Shown piece by piece: positions 1-41,189 of a DNA stretch of 41,189 bases. Position 1 is the stretch's first letter. Every line of letters begins with the position of its first letter. Under the pieces are notes generated by a model. It searched no databases and was not told where the DNA came from. It saw only the letters and a list, made by a program, of their open reading frames with translations. The position numbers and the translations under genes were made by a program. This stretch comes from Actinomycetota bacterium (GTDB lineage Bacteria > Actinomycetota > Nitriliruptoria > Nitriliruptorales > JAHWKO01), in contig JAHWKW010000025.1 in the NCBI GenBank assembly GCA_019347675.1, positions 1 through 41,189 on the forward strand, given 5' to 3'.

Positions 1-111
1 CCCCCACCCCAACCCGCCGCAAGCAACGGCAACGCCCCACCCGCCCCCGGCGACGGCGACGACCACGACCCGCAACTGCCACTCGACCACGACCCCGACC
101 TGCCCTTCTGA
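1..111 (+). CDS. C-terminal 36 codons of an unidentified protein (partial)
   Basis: The reading frame is open from base 1 to a TGA at 109-111. It encodes a low-complexity Pro/Ala/Gly stretch followed by an Asp/His-rich end that finishes D-P-D-L-P-F. An acidic tail ending in Pro-Phe resembles the protein-binding tip of single-stranded-DNA-binding proteins, but short acidic ends of this kind also occur on unrelated actinobacterial proteins, such as DUF222/HNH proteins. The body of the protein lies outside the window, so no function can be given. It is convergent with smc. Confidence 0.45.
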   Translation, partial: PPPQPAASNGNAPPAPGDGDDHDPQLPLDHDPDLPF

Positions 112-368
112 TCTTCCGGGGCTGCGTCACGGTGGTCGCCGCCCTGCGTGGAGGTGGTCACCGCCCCGGTCGAGTCACCGTCGCGGCCCGCGCACCCAAC
201 CGTGCGTCGGGGCGCCCACCCCTGCCCCAACCCGTCGACCAGGTGGCCGTCGAGCGGCTCCGGCGCTTCGTCGACGAGCTGGCGGGCCACCGGGCGCCCC
301 GACGCAGCGACACGTGCACAGCCTCGTCGGCGTCGCGCGATCACGGCTAGGCGTCGGCTAGGCGTCGG
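112..368. other. Intergenic region between convergent genes
   Basis: This stretch separates the truncated upstream gene from smc. I see no convincing gene; two overlapping plus-strand frames are rich in Arg/Pro/Ala and lack a ribosome binding site. Its right end holds a short tandem repeat that reaches into the smc stop codon and is listed separately. Confidence 0.5.
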
Positions 369-375
369 CTAGGCG
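345..375. repeat. 11-bp tandem repeat, nearly three copies
   Basis: The unit ggctaggcgtc is repeated from 345 with an 11-bp period. Read on the minus strand, each unit carries a TAG. Because the period is not a multiple of three, the three TAGs fall in three different frames directly at and after the smc stop. Confidence 0.8.
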
Positions 376-3300
376 GGGACGTCCTCGCTCAGACGCTCGG
401 CGACGACCTTCGAGACGGCATCGGCGCCCATCGTCACGCCGTACAACAGGTCGGCGATCTCCATGGTGGGGGTCTGGTGCGTGACCAGCAGAACCTGCGA
501 GGTCTGCTTGAACGACTCCACCACCTGCAGGAACCGCCGCAGGTTCACCTCGTCGAGTGACGCTTCGACCTCGTCGAGGACGTAGAACGGCGACGGCCGG
601 GCCCGGAAGATCGCGAACAGGAACGCCAGCGCGGCGAGCGACCGCTCCCCGCCGGACAGCAGCGACAGGCGCCGGATCCGCTTGCCGGGCGGGCGGGCCT
701 CGACCTCGATGCCCGTGGTGAGCAGGTCATCGGGGTCGGTGAGCGTCAGCCGGCCATGACCGCCGGGGAAGACGGTTGCGAACACGTCCTCGAACTCGCG
801 GGAGACGTCGCGGAAGGCGTCGGCGAACACGTCGCGGATCTTGGCGTCCACAGCCCGGATGATGTCGTGGAGGTCGCGGCGACTGGTGAGGAGATCGTGC
901 AGCTGACGTGACAGGAACCGGTGGCGTTCTTCGAGCGCGTGGAACTCCTCGAGCGCGAGCGGGTTGACACGGCCGAGCGACGTCACCTTGCGTTCGAGCG
1001 TCTCGAGCTGTGCGACCAGGTCGGCCCGGTCGTCGGTGGCCGCGTCGGGATGCTCGGCGAGCAGATCGTCGGGCGCCAGCTGGAACTCGTCACGCACCCG
1101 CGTGGTCAGCTCGTCGAGGCGGTGGCGCACCTCGGCCCGTTGCAGGTCGGCGGCGTGGCGCCGCTCCCGTGCCGCGTCGAGCTCGGTCGCCTGCTCCCGC
1201 AGGCGACGGCGGAGCGCGGCCAACTCCTGTTCCCGGCGCGCCCGGTCGACGTCGAGACGATCTCGGTCGGCGCACGCGTCGCGGATCGACCCTTCGATGT
1301 TGGTCAGCGCCTCCGCGGCGACCGCTGCCAGGTCGCCGCAGCGGCGTACGTGGTGGCGACGCAGGTCGCGCCGACGAGCGGCCTCCGCCAGGGCCTGCTC
1401 GACCTGGTGGGCTTCGTCGCGCAGCTCCGCGGCGCCACGTCGCAGATGCTGCCCCTGTTCGTCGAGGCGCTCGACCGCCAGGCGGGCGTCCAGCTCGCGG
1501 CTGCGGCACTCCTCGACCCTGCGGTCGAGCCGATCCGCTTCGGCGTCACGGTCGGCTCGGTCGGGGTCGTCACCGGCGGGCGGCGCCACCAGCTCCTCGG
1601 TCTCCAGGGTCACCAGCGCCTGCTGGTGGCGCTCGACCGACGCGGTGAGTTCGGCCCGGTGCTGGCGTAACAGTCCCTCCTGGCGGGTGAGCGCGTCGAG
1701 GTCCTTGGTGAGGCGCGCCAGCTGGTCAGCGGCGCCGGTGATGCGGGCGTCGGACCCATTGAGCGCCGCGGTGGCCGTGGCGAGCTGGGTGCGCCGTTGG
1801 TCCACGCGGGCACGGGCTTGCGCAACCTCGGATGCCGTCGCCGTCACAGCGTCATCGAGCGCGGCGACGCGTCGTTCGGCTTCCTCGGCGGCCGCGGCGC
1901 TGACCATCGACGAGCGGTCCGGCGTCGATCCCCCGACGAACCCGCAGGGACCGGCCACGTCTCCGTCCGGGGTGACGAAGGTCAGATCGGGATGTTCCTC
2001 GTGCAGCGCGACCGCCTGGGGCCAGTCGACGACGATGAAGGTGCCGGCCAGAGCGTGGCGAAGTGCCGCCAGCACCCCGACCGAGTCACGGTCACGGGCC
2101 GTCAGGAGTTCGGCCACCGGCCGGGACCCGGCCGGTGGGGCGGGCGCCACGGCGGCGGCCTCGTCCGCGGCGCGGGACGGGAGCACGACTGTCCGCCCGT
2201 GGTGGGCGCGACGAAGGTGCGCCACGGCGCCCGCTGCGTGACCCGCGGAACGTGCCACCACGGCGTCGTCGAGCGGGCCGAGCGCGGCGGCCACGGCGGC
2301 CTCTGCCCCGGCCTCGACGCGGACGTGGTCGGTCAGGAGGCCGAGCACCCCGTCGAGCTGTGACCTCAGCAGCGCCGTGGCGCCGTCGTCGGTCTGGGCG
2401 GAGGCGGCTCGCAGGGCTTCTGCCCGGGCGGCCTGGGAGGCCCGTTCGCGCTCGAGGTCGTGTTGGTGCACGACGGCTGCTTCCAGGTCGGCCTCGGCCT
2501 CCGCGAGCGCGGACTCGGTGTGCTCGACGCTCTCGGTCAGATGCCATTCCTCGGCGTCCAACCGACGGATGTCGTCCTGTACCCCCTCGATCTCCACACG
2601 CAGTTGTCGCCCGCGGGCGTCGAGTTCGCCCAGCTGGGTCTCCAGCCGTGTCGCCTCCGCCGAAGCGGCGTCCACGGCGTTGCGGTGCGCGCGGACATCG
2701 CCCTCCCACCGCAGGTAGCGCTCGCGCGCCTCGGTCCGTGCCCGCGCGGACGCGGCCTGGTTGCGCTCGTGTTCGCGCCGGGCGAGCTGCGCGTCGCGAC
2801 TGGCGACCATGGCCCGTTCCAGTTCGGCGCGGGCTGTGGCCAGGGCCTGCAGACGAGCGGAGTGTTCGGCGTCGACCCGGTCAGCCTGGGCGCGGAGTTC
2901 GTCGGGGGGGCGCCCCGCCAGCGGGTCCTCGACGTACTCAAGGAGGTGACGGCGGCGGGCCTCGATCAGGGTGGCGGTGCCCTGCAACCGTTCCCGCAAG
3001 CGTGCGAGCCGTTCGACGGCGGCTCGGGCCGCTTCGGCACGGGGGGCGTCGGCCCGTAGCTGCTCCTCGGCGCCGTCGACCGCAGCCTCCAGCTCGCCGG
3101 TCGCCGCCTCGAGCGCGGCCTGTTCGGTGGCGGTCGCGGTGTCGTGCTCGTCTGCCTGCTGCCACGCTCGACGCAGGCCTGCCAGATCGTGTCCCGCGAG
3201 TCGGGTGCGCGCCTCGCGCAGTTCCGCCTGCAGCCGCGCGTGCTTGTTGGCGGCTTCGGCTTGCCGCTCGAGGGGACGCAGCTGGCGGCCCAGCTCGCGC

Positions 3301-3914
3301 AGCACCGTGCGCAGTTTCTCGACGTGGACGTCGACGTTCTCGAGCTTGCGGTGCGCGCGTTCGCGCCGGCGGCGGTGCTTCAGGATCCCTGCGGCCTCCT
3401 CGATGAACGCGCGGCGCTCCTCGGGCTTGGCGTGAAGGATCGCGTCGAGCTGGCCCTGCCCGACGATGGTGTGAAGTTCGCGGCCCAGACCGGTGTCGGA
3501 CAGCAGCTCCTGGACGTCCAGCAGGCGGCACTCCACGCCGTTGATCGCGTAGATGTTCTCGCCGCTGGCGAGGATCTCCCGCGACAGACGGACCTCGCTG
3601 AAGCCCTGGGCGGAACCGCCGAGCCCGACCCCGCCCAGGCCCAGCTGGCCACGTGAGTTGTCGATGACGATCTCGACCTTGGCCTGACCGACCCCTGGGC
3701 GGCCCGGCGAACCAGCGAAGATGACGTCGGCCAGTTCACCGCCCCGCAGCACCTTCGCCGAGCGCGTTCCCAGGACCCACGCGAGCGCGTCCACGATGTT
3801 GGACTTCCCGGACCCGTTGGGTCCCACGATCGCGGTGATGCCGGTTTCGAACGCGAGGACGGTGCGCTCCGCGAAGGACTTGAACCCCCGCAGCGTGAGC
3901 GACTTCAGAAACAA
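369..3914 (-). CDS. smc: Chromosome segregation ATPase SMC
   Basis: SMC forms a long antiparallel coiled-coil dimer that, with ScpA and ScpB, compacts and organises the chromosome. All parts are visible in 1181 residues, a normal length. Walker A GPNGSGKSN is at residues 31-39, a long heptad-rich coiled coil is interrupted by a globular hinge around 505-620, and the ABC signature LSGGERS is near 1086 with Walker B FYVLDEVEASLD near 1110. The start is a TTG preceded by GAGG eight bases upstream, and the protein begins F-L-K-S-L-T-L-R-G-F-K-S-F as SMC N-termini do. A TAGCGT box at 3995-4000 on the minus strand may be its -10 element. It ends the minus-strand repair/ribosome block. No ftsY follows within the window, although it often does in other bacteria. 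Confidence 0.97.
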   Translation of the reverse strand: MFLKSLTLRGFKSFAERTVLAFETGITAIVGPNGSGKSNIVDALAWVLGTRSAKVLRGGELADVIFAGSPGRPGVGQAKVEIVIDNSRGQLGLGGVGLGGSAQGFSEVRLSREILASGENIYAINGVECRLLDVQELLSDTGLGRELHTIVGQGQLDAILHAKPEERRAFIEEAAGILKHRRRRERAHRKLENVDVHVEKLRTVLRELGRQLRPLERQAEAANKHARLQAELREARTRLAGHDLAGLRRAWQQADEHDTATATEQAALEAATGELEAAVDGAEEQLRADAPRAEAARAAVERLARLRERLQGTATLIEARRRHLLEYVEDPLAGRPPDELRAQADRVDAEHSARLQALATARAELERAMVASRDAQLARREHERNQAASARARTEARERYLRWEGDVRAHRNAVDAASAEATRLETQLGELDARGRQLRVEIEGVQDDIRRLDAEEWHLTESVEHTESALAEAEADLEAAVVHQHDLERERASQAARAEALRAASAQTDDGATALLRSQLDGVLGLLTDHVRVEAGAEAAVAAALGPLDDAVVARSAGHAAGAVAHLRRAHHGRTVVLPSRAADEAAAVAPAPPAGSRPVAELLTARDRDSVGVLAALRHALAGTFIVVDWPQAVALHEEHPDLTFVTPDGDVAGPCGFVGGSTPDRSSMVSAAAAEEAERRVAALDDAVTATASEVAQARARVDQRRTQLATATAALNGSDARITGAADQLARLTKDLDALTRQEGLLRQHRAELTASVERHQQALVTLETEELVAPPAGDDPDRADRDAEADRLDRRVEECRSRELDARLAVERLDEQGQHLRRGAAELRDEAHQVEQALAEAARRRDLRRHHVRRCGDLAAVAAEALTNIEGSIRDACADRDRLDVDRARREQELAALRRRLREQATELDAARERRHAADLQRAEVRHRLDELTTRVRDEFQLAPDDLLAEHPDAATDDRADLVAQLETLERKVTSLGRVNPLALEEFHALEERHRFLSRQLHDLLTSRRDLHDIIRAVDAKIRDVFADAFRDVSREFEDVFATVFPGGHGRLTLTDPDDLLTTGIEVEARPPGKRIRRLSLLSGGERSLAALAFLFAIFRARPSPFYVLDEVEASLDEVNLRRFLQVVESFKQTSQVLLVTHQTPTMEIADLLYGVTMGADAVSKVVAERLSEDVPA

Positions 3915-4150
3915 GCTGCGAACCTCACCCGCTTCGCGTCCACGTCGGTGCCTCGGTGGTGGCCACCCGACGGCGCCCCCGTTGGCCGGCTCGGACGCTA
4001 CCGACTGGTCGCCCCGGATCGGTGGAAGCTTCGCGGGGCGTGGCGGAGACGCGCGTGATCCTGGCTGGAGTGGCGGACGGGATGGGCCAGGACGGGACGG
4101 GCCACGGGGGGGCCGGTGCGCCCGGGAACCCGGAGTTCAGCCGATGCGGA

Positions 4151-4351
4151 TCAGGCCAGCGCGGAGCTCGCGGTGTCCAGCGGTGTCTCCGCATCGAGAT
4201 CGATCACGCGGCGCTCGTTGCGGGAGAGAGCCTCCTCGGCCCGCTTCAGCGCCTCCTCGAGGGCGGCGACCCGTGCGCGGAGCGCCCGGACCTCCTCCAG
4301 GAGCGCGAACGTACGCGGGTCCGCATGTGAGCCGACGATCGCTTTGGCCAT
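4151..4351 (-). CDS. Small coiled-coil protein, unknown function
   Basis: This is a 66-residue protein with a short N-terminal segment (M-A-K-A-I-V-G) followed by one strong amphipathic helix, roughly residues 17-50, with Leu/Ala heptads and Glu/Arg flanks; the tail is acidic. Small MAK-starting coiled-coil proteins of this size are common in actinobacteria, as I remember them, but I know no function. The ATG has a good ribosome binding site (ggggag) and is preceded by a leader hairpin and a plausible promoter. It sits between acyP and smc on the same strand with gaps of more than 200 bases on each side, so it is probably its own transcription unit. Confidence 0.7.
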   Translation of the reverse strand: MAKAIVGSHADPRTFALLEEVRALRARVAALEEALKRAEEALSRNERRVIDLDAETPLDTASSALA

Positions 4352-4365
4352 GTGATCTCCCCAGT

Positions 4366-4381
4366 CGGGTCATCCGACCCG
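4366..4381 (-). promoter_or_regulatory. Leader hairpin upstream of the small coiled-coil gene
   Basis: A perfect 6-bp GC-rich stem (cgggtc/gacccg) with a 4-base loop lies just before the ribosome binding site of the 66-residue gene. It could be a leader structure or the terminator of the upstream acyP transcript; there is no T-run. Confidence 0.35.
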
Positions 4382-4472
4382 TGCTGTGCGCCCCGTGCGT
4401 CCCGGTCTGGCCCCCCGCGTGCCTGGTGACGCCGGCTCAGCGCGGACGTGCGGCAGCGCGCCGTGCCCACGC

Positions 4473-4502
4473 ATGGTACCGGACCGAGACGACACAGTCG
4501 AA
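4473..4502 (-). promoter_or_regulatory. Putative promoter of the small coiled-coil gene
   Basis: On the minus strand, TTCGAC (4502-4497) and TACCAT (4478-4473) are separated by 18 bases, a normal sigma70-type spacing. The resulting leader would be about 115 bases and would include the hairpin at 4366-4381. Confidence 0.35.
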
Positions 4503-4572
4503 CCGACGGTGACGCTCGTGGCGGGCGGTCGTGGGCCGCGACCACCCGCCCGGATGGTTCCCCCGTCGCCGT

Positions 4573-4851
4573 TCAGTGGCGGACTTCGAAGTCGTCGAGA
4601 CCCTCGGGTTCGCGCTCGTCGCTCTCGACATCCTCGACCCGGGCGGCCCGCGGCCCACCGGAGTGGACCCAGTCAACGACCGTCTCGACCGCGTCGGGTT
4701 CTCCTTCGACCCACAGCTCGACGGAGCCGTCACGGCAGTTGCGGACCCAACCGGTCGCTCCCACCTCTCGAGCCCTCTCACGCGACGACGCACGGAAGAA
4801 CACGCCCTGGACGCGACCGCGGATCTGCAGATGTCGCGCGGTCCGGCTCAT
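4573..4851 (-). CDS. acyP: Acylphosphatase
   Basis: A 92-residue acylphosphatase that hydrolyses the carboxyl-phosphate bond of acyl phosphates. The signature GRVQGVFFRASSRERA near the N-terminus contains the phosphate-binding Arg, and GWVRNCRDGSVELWVEG contains the catalytic Asn; both are intact and the length matches the family. The ATG at 4851 overlaps the TGA of the upstream mutM-like gene (ATGA), so translation is probably coupled. The frame is open further upstream, but that extension runs antisense-like through the zinc-finger coding end of the neighbour and is rejected. The C-terminal 15 residues are acidic. Confidence 0.93.
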   Translation of the reverse strand: MSRTARHLQIRGRVQGVFFRASSRERAREVGATGWVRNCRDGSVELWVEGEPDAVETVVDWVHSGGPRAARVEDVESDEREPEGLDDFEVRH

Positions 4852-5693
4852 ATCTGGCAGCCTCGGCAGTGGTAGGTCAGGTAGCGTCCCTTGACCTTGG
4901 TCTTGACCACCGTACGCCGGCATCGCAGACAGGGCTGGCCCTCACGTCCGTAGACCTTCAGGTGCGCGATCGGCTCGCCCTCCTCATCGAAGGCGAGATC
5001 GGGGGTGGCGTCCTCGAGCGTGGTGCCACGCTGCTTGATGGCGGCCTGCAGCACCTCCTGGGTGGCGCGGTACAGCCGGCGGACCTCCTGGGTCGACAGC
5101 GTCTCCGACGACCGGTCGTGGCTGAGGCCCGCCGCCCACAGTGCCTCGTCGCTGTAGACGGTCCCGATCCCGAGGACGTGGCGCTCGTCCATCAGCAGCT
5201 GCTTGAGGGGGTCGGCGGCGGCCTGCAACCGCTCGGCGAACGCCAGCCAGGTGGGGTTGTCCTCGAACAGGTCGAGCGCGTCCGGGGGAACCTCGGCGGC
5301 CGCGAACGCCTCCTGGGTCGGCACCACCCCCATGTGGCAGGACTCGCCCTCGCTGGGGTCGGTGACGTGGATGGCCCCGCCCGTCGTGAAGGTGACGACG
5401 ACGTCGGTGTCGGGCCCGGCCGGTTCGTTGATCGTCTCGCGGTGCAGCGTCGTCGTGTCACCAGGATCGATCACCCAGCTGTGTTCGTCGTCGAGATCGA
5501 GGAACAGCACGGTCCCCCGGCGCCGGACCGCCTCGATCTTCCTGCCCTCCAGCGCCTTGGCGAACTCCGGGCGGGTGCGGTGGTAGGGCCGCACGATCGC
5601 GGCGATCTTGACGTCGACCTCCTTGACCCGCTTGCCCACGATCTCCTTCTCGAGGTCCTTGCGCAGGACCTCCACCTCGGGTAGCTCGAGCAC
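4848..5693 (-). CDS. mutM: Fpg/MutM-family DNA glycosylase homologue with altered active site
   Basis: The protein is 281 residues, a normal Fpg length, and the fold signatures are clear: an N-terminal LELPEVE motif, a helix-two-turn-helix segment (KQLLMDERHVLGIGTVYSDEA) around residue 165, and a C-terminal zinc finger with Cys at C-x2-C and C-x2-C. Active Fpg cuts oxidised purines using the N-terminal proline exposed after Met removal. Here codon 2 is CTC (Leu) where that proline is expected, the catalytic Lys region (RRGK) reads RRRGT, the helix-two-turn-helix Asn is Thr (GIGT), and the DPRxFG loop is not recognisable. The GTG start is fixed by GGAGAGG seven bases upstream and lies four bases after the rnc stop. 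It could be a catalytically dead or repurposed lesion-binding paralogue. The gene symbol reflects family and position, not proven activity. Confidence 0.85.
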   Translation of the reverse strand: MLELPEVEVLRKDLEKEIVGKRVKEVDVKIAAIVRPYHRTRPEFAKALEGRKIEAVRRRGTVLFLDLDDEHSWVIDPGDTTTLHRETINEPAGPDTDVVVTFTTGGAIHVTDPSEGESCHMGVVPTQEAFAAAEVPPDALDLFEDNPTWLAFAERLQAAADPLKQLLMDERHVLGIGTVYSDEALWAAGLSHDRSSETLSTQEVRRLYRATQEVLQAAIKQRGTTLEDATPDLAFDEEGEPIAHLKVYGREGQPCLRCRRTVVKTKVKGRYLTYHCRGCQI

Positions 5694-5697
5694 CCCG

Positions 5698-6453
5698 TCA
5701 CCTCTCCTGCGCGTCGGGGCCGGGCGCCGATCGGTCGCTCCGGCTCAACAACCGGTAGGCCTCGCGTGCGGCGGCCTGCTCGGCCTTCTTCTTGCTCCCG
5801 CCGGTCCCCCGTCCGCACTCGATGCCTTCGACCGAGACCACGGCTGTGAACTCCGGGGCGTGGTCGGGACCCTCCTCGTGCAGGGCGTAGACCGGCAGGC
5901 TCCCGAAGCGCGCGGCGGCCAGTTCCTGCAGGCTCGTCTTGTAGTCGAGCGCCGCGCCGCGAGTGGCCAGCTCCTCCAGACGCTCGGCGAACAGGCGACG
6001 CACCAGCGCCGAGGCGGCCTCGAAGCCGCGATCGAGGTGCACTGCTCCGAGCACCGCCTCGAACGTGTCGGCCAGGATCGAATCCTTGTCCTGCCCGTCG
6101 GTGGCGACCTCGCCCTTCCCGAGGCGGACGAACCGGCCGAGGTCCAGTGCGCGGGCCACGTCCGCGAGCGTGGCGGTTCTCGTCGCCGCTGCACGCAGCT
6201 TCGTCAGGCGCCCCTCGGGCGCCTCGTGCATCTGCTCGAAGATCAGGTCGGTCACGACCAGCGTCAGCACGGCGTCACCGAGGAACTCCAACCGTTCGTT
6301 GGTCGGCAGGCCACCGTGCTCGAACGCGAACGACCGGTGTGTCAACGCCCGTCGCAGGATCCCGCCATCGCTGAACTGCATCTCCAAGCGCGCTTCGAGC
6401 TCGGCAAGCTCCGGGCGGTCAGCGTCGTCGCCGGTTGTGGGGACCCGCTGCAC
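5698..6453 (-). CDS. rnc: Ribonuclease III
   Basis: RNase III cleaves double-stranded RNA, for example in rRNA precursors. The signature NERLEFLGDA is at about residues 52-61, a second catalytic acidic patch (DKDSILADTFEAVLGA) follows, and a double-stranded-RNA-binding domain fills roughly residues 160-240. I chose the GTG at 6453 because GGGAGG stands five bases upstream, giving 251 residues. A GTG at 6480 would add nine residues (MTTTTREAS) but has no ribosome binding site. The gene lies between rpmF and the mutM-like gene. The order DUF177-rpmF-rnc-fpg is a classical cluster of Gram-positive and actinobacterial genomes. Confidence 0.95.
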   Translation of the reverse strand: MQRVPTTGDDADRPELAELEARLEMQFSDGGILRRALTHRSFAFEHGGLPTNERLEFLGDAVLTLVVTDLIFEQMHEAPEGRLTKLRAAATRTATLADVARALDLGRFVRLGKGEVATDGQDKDSILADTFEAVLGAVHLDRGFEAASALVRRLFAERLEELATRGAALDYKTSLQELAAARFGSLPVYALHEEGPDHAPEFTAVVSVEGIECGRGTGGSKKKAEQAAAREAYRLLSRSDRSAPGPDAQER

Positions 6454-6531
6454 GGACGCCTCCCGGGTTGTCGTCGTCACTCGCGTCGCGACAGCGGTCG
6501 TGGCCCTCCGTTGAGGCGCGGGTGGTGGCCC

Positions 6532-6717
6532 CTAGTAGCTTTCAGGCTCGATGACCTGCTGGCCGCCGTACGAGCCGCATACCCGACAGACGGTGTGCGG
6601 CCGGATCGGGCTCTTGCAGCGCTTGCACGTGGCGTACGTCGGTTTGGCGAGGCGGAGCCAGTTGGACTTGCGGTGCCGCGTCCGTGAGCGGCTCAGCTTC
6701 CTCTTGGGGACGGCCAT
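6532..6717 (-). CDS. rpmF: 50S ribosomal protein L32
   Basis: 61 residues starting MAVPKRKLSRSRTRHRK, the typical L32 N-terminus, with a zinc ribbon made of two C-x2-C pairs (CKRC and CRVC), so this is the zinc-containing form. The ATG has GGAGAC six bases upstream. It follows DUF177 by 29 bases, the usual pairing. Confidence 0.97.
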   Translation of the reverse strand: MAVPKRKLSRSRTRHRKSNWLRLAKPTYATCKRCKSPIRPHTVCRVCGSYGGQQVIEPESY

Positions 6718-6746
6718 GACGTCTCCTGTTCAACGATCGATCGTGA

Positions 6747-7286
6747 TCAGCCCGGCGGCAGGCTGAGGTCCTGCAGCGGTGCCCACCGTGGATCCACCCC
6801 GGTGGTCTCGCCGTGCCCGCAGCCAGACACGTTGCGGTCGGCGCCGCACACGGGGCACAGGCCGCGGCAGTCGGCGTGGCACAGGGTGCGCAGCGGAATC
6901 GTCGCGACGATCGCGTCACGGAACATGGCGACGAGATCGATGACGCCCTCGGGCAGGATCTCGTACCCGGCCTCGACCTCCTCGGCGTCGGGGTCGAGAC
7001 GCCGAGGGTCGATGTACAGCTCCGACACGGCGACGTTGTGGTCGGCGTCGACGTCGGTCAGGCACCGGCCGCAGGGCAGCGACGTGGCGAACGCCAGCCG
7101 GCCACGGACCAGCAAGCCGTCGACCAGCATCTCGAGGCGCAGGTCGACGCCGATGGGTCCGTCGAGTGCCTGGTCAGCGGGACCCCAGTCGCTCGCGGGC
7201 GCGTCGACCTCGCCACGGGTCAGCGTGGCGGTGACCTCCCGCGTCGCACCAGGGCGGTCGACGAGGTCGGTGATGGGGATACGCAC
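6747..7286 (-). CDS. DUF177/YceD family protein
   Basis: A 179-residue YceD-type protein. It has the conserved core LPCGRCL near residue 72 and a C-terminal Cys cluster C-x3-C-x3-C-x2-C that continues to N-x3-C-x-H, a probable metal site. Members of the family are linked to ribosome or 23S rRNA biogenesis because they are almost always encoded directly before rpmF, as here. The GTG start has CGGAG seven bases upstream. It is probably the first gene of the DUF177-rpmF-rnc-mutM-acyP unit. Confidence 0.9.
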   Translation of the reverse strand: MRIPITDLVDRPGATREVTATLTRGEVDAPASDWGPADQALDGPIGVDLRLEMLVDGLLVRGRLAFATSLPCGRCLTDVDADHNVAVSELYIDPRRLDPDAEEVEAGYEILPEGVIDLVAMFRDAIVATIPLRTLCHADCRGLCPVCGADRNVSGCGHGETTGVDPRWAPLQDLSLPPG

Positions 7287-7421
7287 GTGGAGGCTCCGAG
7301 TTCGTGGATCGGGAGGCTAGCACAACAGCCACATAGCGCGCGCTGTGCGCACGTCTTCGCGCGCTGACCCGACTCCCGGCGGAACAGGGGGTGGCGGCCA
7401 CGCGCACCCCGCTCAACGCCA

Positions 7422-7985
7422 TCACCTCGTCTCCCATTCCTCGTCGGCGCGCTCTTCCTCGACGTCGGCGAGGTCGTCCGCCGCGATCCGCCCGCGGAGC
7501 TTGTCGCGTCCCCGTCCCACCGCCGCGAGCGTCTTGTTCAGCACCACCTCGAAGTTCGCGAGCTTGGCGTCGACGTAGTCCTCGGCTTCGAGGCGGATCT
7601 GGCGGGCGTGCTCCTGGGCCTCGTCGATGACGCGGTCGGCCTCGCGGTTGGCGGCCTGGACCACCTCCGTCCGTGACACCAGCCGGGCGCGCTCCGCCTC
7701 GGCGTCCTCGCGGAGCTGCGCCGCTTCGCGCCGGGCCCGGTCGAGGATCTCGTCACGCTCCTTCAGGATCCACCGGGCCTGGCGCAACTCGTCGGGGAGC
7801 GAGCCGCGCAGTTCGGCGATCACGCCTTCCAGCTCGGCCCGGTTGAGCATGATGGAGGCGGACAGCGGGACGTTCTTCCCGTCGGCCACCATGAGCTCGA
7901 GCTGGTGGAGCTTGGCCTCGACGTCCAGAGAGCCGCTCGGTGCGGCGCTCCACGAGGTCGGACGGCTGGTGTCGGTATCGGCCAT
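7422..7985 (-). CDS. SepIVA-like DivIVA-family coiled-coil protein
   Basis: 187 residues, nearly all helical coiled coil after a short N-terminal segment. The C-terminal block (EVVQAANREADRVIDEA, YVDAKLANFEVVLNKTL, VGRGRDKLR) closely matches what I remember of mycobacterial SepIVA (Rv2927c), a DivIVA/FtsB-like protein needed for septation and polar envelope growth. The mycobacterial gene also sits beside the rnc and DUF177 genes, which supports orthology. I start it at the ATG at 7985 (MADTDTSRP); a frame extension to 8042 runs into the coaD end and looks non-coding. Annotation pipelines may call such proteins ATP synthase F0 subunit B-like. Confidence 0.8.
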   Translation of the reverse strand: MADTDTSRPTSWSAAPSGSLDVEAKLHQLELMVADGKNVPLSASIMLNRAELEGVIAELRGSLPDELRQARWILKERDEILDRARREAAQLREDAEAERARLVSRTEVVQAANREADRVIDEAQEHARQIRLEAEDYVDAKLANFEVVLNKTLAAVGRGRDKLRGRIAADDLADVEEERADEEWETR

Positions 7986-8038
7986 GTGGACTCTCGCTCC
8001 GTGGTGTTCCCTGCCAGCGTACTGGCGGGGGCCCGGGC

Positions 8039-8515
8039 TCAACCGAACTCCTCGGCCAGCGCCGCGGCGACCTGCGGGGGTACCAGGCCCTGAACCGACC
8101 CGCCGAGGCGGATGACCTCCTTCACCAGCGACGACGACAGGTACGACCAGTCGGGGCTGGTGGACATGAACAGGGTCTCGACGTCGCCCAGCCGCTGGTT
8201 CATCTGGGCCATCTGGAGCTCGTACTCGAAGTCGCTGACCGCGCGGAGGCCCTTGACGATGACGCCGATCCCGCGCTCGTGGCAGAAGTGCACCAGCAGC
8301 CCCTGGAAGCTGGTGACCTGGACGTTACCCAGGTGGGCGGTGGTCTCCTCGATCAGGCGCACACGGTCGCCGACGTCGAACAGGGGCTGCTTGGTGGGGT
8401 TCTGCAGCACCGCCACGACGACCTCGTCGAAGCGCGACGCGATGCGCTCGATGATGTCGAGGTGGCCGTAGGTGACCGGGTCGAAGCTCCCCGGGCACAC
8501 TGCGGAGTTGCTCAT
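8039..8515 (-). CDS. coaD: Pantetheine-phosphate adenylyltransferase
   Basis: CoaD transfers AMP from ATP to 4'-phosphopantetheine, the fourth step of coenzyme A synthesis. The 158-residue protein has the nucleotidyltransferase T/HxGH motif in [10 protein letters not shown] (residues 9-18), the substrate segment [19 protein letters not shown] and the ATP-site SSSLVKEV near the end. The ATG at 8515 has GGAAGG eight bases upstream. It follows rsmD by 34 bases; rsmD-coaD is a very common pair. Confidence 0.97.
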
Positions 8516-8549
8516 CGGCCGGACCTTCCGTGCGTCGCCAGCCGGGAAA

Positions 8550-9167
8550 CTACTGGCCGACCAGGTGTCCTTCGGCCACGGCTTCGTGCAGGACGGTGTC
8601 GCCGTAGCGCCGGGTCCGGGTGGGCCGCAGGTCGGTCGGCCATGGCGGCGCGGGGGCATGGTGGCTGGCCTCGAGGACCACCAGGCCGTCCGGGGCGAGC
8701 ACCGTGGGCAGGTGTGCGAGCACGTCCGCCAGTTCCATCCGGTCGGTGTCGTAGGGAGGGTCGATAAGGACCAGGTCGAACGCGGTGCCCGGCAACCGAT
8801 CACGGAGCGCCGCGCGAACGTCGGCGTGCAGCACGACGGCGTCTTGGCCCAGTCCGGTCCGTTCGAGGTTCTCCACGAGCGCCCGGTGGGCGCCGGCCGC
8901 ACGCTCGACGAAGACCGCCAGCCGCGCTCCCCGAGACAGCGACTCGATGCCCAGCGCGCCGGAACCGGCGTACAGGTCGGCGACGGCCGCTCCGGGCAGA
9001 CGCGGTTGCACCGAGGAGAACAGCGCCTCCTTCACGCGGTCGCTGGTCGGGCGGGTCCCGCGCCCGCGGGGCGCCGTCAGCCGCCGTCCACGGGCGGCCC
9101 CGGCGATGACCCTGACGGCAGCCTCCTCGACCGCGAGGTGGCCAGGGTACGACGCGACCGGCCTCAT
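8550..9167 (-). CDS. rsmD: 16S rRNA (guanine966-N2)-methyltransferase RsmD
   Basis: 205 residues. It carries the SAM-binding loop [12 protein letters not shown] (64-75) and the amino-methyltransferase motif DPPYD (136-140), and starts its conserved core with [11 protein letters not shown]. The start ATG overlaps the recG stop (ATGA), which indicates translational coupling. A good GGAGG lies before codon 18, but that codon is GTC and cannot start, so the longer form is kept. It modifies G966 of 16S rRNA in the small-subunit head. Confidence 0.95.
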
Positions 9168-11329
9168 CCCGTGGCGAGCGCCTCGAGCTGCTCCAGGCCA
9201 CCGCGGTAGCGGCGGCGGACCTCTGCCCGCAGACCAGCCAGCCGGGGCGCCGCCAGGTCGGGGTCTGCGGTGACGAGCTCGCCGGCCAGCTGCCGGCAGT
9301 GGACGACGACCTCCAGGTCGTCGGCGAGGCGGGCCAGCTTCAGGTCGGGCATCCCCGACTGGCGGCTGCCGAACAGCTGACCCTCCCCGCGCAGCTCGAG
9401 GTCGACCTCGGCGAGCGCGAAGCCGTCATGGGTCAAGGCCACCGCCTCCAGCCGGGTCCTGGCCTCGTCGGTGAGCTCCTCGCCCGGCCGCCCGGCGAAC
9501 AGCACGCAGTAGCTGCGGTCGGCGCCGCGGCCGATCCGGCCGCGTAGCTGGTGCAGCTGGGAGATCCCGAACCGATCGGCGTCCTCGACGATCATCACGG
9601 TGGCGCTTGGGACGTCGACACCGACCTCGACGACGGTGGTGGCCACCAGGACGTCGAGTTCGCCGCGACGGAAGGCGCTCATCGCCGCGTCCTTGTCGTC
9701 GCCCCGCATCCGTCCGTGGACCAGCCCGACCCGCAGGTCGGCGAAGACCGTGTCACGCAGCCGGATGTACTCGTCCTCGGCGGCGCGGGCGGCCACGTCC
9801 TCGGAGCCCTCGACCAGCGGGCACACCACGTAGGTCTGGCGTCCGCGGGCTGCCTGCTCGCGGACGAAGGCGTACAGGCGCTCACGTCGACCGGTCTGGT
9901 CCGACGTGATCACTTGGGTCACGACCTCCTGGCGCCCCGGCGGGAGCTCGTCCAGGACGGTGACGTCGAGGTCGCCGAAGAGCGTCAGCGCGAGCGAGCG
10001 CGGGATCGGCGTGGCGGTCATCACCAGCACGTCGGGCGCGGCGGCGTGGTCGGTGGCCTTCTCACGCAGCGACACGCGCTGGTGCACGCCGAAACGGTGC
10101 TGCTCATCGATCACCACCACGCCGAGGTCGGCGAAGCGCACCCCCTCTTCCAGCAGCGCGTGGGTGCCAACGACGATGTCGGTCGTACCCGACAGCAGCT
10201 CTGCGAGGATGCGACGCTTGGCGGCGGTGGGCGTCGCCGAGGTGAGCAGCTCCAGGCGGATCCCGTCGAGGACGTTCACGCCCAGCGGAGCGAGCTGGTC
10301 GGTCAGTGTGCGCTGGTGCTGCACAGCGAGGACCTCGGTCGGGGCCATCAGGACCGCCTGACGGCCGTTGTCCACGGCGCACAGCATCGTCCAGGTGGCC
10401 ACCAGGGTCTTGCCGGATCCGACGTCACCCTGCAGCAGCCGGTGCATCGGGCGGTCGGCGGCCAGGTCGGCCCCGACCTCGCACGTCGCGCGCTGCTGGG
10501 CCGCGGTCGGCGTGAAGCCCAGCGCGTCCAGGAACCGGCTGGCGCGACCGTCAGGCGTCGGGCCGTTGTCCATTCCGGCCCTGCCGGCCTCCAACCGGAC
10601 GCGCCGCCAGTGCAACCCGACCTGGAGGGTGAACAGCTCATCGAAGACGATCCGGCGTCGGGCGGCGGCCGCGGCACGGTGATCGGGCGGGGAGTGGATG
10701 GCGCGGACCGCCGTGTCGAGTGGCATCAGCCCGAGCTGGTCGCGGAGGTCGTCGGGGAGGAAGTCGTCGACCTCAGGCAGCCGGTCCAGCGCGGCGTCGA
10801 TCCACCCCTGCATCCGCCAGCTCGGGACCGCCTCCGTGGCGGGGTACACGGGGACGAGCCTGCGGTGGTGGACGTCGCCTGTCCGCCCGTCACGCCCCAG
10901 GTCGTGGACGTCGGGCATCACCAGCTGCGGCTGGCCGTGGCGACGCTCGAGCGTTCCCGAGAACGTCGCGACGGTCCCGGGCGGGTGGCGACGTGGTCGC
11001 CAGTCCTGGTTGAAGAACGTCACGGCGAAGGGGGTGCCGGTGCCGTCCCGGACGGTGGCTTCGCTGATGGTGAGGCGGCGGCCGGTCCGCTTGGAGGTGG
11101 GCTGCCGCTGCGTCCACTGCACGACGGTCCCCACGAGCGTGACCGGCTCCCCGACCGTCGCGAGGTCCAGCGGGACGAGCTCGCCGAGATCCTCGTACCG
11201 CCGTGGGTAGTGCTCGATCAGGTCGCGAACGGTCTCGATCCCGAATTGCGACCGCAAGGTTGTCGCGCGCCGGGATGCCACTCCCGGGACGGTGGCGACG
11301 GGGTCGTCGAGGTCCAGCCGGTCGGCCAC
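9164..11329 (-). CDS. recG: ATP-dependent DNA helicase RecG
   Basis: RecG remodels stalled replication forks and branch-migrates Holliday junctions. The 721-residue protein shows the N-terminal wedge/OB region, Walker A GDVGSGKT, the DEQH box, a TATPIPRSLALT motif III and helicase motifs in the C-terminal lobe (VATTVVEVGVDVPSATVMI, QLHQLRGRIGRG). The start was set at the GTG at 11329 because AGGAG lies seven bases upstream and the protein then begins close to the conserved VPGV element. The open frame reaches 11491, but that extension is Arg/Ala-rich. TACCCT at 11370-11365 may be the -10 box. Confidence 0.97.
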   Translation of the reverse strand: MADRLDLDDPVATVPGVASRRATTLRSQFGIETVRDLIEHYPRRYEDLGELVPLDLATVGEPVTLVGTVVQWTQRQPTSKRTGRRLTISEATVRDGTGTPFAVTFFNQDWRPRRHPPGTVATFSGTLERRHGQPQLVMPDVHDLGRDGRTGDVHHRRLVPVYPATEAVPSWRMQGWIDAALDRLPEVDDFLPDDLRDQLGLMPLDTAVRAIHSPPDHRAAAAARRRIVFDELFTLQVGLHWRRVRLEAGRAGMDNGPTPDGRASRFLDALGFTPTAAQQRATCEVGADLAADRPMHRLLQGDVGSGKTLVATWTMLCAVDNGRQAVLMAPTEVLAVQHQRTLTDQLAPLGVNVLDGIRLELLTSATPTAAKRRILAELLSGTTDIVVGTHALLEEGVRFADLGVVVIDEQHRFGVHQRVSLREKATDHAAAPDVLVMTATPIPRSLALTLFGDLDVTVLDELPPGRQEVVTQVITSDQTGRRERLYAFVREQAARGRQTYVVCPLVEGSEDVAARAAEDEYIRLRDTVFADLRVGLVHGRMRGDDKDAAMSAFRRGELDVLVATTVVEVGVDVPSATVMIVEDADRFGISQLHQLRGRIGRGADRSYCVLFAGRPGEELTDEARTRLEAVALTHDGFALAEVDLELRGEGQLFGSRQSGMPDLKLARLADDLEVVVHCRQLAGELVTADPDLAAPRLAGLRAEVRRRYRGGLEQLEALATG

Positions 11330-11364
11330 TGCTCGGCTCCTGTGAAGCTCGCCAGCGTGGGCGC

Positions 11365-11370
11365 AGGGTA
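11365..11370 (-). promoter_or_regulatory. Putative -10 box for recG operon
   Basis: TACCCT on the minus strand lies 35 bases before the recG GTG. No clear -35 element is visible. It is one of the recurrent TANNNT boxes of this window. Confidence 0.3.
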
Positions 11371-11580
11371 CAAACGCGCCGTGGCCGAGCCGCGAACGTC
11401 GACCGCTGCGAGCGGCGCCACGGTGCGGCACGGCCGCAGGTGCGCTAGTCTGCGATCCGTCGCCTGCCGCTCGTTTGACGCGGGTCGACACGCACCCTCG
11501 GTCGCGCCCAGCATCGTGCTCCCGACATCGTGCTGTGGTTGTGCTGTGTGACCGTGCGTCGAGTCGTGAACGGAGTCACA

Positions 11581-11787
11581 ATGGCGGCTGTCTGCGAGAT
11601 CTGCGGGAAGGGCCCCTGGTACGGCAAGCAGGTCAGCCACTCGCACCGGCGTTCGTCGCGGCGGTGGAACCCCAACATCCAGCGGTTGCGTGTGCTCAAG
11701 GACGGACGGGTGCAGCGGGTCGATGTGTGCACGTCGTGCGTCAAGGCGGGGAAGATCCAGCGACCACCGGTGGGCAGCGGCGGCTGA
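11581..11787 (+). CDS. rpmB: 50S ribosomal protein L28
   Basis: 68 residues starting [24 protein letters not shown], with Cys pairs CEIC and CTSC that make this the zinc-binding form of L28. The ATG has GGAG five bases upstream. The frame is open for 17 codons further upstream, but the conserved N-terminus and ribosome binding site fix the start. It is divergent from recG. A TAGTCT at 11446-11451 could be its -10 box, which would give a leader of about 125 bases. Confidence 0.97.
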
Positions 11788-11802
11788 CCCACCCCGCGCC
11801 CC

Positions 11803-11820
11803 CGGGACGTCGCCGTCCCG
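11803..11820. terminator. Hairpin between convergent rpmB and thiD
   Basis: A perfect 7-bp stem (cgggacg/cgtcccg) with a 4-base loop lies in the 60-base gap between the stop codons of rpmB and thiD. It could act for both strands. There is no T-tract. Confidence 0.45.
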
Positions 11821-11848
11821 AGCAGCTGTGGGTCTGGATCGGACACCG

Positions 11849-12658
11849 TCAGCAGTCGTGTCCGATCTCCCAGCCGGGGTTGACCGGACCAATCCCGTGT
11901 CCCACCCGGATCCCGTGCTCGATCGCTCCGGTCACGAACCTCTTCGCCTCTCGCACCGCGGCGACCACGTCGTCTCCGTGCGCCAACCGAGCAGCGATCG
12001 CCGACGCCAGCGTGCACCCCGTGCCGTGCGTATCGCGCGTATCGAGCCGGCGAGAACGGATCTCGTGGTAGGCGCTGCCGTCGGTGAGCAGGTCGACCGC
12101 GTCGTCGTTGTCCGGCAGGTGCCCGCCCTTGACCAGCACCCAGCGCGGCCCCAGTTCCAGCACGGCGTCGCCCGCCCGCCGCAGGTCCTCGGCCCGCTCG
12201 ACCTTGACGTCGCTCAGCAGCGTCACCTCCCCCACGTTGGGCGTGACGACCAACGCCCTGGGCAACAGGTCGTTGCGCAGCGCGTCGACCGCATCGTCTC
12301 GCAGCAGCGGGTCCCCGTGCTTGGACGCCGCCACCGGATCGACCACGACGGTGCGCACGTCGTACTCGTCGAGCGCCGCGGCGACGGCGGTGATGATCGC
12401 GGAGTTGGCGAGCATCCCGGTCTTGACGCTGTCCACACCGATGTCCTCGACGACGCTCTTCAGCTGGCGGACGACGAAGTCGGGTGGGATCTCGTGGACG
12501 CCCTGCACCCCGACCGTGTTCTGGGCGGTGAGAGCCGTGATCACGCTCATGCCGTACGCGCCGAGTGCCTGGAAGGTCTTCAGGTCGGCCTGGATCCCCG
12601 CTCCACCGCCGGAGTCGGAGCCCGCCACCGTCAGCACGCGGACGGGACGCTCGCTCAT
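11849..12658 (-). CDS. thiD: Bifunctional hydroxymethylpyrimidine kinase/phosphomethylpyrimidine kinase
   Basis: ThiD phosphorylates HMP and HMP-P to make the pyrimidine half of thiamine. The 269-residue ribokinase-fold protein has the N-terminal [18 protein letters not shown] motif, the Met/Thr segment [14 protein letters not shown], and the phosphate-binding [12 protein letters not shown] near residue 217, where the catalytic base Cys lies. The start ATG overlaps the thiL stop (ATGA) and has AGGAGG upstream. No TPP riboswitch is recognisable before the thiL-thiD unit. Confidence 0.95.
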
Positions 12659-13659
12659 CCTGCCTCCTCCTGCCGTCGGGGTCCGTGCTCGTGGCCGAGC
12701 CGGCTGATGTCGCGCTCGCTGCCATCGGCGAGGCGCAGCGCGACGCCGTCCCCGTCCGTGACCGTACCGACCTCGTGCCAGACGAACCCCCGCGCCAGCA
12801 GCTGCCGCGCCAGGTCCGCCACCCGGTCGGGCGGCACAGCAGCGACCAGCGCGAGGTCGTCGCCCCCGCCGCACAGCAGCTCGAACAGGTCGATCGCGAG
12901 CGCCTCGGCCACGGCGGCCACGCCCGGGTCGACGGGGAGCCGCTCGGCATCGACGACCACCCGCACGCCGGAGGCGGCGGCGACGTGGCCCAGGTCCCGC
13001 CCCAGTCCGTCGCTGACGTCGATGCAGGCGTGCGCGCCGTGGCGCGCCAACGCCGCGCCCGCCTCAGGAAACGCCTCCGGCCGGCGGTGCGCGCGCAGCA
13101 GCTGCGGATGATCGTCGAGCAGGTCGCGACGTCCGGCGCGGTGCGCCGCCAGACCGGCCGCAGCCGCCCCCAGCGGTCCGATCACGATCACCGCATCGCC
13201 GGGGCGGGCACCCGACCGCAGCAGCGGGCGCTCGGCGTGGAGCCGGCCGAGGACGGTCACGGCCACGGCCAGCACCGGTCCGCCGGCGATGTCCCCGCCG
13301 ACGAGGGCGACCCCCCACCGGCGTGCGGCCTCGTCGAGGCCGGCGTACAGCGCGTGCACGGCGTCGTCGGGCAGATCGGCGGGGCGGATCAGCGCGACGA
13401 CCGCCGCGGCGGTCGATGCGCCGACGGCGGCGAGGTCGCTGACGTTCACAGCGATCGCCTTCCAACCCACGTCCGCGTGGTTGGAGATCGTCAGGTCGAA
13501 GTGCACACCCTCGACGAGGGCGTCCACGGCGACGGCGATGTCGGCATCGCCGAACGTGACGACCGCGGCGTCGTCGCCGACACCGAGCGGGATACCCGGG
13601 CCCGCTCGGGCCAGGCGGGGCTGCAGTGCGGCGAGCAACTCGAACTCCGGCGATGTCAC
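12655..13659 (-). CDS. thiL: Thiamine-monophosphate kinase
   Basis: ThiL makes thiamine diphosphate from thiamine monophosphate. Seen in 334 residues are GVGDDAAVV near the N-terminus, the conserved [10 protein letters not shown] and [12 protein letters not shown] blocks, GGDIAGG, and the AIR-synthase-type [11 protein letters not shown] nearer the C-terminus. I start at the GTG at 13659 (ggagcg eight bases upstream); the open frame reaches 13836, but that part is Arg-rich and lacks a ribosome binding site. It forms an overlapping pair with thiD and is divergent from the Lrp-like gene. thiL beside an Lrp-like gene and ddl is a known actinobacterial arrangement. Confidence 0.95.
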
Positions 13660-13737
13660 CGCGATCGCTCCTGTCTCCTCGACGGTGTCCCGCTGCGCGG
13701 CACGGCGACCATGCCCGGTCTGACGGCCACGAGCGCG

Positions 13738-13743
13738 TAGGCT
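13738..13743 (+). promoter_or_regulatory. Putative -10 box for the Lrp-like gene
   Basis: TAGGCT lies 49 bases before the GTG start of the Lrp-like protein. There is no clear -35 box. Confidence 0.3.
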
Positions 13744-13792
13744 GGTGTTGACGATCCTGCCCGGCAGGAGGGGCCCGACCGAAGGAGCGCGC

Positions 13793-14029
13793 GTGGCAGT
13801 CTCGGCGTACATCCTCATCCAGACCGAGGTCGGCAAGGCGGCCGACGTCGCGGAGCAGGTGGCGGAGATCGACGGGGTCAGCGAAGCATCGGACGTGACC
13901 GGCCCCTACGACGTGATCGTCCGTGCCGAAGCCGGCAACGTCGACGAGCTCGGCAAGATGGTCGTCTCCAAGATCCAGGCCATCGACGGGATCACCCGGA
14001 CCTTGACCTGCCCCGTCGTGCACCTGTAG
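13793..14029 (+). CDS. Stand-alone Lrp/AsnC ligand-binding (RAM) domain protein
   Basis: 78 residues comprising a single alpha/beta RAM domain (AYILIQTEVGKAADVAEQVA, DVTGPYDVIVRAEA) without the DNA-binding helix-turn-helix of full Lrp/AsnC proteins. Such proteins oligomerise and may bind amino acids or modulate full-length Lrp regulators. The GTG at 13793 has AGGAG five bases upstream; an ATG-like upstream extension to 13745 is not supported. The stop is only three bases from the convergent ddl stop. Confidence 0.88.
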   Translation: MAVSAYILIQTEVGKAADVAEQVAEIDGVSEASDVTGPYDVIVRAEAGNVDELGKMVVSKIQAIDGITRTLTCPVVHL

Positions 14030-14032
14030 CGC

Positions 14033-15139
14033 TCAGGGGGCGTAATGGGCCTCCTCCCGGGCCGCCTCCAGGGCGAGCTCCAGGAGGCGGCTGACCAGGT
14101 CCGGGTACTTCAACCCTTCGGCTTCCCACAGCCGCGGGAACATCGAGCTGGGGGTGAACCCCGGGATGGTGTTGATCTCGTTGACGAACACCGCCCCGTC
14201 GCCCCGCAGGAAGAAGTCGATGCGGGCCATCCCCCGGCAGCCGATCGCGAGGTACGCCTGGCGCGCCAGGTCGCGGATCCGGACGGTGAGCGCCTCGGGC
14301 AGCTCCGCCGGCAGAATCAGCTCGGAGGCGTCGAGGTACTTGGCCTCGAAGTCGTAGAACTCGTGGCTGGGCACGATCTCGCCCGGCAGCGTCGTGTGGA
14401 CCTCGGCGTTACCGAGCACGCCGACCTCGACCTCCCGGACCTCCTCGATCCCCTCTTCGACGATCGCGACCCGGTCGTAGCCGAACGCCTCCTGAAGTCC
14501 GGCCTCGAGGTCGTCGCGCCCGGTCACCTTGGTGATTCCGATCGACGAGCCTTGCCGCGCCGGTTTGGCGAACATCGGGTACTTGAGCGCCCCGTCGATC
14601 TCGTCGAGGAGCGCGCCACGTTCATCGACCCACCGTTCGTAGCGCACCGGCAGGTATGGGACCTGCGGTAGCCCGCGTGCCTTGAAGGCGCTCTTCATGG
14701 CGCGCTTGTCGATGCCCAGCGACGACGCGGTCACATCGGCACCGACGTACGGCACGCTGACCGACGCCAGCAGCCCCTGCACGGTGCCGTCCTCGCCGTA
14801 GGGTCCGTGCAGCACCGGGAAAGCAACGTCGATCGGCGAGACGGTGTCGTAGCGCTCTTGGTCGGGATCGGTCGCGTCGAACGAGACCAGCACCGGCCCA
14901 TGGCGATCGAGGATGCACGCGACCGTGGGCCCGTCGCTGTCCACCTCGGGCAGGGCTCGGCCGGGACGGGCCTGGATGTCACCGTTGGTGAGCACCCAGC
15001 GTCCTTCCTTGGTGATCCCGACCGGGACGACCGCGTAGCGGTCGTGGTCGATCGCCTCCAGCACCGACCGGGCCGAGAGGCACGACACCTGGTGCTCGCT
15101 GGACCGTCCCCCGTAGAGGATCAGCACGCGTTGTCCCAT
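14033..15139 (-). CDS. ddl: D-alanine-D-alanine ligase
   Basis: This ATP-grasp ligase makes the D-Ala-D-Ala dipeptide for peptidoglycan. The 368-residue protein shows LYGGRSSEHQVS at the N-terminus, the glycine-rich loop KPARQGSSIGITKV, metal/ATP-site residues in RIDFFLRGDGAVFVNEINT and the C-terminal IPGFTPSSMFPRLWE signature. The ATG at 15139 has GGGAGG three bases upstream; the open frame extends to 15214 without support. TACGGT at 15189-15184 may be the -10 box, divergent from the SDR gene. Confidence 0.96.
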   Translation of the reverse strand: MGQRVLILYGGRSSEHQVSCLSARSVLEAIDHDRYAVVPVGITKEGRWVLTNGDIQARPGRALPEVDSDGPTVACILDRHGPVLVSFDATDPDQERYDTVSPIDVAFPVLHGPYGEDGTVQGLLASVSVPYVGADVTASSLGIDKRAMKSAFKARGLPQVPYLPVRYERWVDERGALLDEIDGALKYPMFAKPARQGSSIGITKVTGRDDLEAGLQEAFGYDRVAIVEEGIEEVREVEVGVLGNAEVHTTLPGEIVPSHEFYDFEAKYLDASELILPAELPEALTVRIRDLARQAYLAIGCRGMARIDFFLRGDGAVFVNEINTIPGFTPSSMFPRLWEAEGLKYPDLVSRLLELALEAAREEAHYAP

Positions 15140-15183
15140 CCGTCCTCCCGAGTGTCGCCAGCGGCGATCCCCACTCGGATCGA

Positions 15184-15298
15184 ACCGTAGGTCATCGACC
15201 ACGTGGATCCCCACCGGCTCGCGGACGACCAGGCGTTGCGGCGGCGGTCACCGCCGGCGGGGAGTCGCGTGCAACCGCGACGGTGGCTCGCCTACCGT
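15184..15298. promoter_or_regulatory. Divergent promoter region of ddl and the MFE-2-like SDR
   Basis: TACGGT (15189-15184, minus) precedes ddl by 44 bases and TACCGT (15293-15298, plus) precedes the SDR start by 30 bases. Both fit the TANNNT pattern seen elsewhere in the window. No gene lies between them. Confidence 0.3.
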
Positions 15299-15328
15299 GC
15301 CCGCTCCGGCCGACCGAGGACGCCCCAA

Positions 15329-16264
15329 GTGACAGGGCAAGTGGCAGGGATCGACTTCGCGGGCCGCGTGGCGATCGTCACCGGCGCGGGCGGAGGGCTG
15401 GGCCGAAGCCACGCGGCGCTCCTGGCCAGCCGCGGCGCCAAGGTCGTGGTCAACGACCTGGGGGTCAGCCGCCACGGCGAGGGCGGCACCGCCAAGGTGG
15501 CCGACGCAGTGGTGGCCGAGATCACCGACGCCGGGGGGGAGGCGGTCGCCAACCACGACGGCGTGCACACCTGGGAAGGCGGGCAGGCGATCATCCGGGC
15601 GGCGCTGGACGCGTTCGGGCGAGTGGACATCGTCGTGAACAACGCGGGGATCCTCCGGGACGTGTCGTTCAAGAACCTCACTGCCGACCAGCTCGAGACG
15701 GTCTTGAAGGTGCATCTGTACGGCGCGTTCCACGTGACCAAGGCGGCGTGGCCGTACCTGCGCGACAACAGCTACGGGCGGGTCATCAACACGACCTCGG
15801 GATCGGGGCTGTACGGCAACTTCGGTCAGGCCAACTACGCCGCCGCCAAGATGGGCGTGGTCGGTCTGACCCGGGCGCTCGCACAGGAAGGGGCCAAGTA
15901 CAACATCACCTCCAATGCGATCGCGCCGATCGCGGCCTCACGCCTGACCGAGGATGTCCTCGCACCGCAGCTGCTCCAGCGACTCGATCCTGCCTTCGTC
16001 TCACCTCTCGTGGCACACCTGGCCTGGGAAGGCTGTACCGAGACGGGGCGGATCTACTACGCCGGCGGCGGCTACTACGCGCGGGTGGCGATCGTGGAGG
16101 GCACAGGCCACGTCTTCGACCACGTGCCGCAGGTGGAGGAGCTCGCCGAGCACTGGTCACAGATCGCGTCGATCGATGGCGCCCGCGAGTACGCCAACCT
16201 CAGCGAGTCCACCTTCGGGGTGGCGCAGGCGTTGAGGATCGACTCCACCCCCGGTGCGACCTAG
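15329..16264 (+). CDS. SDR family oxidoreductase, (3R)-hydroxyacyl-CoA dehydrogenase (MFE-2) type
   Basis: A 311-residue short-chain dehydrogenase with TGAGGGLGRSH for NAD(P) binding, NNAG, and the catalytic Y-x3-K in YGNFGQANYAAAKMG. The GNFGQANY block and the long loop (NDLGVSRHGEG) are hallmarks of the dehydrogenase domain of peroxisomal multifunctional enzyme 2 and its bacterial relatives, which oxidise (3R)-hydroxyacyl-CoA. The C-terminal segment (YYAGGGYYARVAIVEG) also matches that group. The hydratase domain is absent, so it may work with a separate MaoC-type hydratase. The GTG at 15329 has GAGGA eight bases upstream; a second GTG at 15341 is possible. Confidence 0.85.
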   Translation: MTGQVAGIDFAGRVAIVTGAGGGLGRSHAALLASRGAKVVVNDLGVSRHGEGGTAKVADAVVAEITDAGGEAVANHDGVHTWEGGQAIIRAALDAFGRVDIVVNNAGILRDVSFKNLTADQLETVLKVHLYGAFHVTKAAWPYLRDNSYGRVINTTSGSGLYGNFGQANYAAAKMGVVGLTRALAQEGAKYNITSNAIAPIAASRLTEDVLAPQLLQRLDPAFVSPLVAHLAWEGCTETGRIYYAGGGYYARVAIVEGTGHVFDHVPQVEELAEHWSQIASIDGAREYANLSESTFGVAQALRIDSTPGAT

Positions 16265-16297
16265 ACCCGACCTCGACCCTGACCTGGCGCGCGCCAC

Positions 16298-16303
16298 TAC
16301 AGT
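16298..16303 (+). promoter_or_regulatory. Putative -10 box for cofC
   Basis: TACAGT lies in the gap after the SDR stop, 41 bases before the chosen cofC start. Confidence 0.28.
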
Positions 16304-16344
16304 CGCCGCGGCGTCGGGGAGGACGACAGCTGAGGCACGAGGTC

Positions 16345-17103
16345 GTGGCGGTGGTGCCGTTCCGGGCTCCCGGCCGGGGCAAGACCCGCCTCGAGGTCCG
16401 GGCGGGCGCCCCCGGCCTGTCGCCGAGTCAGCGCGCGACGTTGAGCCGTGCGATGCTCGCCGACGTCAGCGCCGCGCTGGCGTGCTCATCGGTCGACCGG
16501 GTGGTGGTCGCCGCGGCGGGGCGTCGAGCAGCGGCTGCGGCCGCGGCCCTCGGACTCGAGGTGCGCCTGGACCCACCCGAGGCGCACGGCCTCAACGCGG
16601 CGCTGGCGGCTGTGACGACGCAGCTCGACGCCGCGACCATGGTGGTGGTGGCCGCTGATCTTCCGTCCCTGCGCGGCGACGAGGTCGATGCCCTGCTGGC
16701 CACCGACGCCGACGTCGCAGTTGCACCCACCGCGGACGGGGGGACCGGAGGGCTTGTCCGTCGACCGCCGGATGTCATCCCCGCGGCGTACGGCGTCGGG
16801 TCGGCCGCCCGTCACCGTGCACTGGCCGCCGCCGCCCGCCTGCGATCGGCCGAGCACGACCTTCCCGGTTTCCGCCGGGACGTGGACACCTGGGAGGACC
16901 TGTACGACCTGCTGACAGGCCCGGTCGGCGCCGCGACCGCCGCGGTCCTCGCTCGGCTGTCCGACCGGCTGTTGTCGCAGCCACCAGCGTCAGGGGCGGA
17001 GTTGTCTCTGGCGGGCCTCGACGACCTTCCGCAGCCGCCGCAGCAGCACGTGGTTGCGGAGCCACAGCAGCCGGTCGACCACCGGGGCCACCAGCCGGTG
17101 TGA
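16345..17103 (+). CDS. cofC: 2-phospho-L-lactate (or phosphoenolpyruvate) guanylyltransferase CofC/FbiD
   Basis: CofC/FbiD activates the three-carbon acid that becomes the side chain of coenzyme F420. The N-terminus VVPFRAPGRGKTRLE matches the family's nucleotide-binding VVPxK..GKSRL motif; DLPSLRGDEVDALL and the VAPTADGGTGGLV and YGVGSAARHRALA segments follow in the usual order. I place the start at the GTG at 16345, with GAGG nine bases upstream; GTGs at 16351 and 16354 are alternatives. The homologous core ends near DTWEDLYDLLTG. About 60 further residues form an Arg/Pro/Gln tail that overlaps the convergent SRPBCC gene by 114 bases. Confidence 0.82.
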   Translation: MAVVPFRAPGRGKTRLEVRAGAPGLSPSQRATLSRAMLADVSAALACSSVDRVVVAAAGRRAAAAAAALGLEVRLDPPEAHGLNAALAAVTTQLDAATMVVVAADLPSLRGDEVDALLATDADVAVAPTADGGTGGLVRRPPDVIPAAYGVGSAARHRALAAAARLRSAEHDLPGFRRDVDTWEDLYDLLTGPVGAATAAVLARLSDRLLSQPPASGAELSLAGLDDLPQPPQQHVVAEPQQPVDHRGHQPV

Positions 17104-17442
17104 CGCAGGCCCGGCCACCAGGTACTCCTCGATCTCCACCAGCGTCACCTGGCCGTGGGGACGGAGACGGAAGATCGTCTCGTTGATGGCCAGCGGCATC
17201 ATCGAGGGGCGGACGACCAGCCGGCGGGGTGGTTCGGTCTCAACGGCGACGGTCTTGTCGCGGATCAGCGTGACGCCGAGGCCGAGGCTGTGGTGGAAGA
17301 CCGACCCCGGTTCAGGCCATCGGGGGTCGAACCGGCGGATGGTCCTCGTGCCCGCGACAAAGTAGGCGTAGGCGCGGGGATCGGCCAGAACGGCGAACAC
17401 CCGGTCGGGCGTCGCCTTGCAGGTCGTCCGGTTGCGTGCCAT
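16990..17442 (-). CDS. SRPBCC (polyketide cyclase/START-like) family protein
   Basis: 150 residues forming a helix-grip domain: it begins RTTCKATPDRVFAVLADP, typical of SRPBCC proteins, then RRFDPRWPEPGSVFHHSLGLG and a C-terminal amphipathic helix. These proteins enclose a hydrophobic cavity for lipid-like ligands; the ligand here is unknown. The ATG at 17442 has GAGGGGG five bases upstream and follows the second SDR by ten bases, so the two are probably cotranscribed. Its last 114 bases overlap the cofC tail on the other strand. Confidence 0.8.
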   Translation of the reverse strand: MARNRTTCKATPDRVFAVLADPRAYAYFVAGTRTIRRFDPRWPEPGSVFHHSLGLGVTLIRDKTVAVETEPPRRLVVRPSMMPLAINETIFRLRPHGQVTLVEIEEYLVAGPASHRLVAPVVDRLLWLRNHVLLRRLRKVVEARQRQLRP

Positions 17443-17452
17443 GGAGGCCCCC

Positions 17453-18271
17453 TCACAGGCCGAGGACGGTCCGGGCCAGGCGGTCTCTGAGCGCGGTCGG
17501 CACCAGCGGTCCCCCCCATCGCAGCGCGACCGCCTCGGCACCCACCCAGTAGTTCGCTCGGGGGCGCCCCGCGGTGAGCGCCGTGCCGATGACCTCTGCG
17601 ACGGCCTCTGGGGGGTGCATCCGCCCGACGAGGGCATGCAGGATACGTCGCGCGCGGTCGTAGGCGGTCTCGAAGTGCGAACCCGCGCGGTGACGGAGCA
17701 GATCGTCTTCGGCCTTCCGCCAGATGTCGGTCTCGATGCCTCCGGGTTCGATCAGGACGACTTCCACCCCGAAGGACGACACCTCGATCCGGAGAGCATC
17801 GCTGACGGCGGAGAGCGCGGCCTTGCTGGCTTGGTACCAGCCGGTCAGGGGTCCGGTGAGGTGCACGAGCGACGACGAGACGTTCACGATCCGACCTTCG
17901 GACCGTTCGCGCATGGCCGGTAACGCCAGACGCGCGAGGCGCATCGGCGCGACCACCATCGTCTCGAGTTGGCGCAGGGCATCGCCCGGCGGGACGTCCA
18001 CGACGGTCCCCACGTTGTAGTACCCGGCGTTGTTGACCAGCCCGTACAACGTCCGATCCGCCATCGCGCGCTCGCACGCGTCGGCGTCGGTGACGTCGAA
18101 CAGCATCGGCTCGACCTCCACCCCCGCCTGCTCGGCGGCCTCGACCAACCTCTCGGCCTTGTGCTGCGTGCGGGCTGAACCGAGGACGTGGAAGCCCAGC
18201 TCGGACAGGTGCAGGGCGGTGGCCAGCCCGATGCCGGAGGTGGCACCGGTGACGAGGACGGAGCGGGACAT
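17453..18271 (-). CDS. SDR family NAD(P)-dependent oxidoreductase
   Basis: A 272-residue classical SDR. TGATSGIG (residues 8-15) binds the cofactor, NNAG is conserved, Ser is in VNVSSS, and the catalytic Y-x3-K is in WYQASKAALSA; PGGIETDIW follows. The substrate cannot be deduced. It lies just upstream of the SRPBCC gene, suggesting that a hydrophobic small molecule is handled by the pair. Confidence 0.88.
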   Translation of the reverse strand: MSRSVLVTGATSGIGLATALHLSELGFHVLGSARTQHKAERLVEAAEQAGVEVEPMLFDVTDADACERAMADRTLYGLVNNAGYYNVGTVVDVPPGDALRQLETMVVAPMRLARLALPAMRERSEGRIVNVSSSLVHLTGPLTGWYQASKAALSAVSDALRIEVSSFGVEVVLIEPGGIETDIWRKAEDDLLRHRAGSHFETAYDRARRILHALVGRMHPPEAVAEVIGTALTAGRPRANYWVGAEAVALRWGGPLVPTALRDRLARTVLGL

Positions 18272-18373
18272 GGTGGCATCTTCGGTCGGCGGCGTTCGGT
18301 CGCTGTGTGGATCAGCCCGTCGACGGAGGGTGGCCTGTCAGCACGTCACCGTGTCCCCGCGATCGGCCCAGCG

Positions 18374-19060
18374 TTACTGCGGATGCACTTCCCAACGACG
18401 CGCAGCCGAGCGGGATGGCAGGGCCTCCTCGGAGAGGAAGTCGACGTCGGGGCGCTGCGCCAGCCGCGACGTCAGCTCCAGGACGGCAGTTGGGCGGCCG
18501 TAGAGGGTCATGCCCATGGCGACCCGGTCGCCGAAGGGTCGCAGGTCCAACTGCATCAGGCTGATGTCGGCATCGCCGACCAGGGCGCGCACCGCGGTGG
18601 CCGCCGACAGGTCACGGACGATCAGTTGCACGTTGATGTCCGAGCGACGTCGAGCGCCCAGGACCAGGCCGCCGACCCACTCGAGAGGCCACAGGACCAC
18701 CACCGTGATGATCACCAACGCCAACCCGGTGGCGTACGCACCGATGCCGGCGTTCAACCCTGCTGCCGCCGACCCCCACAGTGCCGCGGCCGTCGTGAGC
18801 CCGTGCGGCTTGCCGCCGGCCGCGAAGATCGCTCCACCGCCCAGGAAGCCGATGCCCGACACGATCTGTGCCGCGACGCGCGACTCGTCGACGTCGAACG
18901 GGAAGTTCGTCACCGACGCGTACGCGAACGCAGCCGCGGCCACGCCGACGACGATGTTGGTCCGAAGACCGGCGGGCTTGGCGCGAAGTTCCCGGTCCAG
19001 GCCGATCCCCGCCGCGAACGCCGCAGCCACCATCAGTCGCACGAACGGTGTCCAGTCCAC
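18374..19060 (-). CDS. mgtC: MgtC/SapB family membrane protein
   Basis: 228 residues with an N-terminal membrane domain of about four to five helices and a C-terminal cytoplasmic alpha/beta (ACT-like) domain beginning near DINVQLIVRD. The motif GLDRELRAKPAGLRTNIVVG is the family hallmark, and GIGFLGGGAIF is also typical. MgtC proteins help growth under low magnesium and modulate ATP synthase or phosphate uptake in some bacteria. The GTG at 19060 has GGAGG five bases upstream; a longer frame to 19150 lacks support. Confidence 0.92.
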   Translation of the reverse strand: MDWTPFVRLMVAAAFAAGIGLDRELRAKPAGLRTNIVVGVAAAAFAYASVTNFPFDVDESRVAAQIVSGIGFLGGGAIFAAGGKPHGLTTAAALWGSAAAGLNAGIGAYATGLALVIITVVVLWPLEWVGGLVLGARRRSDINVQLIVRDLSAATAVRALVGDADISLMQLDLRPFGDRVAMGMTLYGRPTAVLELTSRLAQRPDVDFLSEEALPSRSAARRWEVHPQ

Positions 19061-19092
19061 GACCACCTCCGGGTCGGGGCGATCGACGCTCG

Positions 19093-19467
19093 TCAGCGTC
19101 CTGCCTGCTCCCGCTCCCAACGGGCTCTGCGGATCCGCCCGCGCCGCCACGCGAACCCCGCGCCGACCGCCATCCCGAAGACGAACGACCCGAGGAGGAG
19201 CACGATCAACGGGATCCCCTCACCGGGGAAGGCGCCTCCTCTGCCGCCCCACAGCCACTCGATCGGGACCGGGTGAAGGTTGTCCAGCGACAACAGCATG
19301 AACAGCAGCGCGAGGACACCGAGCACGACCCGACCGACGGTCTGCGACAATGGCGCCGGTTCGGTGGGGGCTGGGCGTGGCTCTGGGCGCCCCTCCTGCT
19401 GTGGTGGACGTTCCGCTCCGGCCCGCTGATCTGCGTCCCCCGTCTCGTCGTCGCGACCACTCGCCAT
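19093..19467 (-). CDS. LapA-domain (DUF1049) membrane protein
   Basis: 124 residues. An N-terminal acidic/Pro-rich cytoplasmic stretch of about 45 residues is followed by two transmembrane helices (VLGVLALLFMLLSLDN and PLIVLLLGSFVFGMAVGAGF) and a basic Arg-rich end, which is the LapA architecture. In E. coli LapA assists lipopolysaccharide assembly; in actinobacteria the role is unknown. The ATG follows GGAGGGAGG. It is upstream of mgtC by 32 bases. Confidence 0.8.
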   Translation of the reverse strand: MASGRDDETGDADQRAGAERPPQQEGRPEPRPAPTEPAPLSQTVGRVVLGVLALLFMLLSLDNLHPVPIEWLWGGRGGAFPGEGIPLIVLLLGSFVFGMAVGAGFAWRRGRIRRARWEREQAGR

Positions 19468-19576
19468 GTTCGCCTCCCTCCGACGACTGGAGCGCCGATG
19501 TGGCCCACTGCCGCCGACGCTACTTCAGCCCCCATCGCGCGCCGGCGACGTCGGTACGGGGCGACAAGTGGCGGGA

Positions 19577-19582
19577 TACGCT
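19577..19582 (+). promoter_or_regulatory. Putative -10 box for the cold-shock-like gene
   Basis: TACGCT lies 31 bases before the proposed TTG start of the cold-shock-like protein. Confidence 0.3.
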
Positions 19583-19613
19583 GCGCCCGCTCGTCGGCAG
19601 GGAGCCAGCTGCG

Positions 19614-19820
19614 TTGCCCCAGGGGACGGTCAAGAGCTACGACCCGATCACCAACGAGGCCGTCATCCTCGACGATCAGCTCAATGAGCTGGTGGTGGAT
19701 CGCGAGGTCTTCGCGGCGTCGGGGCTGCGGGAGCTGCGACTGGGCCAGCGTGTCCGGTTCGAACTCGACGAAGAAGACGACGCCCCGCAGGTCACGAACC
19801 TGAACATCGTCAGCCTATGA
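19614..19820 (+). CDS. Cold-shock-domain-like small protein
   Basis: 68 residues. PQGTVKSYDPITNEAVILDD followed by a second half LRLGQRVRFELDEEDDAP matches the outline of the cold-shock beta-barrel (xGTVKxFN..., ...GxxVxFxxxxxxxxxxA.NV), but the aromatic RNP1/RNP2 residues that stack on nucleic acid are not present. Nucleic-acid binding is therefore uncertain. The best start is a TTG at 19614 with GGGAG nine bases upstream; the frame is open from 19350, but that part overlaps the LapA gene and is Arg/Pro-rich. Confidence 0.72.
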   Translation: MPQGTVKSYDPITNEAVILDDQLNELVVDREVFAASGLRELRLGQRVRFELDEEDDAPQVTNLNIVSL

Positions 19821-19867
19821 GGAGCGGGCTGCCGGGGCGGCCGTCGGCGTTCGCAGCGTCGTGACGG

Positions 19868-20668
19868 TTACTCGATGGCGGTGACCTCATCGACGACCGC
19901 TGCGCTCCGCGCCAACAGGCCCTGGCCGTGCTCCAGGCCCTGCTGCTCGGCCCACCCTCGGGTCGCTTCCAGGGTCTGGCGCAGCCGCTGTGCTGCATCC
20001 GGGGCGACCGACCCGTACTCGGCGAGTGCCGCGGACGCGACCTTGTCCGGTCCGAGCTGGACCAGCTCGCGGACCAGACCTTGCGGCTCGGGTCCATCGC
20101 GGTAGGCCAGCGCGACGGCCGTGGCGAACTCATGCGACCCATCGTCGCCGTCGGAGGCGATGATCGCCAGGTGCATCAGCGCCTTCGCCGAGAGGCGGTC
20201 GGTGTCGGCGACAGCCTCGACGATCTCGGCGTAGGGGCCGAGCTCGTCGGCGGTGAGCAGCGTGCCGGGCAGGCGCAGGTACTTGGCACGGACCGGGACG
20301 TTCTGGTGGACCTCGAGGTCGACGGGAGGCTCTGCCTGGGTCAGCCAGTCACGCAACTGCCGTGCCGCGTCCCAGTAGGCCGCGGCGCCACCGTCGCGGG
20401 CGGCCCCCGGTGTGGCGATCACCTTGGCCGGATCCACCGTGAAGGTGATCAGGCCCCGGCCATGCTCGCCGATGTGGGTCCGGGCGTGATCCAGCGACAG
20501 GTACGCCGAGACCCGGCGGCCGTGAGCGTAGGTCCCCGGAGCCTGGCGATCCTCGACGCCGGGGGGACCCAACCGGTCGCTGAGGTCCGCCCGGGTGCGC
20601 AGCCCCTGCTCCTCGATCAGCGGCAGGCGGCGCAGTCGGGTCAGGTGCCAGACGGTGACACGGGCCAC
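19868..20668 (-). CDS. Unknown protein, possible ADP-ribosyltransferase-like N-terminal domain
   Basis: A 266-residue protein that I do not recognise with certainty. The N-terminus VTVWHLTRLRRLPLIEEQGL, then RADLSD, resembles the His motif of DarT/KptA-type ADP-ribosyltransferase folds (xHxT...L..I...GL). SAYLSLDHA and DLEVHQNVPV could supply the later Tyr and Glu positions. The C-terminal half is helical and Ala-rich. The GTG at 20668 has GGAGG six bases upstream; the open frame to 20818 overlaps the next gene. It lies 26 bases after a small coiled-coil gene and probably shares its transcript. The fold call is inference from short motifs only. Confidence 0.55.
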   Translation of the reverse strand: MARVTVWHLTRLRRLPLIEEQGLRTRADLSDRLGPPGVEDRQAPGTYAHGRRVSAYLSLDHARTHIGEHGRGLITFTVDPAKVIATPGAARDGGAAAYWDAARQLRDWLTQAEPPVDLEVHQNVPVRAKYLRLPGTLLTADELGPYAEIVEAVADTDRLSAKALMHLAIIASDGDDGSHEFATAVALAYRDGPEPQGLVRELVQLGPDKVASAALAEYGSVAPDAAQRLRQTLEATRGWAEQQGLEHGQGLLARSAAVVDEVTAIE

Positions 20669-20694
20669 GTGATGCCTCCATCGTTGGCCGCGCC

Positions 20695-20967
20695 CTAGCG
20701 CCGCCGGGCGCGGACCTCTCGCCGGTCGAGCTCGGCGACCAACCGCTCCAGCTGCTGCTCGGCGCGGGCCAGGTCGTCCTGCGCGGACTGGGAGATGGCG
20801 ATCAACTGCCGTTGCCACCGGCCCCTGGCGTCCCGGGACAGCCTGACGTCGTCGAGGCGCGCGTGGACGTCGCGGAGTCGGCGCGTCAGCGCCAGGACGC
20901 GGTCGGCGTCGAGCAGGCTGGCGTCGTCGCCAGCTCTGCTGTCTCGCCCACCCTGGTGGTCGCCCAC
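20695..20967 (-). CDS. Small coiled-coil protein, probably leaderless
   Basis: 90 residues, mostly one long charged helix (DADRVLALTRRLRDVHARLD; then QSAQDDLARAEQQLERLVAE) with a basic Arg-rich end. No function is recognised. The GTG at 20967 has no ribosome binding site, but TACCCT (20980-20975, minus) ends exactly seven bases before it, the geometry of a leaderless transcript. The frame is open to 21237, but that part is antisense to the aldo/keto reductase. It is the first gene of a two-gene unit with the possible ADP-ribosyltransferase-like protein; an antitoxin or adaptor role is only a guess. Confidence 0.55.
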   Translation of the reverse strand: MGDHQGGRDSRAGDDASLLDADRVLALTRRLRDVHARLDDVRLSRDARGRWQRQLIAISQSAQDDLARAEQQLERLVAELDRREVRARRR

Positions 20968-20973
20968 GCGGCC

Positions 20974-20980
20974 TAGGGTA
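20974..20980. promoter_or_regulatory. Overlapping divergent -10 boxes (TAGGGTA)
   Basis: The seven bases tagggta contain TAGGGT on the plus strand (20974-20979, 36 bases before the aldo/keto reductase start) and TACCCT on the minus strand (20980-20975, seven bases before the coiled-coil gene start). Both match the TANNNT pattern of other starts in the window. Confidence 0.4.
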
Positions 20981-21015
20981 ACCGCGGCGGGAGGGGCGAC
21001 CGGAGAGGCCACGGC

Positions 21016-21960
21016 GTGCGCTACGTCAACCTCGGTGCGAGCGGCGTGAAGGTCAGCGTGCTCGCGCTCGGATCGTGGCTCACCTACGGGGGGACGGTCG
21101 AGGACCGGGTCGCGCGCGAGTGCGTCGGCGTCGCGCTCGACAGCGGCGTGAACCTCATCGACACCGCCGACGTGTACAAGTGCGGCGAGGCCGAGCGGGT
21201 CCTCGGCGACCTGCTCAGCGGCCGCGACCGGCGGCACGTCGTGCTCGCCACCAAGGTCTACTTCCCGATGAGCGACGACGTGAACGACCGCGGGTTGTCA
21301 CGCAAGCACGTGACCGAGTCGATCGACGCGTCGCTGCGGCGCCTGCGCACCGACTACGTCGACCTCTACCAGTGCCACCGCTACGACACGACCACGCCGA
21401 CCGATGAGGTGGTGGCCACGATGGGTGATCTGGTCCGCCGGGGGAAGGTGCTCTACTGGGGCGTGTCGATGTGGCGCCCGGAACGGATCGTGGAGGCCTG
21501 CACCCTCGCCGACGCGCTCAACGTCCCACGGCCCGTCAGCAACCAGCCGGTCTACTCGCTGCTGGAGCGTGGCATCGAGTCGGCGGTGCTGCCGATCAGC
21601 CGTGAGTACGGACTGGGTCAGATCGCCTACAGCCCGCTGGCCCAAGGTGTCCTCACCGGGAAGTACAGCGGCGGGGACGTGCCGCGAGGATCCCGCGCCG
21701 CCGGCGAGGCCCGTCGCTTCGTCGAGCGCTACCTGGACGAGGCGTCCCTGGACAAGGTCGACCGCATGGGTCGGCTGGCCGCCGAACTCGACCTCAGCCA
21801 CGCACAGCTGGCGCTGGCGTGGGTGCTTCACCAGGACGGCGTCGCCTCGGCCATCTTCGGGGCGTCCCGCCCCGAGCAGGTCCGCGAGAACGTCGCGTCC
21901 GCGGAGGTCGAGTTGGACCGGGACACGCTCGACCGCCTCGACGAGCTGTTCGCGAGCTGA
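21016..21960 (+). CDS. Aldo/keto reductase
   Basis: 314 residues in a (beta/alpha)8 barrel of the voltage-gated-K-channel-beta-like class. The catalytic tetrad is visible: Asp and Tyr in DTADVYKCGEAE, Lys in LATKVYF and His in LYQCHRYD. GVSMW and the NADP-binding end (IFGASRPEQVRENV) are typical. The GTG at 21016 has GGAGAGG seven bases upstream. The substrate is unknown. The stop lies 12 bases from the convergent serB stop. Confidence 0.93.
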   Translation: MRYVNLGASGVKVSVLALGSWLTYGGTVEDRVARECVGVALDSGVNLIDTADVYKCGEAERVLGDLLSGRDRRHVVLATKVYFPMSDDVNDRGLSRKHVTESIDASLRRLRTDYVDLYQCHRYDTTTPTDEVVATMGDLVRRGKVLYWGVSMWRPERIVEACTLADALNVPRPVSNQPVYSLLERGIESAVLPISREYGLGQIAYSPLAQGVLTGKYSGGDVPRGSRAAGEARRFVERYLDEASLDKVDRMGRLAAELDLSHAQLALAWVLHQDGVASAIFGASRPEQVRENVASAEVELDRDTLDRLDELFAS

Positions 21961-21972
21961 CCGCGGCCGACG

Positions 21973-23214
21973 TCACAGCGGAGGCACGCCCCGCACCGGG
22001 ACGGGATCGCCGCGGTCACGCAGGTCACGTTCGTCGGCGGCCTCCACCTCGTCGCGTCGGATGCCCAGCACGAACAGCACCGCGTCGAGGTAGGGGACCG
22101 ACACGCTGGTGTCGGCAGCTTCCCGGACCGCGGGTTTGGCGTTGAACGCCACGCCGAGTCCAGCCCGCGCCAGCATGTCCAGGTCGTTGGCGCCGTCCCC
22201 GATCGCCACGGTCTGTTCGAGCGGGATGTTCTCGCGGCGGGCGACCTCCTCGAGGACGTCGGCCTTGGCGGCGCGGTCGAGGACGCGCCCGATCAGCCGG
22301 CCGGTGACCCGCCCGTCGACGATCTGCAGCTCGTTGGCGTAGCAGTGGGCGATCCCGAGCTCCGCCGCCAGCGGGTCGGTGAAGAGCGAGAAGCCGCCGG
22401 ACACGATCGCGACCTGGAAGCCCAGACGCTTCAGGGTCCGCACGAACGTCCGCGCGCCGGGTGTGAGCCGCACACGTGCCCGGACCCGCTCCAGTGCGTC
22501 ACGGTCGAGTCCGGCCAGTAGCGCCACCCGGGCGCGGAGAGCCTCACCGAAGTCGAGTTCGCCCGCCATCGCCCGTTCGGTGACGTCGCGGACACGGTCG
22601 GCGGTGCCCGCCTCCTCGGCCAACAGATCGATCACCTCGTCCTGGATCAGGGTCGAGTCGACGTCCATCACCACCAGGCGCTTCGCGCGCCGTTCGAGCC
22701 CCTCACGCTGGACCGCCACGTCGATCGCGTGCTCGGCGGCGGCGTGCAGCAGCCCGGCGCGCAGCGTGTCCGCGTGGCCGCCGGACACCACGAGTTCGTA
22801 GCTGACGACGGGATAGCGCGACAGGCGCACGATCCGGTCGATGTTGGCTCCGGCACCGGCGATCCGGTGCGCGACCGCGGCCAGCGCCGCCGCGGTCAGG
22901 GGCGCCCCGATCACCGTCACCGCGTAGCGCTGGCGCGGCGGCGTCGCGACGTGCGCCTCGACGGGTTCGAAGTCGACCTCGAGCCCGCGTTCCCAGCCCA
23001 GGAACAGGATGTCCTTCACGACCCGGTCACTGGTCCGGTCCCCGCCGGCCGGCAGACCAACCAGCAAGTCGAGGGTGAGGCGATCGCGGGTGGTGACCTG
23101 CTCCATGTCGTAGACGTCCACGCCGCCGGCCGCCAGGACGTCCAGGAGGGCTGCGGTGATGCCGGGCTGGTCACGTCCCGAGACGCGAACGAGGAGGGTC
23201 CGCCGGTCGTCCAT
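21973..23214 (-). CDS. serB: Phosphoserine phosphatase with N-terminal ACT domains
   Basis: SerB makes L-serine from phosphoserine. In 413 residues an N-terminal ACT region (LLVRVSGRDQPGITAALLDV and a second repeat from about residue 95) precedes a HAD phosphatase domain with nucleophile motif DVDSTLIQ near residue 187, SGGF, and GDGANDLDM near residue 340. ACT domains usually sense serine or another amino acid. The ATG at 23214 has no ribosome binding site, but TACGCT ends seven bases upstream, suggesting leaderless translation. The frame extends to 23802 through non-conserved, low-complexity sequence that I reject. Confidence 0.95.
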   Translation of the reverse strand: MDDRRTLLVRVSGRDQPGITAALLDVLAAGGVDVYDMEQVTTRDRLTLDLLVGLPAGGDRTSDRVVKDILFLGWERGLEVDFEPVEAHVATPPRQRYAVTVIGAPLTAAALAAVAHRIAGAGANIDRIVRLSRYPVVSYELVVSGGHADTLRAGLLHAAAEHAIDVAVQREGLERRAKRLVVMDVDSTLIQDEVIDLLAEEAGTADRVRDVTERAMAGELDFGEALRARVALLAGLDRDALERVRARVRLTPGARTFVRTLKRLGFQVAIVSGGFSLFTDPLAAELGIAHCYANELQIVDGRVTGRLIGRVLDRAAKADVLEEVARRENIPLEQTVAIGDGANDLDMLARAGLGVAFNAKPAVREAADTSVSVPYLDAVLFVLGIRRDEVEAADERDLRDRGDPVPVRGVPPL

Positions 23215-23221
23215 CCGCGCG

Positions 23222-23227
23222 AGCGTA
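23222..23227 (-). promoter_or_regulatory. -10 box of a probable leaderless serB transcript
   Basis: TACGCT on the minus strand ends seven bases before the serB ATG, so the first transcribed base would be at or next to the start codon. No ribosome binding site is present. Confidence 0.4.
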
Positions 23228-23339
23228 CCGACGGTCACCGCGTCCTCGGACGGGCAGTGGTCACTGCCAGCCACCACGGCCGTCGCGACCGTCGATGCAC
23301 GCCGGGATCCGCGGTCGGCCGTCCGGCGCCGGCCGCCCC

Positions 23340-23345
23340 TACACT
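23340..23345 (+). promoter_or_regulatory. -10 box of a probable leaderless propeller-protein transcript
   Basis: TACACT ends eight bases before the ATG at 23354. No Shine-Dalgarno sequence lies between them. Confidence 0.4.
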
Positions 23346-23353
23346 GCGCCGCC

Positions 23354-24946
23354 ATGCGTCCTCGGACGGCGCGTCCCCGCCGACCTGCGATCCTGACCGC
23401 ACAGCTGCTCGCGGCAGGCGCTCTCGCCGTCCTCGCCGCCGGGACGCTGATGACGGCGAGCCGGCTGGGAGAGCCGGTCCCGGCGCCGCTCCCAGCGCCC
23501 GAGCCGCTGCCCGAGCCGCCTGCCCCACCGACCTCCGCGCCGGTCGCCGCTGCCCCCACCCCGTCGCCCACCCCGACCCTGCACCCGCTGGTGGACCGCA
23601 GCAGCGTCGGGGCGCCGTGGGGAACGGTGGCCGGCGTGCTGCAGTTCCGTGGGAACCCCACCCGGACGTGGTACGGGCTCGGTCCGGTTCCGTCCTCCCC
23701 GCAGGTGCGCTGGCGGTACCCGGACGAGCCGATGTGCACCGACGAGCCGATCCGCTCCCGGGCGGGGACCGCCGACCCGCCGGTGAAGCGCTGGTGCGGC
23801 ACCGGGTGGACCGGTCAGCCGGCGGTGTGGGAACGCCCCGACGGCGTGGTCGAGGTTGTCGTCGGTGCGTACGACGGGGCGGTGCACTTCATCAGCGCGA
23901 CGTCGGGCCGGGCGCTGCGACCGCCGTTCGAGACCGGCCACATCATCAAAGGCTCGGTGACGCTCGACCCCGATGGGTTCCCCCTGCTGTACACCGGGTC
24001 GCGCGACGGCTACCTGCGGGTGGTGGCGCTCGACCGTGACGGCCCGACGCAGCTGTGGGCGCTTCCGGCCAACCGCAGCCGGATCTGGAACGACGACTGG
24101 GACGGCAACCCCACGATCGTCGACGGGTTGCTGGTCACCGGCGGGGAGGACGGCTGGTTCTACGTGATCGACCTCAAGCGCGGCTACGACGCGGCGGGCC
24201 GGGTCACCGTCGACCCGACGGTCGTCGTGCAGCTGCCCGGCTGGGATCAAAAGCTGCTCCGCGCAGTCGGGGATCGCAACGTCAGCTTCGAGAGCTCCGT
24301 CGCGATCTTCGAGGGCCACGCGTTCGTCGCGAACTCCGCGGGGCGCGTGATCGGGTACGACCTCAGCCAGGTCCGCGACGGCCACGCGCCCGTGGTGTTC
24401 GAGTACTGGACCGGTGACGACACCGACGCGACGATCGTCATCGACCGTGACGGGATGCTGTACGTGGCATCGGAGCTCGAGCGCCGGACCGCCCGTGGCC
24501 GACAGGTCGGCCAGCTCGTCAAGCTGGACCGCGACCGCCCGGGTGACCCGCGGGTGTGGGGGCTGGACGTTCCCGCTCGCCCGGGCGCCCCCGCGAACGA
24601 ACCCGGGGGGATCTGGGGAACACCGGCCCTGCACGAGGGTGTCCTGTACGTCACCACCCACGCCGGCGACCTGTTGGCGGTCGACAGCGCCGACGGACAG
24701 GTCGTGTGGCGGGAACCCATCGGGTACCACGAGTGGTCATCGCCCGTGGTCGTCGACGACACGCTGATCGTGGGTGCGTGCCAACGCGCCGGGATGTTGG
24801 CGTTCGATGTCCGCGATCCGCGCCGTCCGCGACCCCGCTGGTCGGTGCAGCTGGGCGGCTGCGTGGAGAGCACCCCGGCGGTGTGGCGGGGCGGGATCTA
24901 CGTCGGGTCCCGCGACGGCTTCGTGTACGCGGTCGGAGACCGCTGA
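23354..24946 (+). CDS. Exported PQQ-like beta-propeller repeat protein
   Basis: 530 residues. A basic N-terminus and one hydrophobic helix (about residues 12-35) form a signal anchor, followed by a Pro/Ala-rich linker to about residue 80 and then a beta-propeller. Propeller blades are marked by repeated elements such as GAYDGAVHFISATSGR, GSRDGYLRVVALDRDG, GGEDGWFYVIDLKRG, THAGDLLAVDSADGQVVWR and GSRDGFVYAVGD. The repeats resemble PQQ/YVTN/BamB-like blades, but PQQ ligands are not evident, so a scaffold or binding role outside the membrane is more likely than an enzyme. An ATG with a leaderless-type -10 box sets the start. It is divergent from serB and followed by dapC after 26 bases. Confidence 0.85.
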   Translation: MRPRTARPRRPAILTAQLLAAGALAVLAAGTLMTASRLGEPVPAPLPAPEPLPEPPAPPTSAPVAAAPTPSPTPTLHPLVDRSSVGAPWGTVAGVLQFRGNPTRTWYGLGPVPSSPQVRWRYPDEPMCTDEPIRSRAGTADPPVKRWCGTGWTGQPAVWERPDGVVEVVVGAYDGAVHFISATSGRALRPPFETGHIIKGSVTLDPDGFPLLYTGSRDGYLRVVALDRDGPTQLWALPANRSRIWNDDWDGNPTIVDGLLVTGGEDGWFYVIDLKRGYDAAGRVTVDPTVVVQLPGWDQKLLRAVGDRNVSFESSVAIFEGHAFVANSAGRVIGYDLSQVRDGHAPVVFEYWTGDDTDATIVIDRDGMLYVASELERRTARGRQVGQLVKLDRDRPGDPRVWGLDVPARPGAPANEPGGIWGTPALHEGVLYVTTHAGDLLAVDSADGQVVWREPIGYHEWSSPVVVDDTLIVGACQRAGMLAFDVRDPRRPRPRWSVQLGGCVESTPAVWRGGIYVGSRDGFVYAVGDR

Positions 24947-24957
24947 GCGACCCGGCC

Positions 24958-24963
24958 TACGCT
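24958..24963 (+). promoter_or_regulatory. -10 box of a probable leaderless dapC transcript
   Basis: TACGCT ends nine bases before the dapC ATG at 24973, and no ribosome binding site is visible. The spacing is slightly longer than at serB. Confidence 0.33.
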
Positions 24964-24972
24964 TTCGTCCCC

Positions 24973-26148
24973 ATGGTGACGTCCAACCCGGCACTGGATG
25001 AGCTCGGCGGTTACCCGCTGGCGGCCCTGCAGGACCTGGCCGAGGACCTCCGCGCTGACGGCCAGCCGGTCTACGACTTCTCGATCGGTGACCCCGACGA
25101 ACCCACTCCGGACTTCATCCGCCACGCACTGGTGGACGCGCTCGGCCCGGTCAGCCGGTACCCGACCGTGACCGGGCGGCGCGAGCTGCGCGCCGCTGTC
25201 GCCGCCTGGTTCGCCCGCCGCCATGGGGTCGAGGTCGACCCGGATCGTCACGTCCTGCCCAGCGCCGGGAGCAAGGAGGCCATCTTCCACCTCCCGCTCG
25301 TGGTCGTGGATCCGCACGGCGACCGCCGCGGCGTGCTGTGGGGCGAACCCGGCTACCCCGTGTACGCCCGCGGTGCCCAGTTCGCCGGCGGGATGTCCGA
25401 CCCGGTGCAGCTCACCGCCGAGCGCGACTGGCTGCTGGAGCTCGAGGAGGTCGACCCCACACGGCTGGCCCAGGCATGCGTGGCGTGGGTGAACTACCCG
25501 CAGAACCCGACCGGCGCTGCGGCCGACCGCGACTACTACCGCCGCCAGCTCGAGGTCGCCCGCGCCCACGACATCCTGCTGTGCTCCGACGAGTGCTACC
25601 AGGAACTGTGGTTCGACCACCCCGCCCCGTCGCTGCTGGAGGTGTGCGACGGGGACCTGACCGGGGTGCTGGCGTTCGTGTCGCTGTCGAAGCGCTCGGG
25701 GATGACCGGGTACCGGGCCGGAGCGATCGTCGGGGACCCGGAGCTGATCGCCCGGCAGCGTGTGCTGCGGCCCAACGTCGGGACCGCGCCCCAGACGTTC
25801 GTGCAGGCCGCTGCGATCGCGGCGTGGGCCGATCAGGACCACGTCGACGAGCGGCGCGCCATCTTCGCCGCCAAACGCGCGGTGATGCTGCCGTTTCTGG
25901 CGTCCCGCGGGATCGCGGTGTCCGGGAGCGACGCGACGTTCTACGTGTGGTTCCGCGCGCCCGGACGCGACGACGCCGCCTACGTCGAGGGCCTGCTCGC
26001 CGAGCGGGTGATCGCCTCGCCGGGACGTTCGTTCGGGCCATCCGGCGCCGGGTGGGTGCGCCTGGCGCTGGTGCCCAGCGCCGCGGAGTGCGAAGCGGCG
26101 GTGGAGCGGTGGGCGACGGCGATCGACGCGGGGCGGCTGCCCACCTGA
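24973..26148 (+). CDS. dapC: Succinyldiaminopimelate aminotransferase (DapC type)
   Basis: A fold-type I PLP aminotransferase of 391 residues. It shows YDFSIGDPDEPTP for the N-terminal substrate segment, SAGSKEAIF for the phosphate loop, NYPQNPTGA with the conserved Asn, SDECYQELWFD, the PLP-lysine in SLSKRSGMTGYRAG, and the C-terminal Arg in GWVRLALVPS. Its position directly before dapD and dapE identifies the substrate as N-succinyl-2-amino-6-ketopimelate in diaminopimelate/lysine synthesis. The start is ATG at 24973 (GTG at 24976 is possible) with a leaderless-type -10 box. Confidence 0.92.
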   Translation: MVTSNPALDELGGYPLAALQDLAEDLRADGQPVYDFSIGDPDEPTPDFIRHALVDALGPVSRYPTVTGRRELRAAVAAWFARRHGVEVDPDRHVLPSAGSKEAIFHLPLVVVDPHGDRRGVLWGEPGYPVYARGAQFAGGMSDPVQLTAERDWLLELEEVDPTRLAQACVAWVNYPQNPTGAAADRDYYRRQLEVARAHDILLCSDECYQELWFDHPAPSLLEVCDGDLTGVLAFVSLSKRSGMTGYRAGAIVGDPELIARQRVLRPNVGTAPQTFVQAAAIAAWADQDHVDERRAIFAAKRAVMLPFLASRGIAVSGSDATFYVWFRAPGRDDAAYVEGLLAERVIASPGRSFGPSGAGWVRLALVPSAAECEAAVERWATAIDAGRLPT

Positions 26149-26176
26149 CCCAGCGCTGCGCTCCACCCACGGTTGG

Positions 26177-26182
26177 TAGCGT
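26177..26182 (+). promoter_or_regulatory. Putative -10 box for dapD-dapE
   Basis: TAGCGT lies 26 bases before the dapD GTG, in the 60-base gap after dapC. Confidence 0.33.
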
Positions 26183-26208
26183 CGGCGCGATCGACGCGGA
26201 GGCCGACC

Positions 26209-27039
26209 GTGACCGAAGAGCTGCGCCGCACCGTCCGCGAAGCGTTCGACGCCGGTGGGGACGCGTGGGATGGGCTCGAGGTCCGCGACGCGGTCGCGCA
26301 GACGATGGCGCTGCTGGACCGTGGAGAGCTGCGCGTCGCCGATCCGCCGGCGGACGAGGACGGCGAGTGGACCGTGAACTCGTGGGTGCGCGAGGCGATC
26401 CTGCTGTACTTCCGCCAGGCCGAGATGATGCGCATGGAGGCCGGGACGTTCCAGTACCACGACAAGATCCCCGTGAAGACCGGCCACGCCGACAACGGGG
26501 TGCGGGTGGTGCCACCCGGCACGGCCCGCTACGGGTCGTTCCTGGAGCCTGGCGTGGTCATGATGCCCAGCTACGTCAACATCGGGGCGTGGGTGGGGTC
26601 GGGGACCATGGTCGACACGTGGGCCACCGTGGGGTCGTGCGCGCAGATCGGCCGTGACGTGCATCTGTCGGGCGGGGTGGGGATCGGCGGCGTCCTGGAG
26701 CCGCCCGGGGCCGACCCCGTCATCGTGGAGGACGGCGCGTTCATCGGGTCGCGGTGCGTGGTGGTGGAAGGCGCGCGCATCGGTCGGGAAGCCGTGCTCG
26801 GGGCGCTGACCGTGATCACCGCATCGACCCCGATCATCGACGTCCGCAGCGACGAGCCGTCGACCGCACGCGGCGTGGTGCCGCCACGCGCGGTGGTCGT
26901 GCCCGGGATGCGACCCCGGGACTTCCCGGCCGGGACCTACCACCTACCGTGCGCGCTGATCATCGGTGAGCGCACGGCGTCGACGGACCGCAAGACGTCC
27001 CTGAACCAGGCGCTGCGGGACTTCCAGGTACAGACATGA
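26209..27039 (+). CDS. dapD: 2,3,4,5-tetrahydropyridine-2,6-dicarboxylate N-succinyltransferase
   Basis: DapD transfers succinyl from succinyl-CoA to tetrahydrodipicolinate. The 276-residue protein has a helical N-terminal domain, a left-handed beta-helix of hexapeptide repeats, and the segments MPSYVNIGAWV, GTMVDTWATVGSCAQIG and VHLSGGVGIGGVLEP. These match the E. coli-type DapD in sequence and length and not the longer (about 317 residues) mycobacterial type. The GTG has GGAGG six bases upstream. The stop overlaps the dapE start (ATGA). Confidence 0.96.
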   Translation: MTEELRRTVREAFDAGGDAWDGLEVRDAVAQTMALLDRGELRVADPPADEDGEWTVNSWVREAILLYFRQAEMMRMEAGTFQYHDKIPVKTGHADNGVRVVPPGTARYGSFLEPGVVMMPSYVNIGAWVGSGTMVDTWATVGSCAQIGRDVHLSGGVGIGGVLEPPGADPVIVEDGAFIGSRCVVVEGARIGREAVLGALTVITASTPIIDVRSDEPSTARGVVPPRAVVVPGMRPRDFPAGTYHLPCALIIGERTASTDRKTSLNQALRDFQVQT

Positions 27040-28148
27040 CCCCCGCACCGTTCGACCTGCCCGGACGCCTCGTCGAGCTCTGCGCACAGCTGTCGGTCAC
27101 CGGCCACGAGGCGCCGCTCACCGACGCGCTCGAGGAACGCTACGCGTCGGTGGCCACGATCCACCGGGTCGGCGACAGCCTGGTGGTGGGCGGGTCGGGT
27201 GAGGGCCCCCTGATCCTGCTGGTGGGGCACCTCGACGTGGTCCCACCCACCGAGGAGGACGCCGAGGCCCGCGTCGAGGACCGTGGCGACGGAGCCGTGG
27301 TCGTCGGGCGGGGCGCGTCGGACATGAAAGGCGGCATCGCCGTGGCGGAGGCCCTGTTCGCCGATGAGGCGCTGCGCGCCCGGTCGCCGTACGACCTGGC
27401 GCTGGTGCTGTACGCCGGTGAGGAAGGGCCAGAGGAAGCCAACGAGCTCGGGTCGGTCCTGGCTGCGCTGCCGTGGCTGTCGGACGCCAGCCTGGCGATC
27501 GTGCTCGAACCCACCGATCTGGAGGTCCAGGTCGGGTGCCTCGGTGGGTTGCACGCGGAGCTGTCGATCGTCGGCCGCCCCGCGCACTCAGCCCGTCCCT
27601 GGCTGGCGGACAACGCACTGACGAAGGCGGCGCCGCTCCTGGCCGAGCTGCACGATCCCGCCCCCCGCGACGTCGAGGTCGACGGGATCACGTTCCGTGA
27701 CGTGCTCACCGCCACGCAGGCGTGGACCGACAACGCCCGCAACGTCATCCCCGGGCGCTTCACGATCAACGTCAACTACCGGTTCGGGCCCGACCGCACC
27801 CTCGACGAGGCCGAGGCCGAGCTGCGCGGCTGGGTCGCCGACCGCGCGGAGGTCACGATCGTGGACCGGGCGCCGCCCGCACCGCCGGGCCTGGACGCCC
27901 CCCTGGTCCGTGCGTTGGTGGAAGCGGTCGACGCTCCGGTCACCGGCAAACAGGCCTGGACGGACGTGGCGCGGTTCGCCGCTGCTGGCGTGCCGGCGGT
28001 CAACTACGGGCCGGGCATCACCGGCCAGGCGCACCGTGCCGGCGAGTACGTCCCGGTCGCCAACCTCGGGCACGTCCACGCGCGGCTGCGTTCTTTCCTC
28101 GCGACAGACCTCGAGACAGGCATCGCGACAGGAACGCACCAGGGGTGA
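27036..28148 (+). CDS. dapE: Succinyl-diaminopimelate desuccinylase
   Basis: DapE, an M20-family zinc peptidase, removes succinate to give LL-diaminopimelate. In 370 residues the metal ligands are visible: His in GHLDVVPP, Asp in GRGASDMKGG, and Glu-Glu in YAGEEGPEE; a dimerisation/lid domain (GRPAHSARPWLADNA) follows. The start ATG overlaps the dapD stop. The stop codon lies inside a 14-bp perfect hairpin that also covers the 3' end of the convergent tRNA-Glu gene. Confidence 0.95.
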   Translation: MTPAPFDLPGRLVELCAQLSVTGHEAPLTDALEERYASVATIHRVGDSLVVGGSGEGPLILLVGHLDVVPPTEEDAEARVEDRGDGAVVVGRGASDMKGGIAVAEALFADEALRARSPYDLALVLYAGEEGPEEANELGSVLAALPWLSDASLAIVLEPTDLEVQVGCLGGLHAELSIVGRPAHSARPWLADNALTKAAPLLAELHDPAPRDVEVDGITFRDVLTATQAWTDNARNVIPGRFTINVNYRFGPDRTLDEAEAELRGWVADRAEVTIVDRAPPAPPGLDAPLVRALVEAVDAPVTGKQAWTDVARFAAAGVPAVNYGPGITGQAHRAGEYVPVANLGHVHARLRSFLATDLETGIATGTHQG

Positions 28149-28170
28149 CGCGCGGTGCGTCACCCCTGGT
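28138..28170. terminator. 14-bp perfect hairpin shared by dapE and tRNA-Glu ends
   Basis: accaggggtgacgc (28138-28151) pairs perfectly with 28157-28170 across a 5-base loop. It contains the dapE TGA (28146-28148) and the tRNA-Glu discriminator base plus encoded CCA (28170-28167). As a palindrome between convergent units it can fold in both transcripts. There is no T-run. Confidence 0.6.
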
Positions 28171-28242
28171 ACCCCCGAGCGGATTTGAACCGCCGTTACC
28201 GCCTTGAGAGGGCGGCGTCCTAGGCCGCTAGACGACGGGGGC
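28167..28242 (-). tRNA. tRNA-Glu (anticodon CTC)
   Basis: A cloverleaf can be drawn on the minus strand: acceptor GCCCCCG/CGGGGGT (one G-U pair), D-arm with CTAGCGGCCTAGG, anticodon stem CCGCC/GGCGG with loop CTCTCAA (anticodon CTC), and T-loop TTCAAAT. The 3' CCA is encoded (28169-28167). It lies downstream of gltX and tRNA-Gln on the same strand. Confidence 0.95.
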
Positions 28243-28275
28243 GTGGGCCGGCTCGACGTGCGGCCGGCCGGTGCG

Positions 28276-28347
28276 CTCGGGGGGAAGGACTCGAACCCTC
28301 AATAACGGGGCCAGAACCCGTCGTGTTGCCAATTACACCACCCCCGA
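28276..28347 (-). tRNA. tRNA-Gln (anticodon CTG)
   Basis: Minus-strand cloverleaf: acceptor TCGGGGG/CCCCCGA, D-arm GTGTAATTGGCAACAC, anticodon stem ACGGG/CCCGT with loop TTCTGGC (anticodon CTG), T-loop TTCGAGT. The CCA is not encoded, unlike the neighbouring tRNA-Glu. It lies 95 bases after gltX. Confidence 0.95.
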
Positions 28348-28442
28348 AAGCGAGGTCCCATCGTAACCGTGCCCGACAACAGCGGCCAACCTGTGCGACG
28401 CCCGCCCGCGGCAGCCGCCGAAGACCCGGCAGGCGGAACAGC

Positions 28443-29999
28443 TCATCCTCCGCCGGCCTCGTGCGCGACCGGGATGGCGTCGCGGATGCGTTGGATGACG
28501 CGTTGCTTGGACATCAACGCCAACGACTCGAACAGCGGCGGCGACACACGCCACCCGGTCACTGCAACGCGGATCGGTTGGAAGACCTTCCGCGCCCCCA
28601 TCTGCAGCCGGTCGAGCAGGCCGCGGAGCGCGGTCTCGATGGCGGCGTCGGTCCAGTCGTCGAGCACCTCCAGGGTGTCGGCTGCGGCTTCCAACGCCGC
28701 GACAGCGCCGGGCTTGCCCAGGACGACATCGACCGCCTCGGGGTCGAGGTCGATCACCTCGGCGAAGAACGCCGGGGCGTACTGGCGGACCTCGTCGAGA
28801 CGCTGCATGCGTTCCTGCACCAGCGGGACCAGGCGGCACAGCAGCGCCAGCTCCTGGTCACCGGGCGGATGCCCGATCAGCGGCTCGCCGTAGGTCCCGT
28901 CGAGGTAGGGCACCAGCCGGTCGGCGAGCTCGTCGGCCGCCAGCTCACGGATCCGCTCGCCGTTGAACGCGGTCAGCTTGTCGAAGTCGAACGCCGCTGC
29001 GGTCCTGCCCACGTCGGCGAGGTCGAACGCCGCGATCAGCTCGTCGACTCCGAACCGCTCGCGCCCGTCGCCCGGCGCCCAGCCCAGCAACGCCAGATAG
29101 TTCAACAGAACCTCCGGCAGGTAGCCGTGCCGGGCGAACTCCTGCACGGCGGTCGCCCCGTGACGTTTCGACAGGGGCTTTCGGTCCTCCCCGACCACCA
29201 GCGACAGGTGCGCGAACCAGCGCGGCGACACCCACCCCGGGGCGCGCGCGGGGAAGCCCGCCTGCGCCAACGTGTCGTCGACCAAGCCGTCCTTGGTGAG
29301 TTCCTCGTAGAGGAGGACCTGCCTGGGCGTGACCGATAGCAGGTCCTCACCGCGGCAGACCAGCGTGATGCCCTGCGCCACGTCGTCGGCGGCGTTCGCC
29401 AGCGGGTACGTCACCGACCCGTCGGCCCGTTGCACGACGAAGTCACCGATGCTCGACCAGTCGAAGCTGACCCGACCGCGGACGAGGTCGTCGACAACGA
29501 CCTCGCCGGCCTCAGGAGTGCGGACCCGGATCGACGGGTGACCCAGCTCGCCCGGGCGACGCTCGCCACGCAGCGGTCCCTTGAGCACCGGCGGGCGCCC
29601 CTCGGCCCGTCGCGTCTCGCGGTACGCCTCGAGCTCCTCGACCGTGGCGAAGTCCTGGTAGGCGAGGTCCGCCTCGATCAGTCGGCGCACGACCGCAGCG
29701 TGGAACGGTGCCCGCTCCGACTGGATGTAGGGTCCGTACGGCCCGCCGACCTGCGGCCCTTCGTCCCAGTCCAACCCCGCCCCCCGCAGCGCGTCCAGCA
29801 GGCCGCGTAGGGCCTCGGGCGTGGCGCGCGCCTGGTCGGTGTCCTCGATGCGGAGCACGAACGTGCCGCGGTGGCGGCGGGCATGCAGCCAGTTGAACAG
29901 CCCGGTACGCAGGTTGCCCACGTGGAGCGCCCCGGTCGGGGCGGGTGCGAGCCGGACCCGCGGCGGCCGGTCGTCGCTCGCCCCGCTCCGGCCGGTCAC
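28443..29999 (-). CDS. gltX: Glutamyl-tRNA synthetase
   Basis: A class I synthetase of 518 residues. The HIGH motif reads PAPTGALHVGNLRTG (about 19-33, HVGN) and the KMSKS motif reads KPLSKRHG near residue 255; the catalytic Rossmann domain, stem-contact fold and helical anticodon-binding domain follow in the usual order. It uses a GTG start overlapping the purB stop (GTGA). The downstream tRNA-Gln and tRNA-Glu on the same strand suggest co-expression. Many actinobacterial GluRS enzymes charge both tRNAs, with GatCAB correcting Glu-tRNA-Gln; the sequence alone does not prove this here. Confidence 0.96.
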   Translation of the reverse strand: MTGRSGASDDRPPRVRLAPAPTGALHVGNLRTGLFNWLHARRHRGTFVLRIEDTDQARATPEALRGLLDALRGAGLDWDEGPQVGGPYGPYIQSERAPFHAAVVRRLIEADLAYQDFATVEELEAYRETRRAEGRPPVLKGPLRGERRPGELGHPSIRVRTPEAGEVVVDDLVRGRVSFDWSSIGDFVVQRADGSVTYPLANAADDVAQGITLVCRGEDLLSVTPRQVLLYEELTKDGLVDDTLAQAGFPARAPGWVSPRWFAHLSLVVGEDRKPLSKRHGATAVQEFARHGYLPEVLLNYLALLGWAPGDGRERFGVDELIAAFDLADVGRTAAAFDFDKLTAFNGERIRELAADELADRLVPYLDGTYGEPLIGHPPGDQELALLCRLVPLVQERMQRLDEVRQYAPAFFAEVIDLDPEAVDVVLGKPGAVAALEAAADTLEVLDDWTDAAIETALRGLLDRLQMGARKVFQPIRVAVTGWRVSPPLFESLALMSKQRVIQRIRDAIPVAHEAGGG

Positions 30000-31417
30000 A
30001 GGATCGGCTCGGGTTCGTACCCGGCGGCGTCCGGGTGCTCCTTCACGATCGCTTCCGCCGCGGCGCAGAACACCGCGACCTGCCGCGGTGCGGCACCGGC
30101 CAGGTCGATGGGCTGCTCGACCAGCGCGCTCAGCTCGTCCTCCCCCACAGGCAGGCGCTCGTCGGCAGCCAGCCGGGCCAGAAGATCGTTGTCGCCGCCG
30201 TCACGCACAGCGCGGGCGGCGGCGACCGCGTGGGCGCGGATCGCCGCGTGAGCGGCTTCGCGCCCGATCCCCTTCCCGACGGCCGCCAGCAGGACCTTGG
30301 TGGTGGCGAGGAACGGCAGCTCGCGCTGCAGTTCACGGTCGATCGCGGCGTCGAACACGTGCAGCTCGTCGAGGACGGTGAGGAACGTCTCGAACAGCCC
30401 GTCGACGGCGAGGAACGCGTCCGGGAGGGCGACGCGCCTGACCACCGAGTCGGAGACGTCACCCTCGTTCCACTGCTCCCCGGCCAGGCCAGCGACCATC
30501 GTCAGGTACCCGCGCAGGATCCGCGCGAACCCGTTGATGCGCTCGCACGACCGGGCGTTGATCTTGTGGGGCATCGCCGACGACCCCACCTGCTCGTCGC
30601 CGAACCCCTCGGTGACCAGGCCGTGCCCGGCCATCAGACGCAGCGTGGTGGCGAGGCTGGACGGCGCGGCGGACAGCTGCACCACCGCCGCGACCACGTC
30701 GAGGTCCAGCGACCGGGGGTAGACCTGGCCGACACTGACCAGCACCTCGCGGAAGCCCAGTTCGTCGGCGATCTCGACCTCGAGGTCCTCGAGCTTCTCC
30801 TCGTCTCCGCCGAGCAGGTCCAGCTGGTCCTGTTGGGTCCCGACGGGTCCTTTGAGGCCACGCAGCGGGTAGCGGGCCAGCAGGTCCTCGGTCCGCCGCA
30901 GCGCCGTGAGCAGTTCCTGTCCGACGTTCGCGAAGCGCTTCCCGACGGTGGTGACCTGGGCGGGGACGTTGTGTGTGCGGGCCGTCAGCGGCTGCGTCTG
31001 GTGGGTGGCAGCCAGCTGCGCGAGCCGCGCGAGGGCAGCGATCGCGCGGTCGCGCATCAACGTCAGCGACCGGACGATCTGGAGCTGCTCGACGTTCTCG
31101 GTCACGTCGCGGGAGGTCATGCCCTTGTGGATGTGCTCGGTCCCGGCCAGCGCACAGAACTCCTCGATGCGGGCCTTGACGTCGTGACGCAGCCGCCGTT
31201 CGCGTTCGGCGATCGACTGCACGTCGACGTGTTCGACGACCGTCTCGTAGGCGTCGACGACCCCGTCGGGGACGTTGACGCCGAGACGCTGCTGGGCGCG
31301 GAGCACCGCGACCCACAGCCGCCGTTCAGTGACCACCTTGGCTCGTGGCGACCAGATCGCACGCATCTCCGCGGAGGCGTACCGCTCTGCGAGCACGTTG
31401 GGGATCGGGTCGGTCAC
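29996..31417 (-). CDS. purB: Adenylosuccinate lyase
   Basis: PurB catalyses two fumarate-releasing steps of purine synthesis (SAICAR to AICAR, adenylosuccinate to AMP). The 473-residue protein has the fumarase/aspartase superfamily signature GSSAMPHKIN near residue 285, TSRDVTENVEQLQI with conserved substrate contacts, and the catalytic His region TARTHNVPAQ. The GTG start has GGAGG four bases upstream and follows the dodecin gene by 16 bases; the stop overlaps gltX. Confidence 0.96.
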   Translation of the reverse strand: MTDPIPNVLAERYASAEMRAIWSPRAKVVTERRLWVAVLRAQQRLGVNVPDGVVDAYETVVEHVDVQSIAERERRLRHDVKARIEEFCALAGTEHIHKGMTSRDVTENVEQLQIVRSLTLMRDRAIAALARLAQLAATHQTQPLTARTHNVPAQVTTVGKRFANVGQELLTALRRTEDLLARYPLRGLKGPVGTQQDQLDLLGGDEEKLEDLEVEIADELGFREVLVSVGQVYPRSLDLDVVAAVVQLSAAPSSLATTLRLMAGHGLVTEGFGDEQVGSSAMPHKINARSCERINGFARILRGYLTMVAGLAGEQWNEGDVSDSVVRRVALPDAFLAVDGLFETFLTVLDELHVFDAAIDRELQRELPFLATTKVLLAAVGKGIGREAAHAAIRAHAVAAARAVRDGGDNDLLARLAADERLPVGEDELSALVEQPIDLAGAAPRQVAVFCAAAEAIVKEHPDAAGYEPEPIL

Positions 31418-31433
31418 CGGACCTCCGTCGGCG

Positions 31434-31655
31434 TCATCCCAGCGTCTGCCCCTCCTCGAGGCGGAAGCCCACGTCGAGGACGACCTGGAAGTGCTGGGGT
31501 TGGCCGTCCTTGATCCAACCGCGGACCTCTTTCACCTCGAACCAGTCGAGGTTGCGCATCGATTGCGCTGCCCGGCGGATCGCGGTCCGGATCGCATCGT
31601 CGATGCCGTCCTCGCTTGACCCGACCAGTTCAATCTTCTTGTACACGTTGCCCAC
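31434..31655 (-). CDS. Dodecin family flavin-binding protein
   Basis: A 73-residue dodecin, which assembles as a hollow dodecamer storing FMN, riboflavin or CoA-type ligands. NVYKKIELVGSS, RAAQSMRNLDWFEVKEVRG with the flavin-stacking Trp, and FQVVLDVGFRLE are all family hallmarks. The GTG at 31655 has GGAGGG six bases upstream. It lies in the FAH-dodecin-purB-gltX series with short gaps. Confidence 0.93.
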   Translation of the reverse strand: MGNVYKKIELVGSSEDGIDDAIRTAIRRAAQSMRNLDWFEVKEVRGWIKDGQPQHFQVVLDVGFRLEEGQTLG

Positions 31656-31699
31656 TCGTGGCCCTCCTCGTCGCCCCTGGGACCGTAGCCGGTGGGGGG

Positions 31700-32473
31700 T
31701 CACGACCTGACCTCCACGCGGTTCTCCAGCGCCCCGATCCCGTCGATCTCGACCCGGACCTTCTGGCCCGGCTGCAGCGGTCCCACCCCCGCCGGCGTCC
31801 CGGTCAGGATCACGTCGCCGGGCAGGAGCGTCATCGCCTGCGACGCGTACGACACCAAACTGGGTGCGTCGAACGTCATGGCCGCGGTGCTGGCCTCCTG
31901 CTTGAGTTCTCCGTCCAGGTAGGTTCGCACCCGGGCGTTGAACGGGTCGAGGTCGGTGCTGATCGCCGGGCCCAACGGGCAGAACGTGTCGAAGCCCTTC
32001 GCGCGCGCCCACTGCTGGTCGCGGCGCTGCAGGTCTCGCGCCGTGACGTCGTTCGCGCAGGTGAAGCCGTAGATCGCCTCCCGCGCCTGCTCGGGTGTCA
32101 CTTGCGACACCAGCCGGCCGACCACGACCGCGAGCTCTCCCTCGTAGTGGACGTCGCTGGTCACATCCGTCGGGTAACGGATCACGTCGTAGGGGCCGAT
32201 CACGGCGGTCGAGGGCTTCAGGAACAACAGCGGCTCCGCCGGCACCCCGCCGCCCATCTCCGAGGCGTGGTCGACGTAGTTGCGACCCACACCCACGACC
32301 TTGCTGGGAAGGACGGGGGCGAGCAGCCGGACCGAGTCCAGCGGGACGGCCCGGCCGGTCCGCCGGTGCAACGTGAACGGGTGCGGCTCGATCACCGCGA
32401 CGCGGTCGTCGTCGACGATCCCGTACTGGGGGGTCGGTGATCGCGGTTCGGAGAAACGGACGATCAGGGTCAC
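31700..32473 (-). CDS. Fumarylacetoacetate hydrolase family protein
   Basis: 257 residues. The metal site of FAH enzymes is visible: Glu and Glu in VHYEGELAVVVG and Asp in CANDVTARDLQ; VGVGRNYVDHASEMGG and GTPAGVGPLQPGQKV are further family blocks. Members hydrolyse or decarboxylate acylpyruvates, oxaloacetate or aromatic breakdown products; the substrate cannot be read from sequence. I start at the GTG at 32473 (VTLIVRFSEP), with only a weak purine stretch (gaga) upstream. The frame is open to 32536. Confidence 0.88.
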   Translation of the reverse strand: MTLIVRFSEPRSPTPQYGIVDDDRVAVIEPHPFTLHRRTGRAVPLDSVRLLAPVLPSKVVGVGRNYVDHASEMGGGVPAEPLLFLKPSTAVIGPYDVIRYPTDVTSDVHYEGELAVVVGRLVSQVTPEQAREAIYGFTCANDVTARDLQRRDQQWARAKGFDTFCPLGPAISTDLDPFNARVRTYLDGELKQEASTAAMTFDAPSLVSYASQAMTLLPGDVILTGTPAGVGPLQPGQKVRVEIDGIGALENRVEVRS

Positions 32474-32637
32474 ATGCGTCTCACGACCGCGCCTGTGGAT
32501 ACCGTCGGAGGCGACGCAAGGTGGCGTGCCCGTCACGCACTGCTGTACGAACGGACATCACCGGCCACGGCACGTGCCGCGCCCTCCTTGGTAAGCCACC
32601 CCCGACGGCGGGGGCCCGACCGAACGGAGACCCGACC

Positions 32638-32778
32638 ATGACAGCGTTGCTGGCGATCCTCGGCATCATCCTGGTCGTATTCGGCGTCGCCCGGCTGATC
32701 CAGGGCGCCTTGCTGTGGGGGATCGTGCTGATCATCATCGGGTTGATCATCGCCCCGGGCGGCCTGTACTTCGGCTGA
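32638..32778 (+). CDS. Small two-helix membrane protein with APGG motif
   Basis: 46 residues: two hydrophobic helices (LLAILGIILVVFGVARLI and LLWGIVLIIIGLIIA) joined by a short turn and ending APGGLYFG. This resembles a family of small actinobacterial membrane proteins ending in a GPGG-like motif; no function is known to me. The ATG has GGAG eight bases upstream. It is divergent from the FAH gene and convergent with citramalate synthase, 12 bases away. Confidence 0.75.
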   Translation: MTALLAILGIILVVFGVARLIQGALLWGIVLIIIGLIIAPGGLYFG

Positions 32779-32790
32779 GTCGCGATCCGG

Positions 32791-34383
32791 CTACCCCCGC
32801 AGGATCGCGTAGACGTAGGCGTCGGCCAGAGCCAGCCACGACGCCTCGACGATGTTGCCGTGCACGCCGACCGTGTCCCAGGTCTCCTCGCCGTCGGTGG
32901 TGGTGACCAGCACCCGGGTGACCGCGTCGGTCCCATGCGCCCCGGCCGACGACCGTCCCCCTGACTGTTCGATGATGCGCACCTTGTAGTCGGACAGGTG
33001 GACCCGGTCGAGTGCGGCCCACGTGCCGTTCGCGGCGTTGCGGAACGCGTGGTCGAGCGCGTCGACCGGGCCGTTGCCCTCTCCCGCACCGAGCCGACGT
33101 TCACCGGCCACCCGCACCGCCACCATCGCCTCGGCGGTCGGTCCGGCCGCGTCGCCGCGCCCACCTCCGACGGTGACACGGAAGTGCTCGAGTTCGAACG
33201 GCTCTTGCAGGTCACCGACGATCCGACGGAGCAGCAGCGCGAAGGATGCGTCGGCCGCGTCGTAACTCCACCCCTGGTGCTCGCGACGCTTGACCTCCGT
33301 GAGGACCGCCGCGACCTGTGCCTCGTCGAGGGTCAGCCCCAGCTCGCGCGCCTTGAGCTGGATGGTGGCACGACCCGCGAGGTCGCTCACCACCAGCCGT
33401 GTCTCGTTCCCGACCAGGGCCGGATCGACGTGCTGGTAGAGGTCGGCGGACTTCGCCACGGCCGATGCATGCAACCCGGCCTTGTGCGCGAACGCACCGG
33501 AACCGACGTACGGCTGGGCGGTCGGCGGCGTCTGGTTGGTCAGCTCGGCGACGGCGTGGGCCACGTGGGTCATGCGCAACAGCCGGTCGGTGGGGACCAG
33601 CGGCAGCCCCCGTTTGAGCTGCAGGTCGGCGAGGACCGTGAAGAGGTTGGCATTCCCGCACCGCTCACCCAACCCGTTCGCGGTGGCCTGCACGTGCCGG
33701 GCGCCGGCCTCGACTCCGACCAGCGAGTTGGCGACCGCGCAGCCGCCGTCGTCGTGGAAGTGCAGCCCCACGTCGCATGGCAGGTCGGCGACGAGGCGAC
33801 GGACGACCCGTTCGACATCCCACGGCATCGCCCCGCCGTTGGTGTCGCACAGGACGACGCATTCGGCCCCGGACTCCGCTGCGACGCGGGCCACGGCGCG
33901 CGCGTAGCCGGCATCGCGGGTGTACCCGTCGAAGAAGTGCTCCGCGTCGAAGAACACCCGCCGACCTTGGGCGACCAGGTAGGCGATCGACTCCGCCACC
34001 ATCGTGAGGTTGTCCTCGCGGGTCACACCGAGGGCTTCCTCGGCGTGCCAGGCGCAGGCCTTCCCCACGATGCACAGCACCGACGTGTCGGCGTGCAGCA
34101 GGGCCTTCAACGTGGGGTCGTCCTCGACGACGTTGCGGGCATGCCGCGTTGCGCCGAACGCGGCCAGCGTGGCGTGTTCCAGCTTCAGCTGTCCGTCTGC
34201 GGCGAGGCGGAAGAACTCGGTGTCCTTGGGGTTGGCGCCCGGCCAGCCACCCTCGATGAAGTGCACGCCGAGCTCGTCCATGCGGCGGGCGATCTTGAGC
34301 TTGTCGTCCACCGTCAGGTTCACACCCTCGCGTTGGGTGCCGTCGCGGAGGGTCGTGTCGTACAGGGCGGGTACCTGACTCAC
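32791..34383 (-). CDS. cimA: (R)-citramalate synthase
   Basis: CimA condenses pyruvate with acetyl-CoA to make citramalate for isoleucine synthesis. The 530-residue protein has the HMGL-like TIM barrel start LYDTTLRDGTQREGVNLT, the metal-binding H-x-H in GLHFHDDGGCAVANSL, GLGERCGNANL, and a C-terminal LeuA-type allosteric domain (VGGGRGDAAGPTAEA onward). The length and DGTQREG context match CimA-type rather than LeuA enzymes. I prefer the GTG at 34383 with GAAGGA seven bases upstream over the ATG at 34398, which has no ribosome binding site. Confidence 0.93.
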   Translation of the reverse strand: MSQVPALYDTTLRDGTQREGVNLTVDDKLKIARRMDELGVHFIEGGWPGANPKDTEFFRLAADGQLKLEHATLAAFGATRHARNVVEDDPTLKALLHADTSVLCIVGKACAWHAEEALGVTREDNLTMVAESIAYLVAQGRRVFFDAEHFFDGYTRDAGYARAVARVAAESGAECVVLCDTNGGAMPWDVERVVRRLVADLPCDVGLHFHDDGGCAVANSLVGVEAGARHVQATANGLGERCGNANLFTVLADLQLKRGLPLVPTDRLLRMTHVAHAVAELTNQTPPTAQPYVGSGAFAHKAGLHASAVAKSADLYQHVDPALVGNETRLVVSDLAGRATIQLKARELGLTLDEAQVAAVLTEVKRREHQGWSYDAADASFALLLRRIVGDLQEPFELEHFRVTVGGGRGDAAGPTAEAMVAVRVAGERRLGAGEGNGPVDALDHAFRNAANGTWAALDRVHLSDYKVRIIEQSGGRSSAGAHGTDAVTRVLVTTTDGEETWDTVGVHGNIVEASWLALADAYVYAILRG

Positions 34384-34693
34384 CGGATCGTCCTTCATGT
34401 GTCGTGGACGCCGGGGAGTCGGAAGGGCGCCGGTCGGACCGGGCCACCCCCGCAGCCCGGCGCTCGTCGCCTGGCTACGGGAGCCTGTCGATGGCGATGC
34501 TGCCCGCGCTCGGACGCGCCCGCCGCACAGCGGGGGTCGGCCTCGGGATCCGGGTCACGTGCATCACGTCTCGCTCCTGGGCGCCGCCGGTTGCGGCGCG
34601 TGTGCAGCGTGCCAGCTGGTCGGGGCGTCGTCCAGTTGGCCCTGCGTCGGCGTGGCCAGGATCGGTGTTTGCGTCCCCGCCTGCCCAGGCGTC
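34384..34693. other. Intergenic region before the insertion-sequence zone
   Basis: About 310 bases upstream of cimA. Open frames exist on both strands, but they are Arg/Pro/Ala-rich with no family resemblance. I see no gene in it. Confidence 0.5.
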
Positions 34694-34699
34694 TAGCGT
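34694..34699 (+). promoter_or_regulatory. Putative -10 box of the truncated dehydrogenase gene
   Basis: TAGCGT lies 25 bases before the ATG at 34725, with an AGGAGG ribosome binding site between them. Confidence 0.33.
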
Positions 34700-34724
34700 G
34701 CACCGACCGACAGGAGGCGTGACG

Positions 34725-34772
34725 ATGAGGGCACTGACCGCGGGGTTGATTGAGGTGTATCTGACTCTTTGA
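34725..34772 (+). pseudogene. Truncated gene start, possibly a zinc-type alcohol/glucose dehydrogenase
   Basis: An ATG with a strong AGGAGG site and a -10 box opens MRALTAGLIEVYLTL and stops after 15 codons, exactly where the IS3-type remnant begins. Medium-chain alcohol/glucose dehydrogenases often start M-R-A-L-T, so a gene of that type may have been cut here. The rest is not seen on the other side of the element. The identity is a weak inference; the truncation is better supported. Confidence 0.4.
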
Positions 34773-34799
34773 TAGAGCCGGCCGATTTTCTAACCCTAC

Positions 34800-35640
34800 T
34801 CATGGGCCGCGCTCGGGCGGGTGGTTTCTGTTGTAGTCGATGCGGTTGCGGCGTGCATCCTTCATGCCGATGGTGCGGTCGCGTCGGATTGCGGGGCCCC
34901 GTCCGTGGTGCTCGTCGTCGGGCGTGACATACCCGATGGCTTGGTGGAGACGGACGGTGTTGCACTCGAGCTGGACGCGGGTCAGCTCGGCGTCGAGCAC
35001 GGCCGGGTCGTCGATGCGCTCGAGGTGCGGGTAGTCGCGCCTGAGGTGTCCGAAGAAGCTCTCGATGGGGGCCTGGTCGGTGGGCGTTGCGGGCGCGGTC
35101 GTGGGTGAACCGGGTGTGGCTGCCGGGTCGCCATCCGAGCAGCCGGTGCAGGGTCGACGCCTCGAGCGACCGCTGCCGGTCTCGGACCGCGTCGGTCGTG
35201 TCCACCGTCGCGGCGACTGCTGCAGCGCAGCGGTCAGCCGGTCGGCCGCCTTACCGGTCGGGGCGGTCACCGCCGCCCGCGGCCGGTGGCCGTCGGCCGG
35301 CTCGGTCAACGACCGGCGTCGGGCGCGGCCGGTGCCCGACGACGCCATGTTCGCGCATCAGCCGTTCGACGCATTTGTGGTTGACGACCCAGCCGCGTCG
35401 GCGCAACTCGGCGGTCATCAAGCCGGGGAAGGGTGGGGCGTTCGTCGCTGGCGACGTCAACCGCGAGCCCGACCCCGACCCCGTGGGCTGGCCGTAGGTG
35501 CCGTCGAACGCGTCGTGGATAGCACGGATCTCAGCCAGCAACTCGGTGTCGGCCTGCTCGGCGCTGCTGGCGCCGTCGGGCTCGTCGCGCCAGGCGTAGT
35601 ACGCCGAGGGCGACACGCCGGCAGGCTCCAGGACGGTTCG
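34800..35640 (-). pseudogene. IS3-family transposase orfB, frameshifted and internally deleted
   Basis: The N-terminal part (about 35640-35280) reads GVSPSAYYAWRDE, LLAEIRAIHDAFDGTYG, MTAELRRRGWVVNHKCVERL and EHGVVGHRPR, a typical IS3 orfB start. The C-terminal part in another frame (about 35090-34800) reads PIESFFGHLRRDYPHLE, NTVRLHQAIGYVTPDDEH and RGPAIRRDR. The stretch holding the first two catalytic Asp residues is missing, and an extra tract breaks the early part (QPTGSGSGSRL). Only the last catalytic Glu (in IESFF) remains, so it cannot be active. Confidence 0.75.
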
Positions 35641-35773
35641 TAGGCATCCACGTCACGGCGCGACGTGACCTGGCGTGACCGAGCGCCAGCTCGCCCTGCG
35701 CCCACGACTGCGCCGGCTCCCTCGACCAGGCACCGGCCTTATCACCGACGGCCCACGTGCTTCGCTCGGCTAT

Positions 35774-35971
35774 CTACCTGTCACGATTACGACGGCCCCC
35801 TGGTCCAGCAGCGCGATCCCAGACAATCATGCCTGCCCATGCTAGCAGTAGGGAAACGGGGTAGCCGTATTGAGCGGGGACTGCAAAAACAGCCCAAAGG
35901 ACCGTTCCGAGGAGGAAGCCTGGCAGAAGGATAAGGATCCATCCAACTACGTTCGGATTCCAATGCCTCAT
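35774..35971 (-). CDS. Small putative membrane protein
   Basis: 65 residues with two hydrophobic helices (VVGWILILLPGFLLGTVLWAVF and VSLLLAWAGMIVW) separated by PAQYGYP, ending in a basic Arg-rich tail. The composition differs from the neighbouring core genes. The ribosome binding site is weak (AGGA directly before the ATG), so expression is uncertain. No family is recognised. Confidence 0.4.
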   Translation of the reverse strand: MRHWNPNVVGWILILLPGFLLGTVLWAVFAVPAQYGYPVSLLLAWAGMIVWDRAAGPGGRRNRDR

Positions 35972-36064
35972 TCCTGCAGATGCAATGCATGGTAGGGCGT
36001 GCTCGATTCCCCAACCTCGCGTGACGGCCGTAGCGGTACCTGCGCCGTGGCTGACGTATCATCA

Positions 36065-36211
36065 TCACACCACCGGGAGTGTTTTCGCCGCCGTCCAGGG
36101 GACGATGTCCGCGCCATGCTGCACGAGCCCGTAGACACGGGGCATCAAATCAGCAACTGATGCGCGGCCACTCTCCGGAATAGACCCGGGGGCTCTCGTA
36201 GTAGGCGCCAT
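36065..36211 (-). CDS. Short ORF of unknown status
   Basis: 48 codons beginning MAPTTRAPG and ending WTAAKTLPVV, with a plausible helix (SVADLMPRVYGLVQHG). It may be the remaining end of a larger reading frame that once crossed the IS3 orfA fragment. There is no clear ribosome binding site and no recognised family. Confidence 0.25.
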   Translation of the reverse strand: MAPTTRAPGSIPESGRASVADLMPRVYGLVQHGADIVPWTAAKTLPVV

Positions 36212-36239
36212 CCCAGTCGATGAATCCACCTCTCGCCCT

Positions 36240-36339
36240 CGCACGATAGTAGCTTCTTCTCCGCGGTGAACGTCCGCCGGCGCGGACGCGCCGCCGGGTC
36301 GTGCTCGCGCGTCGCCAGCACCGCTGGGGTCATCGTCAT
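36240..36339 (-). pseudogene. IS3-family orfA N-terminal fragment
   Basis: Begins MTMTPAVLATREHDPAARPR, then RRRTFTAEKKL, which matches the start of IS3-family orfA proteins (RRRTFTAEYKL...). After this the frame continues with unrelated sequence, so only about 32 codons of the transposase remain. Confidence 0.55.
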
Positions 36340-36481
36340 CGGTCAGGTGATCCTTCGCGCCCTGGGAGTGATGTGCACTACACCAGGTGTCTCACCTCGG
36401 CCTGACACATAGGGAACTGCGCCGTGTCGCCGAATGAGGTTTGTGCCATGATCATGGACCGGTGATCGGCGGACCGATGGG

Positions 36482-36892
36482 TCAGCCGGATCGGCCGTCG
36501 GCGCTCGGCTTGAACGAGAGGTCACGGGCGCTGAGTTTGGTCGGGGCGAGTCGCCCGAACTTGGCCTCGGCCATGGCGTCTGGATCGAACGTGGCGTCCC
36601 ACGCGGAGATGTCCGGGCCGAGATAGCGGCGCAGCTTGCGTATGGCTCGAGCACGGTCGTACGGGCGAATTTCGATCCGGCCTCGGGCGGTGACCTGCAG
36701 GACCTCGCCGGTCGCGAGGTCGCAGGTGTCCACTACGAGCACCGCTCGGGGATCGTCCTCGAGGAGGTCATTGAGATGCGCCCACGGGCCGGTCAACCAC
36801 CAGAAGGCTTCGTCTTCCCACAGGAACCAGACCGGACGCACCGTGGGACCGTTGGTGGCCACGCGTGCGACAAGTGGGCGTGACAGATAAAC
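36482..36892 (-). pseudogene. Pyridoxamine 5'-phosphate oxidase-like gene, main part, split by the ISL3 element
   Basis: The frame encodes YLSRPLVARVATNGPTVRPVW, FWWLTGPWAHLNDLLEDDPR and a helical end around RKLRRYLGPD, matching the FMN/F420-binding split-barrel PPOX family. Its first codons lie on the far side of the ISL3 element (38319-38348). Joining the parts with one copy of the 8-bp duplication gives an intact 441-base gene (146 residues) ending at the TGA at 36484-36482. Such proteins commonly reduce or bind small molecules; the original function is unknown. Confidence 0.85.
36885..36892. repeat. Left target-site duplication of the ISL3 element
   Basis: agataaac directly flanks the left inverted repeat and is repeated at 38311-38318. 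Confidence 0.9.
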
Positions 36893-36919
36893 GGTTGTCC
36901 TCAGGTTTCCGTGGGTAGC
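36893..36919 (+). repeat. Left terminal inverted repeat of the ISL3 element
   Basis: It matches the reverse complement of 38284-38310 at 19 of 27 positions, including the blocks AGGTTTC and GTGGG. It overlaps the last codons and stop of the transposase. Confidence 0.85.
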
Positions 36920-38154
36920 TGGACGGTGATGCCGCCGCAGCAGAGGTAGATCATGGCGATGAGGGCGGCGGGGGTGTGGCGGCCGTAGCCGCGGTGGTTG
37001 ATGAGGCGGACCTTGGAGTTCAGGCCCTCGAGTTTCGAGTTCGAGAGGCCGAGCTCGACTGCGGCGAGGATCCGGTCGCGCTCGGCGCGGATGGTGCGAG
37101 ACAGCTTGACGAAGGCGGGGATGCGCGATCGGCACGCCCAGCCCAGCCAGCGGTCGAGCAGGACGGGTGCCTGGTCGGGTTCGTTGAGCCGGTACAGGTC
37201 GCGGAGGGCTTCCTTGAGCAACCAGGCGCGGTAGAGCAGCGACCGGTCGCGCTTGAGCTGGGCGATGACCTCGCGCTGGGGGGCCTTCCAGCTGGCGGGG
37301 TCTTTCACCAGCGCCCACCGGGTGCGCTTGACCCACTTCGCCGTGGTGGTGGTCCCAACCTGACGATGTAGGTTCCACGCCCACCGGCGGGTCTCGTCGA
37401 TGGCCTTGTTGGCCAGGGCGATCACGTGAAAAGGATCAGCGCACTGCACTGCGTCGGGGGCGTGCTCGCGGGTGGCCTTGGCGTACGCGCCACCCAGGTC
37501 CAGCGAGACGGCCTGCAGTTGCCTGCAGCGTTCTTCGCCGAGTTCCTCGTAGAAGCGGGCCAGGGTGGCCGCGTCCTTGCCAGAGGCGCCGTCACGTCCC
37601 TCGCCGACCCACACCACCGCGCCGTCGCGGTCGTGGTCTGCCACCACCGTCAGGTAGCGGTGGCCCTTGCGGTAGGAGATCTCGTCGACACCGATGCGGA
37701 ACAGGTTGTCCAGCCGGGAGTCGTCGAGCTGCTCGGCGACCACCGCCGAAACGGCGTTGCGGACCGCTTCCCACGAGATCCGCAGCAGCCGGCGGACCGA
37801 CTCCTTGTCGGCACGCTGAGCCAGCCACGCGGTCACGTCCTGCATGTCGCGGGAGTGGCGGGCGTCGTGGCGGGCCCAGGGGACCTGTTCGGTGACTACC
37901 TTGCCACACCGCTTGCAGGACAGCCGTCGGATCTCGGCCTCGAGCCACAGCTTGGCGCTGCCCGCATCGACGTGCCGCCACCGACGCACCGTGCGGTCGT
38001 AGCTGGCGCGGGTCGACCAGCCGCAGTGCGGACAAGTCAGCCGACGGAACCGTCGACGCAACTCGACCACGATCCCCTCCGGCGCGAACGTGACCGTCGC
38101 GACGGTCGCTCCCGGGATCTGCAGCATGCGGTTGAATGCGGTCGTGGCGCGCAC
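36901..38154 (-). CDS. ISL3 family transposase
   Basis: 417 residues, intact. The N-terminal zinc-binding region (CPHCGWSTRASYD ... CKRCGKVV) is followed by a helix-turn-helix and the DDE catalytic domain with Asp in FRIGVDEISYRKGHRY, Asp in AVSLDLGGAYAKA (and CADPFHVI), and Glu in SNSKLEGLNSKVRLI. The GTG start has GGAG six bases upstream. The C-terminus runs into the left inverted repeat. Confidence 0.95.
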   Translation of the reverse strand: MRATTAFNRMLQIPGATVATVTFAPEGIVVELRRRFRRLTCPHCGWSTRASYDRTVRRWRHVDAGSAKLWLEAEIRRLSCKRCGKVVTEQVPWARHDARHSRDMQDVTAWLAQRADKESVRRLLRISWEAVRNAVSAVVAEQLDDSRLDNLFRIGVDEISYRKGHRYLTVVADHDRDGAVVWVGEGRDGASGKDAATLARFYEELGEERCRQLQAVSLDLGGAYAKATREHAPDAVQCADPFHVIALANKAIDETRRWAWNLHRQVGTTTTAKWVKRTRWALVKDPASWKAPQREVIAQLKRDRSLLYRAWLLKEALRDLYRLNEPDQAPVLLDRWLGWACRSRIPAFVKLSRTIRAERDRILAAVELGLSNSKLEGLNSKVRLINHRGYGRHTPAALIAMIYLCCGGITVQLPTET

Positions 38155-38283
38155 GGGCTTCTCCGTGGTTCGGGACGTCAGACACCCCGAAACCTACGAG
38201 CGAGAACGTGCGCGCCGCACCTCCCCGCGGTTGTGCCCTCCCTGCCCTGCTAGCCACCCTCACCAGCCAGATCAGCTCATCCC

Positions 38284-38310
38284 GCCGCCCACAGAAACCT
38301 GGGAAGTCCC
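38284..38310 (-). repeat. Right terminal inverted repeat of the ISL3 element
   Basis: Partner of 36893-36919. It lies about 130 bases upstream of the transposase start. Confidence 0.85.
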
Positions 38311-38318
38311 AGATAAAC
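38311..38318. repeat. Right target-site duplication of the ISL3 element
   Basis: agataaac, an identical copy of 36885-36892. Confidence 0.9.
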
Positions 38319-38348
38319 ATCGATGTCGAACCCGTGTTCATCCGTCAT
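38311..38348 (-). pseudogene. N-terminal end of the PPOX-like gene split by ISL3
   Basis: Reads ATG-ACG-GAT-GAA from 38348 and encodes MTDEHGFDIDVY before the element. It continues in frame at 36892 with LSRPLVARVAT. The ribosome binding site is weak (GGTGG). Confidence 0.85.
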
Positions 38349-38499
38349 GGGAAGCCACCGTAACTGTGCGGGCATTTGTGACGCTAACGCCTTTCCAGGG
38401 CTAGTTCCCACGGGCCCGGAAGATGACATGAACCGGGCATAGCGTCGGGGCGTCGGGAGGCCGACTTCCTACAAGACGCCACGTCTAGAGGAGGTCGGC

Positions 38500-38724
38500 G
38501 TGCAACACCGAGATGAGCACAACGACGAACTGCTGACGCCCGCAGAGGTCGCCAAGCGGTTCGGGGTCAACCCCAAGACCGTCACCCGGTGGGCACAAGC
38601 GGGGAAGCTGACGGCCATCCGCACGCTGGGCGGTCACCGCCGTTACCGCGCGTCGGAGGTGGAGGCTCTCGTGAAGCACAGCGTTGAACCCCGCTGGGAC
38701 GACGAACGCGGCGGGCCCCAGTAG
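38500..38724 (+). CDS. bldC: BldC-type MerR-family DNA-binding protein
   Basis: 74 residues: LLTPAEVAKRFGVNPKTVTRW, AQAGKLTAIRT and LGGHRRYRASEV form the winged-helix core that is almost identical to Streptomyces BldC, a developmental and transcriptional regulator that binds DNA as head-to-tail oligomers. Other proteins of this size are excisionase-like, but the LGGHRRYR wing is BldC-like. The GTG at 38500 has GAGGAGG five bases upstream. It lies between an ISL3 element and integrase debris, so it may be a core gene stranded in the variable zone or part of a former mobile element. Confidence 0.8.
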   Translation: MQHRDEHNDELLTPAEVAKRFGVNPKTVTRWAQAGKLTAIRTLGGHRRYRASEVEALVKHSVEPRWDDERGGPQ

Positions 38725-39224
38725 CCGCCGGCTCCGACACAGCGGCGTCACCCGTCGCATCAACCCCCCTTCGCAGGGCAGCCCGAACAGCCAAGGCCTG
38801 GGCGGTTCGACCAACTCACCAACCTCATCCGGCGGGTGAGCCCCACAGGCGCATCGAGGAGGTGGCCGAGGTGCTGGGCATCACGGAGCGGCTCCGTTGC
38901 GGGCCACTCCGGCGAGAGGGGCCAGCCAACCAGGCGGCGTGCGTATAACCGGCGGGCGAGCGCATCGACCCGTCGATTGCGACGCTGCCAGCGTGGCCGA
39001 CACCGAAGACTCTTCGCTGTTGCCGGGAATTCACCGTCCGGTGGGCGACCACGCTGCTGTCCGAGACAGCCACGGCAGACGACGGGTCATCGCGTCGCCC
39101 ACCGCGTCGTGCAGCGCCGGCGCGGGCCGTCGTCGCTTCGTCCGCCAGTTGCCTGACGAAGCGAATCTCGGTATCAGCGACGTTGTCACACCATCGGCAC
39201 CCAACTGGCGGAAGGCGGCGCTCG
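38725..39224. other. Degenerate stretch without a recognisable gene
   Basis: Open frames are short and of low quality on both strands. A piece near 38850 (RIEEVAEVLGIT) looks protein-like but has no continuation. The region probably holds decayed upstream parts of the recombinase pseudogene. Confidence 0.45.
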
Positions 39225-39680
39225 CCTTCAAACGATCATGGCCGTGCTCGGTCACCGCACTCCCATGATGTCGTTGATCTACGCCAGCTCGTCCCATCCG
39301 ACGGTCAAGCAGCAGTATCAGGACGCTCTGGACCGTCACCTCGGGCCTGAGGTGACCATGGCCGGCCCCCCGCGCAGGCGCTGCGCGAGCACCGGCTCGA
39401 CCTAGAGGCCGTTCACTGGCTGCAGACGAACTTCCTCAAAACGAGCTCGAACTCGGCCACTGTCTGCGTCTGCCCCAGGAAGGCCCTTGCGACGTCGTGC
39501 TTGCCTGTTCCAAGTTCGTCACCACCAGCGATTGCGCCCCACGTCTCCGGGCCCGTCTTGCCGTCGAAGACCAGCTCATCGACGACGCAACAACCCGCGG
39601 ATGGGCCCGAGAAGTCGATCGGCACAAGGCCACCGCGCCCGCCTCGAGCAACTGCTCCGGGGGCTCGGGGAGCAGGCCGC
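39225..39680 (+). pseudogene. Tyrosine recombinase/integrase C-terminus, frameshifted
   Basis: MAVLGHRTPMMSLIYA contains the conserved His-x-x-R-...-Tyr neighbourhood of phage-type integrases, followed by VKQQYQDALDRHLGPEVT. A frameshift near 39368 leads into QALREHRLDLEAVHWLQTNF, and another near 39440 into ELGHCLRLPQEGPCDVVLAC, KFVTTSDCAPRLRARLAVED and DRHKAT. The pieces together look like the end of one integrase, but three frames are used and the N-terminal part is missing. Confidence 0.7.
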
Positions 39681-39917
39681 GCCGGCCGAAGAGCCTCCAT
39701 GCATTCCATGACCGGGCGCGGTCACTCCGCGAAGGACGTCCATGAGGGAGTGCCTACCGAGTTGGTCTCTTGCGGGGAAAACAGGGACGATCTGTTGCCT
39801 GGGCCTGACGCACCGGCCGGGTTGGCGCTGGTCGAGGCATCTCAGTCTTCGTTGCCGCCACAGCCACGGGGATCTAGTGTCGCAACAGCTCGCCTAAATG
39901 TCAGGGAGGGAGCGGGA

Positions 39918-40355
39918 ATGTGCCCGGCGGTGGCCCCCGATTTTCACGTGTCGACGGTGCACTACGGGATTCCCTTCGACCTGCTCTGGAGCCACCTCAG
40001 CGATCCGTTGCAGTTCCCCCACCTGTATCCCAACTGGACGACACAGGTCGATCGGGCGGATGAGGCGAGCTTCCGGGGCGTCGGCCCCGGCGGGGACACC
40101 TTCCGCATCATCCAGCGGCTGAACCGTGACCACGGCGTCATCGACTTCGAAATCATCGCGGAAGGCGGCGAGACAGAGGTTTCGCGCTCCCGGCTCTTCC
40201 CGCTCCCCGGCCGCAGCTGCCTGTACGTACACGTAGCCACCCGCTCGTCCCGCATGGACGATGCGTTCTGGAACGACTTCAAATGCGCCACGGACCAGGA
40301 CGTGGAGAACGCGAGGCGGTTGCTGGAGCAGCGACTCGTCTCACAATGCCCGTGA
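39918..40355 (+). CDS. SRPBCC-like protein of unknown function
   Basis: 145 residues. FHVSTVHYGIPFDLLWSHLSDP, then TFRIIQRLNRDHGVIDFEII, and a C-terminal helix (DQDVENARRLLEQRL) resemble the helix-grip START/SRPBCC fold, but the match is by outline only. The ATG at 39918 has GGGAGGGAG five bases upstream, which is a strong start; the frame is open from 39501 without support. The neighbours are integrase and transposase remnants, so its origin may be mobile DNA. Confidence 0.6.
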   Translation: MCPAVAPDFHVSTVHYGIPFDLLWSHLSDPLQFPHLYPNWTTQVDRADEASFRGVGPGGDTFRIIQRLNRDHGVIDFEIIAEGGETEVSRSRLFPLPGRSCLYVHVATRSSRMDDAFWNDFKCATDQDVENARRLLEQRLVSQCP

Positions 40356-40663
40356 CGGTCCTCTCCCATGAGACCGGCACAGTCAGCCGGTAGCTCGGGC
40401 GGTGCGAGGCGGAGTCCACGGTCACCGTCCCAGCTGACAGGGCGAGGCTCCCGGCAGCTTTCCACCAACGGCCGTGTCGTTCGCTTGCGGGACCACGGCG
40501 ACCCCTGCCGAGGGATGAGCGACACGAAGCCATACCGCTGGTACGCGGCGAGCTTGATGTCGCACGGAAGGACGCTCTACTCCGGATGCAGAGTTAGATG
40601 ACGACCCAGATGTTGTCGAGTTCCGTGCTGACGCGGCCGTACAAACCCGAGGTGGCATGCGGA
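40356..40663. other. Gap before the IS630-type element
   Basis: About 300 bases with no convincing gene. A 28-codon frame (ATG at 40515, MSDTKPYRWYAASL) ends soon after and may be another cut-off gene start. The right end near 40650-40680 should contain the terminus of the IS630-type element. Confidence 0.4.
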
Positions 40664-41189
40664 CTAGTGGTCCGTAACTGACGTGTTTTGACGGTTGGCC
40701 TTGTCGAGGATCTCGTCGGCGGTCTTGGTCCACGCGAACGGTTGGCAGCGGTCGTTCCAGGTGTCGATGAACCGTCGTATGGCGGCGGTGACGTCTTTGA
40801 CGGACCGGAAGCTGCCGGGGCGGATCGCTTGGCGGGTGTTGATCGCGAAGAACACCTCGACGAGGTTCATCCATGACGAGTACGTCGGAGTGAAGTGCAG
40901 GTGGATCCGCGGATTCTTGTCGAGCCACTGGTGCACGTCTTGGTGCTTGTGCGCGGAGTAGTTGTCGACGATGACGTGCAGCTGCCGGCGCGGGTAGGCC
41001 TTGGCGACCTGGCGGAGGAACTTCAAGAACTCGGCGTTGGTGTGACGGGGGTAGCAGGCGTCGATGACCTTGCCGGTGGCGACCTCCAGCGCGGCGAACA
41101 GGGTCGTGGTGCCGTGCCGACGGTAGTCGTGGGTCTGACGCTCGGGTAAGCCACGACGAAGCGGCAGGATCGGCCGGGTGCGCTCCAAC
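40664..41189 (-). CDS. IS630 family transposase (5' end outside the window)
   Basis: About 174 residues of the DDE_3 catalytic domain: ERTRPILPLRRGLPER, RRHGTTTLFAALEVATGKV, the second catalytic Asp in HVIVDNYSAHKH, HFTPTYSSWMNLVEVFF with the final acidic residue, and a helical end. The first catalytic Asp and the helix-turn-helix lie beyond the right edge. The frame is open to the edge, so the apparent Leu/Met start at 41188 is only where the window ends. Nothing visible is broken. Confidence 0.9.
   Translation of the reverse strand, partial: LERTRPILPLRRGLPERQTHDYRRHGTTTLFAALEVATGKVIDACYPRHTNAEFLKFLRQVAKAYPRRQLHVIVDNYSAHKHQDVHQWLDKNPRIHLHFTPTYSSWMNLVEVFFAINTRQAIRPGSFRSVKDVTAAIRRFIDTWNDRCQPFAWTKTADEILDKANRQNTSVTDH

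Follow-up and report, generated by a model that had tools for sequence, protein, structure and literature searches.

A MutM-fold protein with a stripped active site is conserved beside rnc across Nitriliruptoria

The protein analysed here, a stripped form of MutM-A, has its closest known counterparts in the Fpg/MutM glycosylases (TIGR00577, PRK01103; PDB 1R2Y, 1L1Z and 3JR5), with a similar fold over its whole length (TM ~0.8) at ~30% identity. The LPEVE helix, the H2TH domain, the Cys4 zinc finger and the location at the rnc locus seen in other actinobacteria are shared. However, the stripped protein lacks P2, K60, H74, M77, R112, F114, N174, Y225 and R264, is acidic, scores under the NCBIfam cut-offs and carries a clade signature (W149/R205/R206/R209/E213/R259). 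The canonical rnc-linked MutMs of Acidimicrobiia (such as L144 and L116) belong to the same clade, occupy the orthologous locus and share W149/R205/R206/R209/E213 (WRRRE) and R259. In contrast to the stripped protein, they are basic and retain every part of the active site, and the genomes of this kind that were tested lack the second Fpg, FpgB, described below. Metazoan NEIL3 is a Fpg/Nei protein with Val in place of the N-terminal Pro, and it has been proposed to serve as a non-catalytic scaffold (PMC11323726). However, NEIL3 is an active glycosylase via its Val N-terminus, whereas the stripped protein lacks the entire site. Fpg2 of Mycobacterium tuberculosis (Rv0944) is also an actinobacterial Fpg homologue without the catalytic N-terminal residues (PMC2734929). 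Rv0944 is truncated, although its orthologues in M. smegmatis and M. avium are full length, whereas the window protein is itself full length and stripped class-wide. The glycosylase activities of NEIL3 with Val and of the P2A Nei2 variant indicate that a missing Pro alone is no proof of inactivity (PMC11323726). Thus, the assignment of the stripped MutM-A as a pseudoenzyme draws on all the losses taken together. Among open-licence papers, no description of MutM paralogues, of MutM pseudoenzymes or of an Fpg without the N-terminal Pro of this kind was found, and none describing the MutM/Fpg of Nitriliruptor or Acidimicrobiia. Class-scale pseudoenzymes of the Fpg/Nei glycosylases appear to be previously undescribed.

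MutM-A is encoded in the window, the whole stretch of 41,189 nucleotides analysed here, and the features of its locus are listed in Table 1. The ORF opens with GTG-CTC-GAG, and inspection revealed no other in-frame ATG, GTG or TTG between the upstream stop and this GTG. Thus, Leu2 is not an artefact of the choice of start. A wrong start codon or a sequencing error is ruled out by this single start together with the presence of Leu2 in 33 of 61 orthologues. A Shine-Dalgarno-like sequence lies upstream of the gene, in agreement with the ribosome binding site of the original prediction, and the placing of a non-canonical MutM in the rnc-acyP operon was borne out by synteny, which showed its conservation at the rnc-acyP-smc locus. 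A YceD gene, identified by Pfam, lies upstream of rnc. Upstream of the YceD gene, a 206-aa ORF (7422-8042) has no Pfam match; as judged by eye, its product may be a DivIVA-like coiled-coil.

Table 1. Positions in the window of MutM-A, its neighbours and the residues discussed in the text
Feature	Position	Strand	Basis
MutM-A, MutM/Fpg-fold protein, catalytically stripped, 281 aa, GTG start	4848..5693	-	ORF; Pfam H2TH and Fapy_DNA_glyco; NCBIfam Fpg below cut-off; fold match to MutM
Shine-Dalgarno-like AGGAGAGGTGA, overlaps rnc stop codon	5698..5708	-	sequence
rnc, RNase III, directly upstream of MutM-A, constant neighbour	5698..6480	-	Pfam; synteny
acyP, acylphosphatase, directly downstream of MutM-A	4573..4851	-	Pfam
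SMC ATPase, same locus, farther downstream	369..3914	-	Pfam
Codon 2, CTC (Leu); nucleophilic Pro in Fpg	5688..5690	-	sequence, alignment
Thr61 at the catalytic Lys60 position	5511..5513	-	alignment
D76-P-G-D79; H74 and M77 (phosphate contact, wedge) in catalytic relatives	5457..5468	-	alignment
DPSEGE replacing DPRxFG; wedge residues R112 and F114 gone	5343..5360	-	alignment
Thr178 at the N174 position, H2TH turn	5160..5162	-	alignment
Tyr271 at the zinc-finger Arg264 position	4881..4883	-	alignment
Cys4 zinc finger with R257-x-R259; RxR persists even in cysteine-less orthologues	4857..4931	-	alignment
Trp149, unchanged in the clade's rnc-linked orthologues (123/123) and not seen elsewhere	5247..5249	-	alignment
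Helix with Q202, E203, R205, R206, R209, E213 and K220; R205/R206/R209/E213 invariant in 123/123	5034..5090	-	predicted helix 201-222, alignment, helical wheel

The predicted structure of MutM-A (AF2 pLDDT 89.1, pTM 0.84) has MutM-DNA complexes as its top matches in the PDB. Both Fapy_DNA_glyco and H2TH of Pfam score above cut-off, whereas the scores of the NCBIfam Fpg equivalog models stay under theirs (177.1 vs. 212 and 169.7 vs. 203.3 bits). The two-domain architecture, the phylogeny and the predicted fold place the protein in the Fpg/Nei superfamily by fold and descent. Alignment with the MutM of B. stearothermophilus showed the replacements P2 to L2, K60 to T61, H74 to D76, M77 to D79, R112 to S114, F114 to G116, N174 to T178 and R264 to Y271. 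Y225, the Tyr of the lesion-recognition loop, is also gone. Thus, the N-terminal Pro nucleophile of the Fpg/MutM glycosylases is absent. So is the Lys of the β-hairpin, which is retained in 9% of the stripped orthologues, and the intercalation triad of M77, R112 and F114 is replaced by D79, S114 and G116 (kept in 0, 4 and 0% of these orthologues). The sequence and the alignment agreed with the original prediction for Leu2, RRRGT, the change of the GIGN Asn to Thr and the loss of DPRxFG. The protein keeps E3, E6, R57/R58, the four zinc cysteines and the H2TH domain. Glu3 is found in the window protein and in 32/32 members of its order; Q, L, Y or H takes its place in most other members of the class. 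The LPEVE helix and the H2TH domain, described as intact, are kept in both the alignment and the predicted fold, with the Asn of the GxGN motif replaced by Thr. The same description of the zinc finger holds for the four cysteines and the predicted fold but not for the DNA-contacting Arg264, which is Tyr271, and the Pfam model zf-FPG_IleRS scores below cut-off. Seven stripped MutM-As (L031, L033, L046, L047, L048, L068 and L069), from two separate lineages, have lost all four zinc cysteines and retain the adjoining R257-x-R259.

Conservation was analysed in 61 genomes around that of the window. With Nitriliruptoraceae, Nitriliruptorales, Egibacter and Euzebyales as the relatives bearing names, the class was taken as Nitriliruptoria. 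A MutM-family match is present in 61/61 genomes, and the best match is a stripped MutM-A in 59 of them; the other two genomes are 78% and 89% complete. Fifty-two Nitriliruptoria orthologues are similarly stripped, with rnc directly upstream in 51 of the 52 loci and the remaining locus running off its contig. Among the 61 orthologues, residue 2 is most often Leu (33), followed by Thr (21), Ser (5), Met (1) and Pro (1). Leu is typical of the order to which the window belongs, whereas the other families have Thr or Ser, so Leu2, whose conservation in relatives had been proposed as a check, is not a local mutation. The single Pro2 case (MPELPEAE; L035 of G002) was rejected as an active exception, its other catalytic residues being missing and its closest relatives having Leu. 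Relatives with MPELPEVE at the same locus, which the original prediction had taken to speak for a sequencing error or a unique mutation, literally exist in Acidimicrobiia. However, at the level of the class they mark the loss of catalysis and not a change unique to one genome. Pairs of MutM-As with at least 87% identity have dN/dS values of 0.08-0.15. As judged from these comparisons, MutM-A is shown to be nearly universal in the class and under strong purifying selection, and a gene conserved in this way after losing its catalytic motifs has the sequence characteristics of a pseudoenzyme. A recent pseudogene is ruled out by the dN/dS values and the conservation. The class-wide orthologues, the synteny with rnc and dN/dS of ~0.1 likewise uphold the earlier view that the gene is not in simple decay.

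The original prediction suggested searching the genome for a second, canonical Fpg. Such a gene was found (FpgB; L002, G000:C2:174994); it has all catalytic residues, with the motifs MPELPEVESVRRQL, RRRGKF, DPRRFG, GVGNIY and RGTTYC. Two more Fpg/Nei-like genes are present in the genome besides MutM-A and FpgB. In a tree of 108 proteins, calculated with the active-site columns removed, the window protein shares a clade of good support with the rnc-linked MutMs of Acidimicrobiia and relatives, and FpgB lies elsewhere. The active site is complete in most rnc-linked MutMs of Acidimicrobiia. The grouping and these mostly canonical orthologues indicate that MutM-A is the original resident of the rnc locus, that is, on the topology of the tree, the ancestral rnc-linked MutM of the Acidimicrobiia-Nitriliruptoria lineage, and that FpgB is a replacement. 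The earlier reading of MutM-A as a paralogue is thus reversed by the trees: it is not a derived copy, the canonical Fpg belongs to another branch, and duplication from the genome's own canonical Fpg is ruled out.

The stripped forms make up one clade (98/98), consisting of Nitriliruptoria and the code families f6 and f17, plus the separate protein L129, which is nested among canonical proteins. FpgB was set apart from other Fpgs by its identity to L002, which is at least 59% in full-length main-clade members and at most 49% in other Fpgs. It is present in 14/14 stripped f6 and f17 genomes and in 32 of the 33 high-quality genomes of the class, and was found in none of the 18 genomes with a catalytic or M-ELP MutM-A. 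The genome of L129 (G239, uncultured Acidimicrobiales) has a complete gene (L278) within the FpgB clade (54% identity, support 100/99), and FpgB was not found in the three canonical sisters of L129. L278 has an insertion of ~40 residues. The loss of catalysis accompanied FpgB at least twice, in the large clade and in the genome of L129, and the association amounts to about two independent events. Pro is often retained in f6 although Asn, the wedge residues and Arg264 are lost, indicating that the loss of Pro was not always the first step. The sole high-quality genome of the class without FpgB, G036 (2.1 Mb, 96% complete), apparently has no canonical Fpg. Its only H2TH/Fpg-family protein is a stripped, zinc-less MutM-A (L048, C3:85378-86193). 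The retention of MutM-A without any other H2TH protein indicates that it is more than an FpgB accessory. Slow decay of a redundant gene on its way out would agree with the coincidence of the catalysis loss and the second Fpg. However, the low dN/dS in close pairs, the spread of MutM-A across many genera, its standing as the sole family member in so small a genome and a signature invariant in 123/123 orthologues leave this reading with hardly any probability.

Several variants were observed beside these loci. One assembly contains two copies of FpgB (L056 and L057; G024:C107 and G024:C115). In f17 (L187, L237, L238 and L248; G072 and G086), rnc and the stripped MutM-A are separated by a Nei-like gene (MPELPELDVLAENL); a tandem duplication of MutM at rnc was rejected here since the extra gene proved Nei-like. 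The Pro codon is absent from 17 distinct rnc-linked MutMs of f12 type (L111, L112, L113, L118, L123, L125, L177, L183 and others), in which the start codon is directly followed by the Glu codon, and no alternative in-frame start exists, with one exception. Lys60, the wedge, Asn174, Arg264 and the zinc finger are intact in this M-ELPEVE clade, and no FpgB was found in the f12 genomes searched. These M-ELPEVE MutMs are probably active, with the Met1 α-amine in the register of Pro.

The losses in the stripped proteins were evaluated at the 75 positions that are invariant in the catalytic sisters. The most completely lost are M77, F114, N174, R264, R112, Y225, Q166, H74 and K60, which are the residues known to serve MutM in chemistry and DNA contact. 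The median pI and net charge change from 9.2 and +7 in the catalytic sisters to 5.2 and -12 in the MutM-As of the class, whereas the FpgBs of the same genomes have 9.45 and +7. A halophile-type acidification of the whole proteome is thus an unlikely source of the low pI. The lost positions match the known MutM residues tabulated in PMC3188539; the retention of L4, E8, R58 and D141 is put down to the stability of the fold around Gly59 (PMC3188539), and these residues were not counted as evidence. The original prediction also considered a lesion-binding protein. As a non-catalytic binder of lesions or abasic sites, MutM-A would shield damaged DNA in the MutM groove or recruit repair proteins, for which the MutM fold, the H2TH domain and the zinc finger, all predicted to be intact, and the retained R58, E6, E8 and K164 could serve. 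The non-catalytic repair role discussed for the relative NEIL3 and the remaining glycosylase activity of P2A Nei2 (PMC11323726) are in line with such a role. However, the wedge (M77, R112 and F114), the phosphate contacts (K60, H74, N174 and R264) and Tyr225 are the very residues most completely lost, together with the catalytic ones. The loss of DNA contacts and the acidic shift, in genomes whose FpgB stayed basic, argue against lesion binding, which is considered unlikely.

An enzyme acting in the same cleft with another nucleophile or another chemistry was the further suggestion of the original prediction. Thr or Ser at position 2 in the wider class would permit the removal of Met1 by Met aminopeptidase, in register with Pro, and E3 is retained in the window's order. 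NEIL3 works via a Val that becomes its N-terminus once Met is removed (PMC11323726). However, Leu2 should block the removal of Met1, so that the amine would be out of register by one residue. Moreover, a variety of residues replaces Lys60, Asn174 and Arg264, and the cleft has no new conserved candidate. Another nucleophile is thus judged very improbable. Weak residual activity may nevertheless be present in MutM-A, as far as sequence allows a judgement.

The WRRRE signature is identical in all 123 MutM-As, catalytic or stripped and with L129 included, and is absent from every other Fpg/Nei protein that was checked. It is usually joined by Q202, K/R220 and R259. A helical-wheel calculation placed Q202, R205, R206, R209, E213 and K220 across helix 201-222 from its hydrophobic face. 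A single helix probably offers a surface for interaction here, on which the signature would be exposed. As the main alternative, the invariance could have a structural reason, such as a network of salt bridges specific to the lineage, instead of marking a site of interaction. Another explanation is an RNA function tied to the operon with its RNase III, YceD and rRNA-maturation genes, in which MutM-A would bind a structured RNA or a ribosomal intermediate. H2TH-type domains are found in the RNA-associated NFACT/RqcH proteins, and the window protein has a weak match to Pfam NFACT_N. The constant place directly after rnc, with YceD upstream, and the Arg-rich conserved signature would also suit this function. 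However, canonical MutMs of other actinobacterial lineages are linked to rnc too, so the position says little about an RNA role and was dismissed as evidence for one, and the overall charge of MutM-A is strongly negative. The RNA function is held to be about as doubtful as the binding of lesions.

The explanation favoured here, with somewhat better than even confidence, is that the stripped MutM-A is a MutM pseudoenzyme retained for a second, lineage-specific function. We infer the absence of activity, the exposure of the signature and the existence and nature of a partner from sequence and prediction. Originally, MutM-A would have had two jobs, the excision of oxidised bases and another that relied on the surface around helix 201-222 and the RxR pair of the zinc finger. 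As soon as FpgB was present, the active site and the DNA groove would no longer have been under selection, and the groove residues and the net charge would have drifted, while the second job held the gene beside rnc. The most likely form of this job would be the non-catalytic docking, on the signature face, of a putative partner, which may be a protein or else a structured nucleic acid that is not lesion DNA. Chances are about even that, in the Acidimicrobiia-Nitriliruptoria lineage, MutM performs a second, unrecognised and excision-independent function on the W149/R205/R206/R209/E213 surface that has outlived the enzyme, even in one reduced genome with no other family member. Annotation by similarity would label MutM-A an 8-oxoguanine glycosylase and credit Nitriliruptoria with one too many. 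The coexistence of a catalytic orthologue, a stripped orthologue and a replacement Fpg across related genomes makes a non-repair role of MutM testable.
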